DNA of 42,877 nucleotides from an uncultured Clostridia bacterium (GTDB lineage Bacteria > Bacillota_A > Clostridia > Oscillospirales > Oscillospiraceae), in contig CASEPH010000165.1 of NCBI GenBank assembly GCA_949289625.1, positions 1 through 42,877 on the forward strand, written 5' to 3'. Made by a program: the position numbers and the translations under genes. Below the pieces are notes generated by a model. That model saw nothing but the letters and a program-made list of their open reading frames with translations, had not been told where the DNA came from and searched no databases. Numbering within the stretch: position 1 is the first letter of the stretch; each line of letters begins with the position of its first letter. Below are positions 1-42,877 of this stretch, in pieces.

Positions 1-116
1 ATCTTCTCCGCAGCGGCAGTGTCAATGGGACCGTTTCCTCCGTCCACGGTGGGTAGACGCATATTGCCCATGCCCAGCAGAGATATTTTTTCCCCACAGG
101 ATTCCCGATAAATCAC
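1..116 (-). CDS. Aldo/keto reductase, 5' end only
   Basis: Only the first 38 codons are in the window; the gene runs off the left edge. Reading from a GTG at 116, the peptide contains the segment KISLLGMGNMRLPTVDGG, the conserved N-terminal beta-strand and GxxxMRLP motif of the aldo/keto reductase family, most like the clostridial subgroup that carries a C-terminal 4Fe-4S domain; that part lies outside, so the subgroup is an inference. The GTG start is preferred over the ATG at 123 because the ATG frame stops after 33 codons, while AGGAGG at 125-130 sits 8 nt from the GTG. Family members are NAD(P)H-dependent carbonyl reductases; the substrate cannot be told from this piece. Confidence 0.8.
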   Translation of the reverse strand, partial: MIYRESCGEKISLLGMGNMRLPTVDGGNGPIDTAAAEK

Positions 117-151
117 AGGACATACCTCCTTTGTAATTTGGCTCTGTGCTA

Positions 152-180
152 ATTATACCAAATTTTTGAGATAATGTCAC
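152..180 (-). promoter_or_regulatory. Promoter of the aldo/keto reductase gene
   Basis: On the minus strand a GTGACA -35 (175-180) and a TATAAT -10 (152-157) are separated by 17 bp, giving 5/6 and 6/6 matches to the vegetative sigma-A consensus. The GTG start lies about 36 bp downstream. Confidence 0.65.
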
Positions 181-206
181 GATTGTTTTGTGAGAACATA
201 TAATCC

Positions 207-235
207 TTGCAGTTTTTTATGGAATGGCCTATAAT
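207..235 (+). promoter_or_regulatory. Candidate promoter of the acyltransferase gene
   Basis: TTGCAG (207-212) and TATAAT (230-235) with a 17-bp spacer. The -10 is perfect, the -35 matches 3 of 6. A second TATAAT at 199-204 has a poorer -35. Confidence 0.5.
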
Positions 236-314
236 CATACAGGAGCGTCGGGCAAGAAACCCGGCAGGAATGTGAAAGCTCCATCCCTTGGGGTGGAGAC
301 TGGGAGCGAATGGT

Positions 315-1361
315 ATGAAGGATAAAAGAATCGATTATGAGATCCTGCGGCTGCTTGCTATTGTGGGGGTGGTATTCAATCACACTCAAAGCCGAGGGTT
401 TGAACTGTATATGGTGGAAAACTGCAGCACAGTCAACTATGTGGGGTCCTTGCTGTTGGGAATCTTGTGTAAAATGGCGGTGCCCCTTTTTTTCCTGGTA
501 TCGGGAGGACTGCTGCTTCACCGGCAGGAGCCGGTGACGACGGTGCTCAAAAAACGAGTGCTGCGGATTTTGATTGTTTTGGTGTTGTTCTCTGGACTGC
601 TGTACCTCTGCTGGATTCGGTGGGGAACTGTGGAGGATCCCGGTGTGGGAGACTTTTTCCGCCGGCTGTGGGCCAACGGGATTTCCATTCCATATTGGTA
701 CCTTTATACCTATCTGGGACTGATGCTGCTGCTTCCGTTTCTTCGGCCCATGGTGCAGGGGATGGGCAGTATGGCGTTTCTCTATCTCATTGGACTGCAT
801 ATTCTGTTCTACGGTGTTCTTTCCACCCTGGGGCTGGTATGCCGCCTAGGGCCGGTGAATCCGGATCTGTGGGTTCCCATGGTGGAACCGGATTTGTTCT
901 ACTTTATTATGGGCTACTATCTGGCCCATCGTTTCCCCTGGGAGCTGGTGAAAAAGCGCCAGCTGGTGTTGGCTGGTGTTCTGGGGATTGCGGCGGTGGC
1001 CGGAATGCTGGTGCTGGCCGATTTGGATTTTGGTCGCAACGGCATGGTAACCATGAATTTTCTGGAAAGCCTGTTGATTTTCCCAATCTTTTTTGTCTAT
1101 GCCCTGGTACATCAAATTTGTGCTTGGCATCCTGTACCGCTGCGAGCCGGGAAGATCATTGCGGCATTGGGAAGCTGTGTCTTTGGGGCCTATCTTCTGG
1201 AGGGGATCCTGCGGCATGAGCTGGGATTTGTCTATGAACTGCTGGAGCCGAAGCTCCATGTACTTCCGGCCTGCATGATTTGGGTGCTGGCGGTGGTACT
1301 GGCAGGACTGTCCATCACCTGGGTCCTGAAAAAAGTGCCGGGATTGAAAAAACTGCTATAG
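315..1361 (+). CDS. Acyltransferase 3 family membrane protein
   Basis: A 348-residue polytopic membrane protein with about ten hydrophobic helices, matching the usual size of the acyltransferase-3 family (OatA/WecH-like enzymes that O-acetylate cell-surface or exported glycans). The N-terminus RIDYEILRLLAIVGVVFNHT is the family signature: an Arg/Asp-rich start, then helix 1 ending in the conserved His that is thought to act in acyl transfer. A later MAVPLFFLVSGGLLL segment is the second hallmark. The ATG at 315 is chosen because GGGAG at 302-306 sits 8 nt away; an in-frame TTG at 288 has no good ribosome binding site. It stands alone between its own promoter and a terminator, so the acceptor is unknown. 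Acyltransferase fold is well supported; specificity is not. Confidence 0.85.
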   Translation: MKDKRIDYEILRLLAIVGVVFNHTQSRGFELYMVENCSTVNYVGSLLLGILCKMAVPLFFLVSGGLLLHRQEPVTTVLKKRVLRILIVLVLFSGLLYLCWIRWGTVEDPGVGDFFRRLWANGISIPYWYLYTYLGLMLLLPFLRPMVQGMGSMAFLYLIGLHILFYGVLSTLGLVCRLGPVNPDLWVPMVEPDLFYFIMGYYLAHRFPWELVKKRQLVLAGVLGIAAVAGMLVLADLDFGRNGMVTMNFLESLLIFPIFFVYALVHQICAWHPVPLRAGKIIAALGSCVFGAYLLEGILRHELGFVYELLEPKLHVLPACMIWVLAVVLAGLSITWVLKKVPGLKKLL

Positions 1362-1387
1362 TGAGATACGGCAATGACCTGAACAAG

Positions 1388-1440
1388 GAGCACCGCGGAT
1401 GCATTATACAACCGCGGTGCTCTCTTGTCATTTTTCTTTT
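1388..1440. terminator. Bidirectional intrinsic terminator
   Basis: Perfect 11-bp stem GAGCACCGCGG (1388-1398) / CCGCGGTGCTC (1412-1422) followed by a T-rich run on the + side. It lies between the convergent acyltransferase and aminotransferase genes and could serve both. Confidence 0.8.
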
Positions 1441-1456
1441 ATGTATCCGAGGGAAT

Positions 1457-2647
1457 TCAGCACAGACCGTATTCTTCCGCCAGCTGCCGGAAATAGGGCA
1501 GGGAACGCTGAATGGTATCGAAGCTGACGCAGTACGCCACACGCACATAGCCGGGGCAGGCGAAGCTGCTGCCGGGAACCATGAGAATGTGATACTTCTT
1601 GGCTCTCTGAACAAATTCTTTTTCGTCTGGGGTGGGGGCCTTTACGAACAGATAAAAAGCTCCCTGGGGCTTGATGCAGTGAAAGCCCAGTTCACGAAGT
1701 CCTCCATACAGAGCTTCACGATTCTTGTTATAGGCCTCTAGATCCGTTTCCACGTCCAGACAGCGGGACACGGCCAGCTGCATCAGGGAGGGGGCGTTGA
1801 CAAAACCGGATACCCGGGTGGCGATGGTGGCAGCAGTAAACACCAGCTCATAGTCGTCGCATTCCGAAGGAATCACTAGATACCCGATCCGTTCTCCGGG
1901 GAGAGATAGGGACTTGGACCAGCTATAGCCTACGATGGTATTGGCGTAATATTTTGTCAGGTAGGGAACCTCCACACCGTCATAGGCCAGCTCCCGATAG
2001 GGTTCATCGGAGATCAGGTAGATGCTGGTGCCAAATTCATGCTGCTTTTCCCGCAGAATCCGGCCCAGCTCCATGCAGATTTCGTGGGAGTAGACCACGC
2101 CGGTGGGATTGTTGGGATTATTGACAATCACAGCTTTGGTCTTGGGGGTGATTTTCTGGGCGAACTCCTGGAGATTGGGCTGGAAGGTTTCGGTGTTGGG
2201 AGAAACCACCGTCAGAACGCCGTCGTAGTTCATGACGTAGTTGCTGTACTCAGAGAAGTAGGGGGCAAATGTGATGACCTCGTCTCCGGGATTCAGAAGC
2301 GTTTTCAGGATCACGTTCAGTCCACCGGCAGCGCCTACGGTCATAATAATATTTCCCGCGGAAAAATCTGTCCCATGGGTTTTGTTGAGGTGTTCTGCGA
2401 TGGCCTGGCGAACGCTTTCAAAGCCAGCGTTAGACATGTACCCGTGGACCACCATGGAATCCTCCTGAGCAAGCACATCCTCAATGGCTGTCTGGACCTG
2501 CGAAGGAGCGGGGACCGAAGGGTTTCCCAGGCTGAAATCAAAGACGTTTTCAGCGCCATAGGCCTTGGCCATCTGCTGGCCCTCCTCAAACATGGCCCGG
2601 ATCACCGAATTGTTCTCCGCCAACCGCTTCATTTTTTCTGAAATCAT
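1457..2647 (-). CDS. Class I/II PLP aminotransferase (aspartate aminotransferase-like)
   Basis: A 396-residue fold-type I aminotransferase. Visible landmarks are the substrate-entry glycine region DFSLGNPSVPAP (residues 37-48), the NNPNNPTG motif (176-183), SDEPY (213-217, the Asp that binds the pyridine nitrogen and the Tyr that contacts O3'), the SWSKSLSLPGERIGY segment with Schiff-base Lys245, and a late Arg for the substrate carboxylate. This is the pattern of the clostridial aspartate/aromatic aminotransferases; the true amino donor cannot be assigned. The ATG at 2647 follows an AGGAG. The gene begins 15 nt after the glpK stop on the same strand, so the two are probably cotranscribed, although no metabolic link is obvious. 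Confidence 0.9.
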   Translation of the reverse strand: MISEKMKRLAENNSVIRAMFEEGQQMAKAYGAENVFDFSLGNPSVPAPSQVQTAIEDVLAQEDSMVVHGYMSNAGFESVRQAIAEHLNKTHGTDFSAGNIIMTVGAAGGLNVILKTLLNPGDEVITFAPYFSEYSNYVMNYDGVLTVVSPNTETFQPNLQEFAQKITPKTKAVIVNNPNNPTGVVYSHEICMELGRILREKQHEFGTSIYLISDEPYRELAYDGVEVPYLTKYYANTIVGYSWSKSLSLPGERIGYLVIPSECDDYELVFTAATIATRVSGFVNAPSLMQLAVSRCLDVETDLEAYNKNREALYGGLRELGFHCIKPQGAFYLFVKAPTPDEKEFVQRAKKYHILMVPGSSFACPGYVRVAYCVSFDTIQRSLPYFRQLAEEYGLC

Positions 2648-2662
2648 AATACTCGCTCCTGT

Positions 2663-4180
2663 CTATACTGTTTTTGTAGCTTTTCCCCAGCGTCGTGCCA
2701 GCTCCACGGCGGTATGCCACTGGGCGAAAAGCGTTTGCATTGTCTGTTCCGGCAAGTTCGGCTCAAATATCCGATCGGTGATCTGCAGCTTGGACAGGGA
2801 ATCTGTGCTGTCCCAGACTCCTGTGGCAAGACCGGCCAGATAGGCCGCACCGGCAGCTGTGGTTTCTACCATGGTGGGCCGAATCACCGGGAGGGACAAC
2901 AGATCTGCCTGAAACTGCATCATAAAATCACTGACACTGGCACCTCCATCCACTCGCAGCTCCCGCATTTTGGTGGAGGATTCCAGATGCATGGTGTCCA
3001 CCAGATCCGCAACTTCGTAGGCGATAGCCTCCAGCACGGCCCGGCACATATGGGCCCTTCCGGTACCACGGGTGAATCCGAAAAAGCTGCCGCGAGCGTC
3101 TACATCCCAATAGGGAGCCCCTAGTCCTGTGAAGGCTGGAACAAAATAAACGCCGTCATTGCTGTTCAGGGTTTCCGCCAAAATGTCGCACTCGTGGGCT
3201 GCCGCAATCACATGACATTCATCCCGCAGCCACTGAATGGCGGAACCGGCGTTAAAGGCACTGCCCTCCAAGGCGTAGCAGGTTTCTCCGCCAATACTCC
3301 AGGCCACGGAGGTGAGAAGTCCATGATGAGAACGGATGCTTTGACTGCCGGTGTTCAGCAGCGTAAAGCAGCCGGTTCCATAGGTGTTTTTTGCCTGTCC
3401 AGGAGAAAAGCAGCCTTGCCCGAACAGAGCTGCCGCTTGGTCACCGGCGGAGCCGGAAATGGGGATGCCACCCAATGCCTCCAGTCCCCGAAGATTGTGA
3501 GATACGGTGCCATAGATCATGGAAGAGGGAACCGGCTTGGGCAGCATTGCCGTGGGGATATTTAAAAGTTTGCACAGTTCATCGTCCCAGCACAGACGGT
3601 CAATGTCAAAGAGCATGGTACGGGAGGCATTGGAATAGTCCGTGATATGGACAGCGCCTCCGGTTAGGTTCCAAATGAGCCAGGAATCCACGTTGCCGAA
3701 CAGGATTTCCCCACGCTGAGCGCGCTGTTGCAGGGAGGAATCCTGGTCCAAAATCCACCGGATTTTGGTACCGGAAAAATAAGGATCAATGAGCAAACCG
3801 GTTTTATTCAGCACAGTGTCTGAGACGCCCTCCGCCTGAAGCCCGGCGCACAGCTCCGCCGTTCTGCGGCATTGCCAGACAATGGCGTTACAGACAGGTT
3901 TTCCAGTCAGTTTGTCCCAGACGATGGTAGTTTCACGTTGATTGGTGATACCGATGGCGGCAATATCTGTGGGACTCAGTCCGCTTTTCTCAAAAACCTC
4001 CGCCATGGCCAGCAGTTCCGTGGAGAGAATCTCCATGGGATCATGCTCGACCCAACCGGGGTGGGGATAATGCTGTGTGATAGGATACTGAGCTTTTCCC
4101 ACAATTTGTCCATGCTTGTCAAACAGAATAGCCCGGGAGGAGGTAGTACCCTGGTCGACTGCCAGAACATAACCGTTCAT
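2663..4180 (-). CDS. glpK: Glycerol kinase
   Basis: A 505-residue FGGY-family kinase that phosphorylates glycerol to sn-glycerol 3-phosphate with ATP in the cytoplasm. The N-terminal phosphate-binding segment AVDQGTTSSRAILFD, GWVEHDP, the ITNQRETTIVWDK motif and the later GLGAPYWD and GGASVSDFMMQ segments are all typical of GlpK and distinguish it from xylulokinases. The start is the ATG at 4180, with AAAGGAGG 7 nt upstream; a longer in-frame reading back to 4297 adds 39 residues that do not belong to the family. No glpF or glpD neighbour is present; glycerol uptake must be encoded elsewhere. The downstream aminotransferase is probably on the same transcript. Confidence 0.96.
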   Translation of the reverse strand: MNGYVLAVDQGTTSSRAILFDKHGQIVGKAQYPITQHYPHPGWVEHDPMEILSTELLAMAEVFEKSGLSPTDIAAIGITNQRETTIVWDKLTGKPVCNAIVWQCRRTAELCAGLQAEGVSDTVLNKTGLLIDPYFSGTKIRWILDQDSSLQQRAQRGEILFGNVDSWLIWNLTGGAVHITDYSNASRTMLFDIDRLCWDDELCKLLNIPTAMLPKPVPSSMIYGTVSHNLRGLEALGGIPISGSAGDQAAALFGQGCFSPGQAKNTYGTGCFTLLNTGSQSIRSHHGLLTSVAWSIGGETCYALEGSAFNAGSAIQWLRDECHVIAAAHECDILAETLNSNDGVYFVPAFTGLGAPYWDVDARGSFFGFTRGTGRAHMCRAVLEAIAYEVADLVDTMHLESSTKMRELRVDGGASVSDFMMQFQADLLSLPVIRPTMVETTAAGAAYLAGLATGVWDSTDSLSKLQITDRIFEPNLPEQTMQTLFAQWHTAVELARRWGKATKTV

Positions 4181-4285
4181 GATGCGCCTCCTTTGGTGTT
4201 TTCTTATAGTTTCGCCCAATTCTGGCCATATGTCAATAGATTTTTGTTCTGGACGGCCTTTCGGTGAGGAAATTTCACTTCCGGG

Positions 4286-4313
4286 TTGTATCTTCACATT
4301 TTTCTGCTATAAT
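4286..4313 (+). promoter_or_regulatory. Candidate promoter of the 4347 gene
   Basis: TTGTAT (4286-4291) and TATAAT (4308-4313) separated by 16 bp, 34 bp ahead of the start codon, in the divergent gap with glpK. Confidence 0.5.
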
Positions 4314-4346
4314 TAGAAGCAACGTGCGAAGAGCGGAGTGATTTCT

Positions 4347-5378
4347 ATGTACAAGACCTTGCGAAAAGAAAGCTTAATCCGGGTATTGCCCAGGATTATT
4401 GTTTGTGCAGTGCTGGCAGTGGCCTTTCTGGCGGTCAGCGGCAGCGGCCTGCTCAGGCTTCTAATGGGACCCCAGTCCCTGTCCGAGTTGACTGAGGAGG
4501 AGCTGGACGGAAAATATGTTTACTTTGATGCCAGTGAGATTATCGTGGCCTTTGCCAATCTTACGGTCAGCAACAGCGAAGGGGACACCGAAACTCTAAA
4601 AACATATTATTTGCTTCCCTTTGGCGACGAGACCTATATGGCCGTTATGGATGCCAAGGAGCAGAACGTCAACGTGATCGATCGAGCTATGGAGCAGAGC
4701 CACGAATACTATCTGGGAGATCTGGAGACGCTGATTCCCTTAGGAGACGTCAGCGGAACCATAACTGAGCTGGAGGACGGCATGCTGGACTATATGGCCG
4801 AGTGTGTGGACAACTATGCACTTCCGGGCTATGAGGAGGGCAGCGACAGCACGAACTTGATGGTTTCCTATCAGGTAAACCTGGACTATGTGGGCTTTTT
4901 GAAAAAGCCTGTGGTACTGGTGCTGGGCGGTTTTGGACTGCTGTTCCTCCTGCTGGCAGTTGTACAGCTTGCTGTGGTTCTGACCGGCTGTTATCAGAAA
5001 AAGCTTCGCCATACACTTGTGGGCGCCACAGAAGAGGATTTTCAGGAGTCTGTTACCATTGAACGGATTCGGGTTGGGAAATATATTTGGTTTTCCAAGG
5101 GGCCAGGCAGCCGGGGATTGGTGACCGCAGACCTGATCTGGGGTTATCCTATGCCCGAACCCATGGTTATCAGCAAATATCGCTGGCCGGTGGCGCTCTA
5201 TGACCGGGAGCAGAAGATGACGCGGATCAACTTTATGGATCAGAAGAATTGTCAAAAGTTTTTAGAGGCCATTGCGGCCCAGGGAAATCCCTTCGTCATG
5301 GGCTACTCCAGCGAGCACGCACAAAAATTTCAGGATGATTTTCAGGGCTTTGTACAGGAAGCGGCCCGGCAATCTTGA
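4347..5378 (+). CDS. Unrecognised membrane protein with two TM segments
   Basis: A 343-residue protein that I cannot place in a named family with confidence. It has an N-terminal helix at about residues 16-33, a hydrophilic, acidic domain of roughly 150 residues (40-185) rich in Tyr and Asp/Glu, a second strongly hydrophobic helix at about 188-214, and a C-terminal domain of about 130 residues. Topology is likely N-in with the middle domain outside the membrane and the tail in the cytoplasm. The ATG at 4347 follows CGGAG by 8 nt and is preferred to the GTG at 4338, which is part of that ribosome binding site. It stands alone, ahead of its own terminator. No enzymatic motif is visible. Confidence 0.8.
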   Translation: MYKTLRKESLIRVLPRIIVCAVLAVAFLAVSGSGLLRLLMGPQSLSELTEEELDGKYVYFDASEIIVAFANLTVSNSEGDTETLKTYYLLPFGDETYMAVMDAKEQNVNVIDRAMEQSHEYYLGDLETLIPLGDVSGTITELEDGMLDYMAECVDNYALPGYEEGSDSTNLMVSYQVNLDYVGFLKKPVVLVLGGFGLLFLLLAVVQLAVVLTGCYQKKLRHTLVGATEEDFQESVTIERIRVGKYIWFSKGPGSRGLVTADLIWGYPMPEPMVISKYRWPVALYDREQKMTRINFMDQKNCQKFLEAIAAQGNPFVMGYSSEHAQKFQDDFQGFVQEAARQS

Positions 5379-5391
5379 TGTTTGTATAAAA

Positions 5392-5415
5392 AAAGGGTGC
5401 CCGGTGGCACCCTTT
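5392..5415. terminator. Intrinsic terminator, likely bidirectional
   Basis: AAAGGGTGCC (5392-5401) pairs with GGCACCCTTT (5406-5415), with A and T runs on the two sides. It lies between the 4347 gene and the convergent GNAT gene and can work in both directions. Confidence 0.8.
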
Positions 5416-5907
5416 TTATGAAAGAGAAAGAATCATATCATACCAAACGGCACCGCCGTGGGAAGATGCGGAGACGCCGCGGCATTGAAAACCAAAACTC
5501 TCGTAAAAGCTTATTTTTTCTTCCTTGCAGGTTAGAATCACTCCTGCTTTGCCCCGCACTTTACTCAGGTCAATGAGCCGATTGAGGAGCCCACGGGCGA
5601 TGCCCTGATGCCGGCATTCCGGTAATACGGCCAAGCCAAACACAGTCTGCCAGGGGTGCTTGGCGCTGTGGGGACAATTCGGCTCATAGAGCTCGTCCCC
5701 AAGTTCCGGTTCCGTGGTACAGCAGCCGTCTATGATCCCAATGATCTGCTTGTCGCTGACTGCTACCAGGAAGGACTCGGGAAAAGTACGGATTCTGGTA
5801 GCAAAGGCGTCCCTGGTTGCGGCTTCTGCTTTGGGAAAGCTCATGGCTTCCACATGGGTCACAGCGTCCAGATCTGCTTCTGTCACAAAACGAATACAAT
5901 ATTCCAT
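5416..5907 (-). CDS. GNAT-family N-acetyltransferase
   Basis: A 163-residue single-domain GNAT. The acetyl-CoA-binding motif A is seen as VFGLAVLPECRHQGIARGLL (the V-x-P-x-x-R-x-x-G-I/L-A pattern), preceded by the motif-D type strand ending in IIGIIDGC and followed by the motif-B segment FYESFGFQCRG. The N-terminal RFVTEADLDAVTHVEAMSF segment is the usual substrate-side helix. The ATG at 5907 is chosen because GGAG is 8 nt upstream; the GTG at 5916 would leave almost no spacing. Substrates of these stand-alone acetyltransferases (small amines, N-termini, antibiotics) cannot be inferred from sequence. It is divergent from dapF. Confidence 0.88.
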   Translation of the reverse strand: MEYCIRFVTEADLDAVTHVEAMSFPKAEAATRDAFATRIRTFPESFLVAVSDKQIIGIIDGCCTTEPELGDELYEPNCPHSAKHPWQTVFGLAVLPECRHQGIARGLLNRLIDLSKVRGKAGVILTCKEEKISFYESFGFQCRGVSASSHGGAVWYDMILSLS

Positions 5908-6014
5908 GTTTTTCACTCCAAATACAGGTTCTTCTTATACTACCAATAATTTTGCCAAAAAACAAGAGGAACCAAACCAATCATCCAAGCCCCTGAGGCA
6001 AGTGGGAGGGTTTT

Positions 6015-6854
6015 ATGAAATTTACAAAAATGCACGGTATCGGCAACGATTATGTGTATGTCAACTGTTTTGAAGAAAGACTGGAAAATCCAGCTCAGAT
6101 TTCTCGGTTTATATCAGACCGGCATTGTGGGATTGGCGGCGACGGCCTAATCTTGATTGGTCCCTCAGAGGTGGCCGACTTCCAAATGCGGATATACAAC
6201 GCTGATGGTTCCCAGGCAGAGATGTGTGGCAACGGAGTCCGCTGTGTGGGCAAGTACGTCTATGACCGGGGCCTGACAAAGAAAACTACCGTAACAGTGG
6301 AGACTCTGGGAGGAATCAAAACCCTGGAGCTGCATGTGGAGCAGGGGACAGTCCGTTCTGTTACCGTGGATATGGGTTTGCCCATCCTTGCGCCGGAAAA
6401 AATACCGGTGCAGGGCACGGGAGAACGCTTTTTGAATATACCGGTTACGGTGGACGGCAGGGAATATCATGTGACAGCAGTGTCCATGGGCAATCCCCAT
6501 GCGGTGGTGTTTGTGCCGGATACAGCCTCCCTAGATCTTCCCCACATTGGGCCGTTGTTTGAAAATCTAGAGATTTTCCCGGAACGCACCAACACGGAAT
6601 TTGTGGAAGTAATTGACCGAGATACCCTGCGGATGCGGGTGTGGGAACGGGGCTCCGGCGAAACGATGGCCTGTGGTACCGGGGCATGTGCGACCCTGGT
6701 GGCATCGGTGCTCAACGGAAAATGCCAGCGGGAAGCAACGGTAAAACTGCTGGGTGGAGATCTTCAAATTCGGTGGGATGAAACAAACGATCATGTATAT
6801 ATGACTGGTCCGGCAACCATCGTATTCGATGGGGAAATCGACTTGGATCTGTAA
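6015..6854 (+). CDS. dapF: Diaminopimelate epimerase
   Basis: A 279-residue, two-domain PLP-independent epimerase that converts LL-DAP to meso-DAP for peptidoglycan and lysine. Both catalytic cysteines are present: Cys71 in [16 protein letters not shown] and Cys220 in [15 protein letters not shown], on the two mirror-image halves. The N-terminal [16 protein letters not shown] is diagnostic of DapF. The start codon follows GGGAGG. The next gene, dapL, starts 11 nt after the stop, and together they cover the two steps from tetrahydrodipicolinate to meso-DAP. Confidence 0.97.
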
Positions 6855-6865
6855 GGAGTGTTTTT

Positions 6866-8080
6866 ATGGCAAACGTCAACAGCAATTATCAAAAATTACC
6901 CGGAAGCTATCTGTTTTCGGAGATTGCCCGCCGGGTGGCCGCCTTTACAAAGGAACATCCGGAGGTAGAGCTCATCAAGCTGGGTATTGGGGATGTGACG
7001 CAGCCCCTGGCTCCGGCAGTCATTGCTGCGATGCATCAGGCGGTAGATGAGATGGGACGGAAGGAGACCTTCCGGGGTTACGGTCCTGAGCAGGGCTATG
7101 AGTTCCTGCGGCAGGCTATTGTAAACCATGACTTTCAGGCCAGAGGTGTAGACATTCAGATGGATGAAATCTTTGTGTCCGACGGAGCCAAGAGTGATTG
7201 CGGTAACATCGGCGATATTTTTTCCACCGATAATGTGGTAGCCGTTTGCGACCCGGTGTATCCTGTGTATGTGGATACCAACGCAATGGCTGGCCGGGCT
7301 GGGACCTATCTGGAAGAACTGGAAAAGTGGTCAGACATTTATTATATGCCCACCACTGCGGAAAATCAGTTTGTTCCTGCACTGCCGGACCGACATGTGG
7401 ATCTCATCTATTTGTGTTTCCCCAACAATCCCACCGGCACTACCCTAAACCGGCAGCAGCTGCAGCAGTGGGTAGACTATGCCAACCGGGAGGATGCAGT
7501 GATCCTGTTTGACGCAGCCTACGAGGCGTTTATCACAGAAGCGGACGTCCCCCATACCATCTATGAGATCCCGGGTGCGAAAACCTGTGCCATCGAATTC
7601 CACAGCTTTTCCAAGACCGCCGGTTTCACTGGAAACCGCTGTGCCTATACTGTAGTGCCCAAGGCGCTCAAACGACAGGGCCAAAGCCTCAACGCCATGT
7701 GGAACCGCCGTCATACCACCAAGTTTAACGGGGTCCCCTATGTGATTCAGCGGGCTGCTGAGGCGGTTTATAGTCCAGAAGGTGACAAGCAGATCCGGCA
7801 GACCATTGCCTATTATCAGGAGAACGCCCGGGTGATTCGTGAGGGACTCCTGGAGGCCGGTCTGGAAGTATACGGCGGCGTAAACTCGCCTTATATCTGG
7901 TTTAGGACTCCCACGGATTCCTGGAGCTTCTTCGATCGGTTGCTCAGGGAAGCACATGTGGTTACTACCCCTGGAGCCGGATTCGGACCCAGCGGGGAAG
8001 GGTATATCCGTGTCACCGCCTTTGGCGATGCTGCGTCCACCCGACAGGCTGTAGACCGTATTTTAGCGCTGCTGAAATAA
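6866..8080 (+). CDS. dapL: LL-diaminopimelate aminotransferase
   Basis: A 404-residue PLP aminotransferase that makes LL-DAP directly from tetrahydrodipicolinate with glutamate as donor, bypassing the succinylated or acetylated intermediates. Features typical of DapL rather than general aspartate aminotransferases are the N-terminal [18 protein letters not shown] segment, the [13 protein letters not shown] motif, the [15 protein letters not shown] segment, [10 protein letters not shown] and the Schiff-base Lys250 in [13 protein letters not shown]. It follows dapF by 11 nt with its own GGAG ribosome binding site, and a strong terminator closes the unit. With the lysA-bearing gene at 26958 the window encodes the last three steps of this lysine route. 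Confidence 0.97.
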
Positions 8081-8096
8081 TAAATAAAAGCAAAAG

Positions 8097-8137
8097 AGCA
8101 CCCGTTGCGGAACATGAAGTTCCACAACGGGTGCTTT
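8097..8137. terminator. Long hairpin terminator between dapL and ftsH
   Basis: AGCACCCGTTG (8097-8107) pairs perfectly with CAACGGGTGCT (8125-8135), extended after one mismatch by CGGAAC-type pairing to a 5-nt loop. It ends four bases before the ftsH stop codon and probably terminates both convergent transcripts; the T tract on the + side is short. Confidence 0.75.
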
Positions 8138-8140
8138 CTG

Positions 8141-10096
8141 TTATTCGTTTAGCGATTCAGCTGTTTCAGCAGGTGTCTCCTTTGTAGCTGCGGTTTCCTC
8201 CGCATCTGAGGCCTCCGGCAGTTCCTCCGGCGGCTTCAGGAAGGCCATGAACTCATCTCCGGTGATGGTTTCCTTGGTGAGCAAGAACAAGGCGATTTCA
8301 TCCAGTACCGCCCGATTGTCACGCAGCATTTGCTTAGCAGCCTCATAGCAGCTTTGCAAAAGTTCCCGCACCTCTACGTCGGCTTCTGCAGCGGTGGTTT
8401 CGGCACAGTTCAGGGAACTCTGTCCACCCAGGTATTGGCTTTCCGAGGTGACCAGAGCCATGAGTCCAAATTTCTGACTCATACCAAACTGCATGATCAT
8501 ACGCCGTGCCAGATCGGTGGCTTTCTCGATATCGTTGGCAGCGCCTGTAGTCTGTGCGCCGAAGACAACCTCCTCGGCGGCCCGACCAGCCAAAAGGGTT
8601 TTTAGCTCGGCAACTAGTTCGTCCTTGGAATTGAGGAACTTTTCTTCTTCCTCCATCTGAAGGGTATAGCCCAGTGCGCCGGAAGTATGGGGAACAATGG
8701 TGATTTTTTGGACGGGAGCGGTATGCTTTTGCAGGGCGGCCACCAAGGCATGACCCACCTCGTGATAAGAGACGATACGCTTTTCCATATCCGTCAGCAC
8801 GGTGCCTTTTTTCTCCGTGCCGGCAATAACCACTTCAAAGGATACCAGCAGATCCTCCTGATTGACGGCCTGGCGTCCCATACGGACGGCACGAAGGGCA
8901 GCTTCGTTGACCAGATTAGCCAGATCCGCACCTACTGCACCGGCTGTGACTTGGGCAATCCGGTTGAGATCCACATCCTCCGTCAGCTTGATATTCTTGG
9001 TATGAACCTTCAAGGTCTGCAAACGTCCTGCCAGATTTGGCTTATCTACAATAATTCGACGGTCAAAGCGGCCTGCACGAAGCAGGGCTTTATCCAGAAT
9101 TTCCGGACGGTTGGTGGCTGCCAAAATCACAACGCCCTTGGAGGAGTCAAATCCGTCGATCTCGGAAAGCAACTGGTTCAGGGTCTGCTCCCGTTCGTCA
9201 TTGCTGCCCAACCGGTTATCTCGGCTCTTGCCAATGGCGTCGATCTCATCGATAAAGATAATGGCGGGAGCCTGCTTGGATGCCTGTTGGAACAGATCCC
9301 GAACTCGGCTTGCGCCTACGCCAACGAACATTTCCACAAAATCAGAACCGGAAATAAAGAAGAAGGGGACGCCCGCCTCACCTGCAACAGCCTTGGCAAG
9401 CAAGGTTTTACCGGTGCCAGGAGAGCCCACCAGCAGAGCGCCCTTGGGAATTTTGGCGCCAATGGCGGCATATTTTTGGGGGTTGTGGAGAAAGTCGATG
9501 ATTTCCTGCAGGGACTCCTTGGCTTCATCCTGGCCGGCCACATCGGCGAAGGTGACGCCGGTTTCTTTTTCCATATAGACCTTGGCTTTGCTCTGTCCAA
9601 TGGACATGCCGCCGCCCATTTTTCCACTGATGTTTCGCATCAGGAAGCTAAAGAGTAGATAGATGGCGGCAAAGGGGATCAGATAGGTTACGAGAATGGA
9701 GATCAGCGGGGAAACCTCATCCACGATTTTTTCATAAAAATCTATATTGTACTGTTTCAGCAGCGGTACCAGATCTTCGTCTTCTACCAATCCGGTATAG
9801 AGAATCCGCTGTTCCGATTCTGGCTTTTCGGCCTGCTCCTTGGTTTGGATCAGGATGCGGTCACTCTGGATCTCTACTTCTGCAATCTCGCCATCTTCCA
9901 GCATTTCCAGAAATTCATTATATTTGATCTCCTCCATCCTGGAGGCAGCATAATTGCTGTAGAGGAAGTTGATCAGCAAAACGAACACCACTGCCAGTAC
10001 CGCAATGGGCAAAATGGTGTTAAATTTTGGCTTATTTTGATTTCCGTTATTATCGGCCGAAGACCGTTTTGGGTCACGGTTGTTTGGTGCGCTCAC
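8141..10096 (-). CDS. ftsH: ATP-dependent zinc metalloprotease FtsH
   Basis: A 651-residue membrane-anchored AAA+ protease that forms hexamers and degrades misfolded membrane and short-lived cytosolic proteins. In order: TM1 at about 28-46, an extracytoplasmic domain, TM2 at about 130-153, Walker A GSPGTGKT (224-231), pore segment FVEMFVGVG (253-261), Walker B IIFIDEID (279-286), the second region of homology [19 protein letters not shown], and the zinc motif HEVGH (445-449) in the protease domain. The C-tail is acidic and Ala/Glu-rich, probably disordered. The GTG at 10096 is chosen because AAAGGAGG lies 7 nt upstream and the 29 preceding codons are not family-like. It is monocistronic. Confidence 0.97.
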
Positions 10097-10154
10097 AAAA
10101 ACGCCTCCTTTGAGACAATTCAGGCTGCTTGTACCCAGCATCCTGATCACTAAA

Positions 10155-10183
10155 AATATATCATACAATTCTCCTGAAAACAA
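10155..10183 (-). promoter_or_regulatory. ftsH promoter
   Basis: On the minus strand TTGTTT (10178-10183) and TATATT (10155-10160) with a 17-bp spacer, leaving a leader of about 50 nt before the GTG. Confidence 0.5.
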
Positions 10184-10293
10184 CAGATTCCCAATTTTGG
10201 ATTGGTAAACTTTCTGTTAACGTATCATTCTTACAGGCCAAAGCAATTGAAAATACGAATGAACAGGGAATATAGGAACACCATTTTTTTGGG

Positions 10294-10323
10294 TTGCCCA
10301 TTCCTCCTGTTTCGTGGTATAAT
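10294..10323 (+). promoter_or_regulatory. rlmB promoter
   Basis: TTGCCC (10294-10299) and TATAAT (10318-10323) with an 18-bp spacer; a TGG immediately before the -10 gives it extended -10 character. It could drive rlmB and the two membrane-protein genes behind it. Confidence 0.6.
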
Positions 10324-10358
10324 AAAGCGATTTTGAGTACGATTCTTTTGGAGGAATT

Positions 10359-11114
10359 ATGGGAAAATTTATAGATACGCCCAATGAGGGCATGCTGGAG
10401 GGCCGCAACGCCGTTACTGAGGCGTTGAAATCCGGTCGTACCATAGATAAAGTTTTCATTGCTTCCGGTGATACCGACAGCACCCTGCGTCATATTGCCT
10501 CTTTGGCGAAGAAAAACGGTGCAGTGGTGACCTATTGTGACCGAAGGAAGCTGGATACCATGAGTCAGACTGGGGCTCATCAAGGCGTTATTGCCATGGC
10601 TTCTGCCGCGTCATATAGCTCCATTGCAGAGATTTTGGCAACGGCAGCGGACAGGGGAGAGCCGCCGCTGGTGGTCATTTGCGATGAGATAACCGATCCG
10701 CACAACTTAGGCGCAATACTTCGGACGGCGGAATGTGCCGGAGCCCATGGAGTCATCATTCCAAAGCGACGGAACGCTGGACTAACTGCGGTGGTCGCCA
10801 AAGCAGCTGCGGGAGCCCTAGAATATATGAAGGTGGCCCGGGTCACTAATCTTACTGCGGCCATGGAAGAACTCAAAGCCCGTGGCGTCTGGATCTATGG
10901 TACAGCCGCGGATGGGTCATCTTCCCTGTATCAAACGGACTTGAAAGGACCTTGTGCCATTGTGATTGGATCAGAAGGTTCCGGGATGAGTCGCCTGGTG
11001 GCGGAATCTTGTGATTTCATGGTCAGTATCCCCATGAAGGGGCAGATCAATTCTCTCAATGCTTCAAATGCCGCAGCAATTCTTCTCTATGAGGTTTTGC
11101 GGCAAAGATCGTAA
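10359..11114 (+). CDS. rlmB: 23S rRNA (guanosine-2'-O-)-methyltransferase, RlmB/TrmH family
   Basis: A 251-residue SPOUT methyltransferase. The N-terminal substrate-binding domain (about 10-90) starts with the EGRNAVTEAL motif of RlmB-type enzymes. The SPOUT core carries motif 1 DPHNLGAILRTAE with Asn116 and Arg122, motif 2 IGSEGSGMS (203-211) and motif 3 IPMKGQINSLNASNAAA (224-240), which form the SAM knot. RlmB methylates G2251 of 23S rRNA in E. coli; the same position is likely here but is inferred from family only. The gene after it starts 24 nt downstream without an intervening terminator, so rlmB heads a probable operon. Confidence 0.93.
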   Translation: MGKFIDTPNEGMLEGRNAVTEALKSGRTIDKVFIASGDTDSTLRHIASLAKKNGAVVTYCDRRKLDTMSQTGAHQGVIAMASAASYSSIAEILATAADRGEPPLVVICDEITDPHNLGAILRTAECAGAHGVIIPKRRNAGLTAVVAKAAAGALEYMKVARVTNLTAAMEELKARGVWIYGTAADGSSSLYQTDLKGPCAIVIGSEGSGMSRLVAESCDFMVSIPMKGQINSLNASNAAAILLYEVLRQRS

Positions 11115-11138
11115 AAATAACCGAAAGGCTGATTGGAA

Positions 11139-13466
11139 ATGCCCAATGACGAATCGAATTTCGATACCATGCGCCTGATTGCAGGCGCTTCTGCCTCTGA
11201 GGAGTTTTCCCTGGAAGAAATTATGGAGGAATTTTCGCCGGAAATTCAGAAACCTCCAGAAGATACGGGTGCATCTTCTGAAATTGCTCCCTTTTCGGAA
11301 GAAAAGGAAGATGCTCCTTCCCCAAAGCCGGATTCAGAACTGGAGCATGAGGCGGTACTTTTTCCGGAAGAGACAACGGATTCTGCACCGGAATTCCAAG
11401 TCCAATCAGAATCTGAAATCGCCAATGCCATTGCACAGGCGGTGGCGGCAGCGGTAGAGCCGTCCGGTCCGGAAATCATCAATGTACCAACAGATTCTTC
11501 GGAGAAGAACCCTCAGAGCAATACTGAAATAGAAGCAGAAGCGATTCCAGATAGATCTGACGCGAAACAATCTGAGGCCAGTGCACCGCACGCACCAGAA
11601 CCTCCGGAGGTTGCCTCTGGCACAAATCCTGCACAGTCGGCTTCGCATCCTACGCCAAAGCTGACGGATACGAAGGCTGAACCGACACCTATTGCCGTAC
11701 CGAATGTACATACGGCTGGGCAGACTACAGAAGTGCCTGTATCTAAGCCCGGGGCAAAGCAGAAGAAAATACCAAAAAGCAATGTCCGCGTGGGGACCAT
11801 GGAACTGCTGGGTATGATGTTTGGCGACATTCAAACCAGACAGCGACAGGATTTGCCTGGTTCCAATGCTTCTCTAAAGTCTGCAGAACAGCATCAGGCT
11901 TGGCTTTCTAAAATATGCCAAGTCATGTCACCAGTCCGATATGTAATATTACTGTTGATGGCCCTTTCACTGGCGGGGAGGAAGTATTCCTGGATGCGCT
12001 TGGGCTTTTTGGGGGGCTCTACGGGAGTTACGGTGTCATTGGTTCTGGCACTGGTTGCCATGTTGTCTTCCTGGCACTGCGTATATCGGGCTGTTAAAGA
12101 TGCCTTCTATCTTCGATTTTCCTTTGAGTCCTTGCTGCTGCTGACTACGCTTTTAAGTATGGCAGAAGCGGCGATTTATCAGAATACGCAGACGCTGTTG
12201 CCTCTGCTGGTGATGGGCTGGTGTTTTGCCGGCACAGCGGATCTTATGGCGAGCAAAGGCAAACTGCGTGCACTGCGAACAGTGATTATGGGGAAAAACA
12301 GAATTGGTGTGCGAATTGCCCGGGACAAATGGGAACACACGGACTGCATTGGAAAAGCGCCAGCCAGCACTGCTGGTTTTGTGAGACACCAGCAGATCCC
12401 GGATGCCTGGCACAGTGTATGGACAGTTTACGGAATGTTGCTTCTGATTTTGGCGCTGATTGTCAGTGCATATCTCTCTGCAAAAACAGCGGGAAGTTAT
12501 TTGACAATTTTGGTGACGCTGCTGACCGTTGCCATGCCGGTAGGCGGTGCGCTTTGCTGTGCCAGACCCTTTGAGCTTCTAAGCCGTGCCCTTGGAAATG
12601 GTGGAGCTGTTGCGGGATGGTTTGGAATGAAAGCGCTTTCCGGAAAAAAAGCCATGCTGATTTACGACAGAGACCTGTTCCCCAAAGGAACCATTACCCA
12701 TAAGGGTGTAAAAGTTTATGGAAATCAGACCCCGGAACTGCTGGTGTCCTATGGAGCATCCCTGGTGCTGCGGGCCGATAACGGGTTAAGTGAGCCATTC
12801 AGACGACTTCTCCGGGAAACCGGCGGCCAAATCTGGCATGTCAGTTATTTTCAGGTAAACGAAGGTGGGCTCTTGGGCCGGATTAACGGCGTTCTGGTGG
12901 CAGTGGGTACCTATAATTTTATGCAGCTTATGGGGGCTATGCCGCCAAGAGATGCGCCCAAGGGAGGTATCTTCATTGCACTGAATGGTTCGGTTGCCGG
13001 ATTGTTTGCCATCAAGTACCGCGTGAAATCCGGTGCTGTAAGAGGGTTTCGTCGTATTGTACGCGACAGGACGCTGACTGCGTTGGCTGCCACGAAGAAT
13101 CTGTGTGTTAATCCTGCTTTTGTTAAGAAATGGTTTCAAGTGTCGGTGGGGGCGGTCGTATGTCCCAAGATTGAGACACGGCAGAGCTTGGCCCAGCCCT
13201 CGCTATTTGCGCAGGGAACCACCTGTGGATATGTCACTGGTGACGGTATTGAGAACTATAGCCGGTTGGTTGCAGGCGCCAGAATGGGCTGTCGTATGGG
13301 AAGATGCCTTTCGGCTTTGTCTGTGCTGGGATCTATTTGCCTCTGGCTGCTGACGGTTCTTGACATTTCTGCGGGACATACCATCATCGGCGGAGCCCGA
13401 CTCCTGCTGATTCAGCTCCTGCTGTGGCTGCTGACAGAAGCGGCAGCGAGATTTTCGGTAAAATGA
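11139..13466 (+). CDS. Degenerate P-type (P1B-like) ATPase, probable pseudoenzyme
   Basis: A 775-residue protein. Residues 1-215 are acidic, Pro/Ser/Glu-rich and probably disordered; hydrophobic helices cluster at about 266-370, 428-475 and 725-765. The second half follows the order of a heavy-metal P-type ATPase, but key motifs are eroded. The CPC metal motif is MPV (466-468) in TVAMPVGGALCC. The phosphorylation motif DKTGT reads DRDLF (510-514). A nucleotide-domain-like GLLGRINGVLVAVG (577-590) remains. The hinge GDGxNDxP reads GDGIENYS (701-708). The actuator domain with TGES is almost absent: only about 55 residues (372-427) lie between the helices. Start ATG 11139 has AAAGG 10 nt upstream. 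It lies between rlmB and a YitT gene (13-nt gap). Transport activity is unlikely; a scaffolding or sensing role is conjecture. The ATPase ancestry is my reading of motif order and needs a profile search. Confidence 0.75.
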   Translation: MPNDESNFDTMRLIAGASASEEFSLEEIMEEFSPEIQKPPEDTGASSEIAPFSEEKEDAPSPKPDSELEHEAVLFPEETTDSAPEFQVQSESEIANAIAQAVAAAVEPSGPEIINVPTDSSEKNPQSNTEIEAEAIPDRSDAKQSEASAPHAPEPPEVASGTNPAQSASHPTPKLTDTKAEPTPIAVPNVHTAGQTTEVPVSKPGAKQKKIPKSNVRVGTMELLGMMFGDIQTRQRQDLPGSNASLKSAEQHQAWLSKICQVMSPVRYVILLLMALSLAGRKYSWMRLGFLGGSTGVTVSLVLALVAMLSSWHCVYRAVKDAFYLRFSFESLLLLTTLLSMAEAAIYQNTQTLLPLLVMGWCFAGTADLMASKGKLRALRTVIMGKNRIGVRIARDKWEHTDCIGKAPASTAGFVRHQQIPDAWHSVWTVYGMLLLILALIVSAYLSAKTAGSYLTILVTLLTVAMPVGGALCCARPFELLSRALGNGGAVAGWFGMKALSGKKAMLIYDRDLFPKGTITHKGVKVYGNQTPELLVSYGASLVLRADNGLSEPFRRLLRETGGQIWHVSYFQVNEGGLLGRINGVLVAVGTYNFMQLMGAMPPRDAPKGGIFIALNGSVAGLFAIKYRVKSGAVRGFRRIVRDRTLTALAATKNLCVNPAFVKKWFQVSVGAVVCPKIETRQSLAQPSLFAQGTTCGYVTGDGIENYSRLVAGARMGCRMGRCLSALSVLGSICLWLLTVLDISAGHTIIGGARLLLIQLLLWLLTEAAARFSVK

Positions 13467-13479
13467 TTGAGGTGGCAGT

Positions 13480-14340
13480 ATGAAGTTCAGCATTAAGGAA
13501 GACGGGAAACGTATTTTCGTGATTATTATTGCCTCGCTGATTTTGGCAACAAATATCAATACATTTGTTCAGACGGGCGGCCTGTTTCCCGGTGGTGCTA
13601 CAGGCCTCACCCTGCTGATCCAGCGTATTTCGGAACTGTTTTTTCACCGGTCGATTCCCTATACGGCGGTCAACCTGATTTTAAACGCAGTACCAGTGTA
13701 TATTGGGTTTCGGTTTATTGGCAAAAAGTTTACCCTGTATTCCTGTCTGATGATTTTGCTTACCGGTGTATTTACCGATCTGATCCCGGCCCATATCATT
13801 ACCTATGATACGCTGCTGATCAGTATTTTCGGCGGTATGATCAACGGACTAGTGATCAGCCTCTGCCTTGCCATGAACGCCACTACCGGCGGCACGGATT
13901 TTATCGCCATTTTTCTGTCTGAGAAAAAAGGGATGGATTCTTGGAATATTATTTTGGTGTTTAACACGCTAGTCCTTGCTGTTGCGGGCATACTCTTTGG
14001 CTGGGATAAGGCGCTGTATTCGATCATTTTTCAATTTGTTTCCACCCAGGCCCTGCATGTTCTTTTTAAAAAATATCAACAGGAGACCCTGTTTATTGTA
14101 ACCAACCGTCCCAGAGAAATCTGCGCGGCAATTTCTGCAGTGAGCAATCATGGGGCCACTGTTTTGGAAGGAGAGGGGTCCTATGACCACTGTGAGCGCA
14201 ACGTGGTCTATTCCGTAGTATCCAGCGCGGAGAGCAAGCGTGTCATCCAGGCTGTGCGGAAAGTGGACCCGAGTGCATTTATTAACGCCATTCGTACGGA
14301 GCAGTTATCTGGACGGTTTTATCAGAAGCCGGCAGAATGA
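13480..14340 (+). CDS. YitT family membrane protein
   Basis: A 286-residue protein with five to six N-terminal helices (about 10-175) and a soluble C-terminal DUF2179-type domain (about 195-280). The N-terminal pattern NTFVQTGGLFPGGATGLTLL and the segment NATTGGTDFIAIFLSEKKG are typical of the YitT/YvjA family, common in multiple copies in Firmicutes; its molecular function is not established. The ATG at 13480 follows TGAGGTGG. It begins 13 nt after the degenerate P-type ATPase gene, so the two are likely translated from one mRNA. No terminator with a T run is seen directly after the stop. Confidence 0.9.
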   Translation: MKFSIKEDGKRIFVIIIASLILATNINTFVQTGGLFPGGATGLTLLIQRISELFFHRSIPYTAVNLILNAVPVYIGFRFIGKKFTLYSCLMILLTGVFTDLIPAHIITYDTLLISIFGGMINGLVISLCLAMNATTGGTDFIAIFLSEKKGMDSWNIILVFNTLVLAVAGILFGWDKALYSIIFQFVSTQALHVLFKKYQQETLFIVTNRPREICAAISAVSNHGATVLEGEGSYDHCERNVVYSVVSSAESKRVIQAVRKVDPSAFINAIRTEQLSGRFYQKPAE

Positions 14341-14414
14341 ATATACTCTGGCAAGAAGAAGCCGGCTTTTCGGGAAATTATTACGGCAAAATGCACAAAA
14401 TACGGGCTGTACAA

Positions 14415-14443
14415 TTGAAAAGACTTGTGCCATCATATATAAT
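14415..14443 (+). promoter_or_regulatory. Promoter of the EF-G-like gene
   Basis: TTGAAA (14415-14420), 17-bp spacer, TATAAT (14438-14443): a near-consensus sigma-A promoter. The roughly 75-nt leader contains a small inverted repeat CTGCGG/CCGCAG (14471-14476 and 14490-14495) without a T run. Confidence 0.75.
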
Positions 14444-14524
14444 CACCCTTAGCTGAAACCAGGATCCAGGCTGCGGAAAAATTCTTCTGCCGCAGCAGTA
14501 CGGATCGGAAAGGGGAAATTAAAT

Positions 14525-16591
14525 ATGAGCTATACGGCTCGAGACATCAGGAACATATGCTTCATCGGACACGGTGGCGACGGAAAGACTGCTCTTGCAG
14601 AGAGCATGCTTTTTTACACAAAGGGAACGGAACGTCTTGGTAAGTCTGCCGACGGCACTACCGTCAGTGACTATGATCCTGAGGAGATCAAGAGAAAATA
14701 CTCCATTTCCACCTCCATCATTCCCATTGAATACGGACGCTCCAAGATCAATATTCTGGACACCCCCGGTTATTTCGATTTTGCCGGTGAGGTCATGCAG
14801 ACAGTGCGCGTTGTTGACGCGGGCGTGATTGTGGTTTCTGCCAAAAACGGCATCGGTGTGGGAACCGAAAAATCCTGGAAGTATCTCTATGAGAGAAAGC
14901 TTCCCAAGTTTGTCTATGTATCCAAGCTGGATGAAGAGCATGCGGATTTCTTCCAGACCTTTGAACAGCTTCGGGAGAAGTTCGGCAAAACGCTGGCGCC
15001 CATTGTAATACCCATCGTGGAGGATAATAAGACGATCGGTATTGTGGACATTATTCATAAGAATGCATTCCTGTCCGGCAAGGGCAAAACCCAGAATATT
15101 GGTGTGCCCGACAGCCTCAAGGACAAGGTTGATGAATATTACGAGTTCCTTTGTGAAGCGGTAGCGGAGACCTCCGAGGAGAATATGGAAAAATATTTTG
15201 CCGGGGAAGAGTTTACCCTGGGTGAAATCATTGCCGGAATCAATCAGGGCGTGAAGGATCTGTCCTTGGTGCCCGTGTTCTGCGGCAGTGCCATGACTGG
15301 TCTTGGCACGGAGGCCTTGATCCATGGTATTGTGGACTTTGCTCCCAACCCCATGGAAGGTTATCCCCAGGAAGCCGTTAACGAAAACGGTGAGGCCGTG
15401 GAGATTAACTGTGCGCCCGAGGAGACGCCTGTGCTGTTTGTCTTTAAGACCATTTCTGATCAGTATGGAAAGCAGTCCTACTTTAAGGTGATTTCCGGCA
15501 ACGTGACGGCGGACCTCAGCTTGGAGAACGCCAGAACCGGCGATATGGAAAAGCTGGGCCACATTTACACAGTGAAAGGCAAAAAGACCACGGAAGTCAA
15601 GCAGCTTTGCTGCGGCGACATCGGTATGGTTTCCAAGCTGGCTTCCGCTAAGACTGGCGATACCCTCTGCGTGCCGTCCCGGCCTCTGACCCTCAAGCCT
15701 ATCGAATATCCGGAACCCTGCCATTCCCGGGCAATCTTTGCCAAGGTCAAGGGGCAGGAGGAAAAGATTGCTGCCGGTCTGACCCGTCTGGCGGAGGAAG
15801 ATCTGTCCTTCACCTTGGTGAACAATCCAGAAACCAAGGAAATGGTGCTCACTGGAGCCGGCGATATTCATCTGGATGTACTTTGCTCCAAGCTCAAGAC
15901 CAAGTTCGGCGTGGACAGCGAACTCCGGGAGCCCAAGGTAGCATACCGTGAGACCATCCGGAAATCCGCTACGGTTCGTGGCCGTCACAAGAAGCAGTCC
16001 GGCGGACACGGCCAGTTCGGCGACGTCGTTATTGAGTTCTCCCCCGGTGAGACCGAGGAGTTGACCTTCGAGGAGAAGGTCGTGGGCGGCGCTGTGCCCA
16101 AGAACTTTTTCCCGGCAGTGGAAAAGGGTCTGCGGGAGTCCTGCGAAAAGGGCGTTCTGGCCGGCTCTCCTATGGTATTCCTGAAGGCCACGCTGCTGGA
16201 CGGTTCCTACCATCCTGTGGATTCCTCCGAAATGGCCTTCAAGACCGCTGCATCTTTGGCATATAAGGAAGGCATTCCCAAGGCTTCGCCTGTGATTCTG
16301 GAACCCATCGGCTCTCTGAAGGTTACCATTCCCGATGCCATGATGGGCGATATTATGGGCGACCTCAATAAGCGCCGGGGCCGTGTGATGGGGATGACAC
16401 CCAACAGTGAAGGCGACCAGGTGGTGGAGGCCGAGGTGCCTATGGCTGAGATGATGAGCTACGCCATTGATCTGCGGTCCATGACCCAGGGACGGGGCAG
16501 CTTTACCTTCCAGTTTGTACGGTATGAGGAGGCTCCCATGAGCACGCAGCAGGCCATCATTGACGCAGCCAAAGCGGATGCGGATGACTGA
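14525..16591 (+). CDS. Elongation factor G-like GTPase (EF-G-2 type)
   Basis: A 688-residue translational GTPase with the five-domain layout of EF-G. G1 is GHGGDGKT (15-22), G3 is DTPGYFDF (79-86) and G4 is SKLD; domain IV carries GRHKKQSGGHGQFGDV. Compared with canonical EF-G the G1 motif has Gly-Gly instead of the AHIDAGKT pattern, and the catalytic His that follows DxPG is Tyr. Both traits are characteristic of the EF-G-2 paralogue group known from Thermus thermophilus and many Firmicutes, rather than of the housekeeping fusA product, which normally sits in the rpsL-rpsG-fusA-tuf cluster. It presumably binds the ribosome; its physiological role is not settled. It has a strong promoter of its own and a hairpin behind it. 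Confidence 0.9.
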   Translation: MSYTARDIRNICFIGHGGDGKTALAESMLFYTKGTERLGKSADGTTVSDYDPEEIKRKYSISTSIIPIEYGRSKINILDTPGYFDFAGEVMQTVRVVDAGVIVVSAKNGIGVGTEKSWKYLYERKLPKFVYVSKLDEEHADFFQTFEQLREKFGKTLAPIVIPIVEDNKTIGIVDIIHKNAFLSGKGKTQNIGVPDSLKDKVDEYYEFLCEAVAETSEENMEKYFAGEEFTLGEIIAGINQGVKDLSLVPVFCGSAMTGLGTEALIHGIVDFAPNPMEGYPQEAVNENGEAVEINCAPEETPVLFVFKTISDQYGKQSYFKVISGNVTADLSLENARTGDMEKLGHIYTVKGKKTTEVKQLCCGDIGMVSKLASAKTGDTLCVPSRPLTLKPIEYPEPCHSRAIFAKVKGQEEKIAAGLTRLAEEDLSFTLVNNPETKEMVLTGAGDIHLDVLCSKLKTKFGVDSELREPKVAYRETIRKSATVRGRHKKQSGGHGQFGDVVIEFSPGETEELTFEEKVVGGAVPKNFFPAVEKGLRESCEKGVLAGSPMVFLKATLLDGSYHPVDSSEMAFKTAASLAYKEGIPKASPVILEPIGSLKVTIPDAMMGDIMGDLNKRRGRVMGMTPNSEGDQVVEAEVPMAEMMSYAIDLRSMTQGRGSFTFQFVRYEEAPMSTQQAIIDAAKADADD

Positions 16592-16603
16592 TCGGTAAAA
16601 TCT

Positions 16604-16640
16604 CGGCACGGACGAGTCAAGGCCCGTCCGTGCCGTTTCC
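16604..16640 (+). terminator. Terminator after the EF-G-like gene
   Basis: Perfect 11-bp stem CGGCACGGACG (16604-16614) / CGTCCGTGCCG (16625-16635), 13 bp after the stop. The T tract is broken (TTTCCGTTT), so read-through into the TraX-family gene is possible. Confidence 0.6.
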
Positions 16641-16664
16641 GTTTATGACCCAAGAGGATTGCTT

Positions 16665-17414
16665 ATGTCACAATTTGCACTGAAGCTATTGGCCCTTTTT
16701 ACCATGCTGGCGGACCACGCTGCGAAAATCCTTATCAGCCAAGGGGCGTTGACGCCGTGGCTTGGGATGGAACTGAACAATTTCGTCTATACCATTCTGG
16801 TTGTGATTGGACGTATGGCCTTTCCGATTTTTGCTTGGTTTGTGGCGGAGGGGTGCAGAAAGACCAACCACCCAATGCGGTATCTGGGTAGATTGGCCAT
16901 ATTTGCAGTTTTGTCAGAGATCCCGTTTCAACTGTGTTTCTATCAGTCTTTGGAGTTTGGCTGTCACAATGTGCTTTTTACGCTGCTGCTGGCAGCTGGA
17001 GCCATCCTTGGGGCAAGGGCATTGCAGCAGTGCCATGTTCCGGCACCCCTACCGCAGATCTTGACTGCAGTGATAGCGATAGCCTTAGGCTGGGTGCTGC
17101 GGACAGATTATAACGCCTGGGGCGTCGCACTGATCCTGGGGCTCTATTATATGACGACAGAACGGGGACAGCTGCTGTGGCTTGGGGTTTGGATCACTCT
17201 GTTCCAGCTGGTTTGGCACGGCTGGAATGGGAAGGCTTTCTTGTGGCTGACTGAGGATATGAGTGTTTTGGTTCTGCAGTGGATCGGGGCCATGTTCTCG
17301 GTGGCGTTTTTGGCGACTTATCGTGGAGAACGGGGTCGGGGCTGGAAATGGCTTTTTTATGTTTTTTATCCGGTTCATTTACTACTGCTGTATGGGGCAG
17401 CGCAATTACTTTGA
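16665..17414 (+). CDS. TraX family membrane protein
   Basis: A 249-residue protein with eight or so hydrophobic helices. The start MSQFALKLLALFTMLADHAAK and the segment IGRMAFPIFAWFVAEGCRKT(N) are the signature of the TraX family, named for the F-plasmid pilin acetylase but widespread as a chromosomal membrane protein in Firmicutes, where it is not tied to conjugation and is functionally unassigned. The Asp-His pair in helix 1 and the Arg in IGRMAFP are conserved in the family. The ATG at 16665 is preceded by AGAGGA. No conjugation gene is nearby. The HD-domain gene follows 23 nt after the stop. Confidence 0.88.
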   Translation: MSQFALKLLALFTMLADHAAKILISQGALTPWLGMELNNFVYTILVVIGRMAFPIFAWFVAEGCRKTNHPMRYLGRLAIFAVLSEIPFQLCFYQSLEFGCHNVLFTLLLAAGAILGARALQQCHVPAPLPQILTAVIAIALGWVLRTDYNAWGVALILGLYYMTTERGQLLWLGVWITLFQLVWHGWNGKAFLWLTEDMSVLVLQWIGAMFSVAFLATYRGERGRGWKWLFYVFYPVHLLLLYGAAQLL

Positions 17415-17437
17415 ATTGTTTTCAAAAGGAGACGATT

Positions 17438-18022
17438 ATGGAGATCCAGCAAACATTTTTGGAGATCTATCAGCAGCATATTCACCGGGATGGCGCGGAA
17501 CGGTTTTTGGAATACCTCACCGGGCCTGCTTCCGACTTTTTTACTGCACCGGCCAGTACCCGGTACCATGGTGCGTACGCAGGAGGATTGGCGGAACATA
17601 GCGTCAACGTGTATCAGTGCCTTCGGGCCTATCTGGACCGGGAACGGGTGAAGGACGTCTATGGCCTTTCTTATTCTGATGAGACCGTGGCATTGGTGTC
17701 TTTACTCCACGACGTCTGCAAAATCGGATGCTACAAGGTAGGCACCAGAAATGTCAAGGATGAGCAGGGAGTTTGGCAAAAGGTACCGTTTTATCAGTTT
17801 GACGATCCGATGCCCTATGGCCACGGGGAGAAGTCGGTGTACATTATTTCCGGGTTTATGCGGCTTTCCAGAGAAGAAGCCTTTGCTATTCGATACCATA
17901 TGGGCTTTTCCGGGATTGAGGATAAAGGCAGCGTAGGCAAAGCCTTTGAGCAATTTCCGCTGGCCTTTGCGCTATCTGTAGCGGACATGGAGGCAACCTA
18001 TTTCCTGGAAGGAAAGGTCTAA
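17438..18022 (+). CDS. HD-domain phosphohydrolase
   Basis: A 194-residue single-domain protein of the HD superfamily. His54 in GGLAEHSVNVY and the His91-Asp92 pair in SLLHDVCKIG form the metal-binding core, with further His in YGHGEKSV and IRYHMGF in the expected order. The arrangement resembles the HD domain of YhaM-type 3'-5' exoribonucleases, but the OB-fold nucleic-acid-binding domain of YhaM is missing, so a nuclease role is only a possibility; nucleotide phosphohydrolase is equally open. The ATG at 17438 has AAAGGAG 6 nt upstream; a longer reading from 17279 overlaps the TraX gene and is not supported. Probably cotranscribed with the TraX gene and ended by the strong terminator that follows. 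Confidence 0.85.
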   Translation: MEIQQTFLEIYQQHIHRDGAERFLEYLTGPASDFFTAPASTRYHGAYAGGLAEHSVNVYQCLRAYLDRERVKDVYGLSYSDETVALVSLLHDVCKIGCYKVGTRNVKDEQGVWQKVPFYQFDDPMPYGHGEKSVYIISGFMRLSREEAFAIRYHMGFSGIEDKGSVGKAFEQFPLAFALSVADMEATYFLEGKV

Positions 18023-18038
18023 TCCTTTATTTTTCAGG

Positions 18039-18080
18039 AACAGCCCCCGGTTTTCAAATATGAAAACCGGGGGCTGTTTT
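18039..18080 (+). terminator. Strong intrinsic terminator
   Basis: An 18-bp perfect stem (18039-18056 with 18061-18078), GC core CAGCCCCCGG / CCGGGGGCTG, four-base loop ATAT-like and a short T run. It closes the TraX/HD unit. Confidence 0.88.
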
Positions 18081-18120
18081 AATGGTATTCTATCGCTGTA
18101 ATCTTTAAAAGTGTTTCAAG

Positions 18121-18984
18121 TCAGGACCGGATATGAGCGTGATTATTGATGTGATCTTGGCAATAGCAGTAGTAGCCGCTGCACTTGGAGCAGTAGCGGA
18201 ATTCCAATTCCGGATTGGACACGTCTGTCCGTCCGCAGACCGCGCATTTGTGCCGGTACTGGGGAGCGTCTACCACCCGGGGACCGGTATGGGATGTGCC
18301 GGTGCGGCGTTTTTGATAGGACTTTGCCCAATTTGCATTGGGGCGGCTGCGATAGCTGGACCGGCCACGAAGCTTATCCTGCCAGCTGTCGGGCAGAACA
18401 TGGATGCAATCGCGTCCAAAGAACAGGAAATAGTTCAACATGGCGAACAGCGGGAAGAAATTCAGCTGAACCACTTCTACCAGAAGCAACAACAAATAGG
18501 CCCAGGCCAGATACTTCATCTTCAGCGGAATAATGTACATCAGCAGCACCTGACTATCCGGGTACAGGGTAGCCAGGGCCAGGAAAAGACTCAGGTTGAG
18601 ATAGAAGGGGGTGGCGGTGGTGTTCAGAATCAACGCGGCAACGTCCATAATCAGTACGCCCGACAGATAAAACAGGTTGAATTTCAGTGTGCCCCAGGCT
18701 CGTTCCACCATCCGTCCAATGCTGTAATAGGCAAACAAAAACAGGAATAGAAAAATGCCGGTGTTTTGTGGAACGAAAATATAGGTAAACAGCCGCCAGA
18801 GCTGTCCGTGCAGGATTTTTTCCCGACTAAAAGAAATTGCGTTCAAAAACATTCCGCTTTGATCTGCCAGGATAACAAAATAGGAAACAAGAGTTCCCAC
18901 GGCAATCAAAAGCATTAAGTTCGGGATGCCCTTGTCCCGATTATTATAGAGAAACCGGTCAAATTTCCGGCGTAGTTCCTTCAC
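18121..18984 (-). CDS. Rhomboid-like membrane protein with C-terminal Cys/His-rich domain
   Basis: A 287-residue protein with about five to six helices in residues 20-200, including the rhomboid-type segments HGQLWRLFTYIFVP and YYSIGRMVERAWGTLKFNLFYLSGV (L1-loop and TM2-3 pattern). The catalytic GxSG on TM4 is not seen; the equivalent stretch reads YLNLSLFLALATLYPDSQ, and no good TM6 His dyad is evident. The C-terminus carries C247, C250, C265, C268, C273, C275 and H278, H282, H284, which could bind one or two zinc ions. It is therefore likely a rhomboid pseudoprotease with a zinc-binding tail. The GTG start at 18984 has GGAGGAAG upstream. Monocistronic. Confidence 0.75.
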   Translation of the reverse strand: MKELRRKFDRFLYNNRDKGIPNLMLLIAVGTLVSYFVILADQSGMFLNAISFSREKILHGQLWRLFTYIFVPQNTGIFLFLFLFAYYSIGRMVERAWGTLKFNLFYLSGVLIMDVAALILNTTATPFYLNLSLFLALATLYPDSQVLLMYIIPLKMKYLAWAYLLLLLVEVVQLNFFPLFAMLNYFLFFGRDCIHVLPDSWQDKLRGRSSYRSRPNANWAKSYQKRRTGTSHTGPRVVDAPQYRHKCAVCGRTDVSNPELEFRYCSKCSGYYCYCQDHINNHAHIRS

Positions 18985-19014
18985 TGTGCTTCCTCCCTCT
19001 GTGTTGGTGATGAT

Positions 19015-19043
19015 ATTTTATTCTATTCTGCCTCAAATGTCTA
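19015..19043 (-). promoter_or_regulatory. Promoter of the rhomboid-like gene
   Basis: Minus strand TAGACA (19038-19043), 17 bp, TAAAAT (19015-19020); each hexamer matches 5 of 6. The interval 19044-19271 up to the metK promoter shows no gene or convincing structure. Confidence 0.55.
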
Positions 19044-19271
19044 TAAATAAAGTGTAAACATTCCAAAGGTCCATGGGGGGATTATGGACAAAGGGGACAG
19101 AGTTCAGACATAAAATTAGGCCAGAATAGCATATTGATTCCTGATAGCGTCGTGCATGACGTTCATTTTTTGAATATCATGACAAAATCCACATGGATGA
19201 GGGAGAATAGGGGCGGAGAAATGTCAATTCCTCCAAAGTTTGAGGACGGAGGAGGAAGACGGGGGAATCGG

Positions 19272-19301
19272 TTGACAAATTTGATTTTTATGTTATATAA
19301 T
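19272..19301 (+). promoter_or_regulatory. metK promoter
   Basis: TTGACA (19272-19277), 18-bp spacer, TATAAT (19296-19301): both hexamers are perfect. Transcription would begin near 19308, just ahead of the riboswitch. Confidence 0.85.
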
Positions 19302-19322
19302 ACGTTTTAGAATTGAATAAGC

Positions 19323-19461
19323 CCTTATTAAGAGCGGTGGAGGGATCGGCCCGATGAAGCCCGGCAACCTGCATATGTAAGGTGCCAAATCCGGCGGTGC
19401 AAATCGAAAGATGAGGTTCTCGATACGCAAAAACGCTCCGCCTGTGCGGGGCGGTTTTTTT
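19323..19461 (+). ncRNA. SAM-I (S-box) riboswitch with terminator
   Basis: The conserved S-box core is present: GCGGTGGAGGGA, CGGCCCGATGAAGCCCGGCAACC and the later GGTGCCAAATCC with GAAAGATGAGG. P1 pairs 19323-19329 with 19410-19416. About 18 nt after the aptamer an intrinsic terminator follows: an 8-bp stem 19434-19441 / 19446-19453 with a seven-T run (19455-19461). The expression platform is thus transcriptional: SAM binding should stabilise P1 and permit the terminator, shutting metK off when SAM is plentiful. I did not work out the exact antiterminator pairing. Confidence 0.93.
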
Positions 19462-19491
19462 GCGAAATCTCAGAGAAAGAAGGTTTTTATT

Positions 19492-20655
19492 ATGCCAAAA
19501 CGTATTTTTACATCGGAATCCGTCACGGAAGGTCATCCTGACAAAATCTGCGACCAGATCTCTGATGCTGTTCTTGACGCCATCCTGGCCCAGGATCCCC
19601 AGGCTCGGGTGGCCTGCGAAACCATTACCACCACGGGTATGGTGTTTGTCATGGGAGAGATCTCTACCACCTGCTATGTAGATATTCCCGGAATTGCCCG
19701 GGATACCATCTGCCGGATCGGCTACGACCGGCCGGAGTACGGCTTTGATGGCAAGACTTGCTCCGTCATGACTGCCATTGACGGCCAGAGCCCGGATATT
19801 GCCATGGGCGTGGATCACGCTTATGATGATGACCAGGAAATTGGAGCAGGGGATCAAGGGATGATGTTCGGGTTTGCCTGCGATGAGACACCGGAGCTGA
19901 TGCCGGCACCCATCTCCTATGCTCATCAGCTTTCCCACAAGCTGACGGAGTGCCGCAAATCCGGCCTGCTGCCCTGGCTGCGGCCTGACGGTAAGAGCCA
20001 GGTTTCCGTGCAGTATGACGAAAACGGGAACGTGGAGCGAATTGACACGGTGGTTATCTCCACCCAGCACAGCGCAGACATGGACATTGAAACCCTCCGG
20101 CGGGAAATTGTAGAAAAAGTGATTCAGACAACCCTGCCTGCGGAACTGATGGACGAGAACACTAAGTTCTTTGTCAACCCCACAGGTCGGTTTGTGGTGG
20201 GAGGACCGGTGGGAGATTCCGGTCTTACCGGACGAAAGATCATTGTGGACACCTATGGCGGATACGCGGCCCATGGGGGCGGATGCTTCTCCGGCAAGGA
20301 TCCCACCAAGGTTGACCGCAGTGCGGCTTATATGGCCCGGCACATTGCAAAAAACATTGTGGCTGCCGGTCTGGCCAAGAAATGCCAGATCGAACTGGCC
20401 TATGCCATCGGTGTGGCAAAGCCGGTGTCTGTGCTGGTGGATACCTATGGTACCGGCAGAGTAGGAGACGACAAACTGGCCCAAGCGGTACAGCAGGTAT
20501 TTGATCTGCGTCCCGAGAAGATTATTTCCTATCTGGATCTGCGGCGGCCCATCTACAGCCAGGTGGCAGCCTACGGACACTTTGGACGCCCAGAGCTGAA
20601 TCTGCCCTGGGAGCGTACAGATCGTATTGAAGAGCTTCGGGCTGCAGTGCAATAA
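19492..20655 (+). CDS. metK: S-adenosylmethionine synthase
   Basis: A 387-residue methionine adenosyltransferase, making SAM from methionine and ATP with release of phosphate and pyrophosphate. Family hallmarks: [21 protein letters not shown] at the start with His15 (GHPDK, 14-18), the hexapeptide-type GAGDQG, and the phosphate-binding signature [22 protein letters not shown]. Homotetramer by family. The ATG at 19492 lies about 30 nt after the riboswitch terminator with GAAAGAAGG in front; earlier in-frame codons from 19411 fall inside the riboswitch and are not used. The product controls its own synthesis through the S-box. Confidence 0.98.
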
Positions 20656-20691
20656 ACGCGGAGCCTGGAGCATGATTGGGCTTGGAGTATG

Positions 20692-20709
20692 TTTTCACAT
20701 TTGTGAAAA
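20692..20709. promoter_or_regulatory. 18-bp palindrome, candidate operator
   Basis: TTTTCACATTTGTGAAAA is an 8+8-bp perfect inverted repeat around TT, 29 bp ahead of the -35 of the FNT promoter. Its centre is near -73 relative to the predicted start site. It has no T run and few GC pairs, so it is unlikely to be the metK terminator; a dimeric regulator site is the better reading. The regulator is not identified. Confidence 0.5.
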
Positions 20710-20738
20710 AAGTTCTGCGTGATTTGTGCGGAATGCAT

Positions 20739-20767
20739 TTGACATGTCCGGGAAAGCTTCCTATAAT
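20739..20767 (+). promoter_or_regulatory. Consensus promoter of the FNT gene
   Basis: TTGACA (20739-20744), 17-bp spacer, TATAAT (20762-20767): a perfect sigma-A promoter. The predicted start near 20774 rules out the ATG at 20777 as a normal initiation codon. Confidence 0.85.
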
Positions 20768-20800
20768 CGACATTAGATGATGAAAAAAGGAAGGGATCAT

Positions 20801-21565
20801 ATGAATTCACCAGCAGAAATTGCGGAGAAGCTTGTGGAGGTAGGAGAGGGGAAAACTCGACTGCCTGTGCTACATATGCTGATATTGGGCATATTTGCGG
20901 GAATGTTTATTGCACTGGCAGGCGTTGCAGCCACCTTTGCCAATGTCTATGTGGGGAAACTGGCCGGAGCTTGTGTATTTCCCTGCGGCCTGGCCATGGT
21001 GGTGGTAGCCGGCAGCGAGTTGTTTACAGGCAATAATTTGATTATCCTGTCTGTGTTGCAGAAGCGCTCCACTGTTGCGGGGATGCTGAAAAACTGGGTG
21101 TTTGTCTATATCGGCAACCTGATTGGTTCTGTTTTGGTGGTGCTGCTGACGGTGTACGGCGGTGTTTTTTCTAACGCAGCGGTGGCGGAAGCACTGGTTT
21201 CTACAGCAGCTGCAAAAGCGGGACTTTCCTTTGGAGATGCACTCCTTAAGGGTATTCTCTGTAATTTTCTGGTCTGCATTGCCGTGTGGATGAGTTTTTC
21301 CACCAAGACCTCCGAGGGGAAAATTTTGCTGGTGTTTTTTCCCATTATGGCCTTTGTAATCTGTGGGTTTGAGCATTCGGTGGCCAATATGTTCTATCTC
21401 CCAGGAGGGATCCTGACAGCAACTCGTTATGGGATTGCAGCCGAAGGACTGACTTGGGGCAGCGCTTTGTTGAAAAATCTTGTGCCGGTTACCTTGGGCA
21501 ACATTCTTGGCGGAAGCCTTTTGGCCGGCTGTGGTTATTGGCTGGTTTATCTGAAAAACAAATGA
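20801..21565 (+). CDS. Formate/nitrite transporter family channel
   Basis: A 254-residue FNT-family pentameric channel with six TM helices. The pattern GIFAGMFIALAGVAAT (TM1), the Ω-loop region with CGLAMVVVAGSELFTGNNLI (TM2b, the conserved FTGN motif), KNWVFVYIGNLIGS and the later CGFEHSVANMFYLPGGI are characteristic, with the central His in FEHSVANM. FocA, NirC and HSC members cannot be separated securely; no pyruvate-formate lyase or nitrite reductase gene is next to it. The ATG at 20801 is chosen because GGAAGGG lies just upstream, whereas the ATG at 20777 is practically at the predicted transcription start. Flanked by a candidate operator and a terminator, so individually controlled. Confidence 0.93.
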   Translation: MNSPAEIAEKLVEVGEGKTRLPVLHMLILGIFAGMFIALAGVAATFANVYVGKLAGACVFPCGLAMVVVAGSELFTGNNLIILSVLQKRSTVAGMLKNWVFVYIGNLIGSVLVVLLTVYGGVFSNAAVAEALVSTAAAKAGLSFGDALLKGILCNFLVCIAVWMSFSTKTSEGKILLVFFPIMAFVICGFEHSVANMFYLPGGILTATRYGIAAEGLTWGSALLKNLVPVTLGNILGGSLLAGCGYWLVYLKNK

Positions 21566-21568
21566 GAA

Positions 21569-21610
21569 ATTTGACGCTTCCGCTTTTGGAAGCGTCAAAT
21601 GCTTTCCTTT
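21569..21610 (+). terminator. Terminator of the FNT gene
   Basis: Perfect 13-bp stem ATTTGACGCTTCC (21569-21581) / GGAAGCGTCAAAT (21588-21600), followed by the weak T-rich GCTTTCCTTT. Confidence 0.7.
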
Positions 21611-21661
21611 GGGAAAGATTTATGATATAATGTGTCATATTTTTTAGAGGAGGGGCCTTTT

Positions 21662-22639
21662 ATGAAGCTGTTTGTCTATGGCTACCGACCCTATGATGAG
21701 GCAAAAGCCTTCCGCTACTACGCAGAGAAATACCATGTGACCTTGGGCCTTTGTGAAGCCCAGCCCTCCATGGAAAATGCAGCCCTAGCTGAAGGCTACG
21801 ACTGCATTTCCATTGTTTCCACCCCCATGCCGGAGCAGCTTATCGTCCGATTCCGGGCCATGGGAATCCGGATGATCTCCACCAGAACCGTGGGCTACGA
21901 TCATATAGATTTGAGGACGGCAAAAACCCTGGGCATGCATGTTTCCAATGCTTCTTACAGTCCCAACTGTGTGGCGGATTACACTGTCATGCTGATGCTG
22001 ATGGCATTGCGGCGTGTCAAGCGCATTATGCAGCGGTCGGACATTCATGATTTTTCTCTGCCAGGGACCATCGGCAGGGAACTGCGTAATTGTACCGTGG
22101 GGATCCTTGGAACGGGAAAGATCGGCAGGGCCGTCCTGCGGGACCTTTCCGGTTTTGGTTGCCAGAGGCTGGCCTATAGCCGGACCCAGGACCAATCCCT
22201 TGGCGTGGAGTATGTTTCTTTTGAGACGTTGCTTTCCTCCTGTGATATTCTCAGCTTACATATGCCGTTAAGCGAGGACAGCTATCACATCATCGATCAT
22301 GCAGCCATTGCCAAAATGAAGGATGGCGTGGTTTTGGTGAATACGGCTCGAGGCCCGCTGATTCAGACGGAAGCGTTGATCGAGGGACTGGAATGCGGCA
22401 AAATTGGTGCGGCGGCGTTAGATGTGCTAGAGGACGAAGCTGGATTGTTCCATTTTGACAAACGCTCAGAACAAATCGGGCATCGTGCCATGAGCATTTT
22501 AAAGGATATGCCCAATGTGATCTTTACGCCCCATGTTGCGTTTTATACCCAGGAAGCAGTGGGTGATATGGTCCGACACTCCATTGAAAGCTGTGTGCTG
22601 GAGCTTTCGGGAAAGGATAATCCCTGGAGGGTGATCTGA
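21662..22639 (+). CDS. D-2-hydroxyacid dehydrogenase, VanH-like (D-lactate dehydrogenase)
   Basis: A 325-residue NAD-dependent dehydrogenase of the D-isomer family, expected to interconvert pyruvate and D-lactate. The nucleotide site GILGTGKIG is at 147-155; the catalytic triad is present in NTARGPLI (Arg), LDVLEDE (Glu) and TPHVAFYT (His). Segments ISTRTVGYDHID (72-83) and YSPNCVADYTVMLMLMALRRVK (99-120) closely resemble VanH of vancomycin-resistance operons, but such segments also occur in ordinary D-lactate dehydrogenases of gut Firmicutes, and no D-Ala-D-Lac ligase or VanX is in the window. ATG 21662 follows AGAGGAGGGG. An extended -10 TGATATAAT (21623-21631) is in front. The exonuclease gene starts 20 nt after it. 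Confidence 0.92.
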   Translation: MKLFVYGYRPYDEAKAFRYYAEKYHVTLGLCEAQPSMENAALAEGYDCISIVSTPMPEQLIVRFRAMGIRMISTRTVGYDHIDLRTAKTLGMHVSNASYSPNCVADYTVMLMLMALRRVKRIMQRSDIHDFSLPGTIGRELRNCTVGILGTGKIGRAVLRDLSGFGCQRLAYSRTQDQSLGVEYVSFETLLSSCDILSLHMPLSEDSYHIIDHAAIAKMKDGVVLVNTARGPLIQTEALIEGLECGKIGAAALDVLEDEAGLFHFDKRSEQIGHRAMSILKDMPNVIFTPHVAFYTQEAVGDMVRHSIESCVLELSGKDNPWRVI

Positions 22640-22659
22640 ACCGGAGGAAAGAGGTTGCT

Positions 22660-23178
22660 ATGAACTATGTATGCGAGGGCGGATTTCGCTCTTTTGTGTG
22701 TTTAGATTTTGAAACCACAGGCCTGTCAGGCCGGGATCGCGTGACGGAGATTGGCGCGGTCAAAGTGCTGGAAGGGGAAATCGTACAGCGGTTTTCCACA
22801 CTGGTCAATCCGGGAAGACCCATTCCACCCAGAGTGGTGGCGCTGACTGGCATTACCAACGATATGGTGGAAGATCATCCACGGATTGAGGAGATCCTGC
22901 CGGTATTTCTAGGCTTTTTAGGAAATTTGCCCCTGGTGGCCCATAATGCGAAATTTGACTGCAAGTTTTTGGAACGGGATCTGTTGCAAATGGGACGGGA
23001 AATCGAAAATCCGGTGGCGGATACGCTGCAACAGGCGCGGCTGGTCTGTCCGGGCCTTCCCAGCTATAAACTAAGCTTTTTGACAAATCATTTTTCGATT
23101 CCGCTAAACGACGCCCATCGGGCCTGGTGTGATGCGGAAGCCACGGCCAAGCTGTACTTACTACTGCAGGAGCTATGA
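22660..23178 (+). CDS. DEDDh 3'-5' exonuclease (DnaQ/PolC epsilon-like)
   Basis: A 172-residue stand-alone exonuclease of the DnaQ-like superfamily. All five active-site residues are in place: Asp16 and Glu18 in CLDFETTG, Asp100 in HNAKFDCKFL, and His153 and Asp158 in DAHRAWCDAEATAKL, making it the DEDDh type. The pattern is closest to the proofreading exonuclease inserted in PolC and to epsilon subunits. No helicase (DinG) or UvrC-like domain is attached, so it may act in repair or RNA/DNA trimming; this cannot be decided here. GGAGGAAAGAGG precedes the ATG. Probably cotranscribed with the dehydrogenase, without evident functional link. Confidence 0.92.
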   Translation: MNYVCEGGFRSFVCLDFETTGLSGRDRVTEIGAVKVLEGEIVQRFSTLVNPGRPIPPRVVALTGITNDMVEDHPRIEEILPVFLGFLGNLPLVAHNAKFDCKFLERDLLQMGREIENPVADTLQQARLVCPGLPSYKLSFLTNHFSIPLNDAHRAWCDAEATAKLYLLLQEL

Positions 23179-23189
23179 TCTGCAATATG

Positions 23190-23229
23190 GAATCCCTCTA
23201 CTTCGTGCGAAGTAGAGGGATTCTTTTAA
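23190..23229 (+). terminator. Terminator of the dehydrogenase/exonuclease unit
   Basis: A perfect 16-bp arm pair, 23190-23205 with 23208-23223 (CGAAGTAGAGGGATTC), followed by TTTT. The innermost pairs must open to form a loop. It touches the stop of the convergent ferredoxin gene. Confidence 0.82.
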
Positions 23230-23648
23230 TCTGTCACCAGTGTCAAGGCGCCTGTGGGACAGGTATGGACACAGGCAGGTAGCCTGCCGTCCTCGATACG
23301 GCCGATGCATCCATCGCATTTGACGACGGTACCGGTGTCTGGATCGAAGGAGATGACGTTCATAGGACAGGCCTCTTGGCAGGCTTTGCATTGAATGCAG
23401 CGAGTTGTATCCGCTAGAATCAATCCACGGGAATCCTGGTAAAGACACTCCGTGGGACAGACCTCGCTGCATTTTCCGCACTGGACGCAATGGACAAACC
23501 GGTAGTACAGCTGGCCGGCTCGTTCCAAGGCCTCTATACGGCACAAAGATGTCTGTCCCTGCAGGGGACGAATGTCCCGCTGGTCCATACATGCCATCTG
23601 GCAGGCGCAGCAACCGGTGCATTTTTGCTTGTCAAAATGAAGCTTCAT
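23226..23648 (-). CDS. Four-cluster ferredoxin-type electron transfer subunit
   Basis: A 140-residue iron-sulfur protein of the DmsB/NrfC type. Four cysteine groups are visible in order: CTGCCACQMAC, CVQCGKCSEVCPTEC, CIQCKACQEACP and CDGC...CVHTCPTGA, enough for four 4Fe-4S clusters that would hand electrons to or from the adjacent molybdopterin subunit. The ATG at 23648 has AAAGGAGG 7 nt upstream and overlaps the stop of the molybdopterin gene by ATGA, which suggests translational coupling and a fixed stoichiometry. No signal peptide, and no membrane anchor subunit (DmsC/NrfD) follows; the complex is therefore likely cytoplasmic. Confidence 0.93.
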   Translation of the reverse strand: MKLHFDKQKCTGCCACQMACMDQRDIRPLQGQTSLCRIEALERAGQLYYRFVHCVQCGKCSEVCPTECLYQDSRGLILADTTRCIQCKACQEACPMNVISFDPDTGTVVKCDGCIGRIEDGRLPACVHTCPTGALTLVTD

Positions 23649-25771
23649 GGATTTGCCTCCTTTTGGATGCGGCATCGAATACAGCGGTAGCCTGGAAATC
23701 CGGAATAGGGATCCCGGTGGTCATAGTCCAGCAGACTGTTGGCGTCCGCTTCCCGATAGCCATGATACAGGCTGACCATGCCTTGCGGTACAGTGATCGT
23801 GAGATTGGCTTTTACAGAAACCACGCCATGGGCGGTGGCAATGGAGATCCTGTCGCCGGGGCCGATTCCATAGGCAGCAGCATCCTGGGGATTCAGATCC
23901 GCCATGGCCTCGGGCCGTAAAGAACGGGCGTTCGGACAGTCGTGGAGCCGGGAATGGAGTCCTCCCGGAATTCGAATTCCTGTGGAGAGAATCAGGGGAA
24001 ACTCCGCCGGATCTGCCGCATCGGTTGAGGGCGCGTAGGTGGGCAGCGCATCCAGCCCAGGCACGTCCAGGTTGGCAATAATGGTGGATTCCAATTCAAA
24101 TTTCCCGCTTGGTGTCTGGAAACCATGGCAGCCCACTGGTGTGATTTCGACATCCGGTATTTTCTGCGGAAGCTCTGGATGTGCCTTCAGCTGGTCCAGA
24201 TCAATGGGGGTGTTTCGAAGCATATACCGGATGCAGGCGTCTGCATCCTGGCGAAGTAGGGGATCCTGAATATCCAGCAGCCTTGCAAGTTCCAGAATAA
24301 TGTCGTCGTCCCGACGGGATTGATACAAAGGTGGAATCACCGGTTCGGTATACTGGGCATAACCGCCGCCGAACACCTTGAATTCGCCTCGTTCACAGGA
24401 GGAACAGGCCGGCAGTACAATATCTGCAAGCTTGGCACTATCCGTGAGAAACAGGTCCACATCCACAAAATATTCCAAGGAACGCAGGGCCTTCTCCATC
24501 TCCTTGGAGCCAGGGAACATACGGAAATTCATACCGTGGGCATACAGAGCACGGATGGGGTAGGGATCCCCGGTCAGCACGGCTCTAGGCAAATCACAGG
24601 CCTGCATTTCACCAATCAGCTTATGCCATAGAGGAAAACGCTCACAGCCAATGGGAACCGGTCCGTCCTTGGGATAGGTCTCCACAGAAAATTCCGGCTC
24701 CAGCGTCTCAAATCCGCCGATAGAATGGGCATAGGTTAAGGGTGTTGGAATCATGCCGCCTTTTCGATCGTAGCTGCCTGTAATGGCGGAGAGGGCCATC
24801 ACAGCCCGATGGTTTTGCATCCCGTTTTTGAAATGGACCAAAGAAGCGTTGGAGGGATTGATGGCCAAGGGCAAGTTTGTTCCCACCAGTTGGGCGGCCA
24901 GTCGGATATCCTGAGGCGACAAGCCGGTGATTTTGGCAGTGTATTCTGGGGTGAAGGTTTCTACATAGTCACGATAGGCTTCAAATCCATGGACATGGTC
25001 TCGAATATAATCATTATCGATCCAGCCTTCATGAATCAGCTCCCGGCCCAAACACAAGGCCAAAGCGCCATCTGTACCGGGACGGATCCGTAAATGAAGA
25101 TCGCAGTTTTGGGAGGCAGGGGTAATGCGTGGATCAATGATGATGGTCTTCATGCCCCGGGCTCTTGCATGCTGGAGTCCGCCGTTCATCAAATAGCTGG
25201 AAATACCAGGGTTGGCGCACCAGCCTAAAAACACACCAGCGTTTCCTAAATCTGGCTGAACCATTTCTGCCCCAGTGGCACATTTCCAGGAAAGTATTGT
25301 GGCAGTAAAGCAGGAAGAGGACTCGCTACCATAGTTGACGGAGCCAAAGCTGTAGGCCATTCGTTGGAGAAAGGGCCGGTACCATTTGTCATAGCCGGAG
25401 TAAAAAGCTACGGAAGAGGCGCCGGATTCTGTTTTATACCGAGTAAGATGCGCAGCAATATCCGCCATGGCTTCTTCCCAGGATATCGCTTCAAACTGGC
25501 CGGAACCTTTGGGACCGGTTCTGCGCAGCGGCGTCTGAATCCGATCTGCTCGGTAGATATAGTCCCGGGCAGACAACCCGCGGGCGCAAAGTTTGCCGTG
25601 ATTGGTGGGATGCTCCGGAGTTCCCTCTACCTTGATAATTTTGTTGTCTTTCACATAACAGGTAATACCGCAATGGGGGCCGGGAGCGCATATATCACAA
25701 AAACTGTTGTGCAGTGTGATTCCTGTGTCGTCTCCCGGCAGCTTTGCCCGCAGGCGTTCTTCTGTAAGCAT
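23645..25771 (-). CDS. Molybdopterin oxidoreductase catalytic subunit
   Basis: A 708-residue member of the DMSO reductase superfamily that binds a bis-MGD cofactor. The N-terminal 4Fe-4S site uses cysteines among C25, C28, C34, C38 and C62 (CDICAPGPHCGITC then GKLCARG). Cys154 in GSESSSCF is the most likely molybdenum or tungsten ligand, and the C-terminal domain has the MGD-binding segments LSTGIR and LNPQDAAAYGIGPGD. There is no twin-arginine signal, so it should act in the cytoplasm. No in-frame TGA suggests selenocysteine. The substrate is unknown: closest in layout to thiosulfate/polysulfide reductase and acetylene hydratase-type enzymes. AGGAGGG precedes the ATG; it forms an operon with the overlapping ferredoxin gene. 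Confidence 0.92.
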   Translation of the reverse strand: MLTEERLRAKLPGDDTGITLHNSFCDICAPGPHCGITCYVKDNKIIKVEGTPEHPTNHGKLCARGLSARDYIYRADRIQTPLRRTGPKGSGQFEAISWEEAMADIAAHLTRYKTESGASSVAFYSGYDKWYRPFLQRMAYSFGSVNYGSESSSCFTATILSWKCATGAEMVQPDLGNAGVFLGWCANPGISSYLMNGGLQHARARGMKTIIIDPRITPASQNCDLHLRIRPGTDGALALCLGRELIHEGWIDNDYIRDHVHGFEAYRDYVETFTPEYTAKITGLSPQDIRLAAQLVGTNLPLAINPSNASLVHFKNGMQNHRAVMALSAITGSYDRKGGMIPTPLTYAHSIGGFETLEPEFSVETYPKDGPVPIGCERFPLWHKLIGEMQACDLPRAVLTGDPYPIRALYAHGMNFRMFPGSKEMEKALRSLEYFVDVDLFLTDSAKLADIVLPACSSCERGEFKVFGGGYAQYTEPVIPPLYQSRRDDDIILELARLLDIQDPLLRQDADACIRYMLRNTPIDLDQLKAHPELPQKIPDVEITPVGCHGFQTPSGKFELESTIIANLDVPGLDALPTYAPSTDAADPAEFPLILSTGIRIPGGLHSRLHDCPNARSLRPEAMADLNPQDAAAYGIGPGDRISIATAHGVVSVKANLTITVPQGMVSLYHGYREADANSLLDYDHRDPYSGFPGYRCIRCRIQKEANP

Positions 25772-26111
25772 CGGAATCCCTCCTGATGTTCGATTGCATG
25801 TTCAGTATAGCACAGGTCGACAACAGTTACCAGAGGAAAGAGCGTTTTCCGCGTTGAAATGATGGATATAAAATATGAGAAAAGGGCGTATGCTTGTTTC
25901 CCTTCTTCCGGTGTGGTAAAATCTAACGGAAAGAAAAAATCAACGGGAGTTTGCAAATGATATTTCTATGCGGCATTTATGGTGCCTCTGTGGTTCGTTC
26001 GGCAGGTGTACTCGGATTTTAGGCTGGTACGGCTTGGACTATCCGGTCTGTTGCTGGAGGAATATATGGATTCAAAAAAAGCAGTGAAACGGACCGGGCG
26101 ACGTAAGGGGC
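25772..26111. other. Gene-poor interval between molybdopterin gene and sigK
   Basis: About 340 bp without a convincing gene. A weak minus-strand -10 (TATACT, 25804-25809) could serve the molybdopterin operon. The rest holds the plus-strand promoter-like site described separately, a 21-codon open frame 25957-26022 (start preceded by GGGAG) and an ATG at 26066 preceded by GGAGG whose frame runs antisense into sigK. Neither frame resembles a known protein. Confidence 0.5.
25894..25922 (+). promoter_or_regulatory. Candidate promoter of a short transcript facing sigK
   Basis: TTGTTT (25894-25899), 17-bp spacer, TAAAAT (25917-25922), with TGG just before the -10. It is followed about 190 bp later by a perfect 13-bp hairpin. 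Confidence 0.4.
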
Positions 26112-26156
26112 AGGCCCTGGACTCATTCGCTGGAGTCCAGGGCCTCTTTCAGTTTT
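26112..26156 (+). terminator. Hairpin at the end of sigK, terminator-like on the plus strand
   Basis: AGGCCCTGGACTC (26112-26124) pairs perfectly with GAGTCCAGGGCCT (26133-26145) and is followed on + by CTTTCAGTTTT. The sigK stop codon is inside the hairpin, and no T run follows on the minus strand, so it suits a plus-strand transcript better. Confidence 0.6.
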
Positions 26157-26809
26157 CCGAGGGCTTTTTTTTCGATTCTGGAGACGTAGCTTCTGGAGAT
26201 GTTCAGCATTTTTGCCACTTCTCGCTGGGGCATAGGCGCTTCGCCTCCCAGACCATAACGCCAGGTCAAAATCTGTCGTTCTCGCTCTGTTAGAGTTTCC
26301 TGAAGCAGTGCCGCCAAACGCCTTGTTTCGCTGCGAATATGCGTTTGTTCAAACATATCCTCGTCTGTACACAGGACATCCATAAGACTCAAAGCGCTTC
26401 CGTCGCTTCCGGTTTCAATCAAGTCCGACAGGGAAACGTCTCCTGTGGTTTTGCGTTGTGCCCGAAAATACATCAGAATCTCATTTTGAATGCAGCGGCC
26501 TGCATAGGTGGCAAGCCGTGCGCCCTTGCTGCAGTCAAAGGTGGAAATGGCCTTGATCAGACCGATGGTACCAATGGAAATTAGATCATCCTGATCAGAG
26601 GAGGAGGCATAGTACTTTTTAAGAATGTGTGCCACCAGCCGAAGGTTGCGTTCTACCAGGATATTCCGGGCCTCCAGATCTCCTTCCGCACTTCGCTTGA
26701 GGTACATCTGCTCCTCTTGGGCAGACAAAGGCTTTGGGAAGGAGCCGGATGCTGTGGTCAGACGCAGAGAATACAGCAGCGTGTTGGCGGTCAAAAGCAG
26801 GGTTATCAT
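26123..26809 (-). CDS. sigK: RNA polymerase sporulation sigma factor SigK
   Basis: A 228-residue sigma-70 family factor of the mother-cell SigK/SigE type that directs late coat and cortex genes. Region 2 has HNLRLVAHI-like ERNLRLVAHILKKY, DLISIGTIGLIKA and the -10-recognition part LATYAGRCIQNEILMY; region 4 has LTERERQILTWRYGL and the helix-turn-helix NISRSYVSRIEKKAL. The N-terminal 20 or so residues (MITLLLTANTLLYSLRL...) are hydrophobic and aligned with the pro-sequence of Bacillus SigK ahead of the FPKPLSAQEE segment, so proteolytic activation is likely. The reading frame is uninterrupted (no skin-like element). A CATAGAAT at 26826-26833 resembles a sigma-E -10, but no good -35 was found. 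Confidence 0.95.
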   Translation of the reverse strand: MITLLLTANTLLYSLRLTTASGSFPKPLSAQEEQMYLKRSAEGDLEARNILVERNLRLVAHILKKYYASSSDQDDLISIGTIGLIKAISTFDCSKGARLATYAGRCIQNEILMYFRAQRKTTGDVSLSDLIETGSDGSALSLMDVLCTDEDMFEQTHIRSETRRLAALLQETLTERERQILTWRYGLGGEAPMPQREVAKMLNISRSYVSRIEKKALGKLKEALDSSE

Positions 26810-26897
26810 AACGTCACCTCTGTCTATTCTATGAATCGCCTGCTTGTCTGCTGAACTGCAAATCTGGATGTGCGTATGGAATCCTAGCGTTTTTTAC

Positions 26898-26926
26898 TTG
26901 CACGGCCATGGGTTTCGCGGTATACT
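26898..26926 (+). promoter_or_regulatory. Promoter of the DUF5662-lysA gene
   Basis: TTGCAC (26898-26903), 17-bp spacer, TATACT (26921-26926), 31 bp ahead of the start codon. Confidence 0.65.
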
Positions 26927-26957
26927 AGTGAAAGAATCCAACACGGGAGGCATGGAT

Positions 26958-28769
26958 ATGAAGGCTCTGGGACATTTTAAGACCATCACCCACCACAAGC
27001 TATTGGTTATGTATTATTGCTTTCGGGTCGGTCTGATTCGGCAGGGGCTCATGCATGACCTCTCCAAGTATTCCTGGACTGAATTTCGAATTGGCGCCAA
27101 GTATTATACGGGCACCCATAGTCCCAATGCCTCCGAACGGAACGAGTTCGGCTATTCTACGGCATGGCTGCATCATAAGGGACGGAACAAGCACCATCTG
27201 GAGTACTGGATGGATTATGGTGGAAAGAATATGCAGATGGTGGGGCAGCCCATGCCCACCAGATATATGGTAGAACTGTGTCTGGACCGGATAGCTGCCT
27301 GCCGGGTTTATCATGGCAAAGACTACACGGACAAAGATCCACTGGACTATTTAAACCGCAGTCGGGACTCCAACTTGATGCATCCTATCACCAGGCAGCA
27401 AATTGTGGTACTGCTCACTATGCTGGCCGAAAAGGGGGAGAAGGAAACACTGCGGTATATCCGAAACGTAGTGCTGAAAAATCCTGTAAAGCTCTATCGA
27501 AATGTGCCGGCTTTACCGGTGGATCCACAGAAAAAGGATGGAACCTTCCTGTCAGATCAGTCGCTGAAAGAACTGCTTCAAACATTGCCAACGCCCTTTT
27601 ATCTCTATTCCCAAGCGGAGATCGAAAAGAATTGTAAAATGCTGCGGCAGGCGTTTTCCTGGAACCCAGGTTTTCGGCAGTTTTTCCCTGTCAAAGCGAC
27701 TCCCACAGCTGCCATCTTAAAACTTCTGCGGGAAAGCGGCTGCGGCGTGGTTTGTTCCTCTCAGGCAGAGCTGACGCTTTGCCGCAAATGCGGATTTACG
27801 CCGGACGAGATTTTGTTTATGGCGAACTATCCCACAGACGGAGATCTTGCCGCGGCAGCAAATCTGGGATGCCGCATGATTCTGGATGGTCCTGGGTTGG
27901 TGGATCGGCTGGAGGCTACGGGGCCGTTGCCAGATACAGTTGGGCTTCGGATCAATCCTGGCGGTGTTTTTCGCTTCGGAAAGGGTGAAGTCCGACTGGA
28001 TGAGGTCAAGTTCGGATTTACACCGGAGGCAGCGGAGCAATGCGCCAGGGTGTTAATGGAAAAAGGCGTTTCCGCAGTGGGACTCCACAGCTATCTCTCC
28101 GGCAATACCCTGGAGCCGGACTATTATCCGACATTGGCGAAACTGCTGCTGAAACTTGCCTTGAAACTGCACCAAAGCACAGGGATTTCCATTGCCTATA
28201 TCGATCTTTCAGGAGGTCTGGGCATTCCATACAAGCCAGAAGATGTGGCACTGGATCTTTTGAAAATTGGGGCGGAAGTGCGCAGTGCTGTGGAAGAAAG
28301 TACTGTCGGAACGCCCCTGGAAGGCATAGCGATCTATACGGAACTGGGGAGATGGCTGACTGGTCCTGCTGGCATTCTGGTGACCAGAGTCAATCACATT
28401 CGCCATGGATTCCGGGATATTGCCGGGGTGGACGCCTCTGCCTCCAACCTGATGCGGCCTATGATGTATGGCGCTTACCACCATATTTCCGTGGTTGGCA
28501 CAGCTCCAGATGTACCAAGAACGCCCTGGGATGTGGTGGGAACGGTTTGCGAAAATACAGATAAATTTGCGGAAAGCCGGATGCTACCGGAACTAAACCA
28601 GGGGGATGCCCTGGTGATCCACGATGTGGGCGCGCACGGTCATTCCATGGGCTATCAGTACGGCGGACGGCTCCGCTGCGGCGAATATCTGCTTCGTCCG
28701 GATGGGGAGACGATGCTGATCCGAAGAGGGGAGACCACAGAGGACTATTTGTCTACCCAGATATTTTAA
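26958..28769 (+). CDS. lysA: DUF5662 domain fused to diaminopimelate decarboxylase
   Basis: A 603-residue two-part protein. Residues 1-175 match the DUF5662 type: HFKTITHHK, HDLSKYS (34-39), WLHHKGRNKHH (70-80) and ELCLDRIAACRVY, an HD-like, His-rich module of unknown function that normally stands alone. Residues about 195-603 are a complete fold-type III PLP decarboxylase closely resembling clostridial LysA: PLP-binding Lys246 in FFPVKATPTAAIL, GLHSYLSGNTL, DLSGGLGIPYKPED, ELGRWLTGP and the dimer-site CENTDKFAESRMLP with HDVGAHGHSMGYQYGG. It makes lysine from meso-DAP. GGAGG is 7 nt from ATG 26958; the ATG at 26952 is too close. The stop overlaps that of the next, convergent gene. Frame is continuous across the junction. 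Confidence 0.9.
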   Translation: MKALGHFKTITHHKLLVMYYCFRVGLIRQGLMHDLSKYSWTEFRIGAKYYTGTHSPNASERNEFGYSTAWLHHKGRNKHHLEYWMDYGGKNMQMVGQPMPTRYMVELCLDRIAACRVYHGKDYTDKDPLDYLNRSRDSNLMHPITRQQIVVLLTMLAEKGEKETLRYIRNVVLKNPVKLYRNVPALPVDPQKKDGTFLSDQSLKELLQTLPTPFYLYSQAEIEKNCKMLRQAFSWNPGFRQFFPVKATPTAAILKLLRESGCGVVCSSQAELTLCRKCGFTPDEILFMANYPTDGDLAAAANLGCRMILDGPGLVDRLEATGPLPDTVGLRINPGGVFRFGKGEVRLDEVKFGFTPEAAEQCARVLMEKGVSAVGLHSYLSGNTLEPDYYPTLAKLLLKLALKLHQSTGISIAYIDLSGGLGIPYKPEDVALDLLKIGAEVRSAVEESTVGTPLEGIAIYTELGRWLTGPAGILVTRVNHIRHGFRDIAGVDASASNLMRPMMYGAYHHISVVGTAPDVPRTPWDVVGTVCENTDKFAESRMLPELNQGDALVIHDVGAHGHSMGYQYGGRLRCGEYLLRPDGETMLIRRGETTEDYLSTQIF

Positions 28770-28984
28770 CCACCCAGTCCAATGGCGAAGACGGAGATTC
28801 CCGCCAGAATCAAAATCAATGCCAGCACCAATACTGCAGCCTCCAGACAAAAGGGGAGCAGGGTGCAAAGAATTCTCCGAAGCTGAAGTTTTCTGAGATA
28901 TGCCTGTCTGGAGCTGTCTTTTGCAGGCATGGGAACGGTTAATAGGTCGCTGATATAAAGAGTTTGGTTGGAATGGATACGCAT
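28766..28984 (-). CDS. Small membrane peptide, 72 residues
   Basis: MRIHSNQTLYISDLLTVPMP begins a basic N-terminal half (about 1-42), followed by one long hydrophobic helix (about 45-70) ending at AIGLGG. AAAGGAGG lies 8 nt before the ATG at 28984, an unusually good site for such a short frame, which is the main reason to call it a gene. Its TAA overlaps the TAA of the convergent lysA fusion by three bases. No family is recognised; a small membrane-associated sporulation or stress peptide would fit the shape but nothing shows it. Confidence 0.6.
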   Translation of the reverse strand: MRIHSNQTLYISDLLTVPMPAKDSSRQAYLRKLQLRRILCTLLPFCLEAAVLVLALILILAGISVFAIGLGG

Positions 28985-29150
28985 TTTGATTTCCTCCTTT
29001 TCTGCAATCAGCATAACAAAGCAATAGTCCCATAAACCGGACTGCTGCTGATTCCCTTAGGGTAGTGTCTTTACATGATCGATGGGTTTCCCTTGGTTCG
29101 CTTTTCTCGAAAAAGTATCAAAACAAACAATAATTTCGGAAAAATCCCCC

Positions 29151-29179
29151 TTGCAAAAGTTAAAATAATTTGATATACT
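29151..29179 (+). promoter_or_regulatory. Promoter of the MATE locus
   Basis: TTGCAA (29151-29156), 17-bp spacer, TATACT (29174-29179) with TG two bases before the -10. The interval 28985-29150 upstream is AT-rich and shows no gene. Confidence 0.7.
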
Positions 29180-29186
29180 AACCATA

Positions 29187-29240
29187 ACAGCGAGTAGCAA
29201 AACTGCGTAAATCCAGTTGTTGCGGCTCGCTGTTTTTATA
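29187..29240 (+). terminator. Leader hairpin 1 with T run (attenuator-like)
   Basis: The transcript from the promoter at 29151 begins almost directly with ACAGCGAG (29187-29194), which pairs with CTCGCTGT (29226-29233), enclosing an inner stem AACTG/CAGTT. A five-T run follows. This is a terminator before the first gene. Its loop contains GCGTAAATCCAG (29205-29216), which recurs in hairpin 2. Confidence 0.7.
29205..29216 (+). repeat. 12-nt loop repeat, copy 1
   Basis: GCGTAAATCCAG in the loop and loop-closing pairs of leader hairpin 1; identical to 29549-29560. Confidence 0.85.
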
Positions 29241-29285
29241 TTTGCTTGATACATTTTCTGTATTACAGCAGAGGGAGGTGAGTCT

Positions 29286-29525
29286 ATGAAACGGATTGCG
29301 GCAGCATGCATCTGTCAAACGCTTCATTTCATGCTCAAGGATGACATTGGCCCAAAGCTGACGGAAGAACGGATTCGGGAAGAGGTTGAAGCCTACAAGG
29401 CGTCGCTGGAGCGAAAGCATACCCGGTATAAAATTTTGGAGGAACACACGGAACCTGATGGCTCCATGTTTCTGAAGATCATCAAACAGTATAATGAAAG
29501 TCCTGTCGGAACATACCTTGACTGA
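29286..29525 (+). CDS. Small hypothetical protein upstream of a MATE exporter
   Basis: A 79-residue soluble protein, no signal peptide. It begins MKRIAAACICQTLHFMLKDD; residues 25-50 form a charged, probably helical stretch (EERIREEVEAYKASLERKH), and the C-terminal half looks like a beta hairpin ending in KIIKQYNESPVGTYL. GAGGGAGG precedes the ATG by 6 nt. No family name is recognised. It lies between two hairpins that share a loop sequence and 78 bp before the MATE gene on the same strand, so it is part of that unit; a role in sensing or in RNA binding is possible but not shown. Confidence 0.75.
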   Translation: MKRIAAACICQTLHFMLKDDIGPKLTEERIREEVEAYKASLERKHTRYKILEEHTEPDGSMFLKIIKQYNESPVGTYLD

Positions 29526-29530
29526 CAGGC

Positions 29531-29579
29531 AAATGCGTGTGGCCGAAGGCGTAAATCCAGCTTTCGGTCACACGCATTT
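29531..29579 (+). other. Hairpin 2 before the MATE gene
   Basis: AAATGCGTGTG (29531-29541) pairs perfectly with CACACGCATTT (29569-29579), with an inner stem CCGAAGG/CTTTCGG and the loop CGTAAATCCAG. It ends 10 nt before the GGGAGG of the MATE gene. The T run is only three bases, so it may be a weak terminator or a processing/regulatory stem that adjusts MATE expression relative to the small gene. Confidence 0.75.
29549..29560 (+). repeat. 12-nt loop repeat, copy 2
   Basis: GCGTAAATCCAG in hairpin 2, identical to 29205-29216 in hairpin 1, 344 bp apart. Confidence 0.85.
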
Positions 29580-29603
29580 CTAGCAATAAGGGAGGTTGTT
29601 ATT

Positions 29604-31025
29604 TTGGAAGAAAAATCAAATTCCTTTTTGGAAACGGAAAAAATTGAGACATTAATGGGGAAATATGCGGTGCCCTGCATGATTTCTCTGTTGGTGGCGG
29701 CGCTCTATAACATTGTCGATCAGATTTTTATCGCCAACGCATCGTATCTTGGTTCCTATGGCAATGCAGCCAATACGGTGGTTTTCCCGTTAACCGTGGT
29801 TGCACTGGCTATAGCGGTTATGATTGGAGACGGTTGCTGTGCCTTTGTCAGCATCTGCTTGGGGGCTAATCGACGGGATGAGGCGAACAAAAGCATTGGG
29901 AATGCGGTTGTGCTGTGTGTTCTGGCAAGTTTATTTCTTACAGCGATCTATCTGGTATTCCAAGCACAGATCCTGACGCTTTTCGGGGGACGCGTCAATG
30001 AGGAGACATTTTCTCATGCAAAGGAATACTTTTTCTGGATTACATTAGGGGTCCCGTTTTACATGTTTGGCCAATGTTTGAATCCGATTATTCGCTCAGA
30101 TGGCAGTCCCAAATTTGCCATGGCGTCCACGCTGGCAGGATGTATCGCCAACATTATTTTAGATCCAGTGTTTATTTTTGTATTTCGATGGGGGATGATG
30201 GGTGCAGCAGTGGCAACTGTCATTGGCCAAATCATCACTGCAGTACTTGCCATCTGGTATCTCTTTCACATGAAAGCGGTCAAGCTGAGCAAAAGCAGTT
30301 TTTATTTGACTAGATCTGTCATCGGTCGGTTCCTTCCCCTGGGGATTTGCAGCTTTTTGTCGCAGATTTCCCTAGTTGCAGCCATGGCGGCCATTCAAAA
30401 TATGGTGGTAAAATACGGGGCCCAGGACAAAGTGTTTGGCATGACAGAATATGCGCAGATCCCCATGGCTGTGCTGGGGATCGTTATGAAGTTTTTTCAG
30501 ATTGTAATTTCCGTTGTGGTAGGTATTGCGGCAGGATGTATTCCTATATCGGGTTACAACATGGGAGCAGGCCGCAGGGACCGGGTAAGGCGTTTGTTTA
30601 CATGCCTTTTGATTGCGGAGGCCGCAGTGGGCGCAATAGCTTTGCTGGTGGTGGAGGGATTTCCACGACAACTGATAGCGCTGTTTGGCGCCGCCAACGA
30701 GAGTGAATACTATACCGCCTTTGCCATTAAGTCTTTCCGTATCTATCTTTGCATGATGATACTGGCCTGCGTCAATAAGGCTTGTTTTATTTTTCTGCAA
30801 TCCCTTGGAAAAGCCCTAATGTCTACCATGCTCTCCGTAATGCGCGAGGTGGTTTTTGGAGTAGGCTTTGCAATTCTGCTTCCAGTCTGGTGGGGCCTGG
30901 ATGGGGTATTGTATTCCATGCCGGTGTCCGATGTGCTGACATTTTTGATTTCTCTGACCATGATTTTACTGACCTATCGAGAGCTTTCTAAGCAGATGCC
31001 GACAGCAGCCGACAGAAGAACTTAA
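29604..31025 (+). CDS. MATE family efflux transporter
   Basis: A 473-residue transporter with twelve predicted helices in two bundles of six, the size and layout of MATE (NorM/DinF/MepA-type) Na+ or H+ coupled drug and metabolite exporters. The start region MGKYAVPCMISLLVAALYNIVDQIFI and the segments GVPFYMFGQCLNPIIRSDGSPKFAM and NIILDPVFIF are typical. The TTG at 29604 is the start: GGGAGG lies 8 nt upstream and no ATG fits. The gene follows hairpin 2 and the 79-residue gene. The substrate is unknown. A separate promoter for smpB follows without an obvious terminator in between. Confidence 0.95.
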   Translation: MEEKSNSFLETEKIETLMGKYAVPCMISLLVAALYNIVDQIFIANASYLGSYGNAANTVVFPLTVVALAIAVMIGDGCCAFVSICLGANRRDEANKSIGNAVVLCVLASLFLTAIYLVFQAQILTLFGGRVNEETFSHAKEYFFWITLGVPFYMFGQCLNPIIRSDGSPKFAMASTLAGCIANIILDPVFIFVFRWGMMGAAVATVIGQIITAVLAIWYLFHMKAVKLSKSSFYLTRSVIGRFLPLGICSFLSQISLVAAMAAIQNMVVKYGAQDKVFGMTEYAQIPMAVLGIVMKFFQIVISVVVGIAAGCIPISGYNMGAGRRDRVRRLFTCLLIAEAAVGAIALLVVEGFPRQLIALFGAANESEYYTAFAIKSFRIYLCMMILACVNKACFIFLQSLGKALMSTMLSVMREVVFGVGFAILLPVWWGLDGVLYSMPVSDVLTFLISLTMILLTYRELSKQMPTAADRRT

Positions 31026-31045
31026 AATCTGCCCCTGTTTCCTGG

Positions 31046-31074
31046 TTGCGTAATTCTCAAATGTGTGCTATAAT
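31046..31074 (+). promoter_or_regulatory. smpB promoter
   Basis: TTGCGT (31046-31051), 17-bp spacer, TATAAT (31069-31074). Confidence 0.65.
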
Positions 31075-31098
31075 GCCCAAACAAGGACGGTGAGACTG

Positions 31099-31569
31099 GT
31101 GGCGGAGAAAAACGGCGTCAAAATTGTCGCCAAAAATTCCAAGGCTTTTCATGAATATGATATTATAGAACGGTTTGAAGCTGGCATCGAACTCTTCGGC
31201 ACCGAAGTCAAATCCATTCGCAGCGGCAACATCAGCCTGAAAGAAGCGTGGTGCTCGGTAAAAAATGGAGAGATTTTTATTCGGCAGATGCATATTTCTC
31301 CCTACACACACGGCAGCTTTTCCAACCAGGATCCTCTGAGGCCCAAGCGTCTGTTGATGCACAAACGGGAGATCATGATGCTGATGGGCAAGACCCAGCA
31401 AGCTGGATTCGCACTGGTGCCGCTGTCTGTATACTTGAAAAACTCCCGGGTCAAGGTGGAAATTGCGTTGGCCAGGGGCAAGAAACTTCACGATAAACGT
31501 GCTTCTGAGGCAGAAAAGGATGCCAAGCGTCAGATGGACCGTGCTATGAAAGAGAGGAATCAATACTGA
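31099..31569 (+). CDS. smpB: SsrA-binding protein SmpB
   Basis: A 156-residue RNA-binding protein that delivers tmRNA to stalled ribosomes. It starts with a short basic stretch leading into KIVAKNSKAFHEYDIIERFEAGIELFGTEVKSIR, the defining SmpB OB-fold segment, has the central NPDPLRPKRLLMHKREI-type motif, and ends in the Lys/Arg-rich tail RGKKLHDKRASEAEKDAKRQMDR that inserts into the mRNA channel. The GTG at 31099 is used; the earlier ATG at 31063 lies inside the promoter. The stop overlaps the start of the cyclophilin gene (TGATG), and ssrA itself lies 580 bp downstream. Confidence 0.97.
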   Translation: MAEKNGVKIVAKNSKAFHEYDIIERFEAGIELFGTEVKSIRSGNISLKEAWCSVKNGEIFIRQMHISPYTHGSFSNQDPLRPKRLLMHKREIMMLMGKTQQAGFALVPLSVYLKNSRVKVEIALARGKKLHDKRASEAEKDAKRQMDRAMKERNQY

Positions 31570-32108
31570 TGTCGAATCCAATTGTCACCATTGAGATGGA
31601 AAATGGCGGGAAGATCGTTGCAGAACTTTACCCAGAGATCGCACCGGAAACAGTTAACAATTTTGTATCTTTGGCCAAGCAGGGCTTTTATGATGGACTG
31701 ATTTTTCATCGTGTCATTCCCGGCTTTATGATCCAGGGCGGCGATCCTGCTGGTGATGGAACCGGTGGACCGGGCTATTGCATTAAGGGAGAGTTCCTGA
31801 TGAACGGTGTGCAGAACACCCTGAGCCATAAGCGGGGCGTACTTTCCATGGCACGAGCCGGCCATCCCAATTCCGCCGGCAGCCAGTTCTTTATCATGCA
31901 CGCCGACGCGAAGTATCTCAACAACCAGTATGCTGCCTTTGGTAAGGTGCTGGAGGGGATGGACGTGGTGGATCAAATTGCGCAAGTTGCGACAGACGCC
32001 AACGACCGTCCCAAAACGGAGATGAAGATGAAGTCCGTCACTGTGGATACTCTGGGCGAAGATTATCCTGAGCCCAACAAGCTGCCGGATCCTTTTGGCA
32101 GATACTAA
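31569..32108 (+). CDS. Peptidyl-prolyl cis-trans isomerase, cyclophilin type
   Basis: A 179-residue cytoplasmic cyclophilin. The catalytic and cyclosporin-site pattern is complete: FHRVIPGFMIQGGDP with the active Arg, AGHPNSAGSQFFIM, and AAFGKVLEGMDVVD. There is no signal peptide. It is a bacterial PpiB-like enzyme that speeds proline isomerisation in folding. Translation is probably coupled to smpB through the TGATG overlap. The pairing with smpB is positional; no functional tie is implied by sequence. Confidence 0.96.
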   Translation: MSNPIVTIEMENGGKIVAELYPEIAPETVNNFVSLAKQGFYDGLIFHRVIPGFMIQGGDPAGDGTGGPGYCIKGEFLMNGVQNTLSHKRGVLSMARAGHPNSAGSQFFIMHADAKYLNNQYAAFGKVLEGMDVVDQIAQVATDANDRPKTEMKMKSVTVDTLGEDYPEPNKLPDPFGRY

Positions 32109-32150
32109 TTTAGTTGTCAGCCGCAGGCCAAATATGGCCTGCGCCTCCAT

Positions 32151-32500
32151 GGGGCTGTAACGGGTTCGACGGGGGCAGTGAGGCTTGATCAGCGGGCAGA
32201 GGCGCCTGGCCTCTATAAAACGGGCAACTTTAAAATTAACTGACAACGATAACGTCGTTCTGGCTGCTGCTTAATTAGCGGCCCATCCATCCCGGAAGGA
32301 CCACGAGCCGGGTCTGGGTGTGATTTGAGTGGTGACCGTGCGTACGCTAAGCTTTGCGCGTACCATGCATGATGAAGCTACCAAGCCGTGGAGCGTGACG
32401 GTTCGCGCCACGGTAAGGGAATGTAAATAATCGTCTGCGCCCGGAGAAGGTCCTGTCAAGTTGCTTTCGGACAGGGGGTCAATTCCCCTCAGCTCCACCA
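32151..32500 (+). ncRNA. ssrA: Transfer-messenger RNA (tmRNA)
   Basis: A 350-nt tmRNA. The 5' end GGGGCTGTAACGGGTTCGAC and 3' end CAGCTCCACCA pair as a tRNA-like acceptor stem (one G-U), with a T-arm GGGGTCAATTCCCC just before. The resume codon GCA is at 32224; the tag frame runs 32224-32274 and reads A-TLKLTDNDNVVLAAA then TAA, ending in the small hydrophobic residues recognised by ClpXP and FtsH. The CCA is encoded. A hairpin GCAGGCC/GGCCTGC at about 32124-32142 precedes the mature 5' end and may be a processing or attenuation structure; the RNA may be made from the smpB promoter. Confidence 0.97.
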
Positions 32501-32504
32501 CCAG

Positions 32505-32550
32505 GCTGAGCCTGGACGCGATTTGCGTTCCAGGTTCAGCTATTTATTTT
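32505..32550 (+). terminator. ssrA terminator
   Basis: GCTGAGCCTGGA (32505-32516) pairs with TCCAGGTTCAGC (32529-32540) with one G-U, followed by TATTTATTTT. Confidence 0.85.
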
Positions 32551-32599
32551 GCATTTTTGCTTGCGTCTATATTGGGTACCTTATTATAAACGCTTCCCA

Positions 32600-32645
32600 A
32601 AATTGAAACCGCAGCCATGTTGTCCATTGCAACAGGGCTGCGGTT
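32600..32645 (-). terminator. Terminator of the DUF4364/HTH operon
   Basis: Ten-bp stem AACCGCAGCC (32607-32616) / GGCTGCGGTT (32636-32645) with further ATGTTG/CAACA pairing inside; on the minus strand it is followed by TTTCAATTTT. Confidence 0.8.
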
Positions 32646-32667
32646 ATGCAATATTCATTATTCAGTA

Positions 32668-32892
32668 TTATTTAGCCGAGGCCAGGAGATCCATAAAATC
32701 CGCCACGGAGTAACCAAAGGCATTGGCAAGCGCACAGATATTCCGCGTACTGATGGTTTCGGCTCTGCCGGATAGAATTTCCCGCAGTACTGGTCTGGAA
32801 ATCATGGTACGCTGGCACAGAGTTTCGGTGGTGTATCCACAGCGTACCATTTCAACCCGTATCGTGTCTCCGGCTTCAGCTGGGGTTTTCAA
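32668..32892 (-). CDS. Small helix-turn-helix (XRE-like) DNA-binding protein
   Basis: A 74-residue protein consisting of one Cro/C1-type domain: TTETLCQRTMISRPVLREILSGR (about 21-43) is the helix-turn-helix and NICALANAFGYSVADFMDLL the closing helices. It begins with TTG at 32892, whose first bases overlap the TGA of the DUF4364 gene (TTGA). An ATG 14 codons later would cut into helix 1. It is probably a translationally coupled partner of DUF4364, acting as a small regulator; no target is visible. Confidence 0.8.
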   Translation of the reverse strand: MKTPAEAGDTIRVEMVRCGYTTETLCQRTMISRPVLREILSGRAETISTRNICALANAFGYSVADFMDLLASAK

Positions 32893-33443
32893 AAGGAGTC
32901 ACTCCGTTTCTTGTTGGTCTCAATCGCAAGATTCAGGGCGGTTTTATAGAGCTCGTCCGCGTGCTTTTTCAGGTTAGCGGACATGGTTACGCCGACTTCT
33001 TCGTTAGGTGCCATCAAAGAAAGGACCATCATGGGCATATTGTCGTCTCGATAGGACAGTGTGGCAATCCAATATCCGTTTTCATCCTGGCCCACCTGGG
33101 TGGTAATATAGCCATCCCGGCGAAGCTGGGTTATTTTTTTGGAAATAGCGTCAGATACCTTTTGAACCACAGGGACCGCAAGGGAATCCTCTACGTCTGA
33201 GCCCTGTTTTCGGCCTTTTTCCGTGATAAAATACCGCTGTTGGTCGTTGACCTGGAGATGGCCGGATTCCACCAACTCCGGCAGACTTTCCGCCAATGTA
33301 AAATAATTGAGGCTCTCGTCCTGATAGGCAATTTCGTAGATCTCCTCAGCAGTCAACGGCGTGTCAATACGGGCCAGGATAAAAAGGATCAACACCTTTA
33401 CATCCAATTTATTATGCAAAAACCCCTTGGGTTGGATTTCCAT
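32889..33443 (-). CDS. DUF4364 family protein
   Basis: A 184-residue protein of the DUF4364 type found across Clostridia. It starts with a winged-helix-like domain (about 12-80: LDVKVLILFILARIDTPLTAEEIYEIAY, then YFITEKGRKQG), which suggests DNA binding, followed by a mixed domain ending with a helical tail. The function of the family is not established; a transcriptional regulator is the simplest reading. AAAGGAGG lies 7 nt before the ATG at 33443, and the gene overlaps the small HTH gene downstream. Confidence 0.85.
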   Translation of the reverse strand: MEIQPKGFLHNKLDVKVLILFILARIDTPLTAEEIYEIAYQDESLNYFTLAESLPELVESGHLQVNDQQRYFITEKGRKQGSDVEDSLAVPVVQKVSDAISKKITQLRRDGYITTQVGQDENGYWIATLSYRDDNMPMMVLSLMAPNEEVGVTMSANLKKHADELYKTALNLAIETNKKRSDSF

Positions 33444-33478
33444 AGGAATACCTCCTTTGTGCCGATGTCGGTTCTTTT

Positions 33479-33507
33479 ATTATATCGGATTACCTTGGAA
33501 AAAACAA
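33479..33507 (-). promoter_or_regulatory. Promoter of the DUF4364/HTH operon
   Basis: Minus strand TTGTTT (33502-33507), 17 bp, TATAAT (33479-33484). Confidence 0.65.
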
Positions 33508-33573
33508 GGCCGAGAGATAGAAGCTTTTGTCGAACTGAGCTCTGTTTTGCTGTCATTAAATCACCAAAGCGGT

Positions 33574-33602
33574 TTGACGGACCATTCTTTGTGTGCTAGA
33601 AT
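33574..33602 (+). promoter_or_regulatory. pcrA promoter
   Basis: TTGACG (33574-33579), 17-bp spacer, TAGAAT (33597-33602): 5/6 in both boxes. Confidence 0.7.
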
Positions 33603-33651
33603 AAAAGCCAACTTAGTTTTGGAATAACGTCCGTTGGGAAGAGGAGCAGCT

Positions 33652-36036
33652 ATGGAACAGCAAGACGTACAACGATTTCTGTCAGCGCGCAAAACTGTAA
33701 TTGCGCAACATTATCAAGATCTTAACGAAATGCAGCGACAAGCGGTCTTGACGACCCAGGGACCTTTGCTGCTATTGGCAGGTGCAGGAAGTGGAAAAAC
33801 CACGGTTTTGATTCAGCGAATTGCCAACCTAATTCAATTTGGCTGCGCCGCGGATAGCGAAGAAGTGCCGGAGAATCTTACAAAAGAAGATGTGGATTTT
33901 CTCTGTGCCTATGCCTCTCATCCTACGGAAGAGGCAAGGCAGCAAGCGGAAGGACTATGTGCCCTGTATCCCGCTGCACCATGGAATATCATCGCCATTA
34001 CCTTTACAAATAAAGCCGCTAATGAGCTCAAAGAGCGGTTATCTGCCATGCTGGGTGAGTCTGCTTTGGATGTATGGGCTATGACCTTCCATTCCGCCTG
34101 CTGCCGGATTCTGCGTCGGGACATTGACCGCCTGGGATATGACCGCAGTTTTACCATCTATGATTCTGCGGATTCGGAAAAGCTGATCAAGGAAGTCCTC
34201 AAGGATCTGGGGTTGGATGAAAAAACATTTCCGCCCAAATCTATGCTCAGCGCAATTTCATCTGCCAAGGATCGGATGATTGATCCCAGGGAATATCTGA
34301 TTCAGGCGAAAACCAGCACAGATTTTCGGGCAACTCATATTGGTTACATCTATGAAGAATATCAAAAGCGGTTACAGGCGGCCAACGCTGTGGATTTTGA
34401 CGATATTATTTTGCTGACGGTGCGGCTTTTGCAGGATTTTGATGAAGTGCGGGAATACTATCAGAGGAAATTCCGATATGTGCTCATCGATGAGTATCAG
34501 GACACCAACAACCTGCAGTATCTGCTGGCCACTCTGTTGTCCGGGAAGTATCAAAATATCTGCGTGGTGGGAGACGACGATCAGTCCATCTACCGGTTTC
34601 GAGGCGCTACGATTGAAAACATTTTAAACTTTGAGAAACAGTATACCGGCGCCAAGGTGATTCGCCTGGAACAAAATTATCGCTCCACAAAATATATCCT
34701 TGCGGCAGCTAATGCAGTCATTTCCCATAACAAAGGAAGAAAGGGGAAACGTCTGTGGACGGACAACGCTCAGGGGGAGCGAATTGCTGTATACGAGGCC
34801 TATAACGAAACGGAAGAGGCCAACTATGTGGCATCCAAGATTTTAGCGGGACTATCCAGGGGAGAGCATTTTAAGGATTGCGCCGTTCTATATCGGACCA
34901 ACGCCCAATCCAACGCTATAGAACTTTCCTTTAAACGCAACGGCATTCCCTATCGGATCATTGGGGGCACCCGCTTTTTTGATCGAGCTGAAGTAAAGGA
35001 TATGCTGGCCTATCTCTGTGTAATCAATAACACCTCGGATGACCTTCGCCTCCGCAGAATCGTCAATGTTCCGGCCAGAGGGATCGGCGGGAAAACACTG
35101 GAAATTGCGGAACGCCAGGCGACAACCGCCAATCTTCCGCTCTACAGAGTCATTGCGGATTGCAGAAGCTATCCCTCCCTTGAAAAAGCAGCGGCCAAAT
35201 TGGAGAAATTTTCTCAGCTGATTGAAGGACTTCGGAATGCCCTCGACACCTTGGAACTGCCGGAATTTTATGATGAGGTGCTCCAGCGGACGGGGTATCT
35301 TGCCATGCTGGAGGCCAAGGACGACCTGGAAAACCGGACTCGAAAAGAAAACGTGCAGGAGCTCAAATCCAGCATTCTCAGCTACATGGAGGAGGCAGAG
35401 ACGCCCACTCTGGCTGGTTTTCTGGAAGAGATCAGCCTGTATACAGACATTGAACGATACGATCAGAACGCAGATGCTGCCGTGATGATGACCATGCACA
35501 GCGCCAAGGGCCTGGAGTTTCCCAACGTGTTTTTGGTGGGCATGGAGGAAGGTTTGTTCCCCGGCATGCGGGTATTGACAGATCCAGAAGAGTTGGAGGA
35601 GGAGCGCCGGCTTTGCTATGTGGCCATCACCCGGGCCAAACAACGGCTCTATTTGACCCATGCCAAGCAGCGAATGCTCTATGGCAGAACTTCCTTTAAC
35701 CGGGTCTCCCGGTTTCTGACGGAGATTCCGGAGGATTGTGTTCAGCAGCGCCGCCGCACCAATCCTGGAACTTCAACGGGGGGGCAGCGCTATGGGCAAA
35801 CCCGCAGCCAGACTGGCAGCAGAACGGAACGGCATACTAGCTATGTACCAAAGCCAGCTGGACCGCTCTTGGAGCTGTCCAAGGGCGATCAGGTGATCCA
35901 TACCGCCTTTGGTACGGGGATTGTGCTCAGTGTCCTGAAAATGAATGGAGATGCTTTGCTGGAAATCGCATTTGACCAGGTTGGCACTAAGCGACTAATG
36001 CTAAAGGCTGCAGGTGCCCATTTAAAAAAGAAATAA
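33652..36036 (+). CDS. pcrA: ATP-dependent DNA helicase PcrA/UvrD
   Basis: A 794-residue superfamily 1A 3'-5' helicase for nucleotide excision repair, plasmid replication and removal of recombinase from DNA. Motif I GAGSGKT is at 44-50; motif Ia ITFTNKAANELKER, motif II LIDEYQDTN, motif III GDDDQSIYRFRGA, motif IV RLEQNYRST, motif V/VI TMHSAKGLEFPNVF and VAITRAKQRLYLTHA follow. The C-terminal Tudor-like domain (LSKGDQVIHTAFGTGIV) that contacts RNA polymerase is present. Between motifs I and Ia there is an insertion of about 45 residues (66-110) rich in Glu and Ala, absent from Bacillus PcrA. ATG 33652 has GAGGAG upstream. yunB and ligA follow on the same strand. Confidence 0.96.
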   Translation: MEQQDVQRFLSARKTVIAQHYQDLNEMQRQAVLTTQGPLLLLAGAGSGKTTVLIQRIANLIQFGCAADSEEVPENLTKEDVDFLCAYASHPTEEARQQAEGLCALYPAAPWNIIAITFTNKAANELKERLSAMLGESALDVWAMTFHSACCRILRRDIDRLGYDRSFTIYDSADSEKLIKEVLKDLGLDEKTFPPKSMLSAISSAKDRMIDPREYLIQAKTSTDFRATHIGYIYEEYQKRLQAANAVDFDDIILLTVRLLQDFDEVREYYQRKFRYVLIDEYQDTNNLQYLLATLLSGKYQNICVVGDDDQSIYRFRGATIENILNFEKQYTGAKVIRLEQNYRSTKYILAAANAVISHNKGRKGKRLWTDNAQGERIAVYEAYNETEEANYVASKILAGLSRGEHFKDCAVLYRTNAQSNAIELSFKRNGIPYRIIGGTRFFDRAEVKDMLAYLCVINNTSDDLRLRRIVNVPARGIGGKTLEIAERQATTANLPLYRVIADCRSYPSLEKAAAKLEKFSQLIEGLRNALDTLELPEFYDEVLQRTGYLAMLEAKDDLENRTRKENVQELKSSILSYMEEAETPTLAGFLEEISLYTDIERYDQNADAAVMMTMHSAKGLEFPNVFLVGMEEGLFPGMRVLTDPEELEEERRLCYVAITRAKQRLYLTHAKQRMLYGRTSFNRVSRFLTEIPEDCVQQRRRTNPGTSTGGQRYGQTRSQTGSRTERHTSYVPKPAGPLLELSKGDQVIHTAFGTGIVLSVLKMNGDALLEIAFDQVGTKRLMLKAAGAHLKKK

Positions 36037-36078
36037 ATCTTCCAAAATCTCATAGAGTGTATCCAGGAGGTGCGCTCC

Positions 36079-36738
36079 ATGAGAAAAAAACGCAGACGTT
36101 ACAGAGGACTGGCTTTTCTGTTGGTGGGCAGTCTGCTGCTAGCGGCGTTGCTGCGAACCAAAGTGAATCCGCTAACTGAGGAATTGGCCAAGGCAACGGT
36201 CAGCGATCTGGCCTCAAATATCATCAACGAAGCGGTAAACCTCCAGATTACGGAGGGTGACATCCAGTACGATGATCTGGTGACCCTAGAACGGGACAAT
36301 TCCGGGAATATCACAGCTCTTACCACCAATATGCAGGAGATGAACCGGCTCAAGACCCAGCTTTTAAAGATTTTGGACGATGATTTTTACGATCTTAGCG
36401 ACGACACTATCAGTGTCCCCATGGGAAACCTGACCGGGATCCAGCTACTGTCCGGACGGGGCCCGAAGATCCCGGTAAAGATCGTAGCCGTATCCTCCTC
36501 AGATGCCAATTTCTCCGGAGATTTTGCTGACGCCGGTATCAATCAAACAATTCATCGACTCATGCTGAACGTGGCATTGGATCTGGTGATTCTGCTGCCC
36601 TCAGGCACTGTGACAGACCACGTCAGCACGGACGTATGTGTTGCCGAAACGGTGCTGCTGGGGCCTGTACCAGACAGTTACACCTATTTTAACAGCGTAG
36701 GAGACGCCGACGACGCCAAATACTTTGCGTCGGAATGA
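36079..36738 (+). CDS. yunB: Sporulation protein YunB
   Basis: A 219-residue protein with a basic N-terminus, one TM or signal-anchor helix (about 10-25) and an extracytoplasmic domain. The pattern ATVSDLASNIINEAVN, DLVTLERDNSGNITALTTNMQEMNRL and the IPMGNLTGIQLLSGRGPKIPVKI-like segment are typical of YunB, a SigE-controlled mother-cell protein required for efficient spore formation in Bacillus. AGGAGG lies 8 nt before the ATG at 36079. It sits between pcrA and ligA with gaps of 42 and 12 nt; the link to those housekeeping genes is positional. Confidence 0.92.
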   Translation: MRKKRRRYRGLAFLLVGSLLLAALLRTKVNPLTEELAKATVSDLASNIINEAVNLQITEGDIQYDDLVTLERDNSGNITALTTNMQEMNRLKTQLLKILDDDFYDLSDDTISVPMGNLTGIQLLSGRGPKIPVKIVAVSSSDANFSGDFADAGINQTIHRLMLNVALDLVILLPSGTVTDHVSTDVCVAETVLLGPVPDSYTYFNSVGDADDAKYFASE

Positions 36739-38724
<1,986 letters not shown>

Positions 38725-38746
38725 TGCTGACCAAAAGCAAATAGGG

Positions 38747-38790
38747 AAGTTGGGTTCAAACGCATTCGTCGTTTGAACCCAACTTTTTTG
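38747..38790 (+). terminator. ligA terminator
   Basis: A perfect 16-bp stem (38747-38762 with 38770-38785), loop CATTCGT, then a six-T run. Confidence 0.92.
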
Positions 38791-39150
38791 CGTTGAAACA
38801 AATTCTAACAAAAGTCGCAATCAAATACGGAACCTGTAAGAACATGTCGAAAATAGTTACAAATTCGTAAATATTTCAGAAAAAGATAGCCTTATGTAAA
38901 CTTGCGTAAACCTGCGAAAATTCGAGATTATTCGCAAGATGTAACATTGTTACGTTCTGTAGAAACGTGTCGAGTTTGTTACCATTATGAAATATTATGG
39001 ATTTTAGTTACAAAATGAATACGTATTTATAAACAAAATATCTTGCTTTAATTTGTTGAATATGAATAATACTTCGACTATATGTGGTGATATTCGAGAA
39101 AATAAGCACTAGTTTTTGAGTTATGTCAAAAAAATATTTACATTTTGTAA
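38790..39150. promoter_or_regulatory. AT-rich non-coding region with repeated motifs
   Basis: About 360 bp, visibly poorer in GC than its neighbours, with no open frame of note. It contains near-tandem decamers with GTAAA at 38896 and 38906 and GAAAA at 38916 (TTGC/CTGC between), an inverted repeat GTAAC-ATT-GTTAC (38941-38953), further GTTAC copies, and about eight copies of TTCG/TCGA in AT context. It ends in the promoter of the SleB-like gene and could be a multi-site control region. Confidence 0.5.
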
Positions 39151-39179
39151 TTGACATTTAAGCAAAGATAATGTATGAT
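39151..39179 (+). promoter_or_regulatory. Promoter of the SleB-like gene
   Basis: TTGACA (39151-39156), 17-bp spacer, TATGAT (39174-39179). The leader contains an AT-rich hairpin CACAAA-ATA-TTTGTG (39189-39203) followed by six T, a possible weak attenuator. Confidence 0.7.
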
Positions 39180-39239
39180 TCCAGCAGACACAAAATATTT
39201 GTGCGTTTTTTCAAAAAATAACGAGCGAGGTAACGAACT

Positions 39240-39893
39240 ATGACTTGCAAATTACGCGTCGTATGTCCCCTGTGCATAATCTGCCTTGCCGTGCTGGTGT
39301 TCAGTATTTTTGGGATGGATTCCAAGGCGGTTTCAGACAGTCCGCAGGGCGATGCCGGCGATGCTGTGGTAACGTATACTGTGGATCCTTGGTCCGCTGG
39401 AGGTTTGGCTGAGCCCACGGCGGCACAAGAAACCACAGCTGCGCTGCAGAATGCTGAAAACGACGCTTCCTCTGATTCTGATCTTTCGAAAGTCCCTGCG
39501 CAGGAACATCGCGATAGCGGCTATGAACTGACCGACGACGAACGAAAGATGGTGGAGCGCATTGTAATGTGTGAATCCGGCGGCGAAGGTGAACGGGGAC
39601 AAATGATGGTTGCCCAGTGTATTCTGGAAGGGATGCTTCGGTATGGCTATACCATCGACGAATACATAGAAAATTATAAGGTGATGATCACCAGCTATTC
39701 CAATGTCACGGATGAGGTCAAGAATTCTGTATCTCGCGTATTTGACAATGGGGAGCGTGTCACGGAAGAAAAGGTGGATCTATGGTATAATCCCGCTATC
39801 ACCGCTTCTGCCTGGCATGAGCAGCAGGAATATGTAATGACTGTTGGCAGTCATCGATTCTTCTGGATGATCGACAATTCTACAGAAACTTAA
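39240..39893 (+). CDS. SleB-like cell wall hydrolase, secreted
   Basis: A 217-residue protein: an N-terminal signal or anchor helix (about 9-25), a Ser/Ala/Asp-rich linker to about residue 95, and a C-terminal Hydrolase_2 (SleB/CwlJ-type) domain. The catalytic Glu region is CESGGEGERGQMMVAQCIL, matching the E(A/S)xGE...GQxAVA pattern; the domain ends with VGSHRFFW. These enzymes cleave spore cortex or vegetative peptidoglycan. No peptidoglycan-binding domain is attached. It has its own promoter behind a long AT-rich upstream region and is closed by a terminator. Confidence 0.85.
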   Translation: MTCKLRVVCPLCIICLAVLVFSIFGMDSKAVSDSPQGDAGDAVVTYTVDPWSAGGLAEPTAAQETTAALQNAENDASSDSDLSKVPAQEHRDSGYELTDDERKMVERIVMCESGGEGERGQMMVAQCILEGMLRYGYTIDEYIENYKVMITSYSNVTDEVKNSVSRVFDNGERVTEEKVDLWYNPAITASAWHEQQEYVMTVGSHRFFWMIDNSTET

Positions 39894-39904
39894 TGCAATC
39901 TACG

Positions 39905-39937
39905 AAACCGGCTGAGCAAAGACTCAGCCGGTTTTTC
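39905..39937 (+). terminator. Terminator of the SleB-like gene
   Basis: AAACCGGCTGAG (39905-39916) pairs perfectly with CTCAGCCGGTTT (39923-39934), then T residues. Confidence 0.9.
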
Positions 39938-40026
39938 TGCACATCTTTTATTTACTTTCCACAAACTTTGTTTTTCCCCTTCCTCTTTTCGACGTTTTCT
40001 GCTATGATACGCTAGAGGGGATATGC

Positions 40027-40701
40027 ATGAGGATTTATATTGTAGAAGATGATGCAGAAATCCGGGAGCTGGAAAGCTATGCCCTTACGTCTAGCGGTTT
40101 TGATACCGTGTGCTTTGCAGATGGGGCAAGTTTTCTGCAGGCGTTAAAACGTGAAAAGCCTGCATTGGTGCTGCTGGATGTCATGTTGCCCGGGATGAGT
40201 GGTCTGGATTTGCTTCGGCAGATCCGAAGCCAGGCCGACACTGCTTCGCTTCCCGTAATTCTGGTCACAGCAAAATCATCAGAGTTGGATACCGTCCGCG
40301 GCCTGGATATGGGAGCGGACGACTATATTGCCAAGCCTTTTGGCGTTATGGAATTGGTGAGCCGGGTCAAGGCCCGCACGCGAAACGTAGAGCCAGAGGA
40401 AAAGGTCTTGCGGATTGGCGATCTGGTGTTAAATGAAGCCAGCCGTACAGTGCTGATTCATGGTGAGCCCTGTGAACTCACCTACAAAGAATTTGAACTT
40501 CTGGAGCTGCTGATGGTCCATGCCGGTCGTGTCATGAGCCGGGAAATCATCATGGAACGAATCTGGGGATTTGATTACGGCGGTTCCAGCCGTACCCTGG
40601 ATATGCACATCAAAACGCTACGAAAAAAACTGGGAGATAGCGGTAGGATCATTCAAACAATCCGTAATGTAGGGTATCGTCTGGATGCAAACGCCCAATA
40701 G
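40027..40701 (+). CDS. OmpR/PhoB-family response regulator
   Basis: A 224-residue two-domain regulator. Receiver: acidic pocket Glu7-Asp8-Asp9, phosphorylated Asp51 in LVLLDVMLPGMSG, switch Thr in LVTAK and Lys in IAKPFG. The C-terminal winged helix (about 125-220) has LTYKEFELLELLM and RTLDMHIKTLRKKLG, the PhoB-type recognition helix. No histidine kinase is adjacent, so it is an orphan in this window. A Na/Pi-type transporter with a PhoU tail follows, which suggests phosphate as the signal, though a terminator-like hairpin separates them. A TATGAT -10 at 40003-40008 lacks a good -35. Confidence 0.93.
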   Translation: MRIYIVEDDAEIRELESYALTSSGFDTVCFADGASFLQALKREKPALVLLDVMLPGMSGLDLLRQIRSQADTASLPVILVTAKSSELDTVRGLDMGADDYIAKPFGVMELVSRVKARTRNVEPEEKVLRIGDLVLNEASRTVLIHGEPCELTYKEFELLELLMVHAGRVMSREIIMERIWGFDYGGSSRTLDMHIKTLRKKLGDSGRIIQTIRNVGYRLDANAQ

Positions 40702-40718
40702 AGGGGGGCGTTTTTGCA
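40686..40718 (+). terminator. Hairpin over the regulator stop codon
   Basis: AAACGCCC (40689-40696) pairs with GGGCGTTT (40706-40713) and is followed by T residues; it includes the TAG of the response regulator. It may limit read-through into the transporter gene. Confidence 0.65.
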
Positions 40719-40753
40719 TGTTGCAGTGATGGTCAAAAGGGAAGGTTGTCTAT

Positions 40754-42382
40754 ATGTCAGTCTATGAAGTATTTATGCTCCTGGGAGGCGTAGGCCTCTT
40801 TCTATATGGCATGACTATGATGTCTGCGGGTCTGAAAAATGCCTGCGGAGAAAATCTTCGCATTATTCTCGAATACGCCACCAAGAACAAATTGGTTTCA
40901 GTGGTGGTGGGCGTTGCGATCACCATGCTGATCCAGAGCTCCTCCGCCACCGACGTCATGGTCATTGGTTTTGTTAATTCTGGTCTTATGTCCCTGTCCC
41001 AGGCCATCGGCGTTATTATGGGCGCCAATATCGGAACCACGATCACTGCACAAATCACCGCCTTTAATCTCAGTACATATGCGCCGCTAATCCTATTTGT
41101 GGGCGCTATTATGTACCTGTTTGTAAAGAAAAACCTGGTCAAACACATCGGCTCTGTGATTATGGGCTTTGGCATGCTGTTTCAGGGGATCTCGTTTATG
41201 AAGTCCTCGATTGCGCCTCTGGCAGAGACAGAGACCTTTGTCAGCTTTATCTCTACACTCTCCAATCCGTTCTTTACCGTAGTTTTTGGAATCCTGTTTA
41301 CTGCGTGCCTGCAGAGCTCGTCCTCCTCTACGGTAATTTTTCAGGCCTTTGCCGTGGAGGGGATCCTTTCCTACGAGACCACAGTGTATTTGGTAATCGG
41401 TGCAGCCATTGGCTCGGTTACGCCGAACTTGCTGGCATCTCTTACAGCCAACCGCAACGGAAAACGGTGCGCTTTGCTGAATCTTGTGTTTAACCTGTTC
41501 CGTGCCGCCATATTGATGGTGCTGATTAACATTTTCCCGCAGATCCTGGAGGCCATCAAGAGCCTGTCTCCGGACAATATCGGACGGCAGATTGCCAATA
41601 CCCATACCATTTTTGCGGTAGCTGCGGTGCTCATTATGTTGCCCTTTACCCAAACCATCGTTCGCATTTCTGAAAAACTTTTGCCGATTCGACAGGATGA
41701 ATCCCGCCAGTTTGAACAGAGAAAGCTGATCTATATGACCCAGACCGGCAGTATTCCTGTTGCCGTGGCAGTGAGCCAGGCGCACCATGAAATTACGCGG
41801 ATGGGAAACATTGCACTGGACAACCTTCGCCTGGCGGTGGAATGTTTCTTTGAACTGGACGATGAAAAGGCGGTAGCTGTGGAGGAGAACGAGGATACGG
41901 TCAACTATTTAGATCGTGCCATTATTTCCAAATTGGTGGAACTTCGGACGCTGGATATGTCGGCTAAGGACCTCAATCGTGTTTATCGGATGACTCTGGT
42001 GGTGGCAGATATTGAACGACTATCGGATCATGCAGAGAATATCATCGAGTATGAGGCCCAGGTCCACAGTCAAAAGGCTACGCTATCCCAGGAGGCTTTG
42101 GACGAATTGCGTCATTTGGCAGACCTCTCTCTGCAATCCGTAAGCTTGTGCCTTGACATTTTTGCAAAAGAGGATTTTGACCGGCTGCAGGAGGCGGAGG
42201 ACTTGGAAGATCTGGTGGATGATACGCAAGAGACCATTGTTCAGAACCATGTCAAACGGCTGATGAATGCCACCTGCAATCCCATGGGAGGCGTGGTATT
42301 TACAGATATGGCTACGGATCTGGAACGGTGCTCGGACCACGCCATCAATATTGCCACTGCCCTCAGCGAGCATCCATCCTGA
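40754..42382 (+). CDS. Na/Pi cotransporter family protein with PhoU-like tail
   Basis: A 542-residue protein. Two inverted transport repeats carry the QSSS motifs (QSSSA 61-65 and QSSSSS 187-192) of the NptA/SLC34-type Na+-phosphate symporters, within about eight to nine helices (5-305). The C-terminal part (about 340-535) is a soluble helical PhoU-like domain, with the two acidic metal-binding patterns DIERLSDHAENI and DLERCSDHAINIA. It probably moves phosphate with Na+, with the PhoU domain giving feedback. The preceding response regulator gene makes a phosphate-control unit plausible. Confidence 0.93.
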   Translation: MSVYEVFMLLGGVGLFLYGMTMMSAGLKNACGENLRIILEYATKNKLVSVVVGVAITMLIQSSSATDVMVIGFVNSGLMSLSQAIGVIMGANIGTTITAQITAFNLSTYAPLILFVGAIMYLFVKKNLVKHIGSVIMGFGMLFQGISFMKSSIAPLAETETFVSFISTLSNPFFTVVFGILFTACLQSSSSSTVIFQAFAVEGILSYETTVYLVIGAAIGSVTPNLLASLTANRNGKRCALLNLVFNLFRAAILMVLINIFPQILEAIKSLSPDNIGRQIANTHTIFAVAAVLIMLPFTQTIVRISEKLLPIRQDESRQFEQRKLIYMTQTGSIPVAVAVSQAHHEITRMGNIALDNLRLAVECFFELDDEKAVAVEENEDTVNYLDRAIISKLVELRTLDMSAKDLNRVYRMTLVVADIERLSDHAENIIEYEAQVHSQKATLSQEALDELRHLADLSLQSVSLCLDIFAKEDFDRLQEAEDLEDLVDDTQETIVQNHVKRLMNATCNPMGGVVFTDMATDLERCSDHAINIATALSEHPS

Positions 42383-42393
42383 TGTATATAATA

Positions 42394-42430
42394 CGGAGCA
42401 GCACGCATATTCTGTGCTGCTCCGATTTTT
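42394..42430. terminator. Intrinsic terminator between convergent genes
   Basis: CGGAGCAGCAC (42394-42404) pairs perfectly with GTGCTGCTCCG (42414-42424), followed by ATTTTT. Confidence 0.88.
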
Positions 42431-42444
42431 GAATTTGGGCTTCT

Positions 42445-42877
42445 TTAGCGCTGTTGCGGCAGCGCAGGATTCATGTAGTAGACATTTTTTCGGTCCAGAC
42501 CGTCCTTCAAAAGCTCCATGGCTTCGCCAAAGCGCTGGAAATGTACGACCTCTCGTTCCCGCAGGAACTTAATGACATTGCTCACGTCAGGGTCATCCGA
42601 CAGAAGAAGAATGTTGTCGTAGGTGGTTCTGGCTTTTTGTTCAGCAGCCATATCCTCTGACAAATCTGTGATAGGATCGCCTTTGACGGCCATACTGGCT
42701 GCGGACCACGGGAAGCCACTGGCCGATGTGGGATACACGCTGGTGGTGTGGTCCACAAAATAAGGGGCGAAGGCGCTGTCCTGCAGCTGGCTATCTTTAA
42801 GATTTCTGGTGAGCTGATGGACCAGAGTGCCGATCATCTCCAAATGGCCCAATTCCTCGGTGCCAATATCGGTAAGG
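42445..42877 (-). CDS. cotJC: CotJC/manganese catalase family spore coat protein, 3' part
   Basis: The last 144 codons; the start lies beyond the right edge. The visible protein continues upstream of any start codon in frame (TDIGTEELGHLEMIGTLVHQL). It carries the ferritin-like di-metal motif EELGHLEM (Glu and His ligands) and the second pair AAEQKARTTYDNIL and REREVVHFQRFGEA, as in CotJC and manganese catalases. The segment HTTSVYPTSASGFPWSAA is characteristic. CotJC is an inner-coat protein of spores, usually encoded behind cotJA and cotJB; a true catalase activity is possible. It is convergent with the phosphate transporter. Confidence 0.9.
   Translation of the reverse strand, partial: LTDIGTEELGHLEMIGTLVHQLTRNLKDSQLQDSAFAPYFVDHTTSVYPTSASGFPWSAASMAVKGDPITDLSEDMAAEQKARTTYDNILLLSDDPDVSNVIKFLREREVVHFQRFGEAMELLKDGLDRKNVYYMNPALPQQR

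Follow-up and report, generated by a model that had tools for sequence, protein, structure and literature searches.

P-type ATPases are known from textbooks as pumps, and the catalytically dead forms among them are few and disputed, as TMEM94 illustrates. The gene at positions 11139 to 13466 of the DNA analysed here (hereafter the window, a stretch of 42,877 nucleotides from an uncultured Clostridia bacterium) raises the question of what a protein does that is laid out like a P1B ATPase and carries none of the motifs of the pump. A preliminary description of the gene had taken it for a membrane pseudo-ATPase that has lost its catalytic motifs.

Gene and overall structure

The gene lies on the + strand, starts with ATG and encodes 775 residues plus the stop; an alternative TTG start at 11133 would yield 777 residues. 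The frame is fully open over the 775 codons, as had been described. It was assigned as a pseudo-P1B-ATPase gene from homologues, alignment, an AF2 model and fold comparison, and all of its parts given below are on the + strand. The protein begins with an acidic, disordered tail rich in Glu, Pro and Ala (11139..11795; about residues 1-219). The net charge of residues 1-215 is -28 and pLDDT is below 50 across most of residues 1-208, in agreement with the acidic disordered N-terminus of the preliminary description. The tail contains the motif FSLEEIMEEF (11205..11234; residues 23-32) and a second helix (11409..11453; residues 91-105), for which pLDDT was 81 in the block 91-100 and 59 in the block 101-110. 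In this helix, A95, I98, A99 and A101 are invariant in an alignment of 26 rows, composed of the window gene and 25 near homologues.

The whole-protein AF2 model (26 sequences) had a mean pLDDT of 76.9 and a pTM of 0.68, with pLDDT above 85 in most blocks from residue 240 onward. Its helices comprise leading transmembrane (TM) helices at 264-323, M1 (329-347), M2 (354-384), M3 (423-450), a broken M4 (454-472), M5 (704-745) and M6 (752-774), where the names M1 to M6 are putative and follow the helix order of the model. The P and N domains are inserted between M4 and M5 (P-N-P insertion, 486-703), as in the P-type fold. Between M2 and M3 lies a remnant of the actuator domain without TGES (12291..12404; about residues 385-422), which AF2 models as two strands plus a helix. 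In M4, MPV (12534..12542; residues 466-468) occupies the CPC metal-binding site, and in the P domain YDRDLFPKG (12663..12689; residues 509-517) occupies the site of DKTGTLTxG. The N domain (12693..13019; about residues 519-627) is followed by the second half of the P domain (13020..13247), with a degenerate TGD (TKN, 652-654) and GDGIEN (701-706), and by the final two TM helices, M5 and M6 (13248..13460; residues 704-774). MPV, GDGIEN and DRDLF (510-514) were thus found exactly where the preliminary description had placed them. The core measures 529-586 residues in 63 loci of the family. Seven members of 1178-1488 residues, considered as possible gene fusions that could reveal a function, matched no Pfam family at E<=0.01.

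Relationship to P1B ATPases

Taken singly, the protein sequence of the window copy matched no Pfam family and, by phmmer, no PDB sequence, both at E<=10; its sole NCBIfam match, to F0F1 subunit A (E=0.013), was taken as chance. Searches with the near-family profile A1 brought up CopB (E=0.0075-0.008) and, with E values of 0.4-0.8, Cu-ATPase-like proteins. Given 64 loci, profile A1 missed one (L076), which was recovered in the later neighbourhood analysis. The wide alignment A2 (55 rows) contained the window copy and 54 of the 63 loci located by A1. Its profile matched LpCopA at E=2.6e-24 and thereby settled the P1B match that A1 had left marginal. In addition, TIGR01525 matched 25 of the 55 family members, with a best value of 2.3e-14.

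The best Foldseek matches of the AF2 model were P-type structures, with TM-scores of 0.40-0.41 for 7r0g, 0.40 for KdpB in the E1 state (9zwk) and 0.36 for 4bbj (E2P). VIA scores were higher for copper ATPases in the E2P state (4bbj, 20.4; 8q75, 18.1) than in the E1 state (8q74, 13.9; 8q73, 12.8). A fixed E2-like state of the protein was considered and not adopted, since VIA ranks E2P above E1 whereas other states come out ahead by Foldseek TM-score. Both its fold and its family profile link the core to P1B ATPases, and the resemblance is therefore not due to chance. The core descends from P1B ATPases, and the P1B-like order that had been read in the second half of the protein is borne out.

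Distribution and selection

A family-level match was found in 275 of the 295 sampled genomes of one clostridial order, which we take to be Oscillospirales in GTDB nomenclature and which includes well-known gut commensals. The cut for this count was set at E<=1e-35 because the best match outside the order was 8.3e-28. The other 20 genomes gave weaker matches only (18) or none (2). Of 391 genomes sampled from the class, 17 had family-level matches (E<=5e-61), every one of them a member of the order, and the best match elsewhere was the above 8.3e-28; in a sample of 398 genomes of the phylum, the six genomes that matched at E<=1e-30 were likewise all from the order. The count of 275 is probably a lower bound, because in three genomes without a family-level match rlmB is followed by a family tail at the contig end (G027), is followed by a long acidic ORF (G173) or itself stands at a contig edge (G772). 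One family match (G024:C38:4875-6548) contains an internal TGA stop, which could reflect a sequencing error, recoding or local decay.

In a tree from one FastTree run with 13 P1B ATPases as outgroups, the family formed a single clade apart from them, with a support of 0.945 and a stem branch of 1.34. A dN/dS ratio could be computed for 34 pairs, one further pair being saturated, and it stayed below 0.47 in every one of them; the 10 pairs that share more than 90% identity had values of 0.026-0.157. The family is old, nearly universal in its order and under purifying selection. The view that the gene is selected rather than decaying is thus upheld. The preliminary description was right in seeing a membrane protein without pump chemistry; its reading as one odd gene was too narrow, because the gene belongs to a near-universal family of the order.

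Neighbouring genes

The gene for the 23S rRNA 2'-O-methyltransferase RlmB (rlmB; 10359..11114, + strand) stops 24 bases ahead of the ATG of the family gene. Its product matches the SpoU methylase family (PF00588, 8.1e-45) and the substrate-binding domain PF08032 (5e-21), and shares 39% identity with 1gz0. We found rlmB directly upstream in all 100 loci with upstream sequence, and on the same strand in all 97 loci for which 1 kb or more of it is available; three loci with less than 1 kb (L001, L042, L072) were also positive, and four (L053, L055, L069, L079) end at a contig edge. Among the 11 weakest of the 275 family-level matches, rlmB was directly upstream in eight, and the other three loci have at most 153 bases upstream. 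Given the 24-base spacing, rlmB and the family gene likely form an operon.

The linkage to rlmB is stronger than that to the other neighbours tested. An EF-G-like GTPase gene (PF03764, PF00009), which is next but one downstream in the window (14525..16591, + strand), is found no more than 1.5 kb behind the family gene in 37 of 95 loci, and FtsH is encoded divergently upstream in 24 of 104. Of the setting between rlmB and a YitT gene that had been described, the rlmB side holds throughout the family and the YitT side does not: none of the 95 loci has YitT within 1.5 kb downstream, and one has it at 1.9 kb. An earlier clustering of neighbourhoods gave rlmB, the EF-G-like gene and FtsH as recurrent clusters; it relied on a crude ORF caller, which sometimes took an antisense frame, and was superseded by the direct neighbour test. 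The window also encodes a TraX-family protein at 16659-17414 (PF05857, E=6.7e-34).

Of the 20 order genomes that lack a family-level hit, 16 were checked for rlmB, and 13 of these had no close rlmB either (best E >= 4e-24). These are G092, G115, G213, G057, G080 and eight others. The joint absence may reflect missing contigs or joint loss.

These facts raise the possibility that the protein serves the ribosome or translation together with RlmB, for instance as a membrane tether for RlmB or for large subunits under assembly. The invariant position of rlmB, in the eight weak matches with that region in view as well as in the 100 loci, speaks for such a role, as do the EF-G-like gene downstream and the 13 of 16 genomes that lack both genes, the other three being those with a tail, an acidic ORF or a contig edge behind rlmB. 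On the other hand, adjacency can reflect frozen gene order, joint absence may be no more than a missing contig in draft genomes, and the co-fold with RlmB described below gave no docked tail. We regard this role as unlikely.

The acidic tail

Where complete, the tail is about 130 to 900 residues long, and it is net acidic in 91 of 103 members. A motif with the consensus YSLEDILAEF occurs near the tail start in its strict form in 50 of the 103 tails, against 0.005 expected by shuffling, and is missing in that form from 53. A relaxed form adds 13 tails, and 40 tails have neither form. Since conserved short helical motifs on disordered tethers are typical of docking motifs, the tail motif may act as one.

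None of 690 neighbouring ORFs contained the strict motif. Searched as a DNA pattern in 98 genomes, the motif gave 20 matches in 18 genomes, compared with three for a reversed control. Twelve of the 20 (L130-L140, L147) lie in family N-termini or tail-like fragments; the eight in other ORFs (L128, L129, L141-L146) were judged by eye to be chance. RlmB was examined as a ligand of the motif by modelling it fused to the family protein. Both bodies were folded, with pLDDT above 90 in most blocks, and pLDDT at the tail motif was 40-49, which gives no support to RlmB as the ligand. Neither this co-fold nor the motif search in the 98 genomes yielded a binding partner.

Loss of the pump motifs

We compared motifs in 105 family members (the window copy and 104 loci, among them near duplicates and fragments at contig edges) with those in 13 P1B ATPases from the same class of bacteria as controls. 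DKTGT, CPC and GDGIND were present in all 13 controls, TGES or TGEP in 12 and SEHP in 10. No family member has the full set intact, and none has DKTGT at the phosphorylation site; the lone DKTGT string in the family belongs to the L177 tail. The 11 weakest of the family-level matches (E from 9e-38 to 2e-49) were re-examined; DKTGT, CPC and GDGx[ND]D are missing from all of them, and the one TGES string, in L227, is in the tail. No homologue with intact motifs was thus found in either set, and the window copy is not a recent mutant.

The phosphorylation loop aligns with that of P1B ATPases without gaps, so that DKTGTLTxG faces YDRDLFPKG in the window copy. The loss of DKTGT that had been reported is therefore real, whereas its pairing with DRDLF was one residue out of register: the column of the catalytic Asp is occupied by Y509, and D510 stands on the Lys column. 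An Asp on the Lys column is found in 63 of the 105 members, the window copy among them; 32 have an Asp on the catalytic column only, without Lys-Thr-Gly-Thr and often followed by Ala or Ser. At least one of positions 509 and 510 is Asp in 95 members and neither in 10. A divergent group (L075, L149, L152, L177 and similar loci) has the canonical-column Asp followed by Ala or Ser, in the form DAxxLFP.

What is conserved in the loop is of another kind. Position 513 is hydrophobic in all 105 members, and [FY]P follows at 514-515 in 97. A simple pattern search detected [FY]P in 5 of the 11 weakest matches, so this signature is not universal. Judged from these alignments, the loop looks like a new conserved element that replaces the motif, not like its erosion. 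The Asp of TGD is retained in 97 members and is Asn (N654) in the window copy. Since this Asp and an Asp in the loop persist in most members, some residual chemistry or metal binding is conceivable.

No CPC-type motif is present in M4; the CPC, CPH, SPC and TPC strings of the 105 members all lie outside it. The M2-M3 loop (residues 376-425) has a median length of 51 residues (45-64), compared with 127 (99-128) in the controls, so that the actuator domain with TGES is indeed nearly gone, as had been noted. TGE[SPAT] strings occur in three members, one in a tail, one in an N domain and one, TGEA of L173, in the M2-M3 loop; the last, near residue 398 in the numbering of the window copy, is perhaps a relic of TGES. 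GDGx[ND]D is absent from all 105 members, a count taken with a whole-sequence pattern because the GDG region aligns poorly between the family and P1B ATPases. Contrary to what the preliminary description had implied, GDGIEN cannot be regarded as characteristic, since G701 is unique to the window copy in the 26-row alignment, where position 702 is Asp in 12 rows and Glu in 14. In the N domain, the glycines G577 and G590 are kept in 104 and 105 members, respectively, and SEHP is absent from its site in all 105. Nucleotide binding by the family therefore looks doubtful from its sequences.

Another interpretation of the rebuilt loop is that the P domain has become a different HAD-type catalyst, such as a membrane phosphatase, with Asp510 as the nucleophile and Asp512 as the acid/base. 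HAD phosphatases use DxD, and YDRDLFP contains such a pair. Position 512 is Asp in 80 members and Glu in 13, which, together with D510 in 63 members, the widely retained Asp of TGD and the acid at 702 in all 26 near homologues, would fit this idea. However, D510 is missing in 42 members, and the 10 without an Asp at either position show that no DxD pair is conserved across the family. GDGx[ND]D is lost throughout, the window copy itself lacks the Asp of TGD, and the most conserved of the tabulated positions (513, F/Y514, P515, G577 and G590) look structural. A re-tooled enzyme thus seems distinctly unlikely.

The retained fold and TM core would also suit a non-catalytic auxiliary subunit that pairs with a genuine P-type ATPase, or with a different transporter, and modulates it. 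Order genomes contain further matches whose E-values are those of ordinary P1B pumps, for example in G015 (4.2e-25) and G014 (5.5e-24), and these could supply such a partner. Against this, no transporter is found among the annotated recurrent neighbour clusters (rlmB, the EF-G-like gene and FtsH), the smaller clusters being unannotated, and we give this explanation little weight. A decaying gene or recent mutant, which the missing motifs of the window copy might suggest, can be dismissed in view of the low dN/dS, the order-wide conservation, the signature of its own and the constant length of the core in 63 loci.

Possible role of the protein

We consider, with a rough probability of 0.58, that the family protein is a membrane scaffold or receptor without a pump cycle, as its sequences suggest. 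Far more certain than this role is that the protein does not work as a conventional pump. A P1B ATPase of the copper type would have been recruited downstream of rlmB in the ancestor of the order, the timing being that indicated by the distribution of the family. The motifs for phosphorylation, dephosphorylation, hinge function and metal binding were lost, while the fold in the membrane, the P domain and the N domain were kept, as seen in the alignment and the model. The phosphorylation loop was rebuilt into the hydrophobic-[FY]-P element that the family conserves, and the protein gained its long acidic tail, with the short helical motif in many members.

In the window copy, the Tyr on the catalytic column would preclude a standard phosphoenzyme. 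With CPC gone, metal should not pass by the known route, and the reduced actuator presumably cannot drive the pump cycle. Instead, the tail motif may capture a cytosolic partner, with the rebuilt face of the P domain as a further site of binding, and expression would be shared with rlmB. A bolder form of the proposal, which we offer only tentatively, is that the family constitutes an unnamed prokaryotic class of pseudo-P-type ATPases, encoded by a core gene of the order that may be essential, in which a former copper pump has become a membrane receptor. Through its tail motif and the rebuilt P-domain face, this receptor would couple a cytosolic process, possibly the modification of large-subunit rRNA by RlmB, to the membrane. 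The family also opens a way to study a core protein of the order that lacks annotation.

Comparison with known systems

The family differs from the P1B ATPases CopA, CopB, ZntA and ATP7B in that DKTGT, CPC, TGES, SEHP and GDGx[ND]D are absent from their sites, the actuator loop is reduced to about 51 residues (127 in P1B ATPases) and a long acidic tail is present. Among the matches listed from the open PMC literature, a collection that subscription journals are mostly outside, no paper dealt with a bacterial pseudo-P-type family or an rlmB-linked locus, and no open PMC paper contained both 'P-type ATPase' and 'pseudoenzyme'. A degenerated P-type domain occurs in PfGC beta, which, in the part of the source available, is P4-ATPase-like, fused to a cyclase and from a protist, and in these respects unlike the family (PMC6592433).

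A closer parallel is human TMEM94 (ERMA), which, like the family, has P-type architecture without TGES, as seen by cryo-EM in 2025 (PMC12134183). In that study, ATPase activity was not detected, structures were nearly identical in six conditions and a status as P-type pump was argued against, although AMPPCP was bound with micromolar affinity (PMC12134183). Its status is disputed, since a 2026 paper, in the part available, classes it among active ATPases, for Mg2+ (PMC13322241). TMEM94 is unlike the family in being eukaryotic, having ten TM helices and being closest to SPCA. It was not among the listed Foldseek and VIA matches of our model, a listing that does not exclude homology. With TMEM94 and similar pseudo-P-type proteins already described in eukaryotes (PMC12134183), the preliminary description went somewhat far in speaking of a new protein type; among the literature matches listed, no bacterial counterpart was seen. 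As a dead P-type version that is a core gene of an entire order and has a fixed neighbour, the family offers a natural experiment on what the scaffold of a pump can do without its engine.
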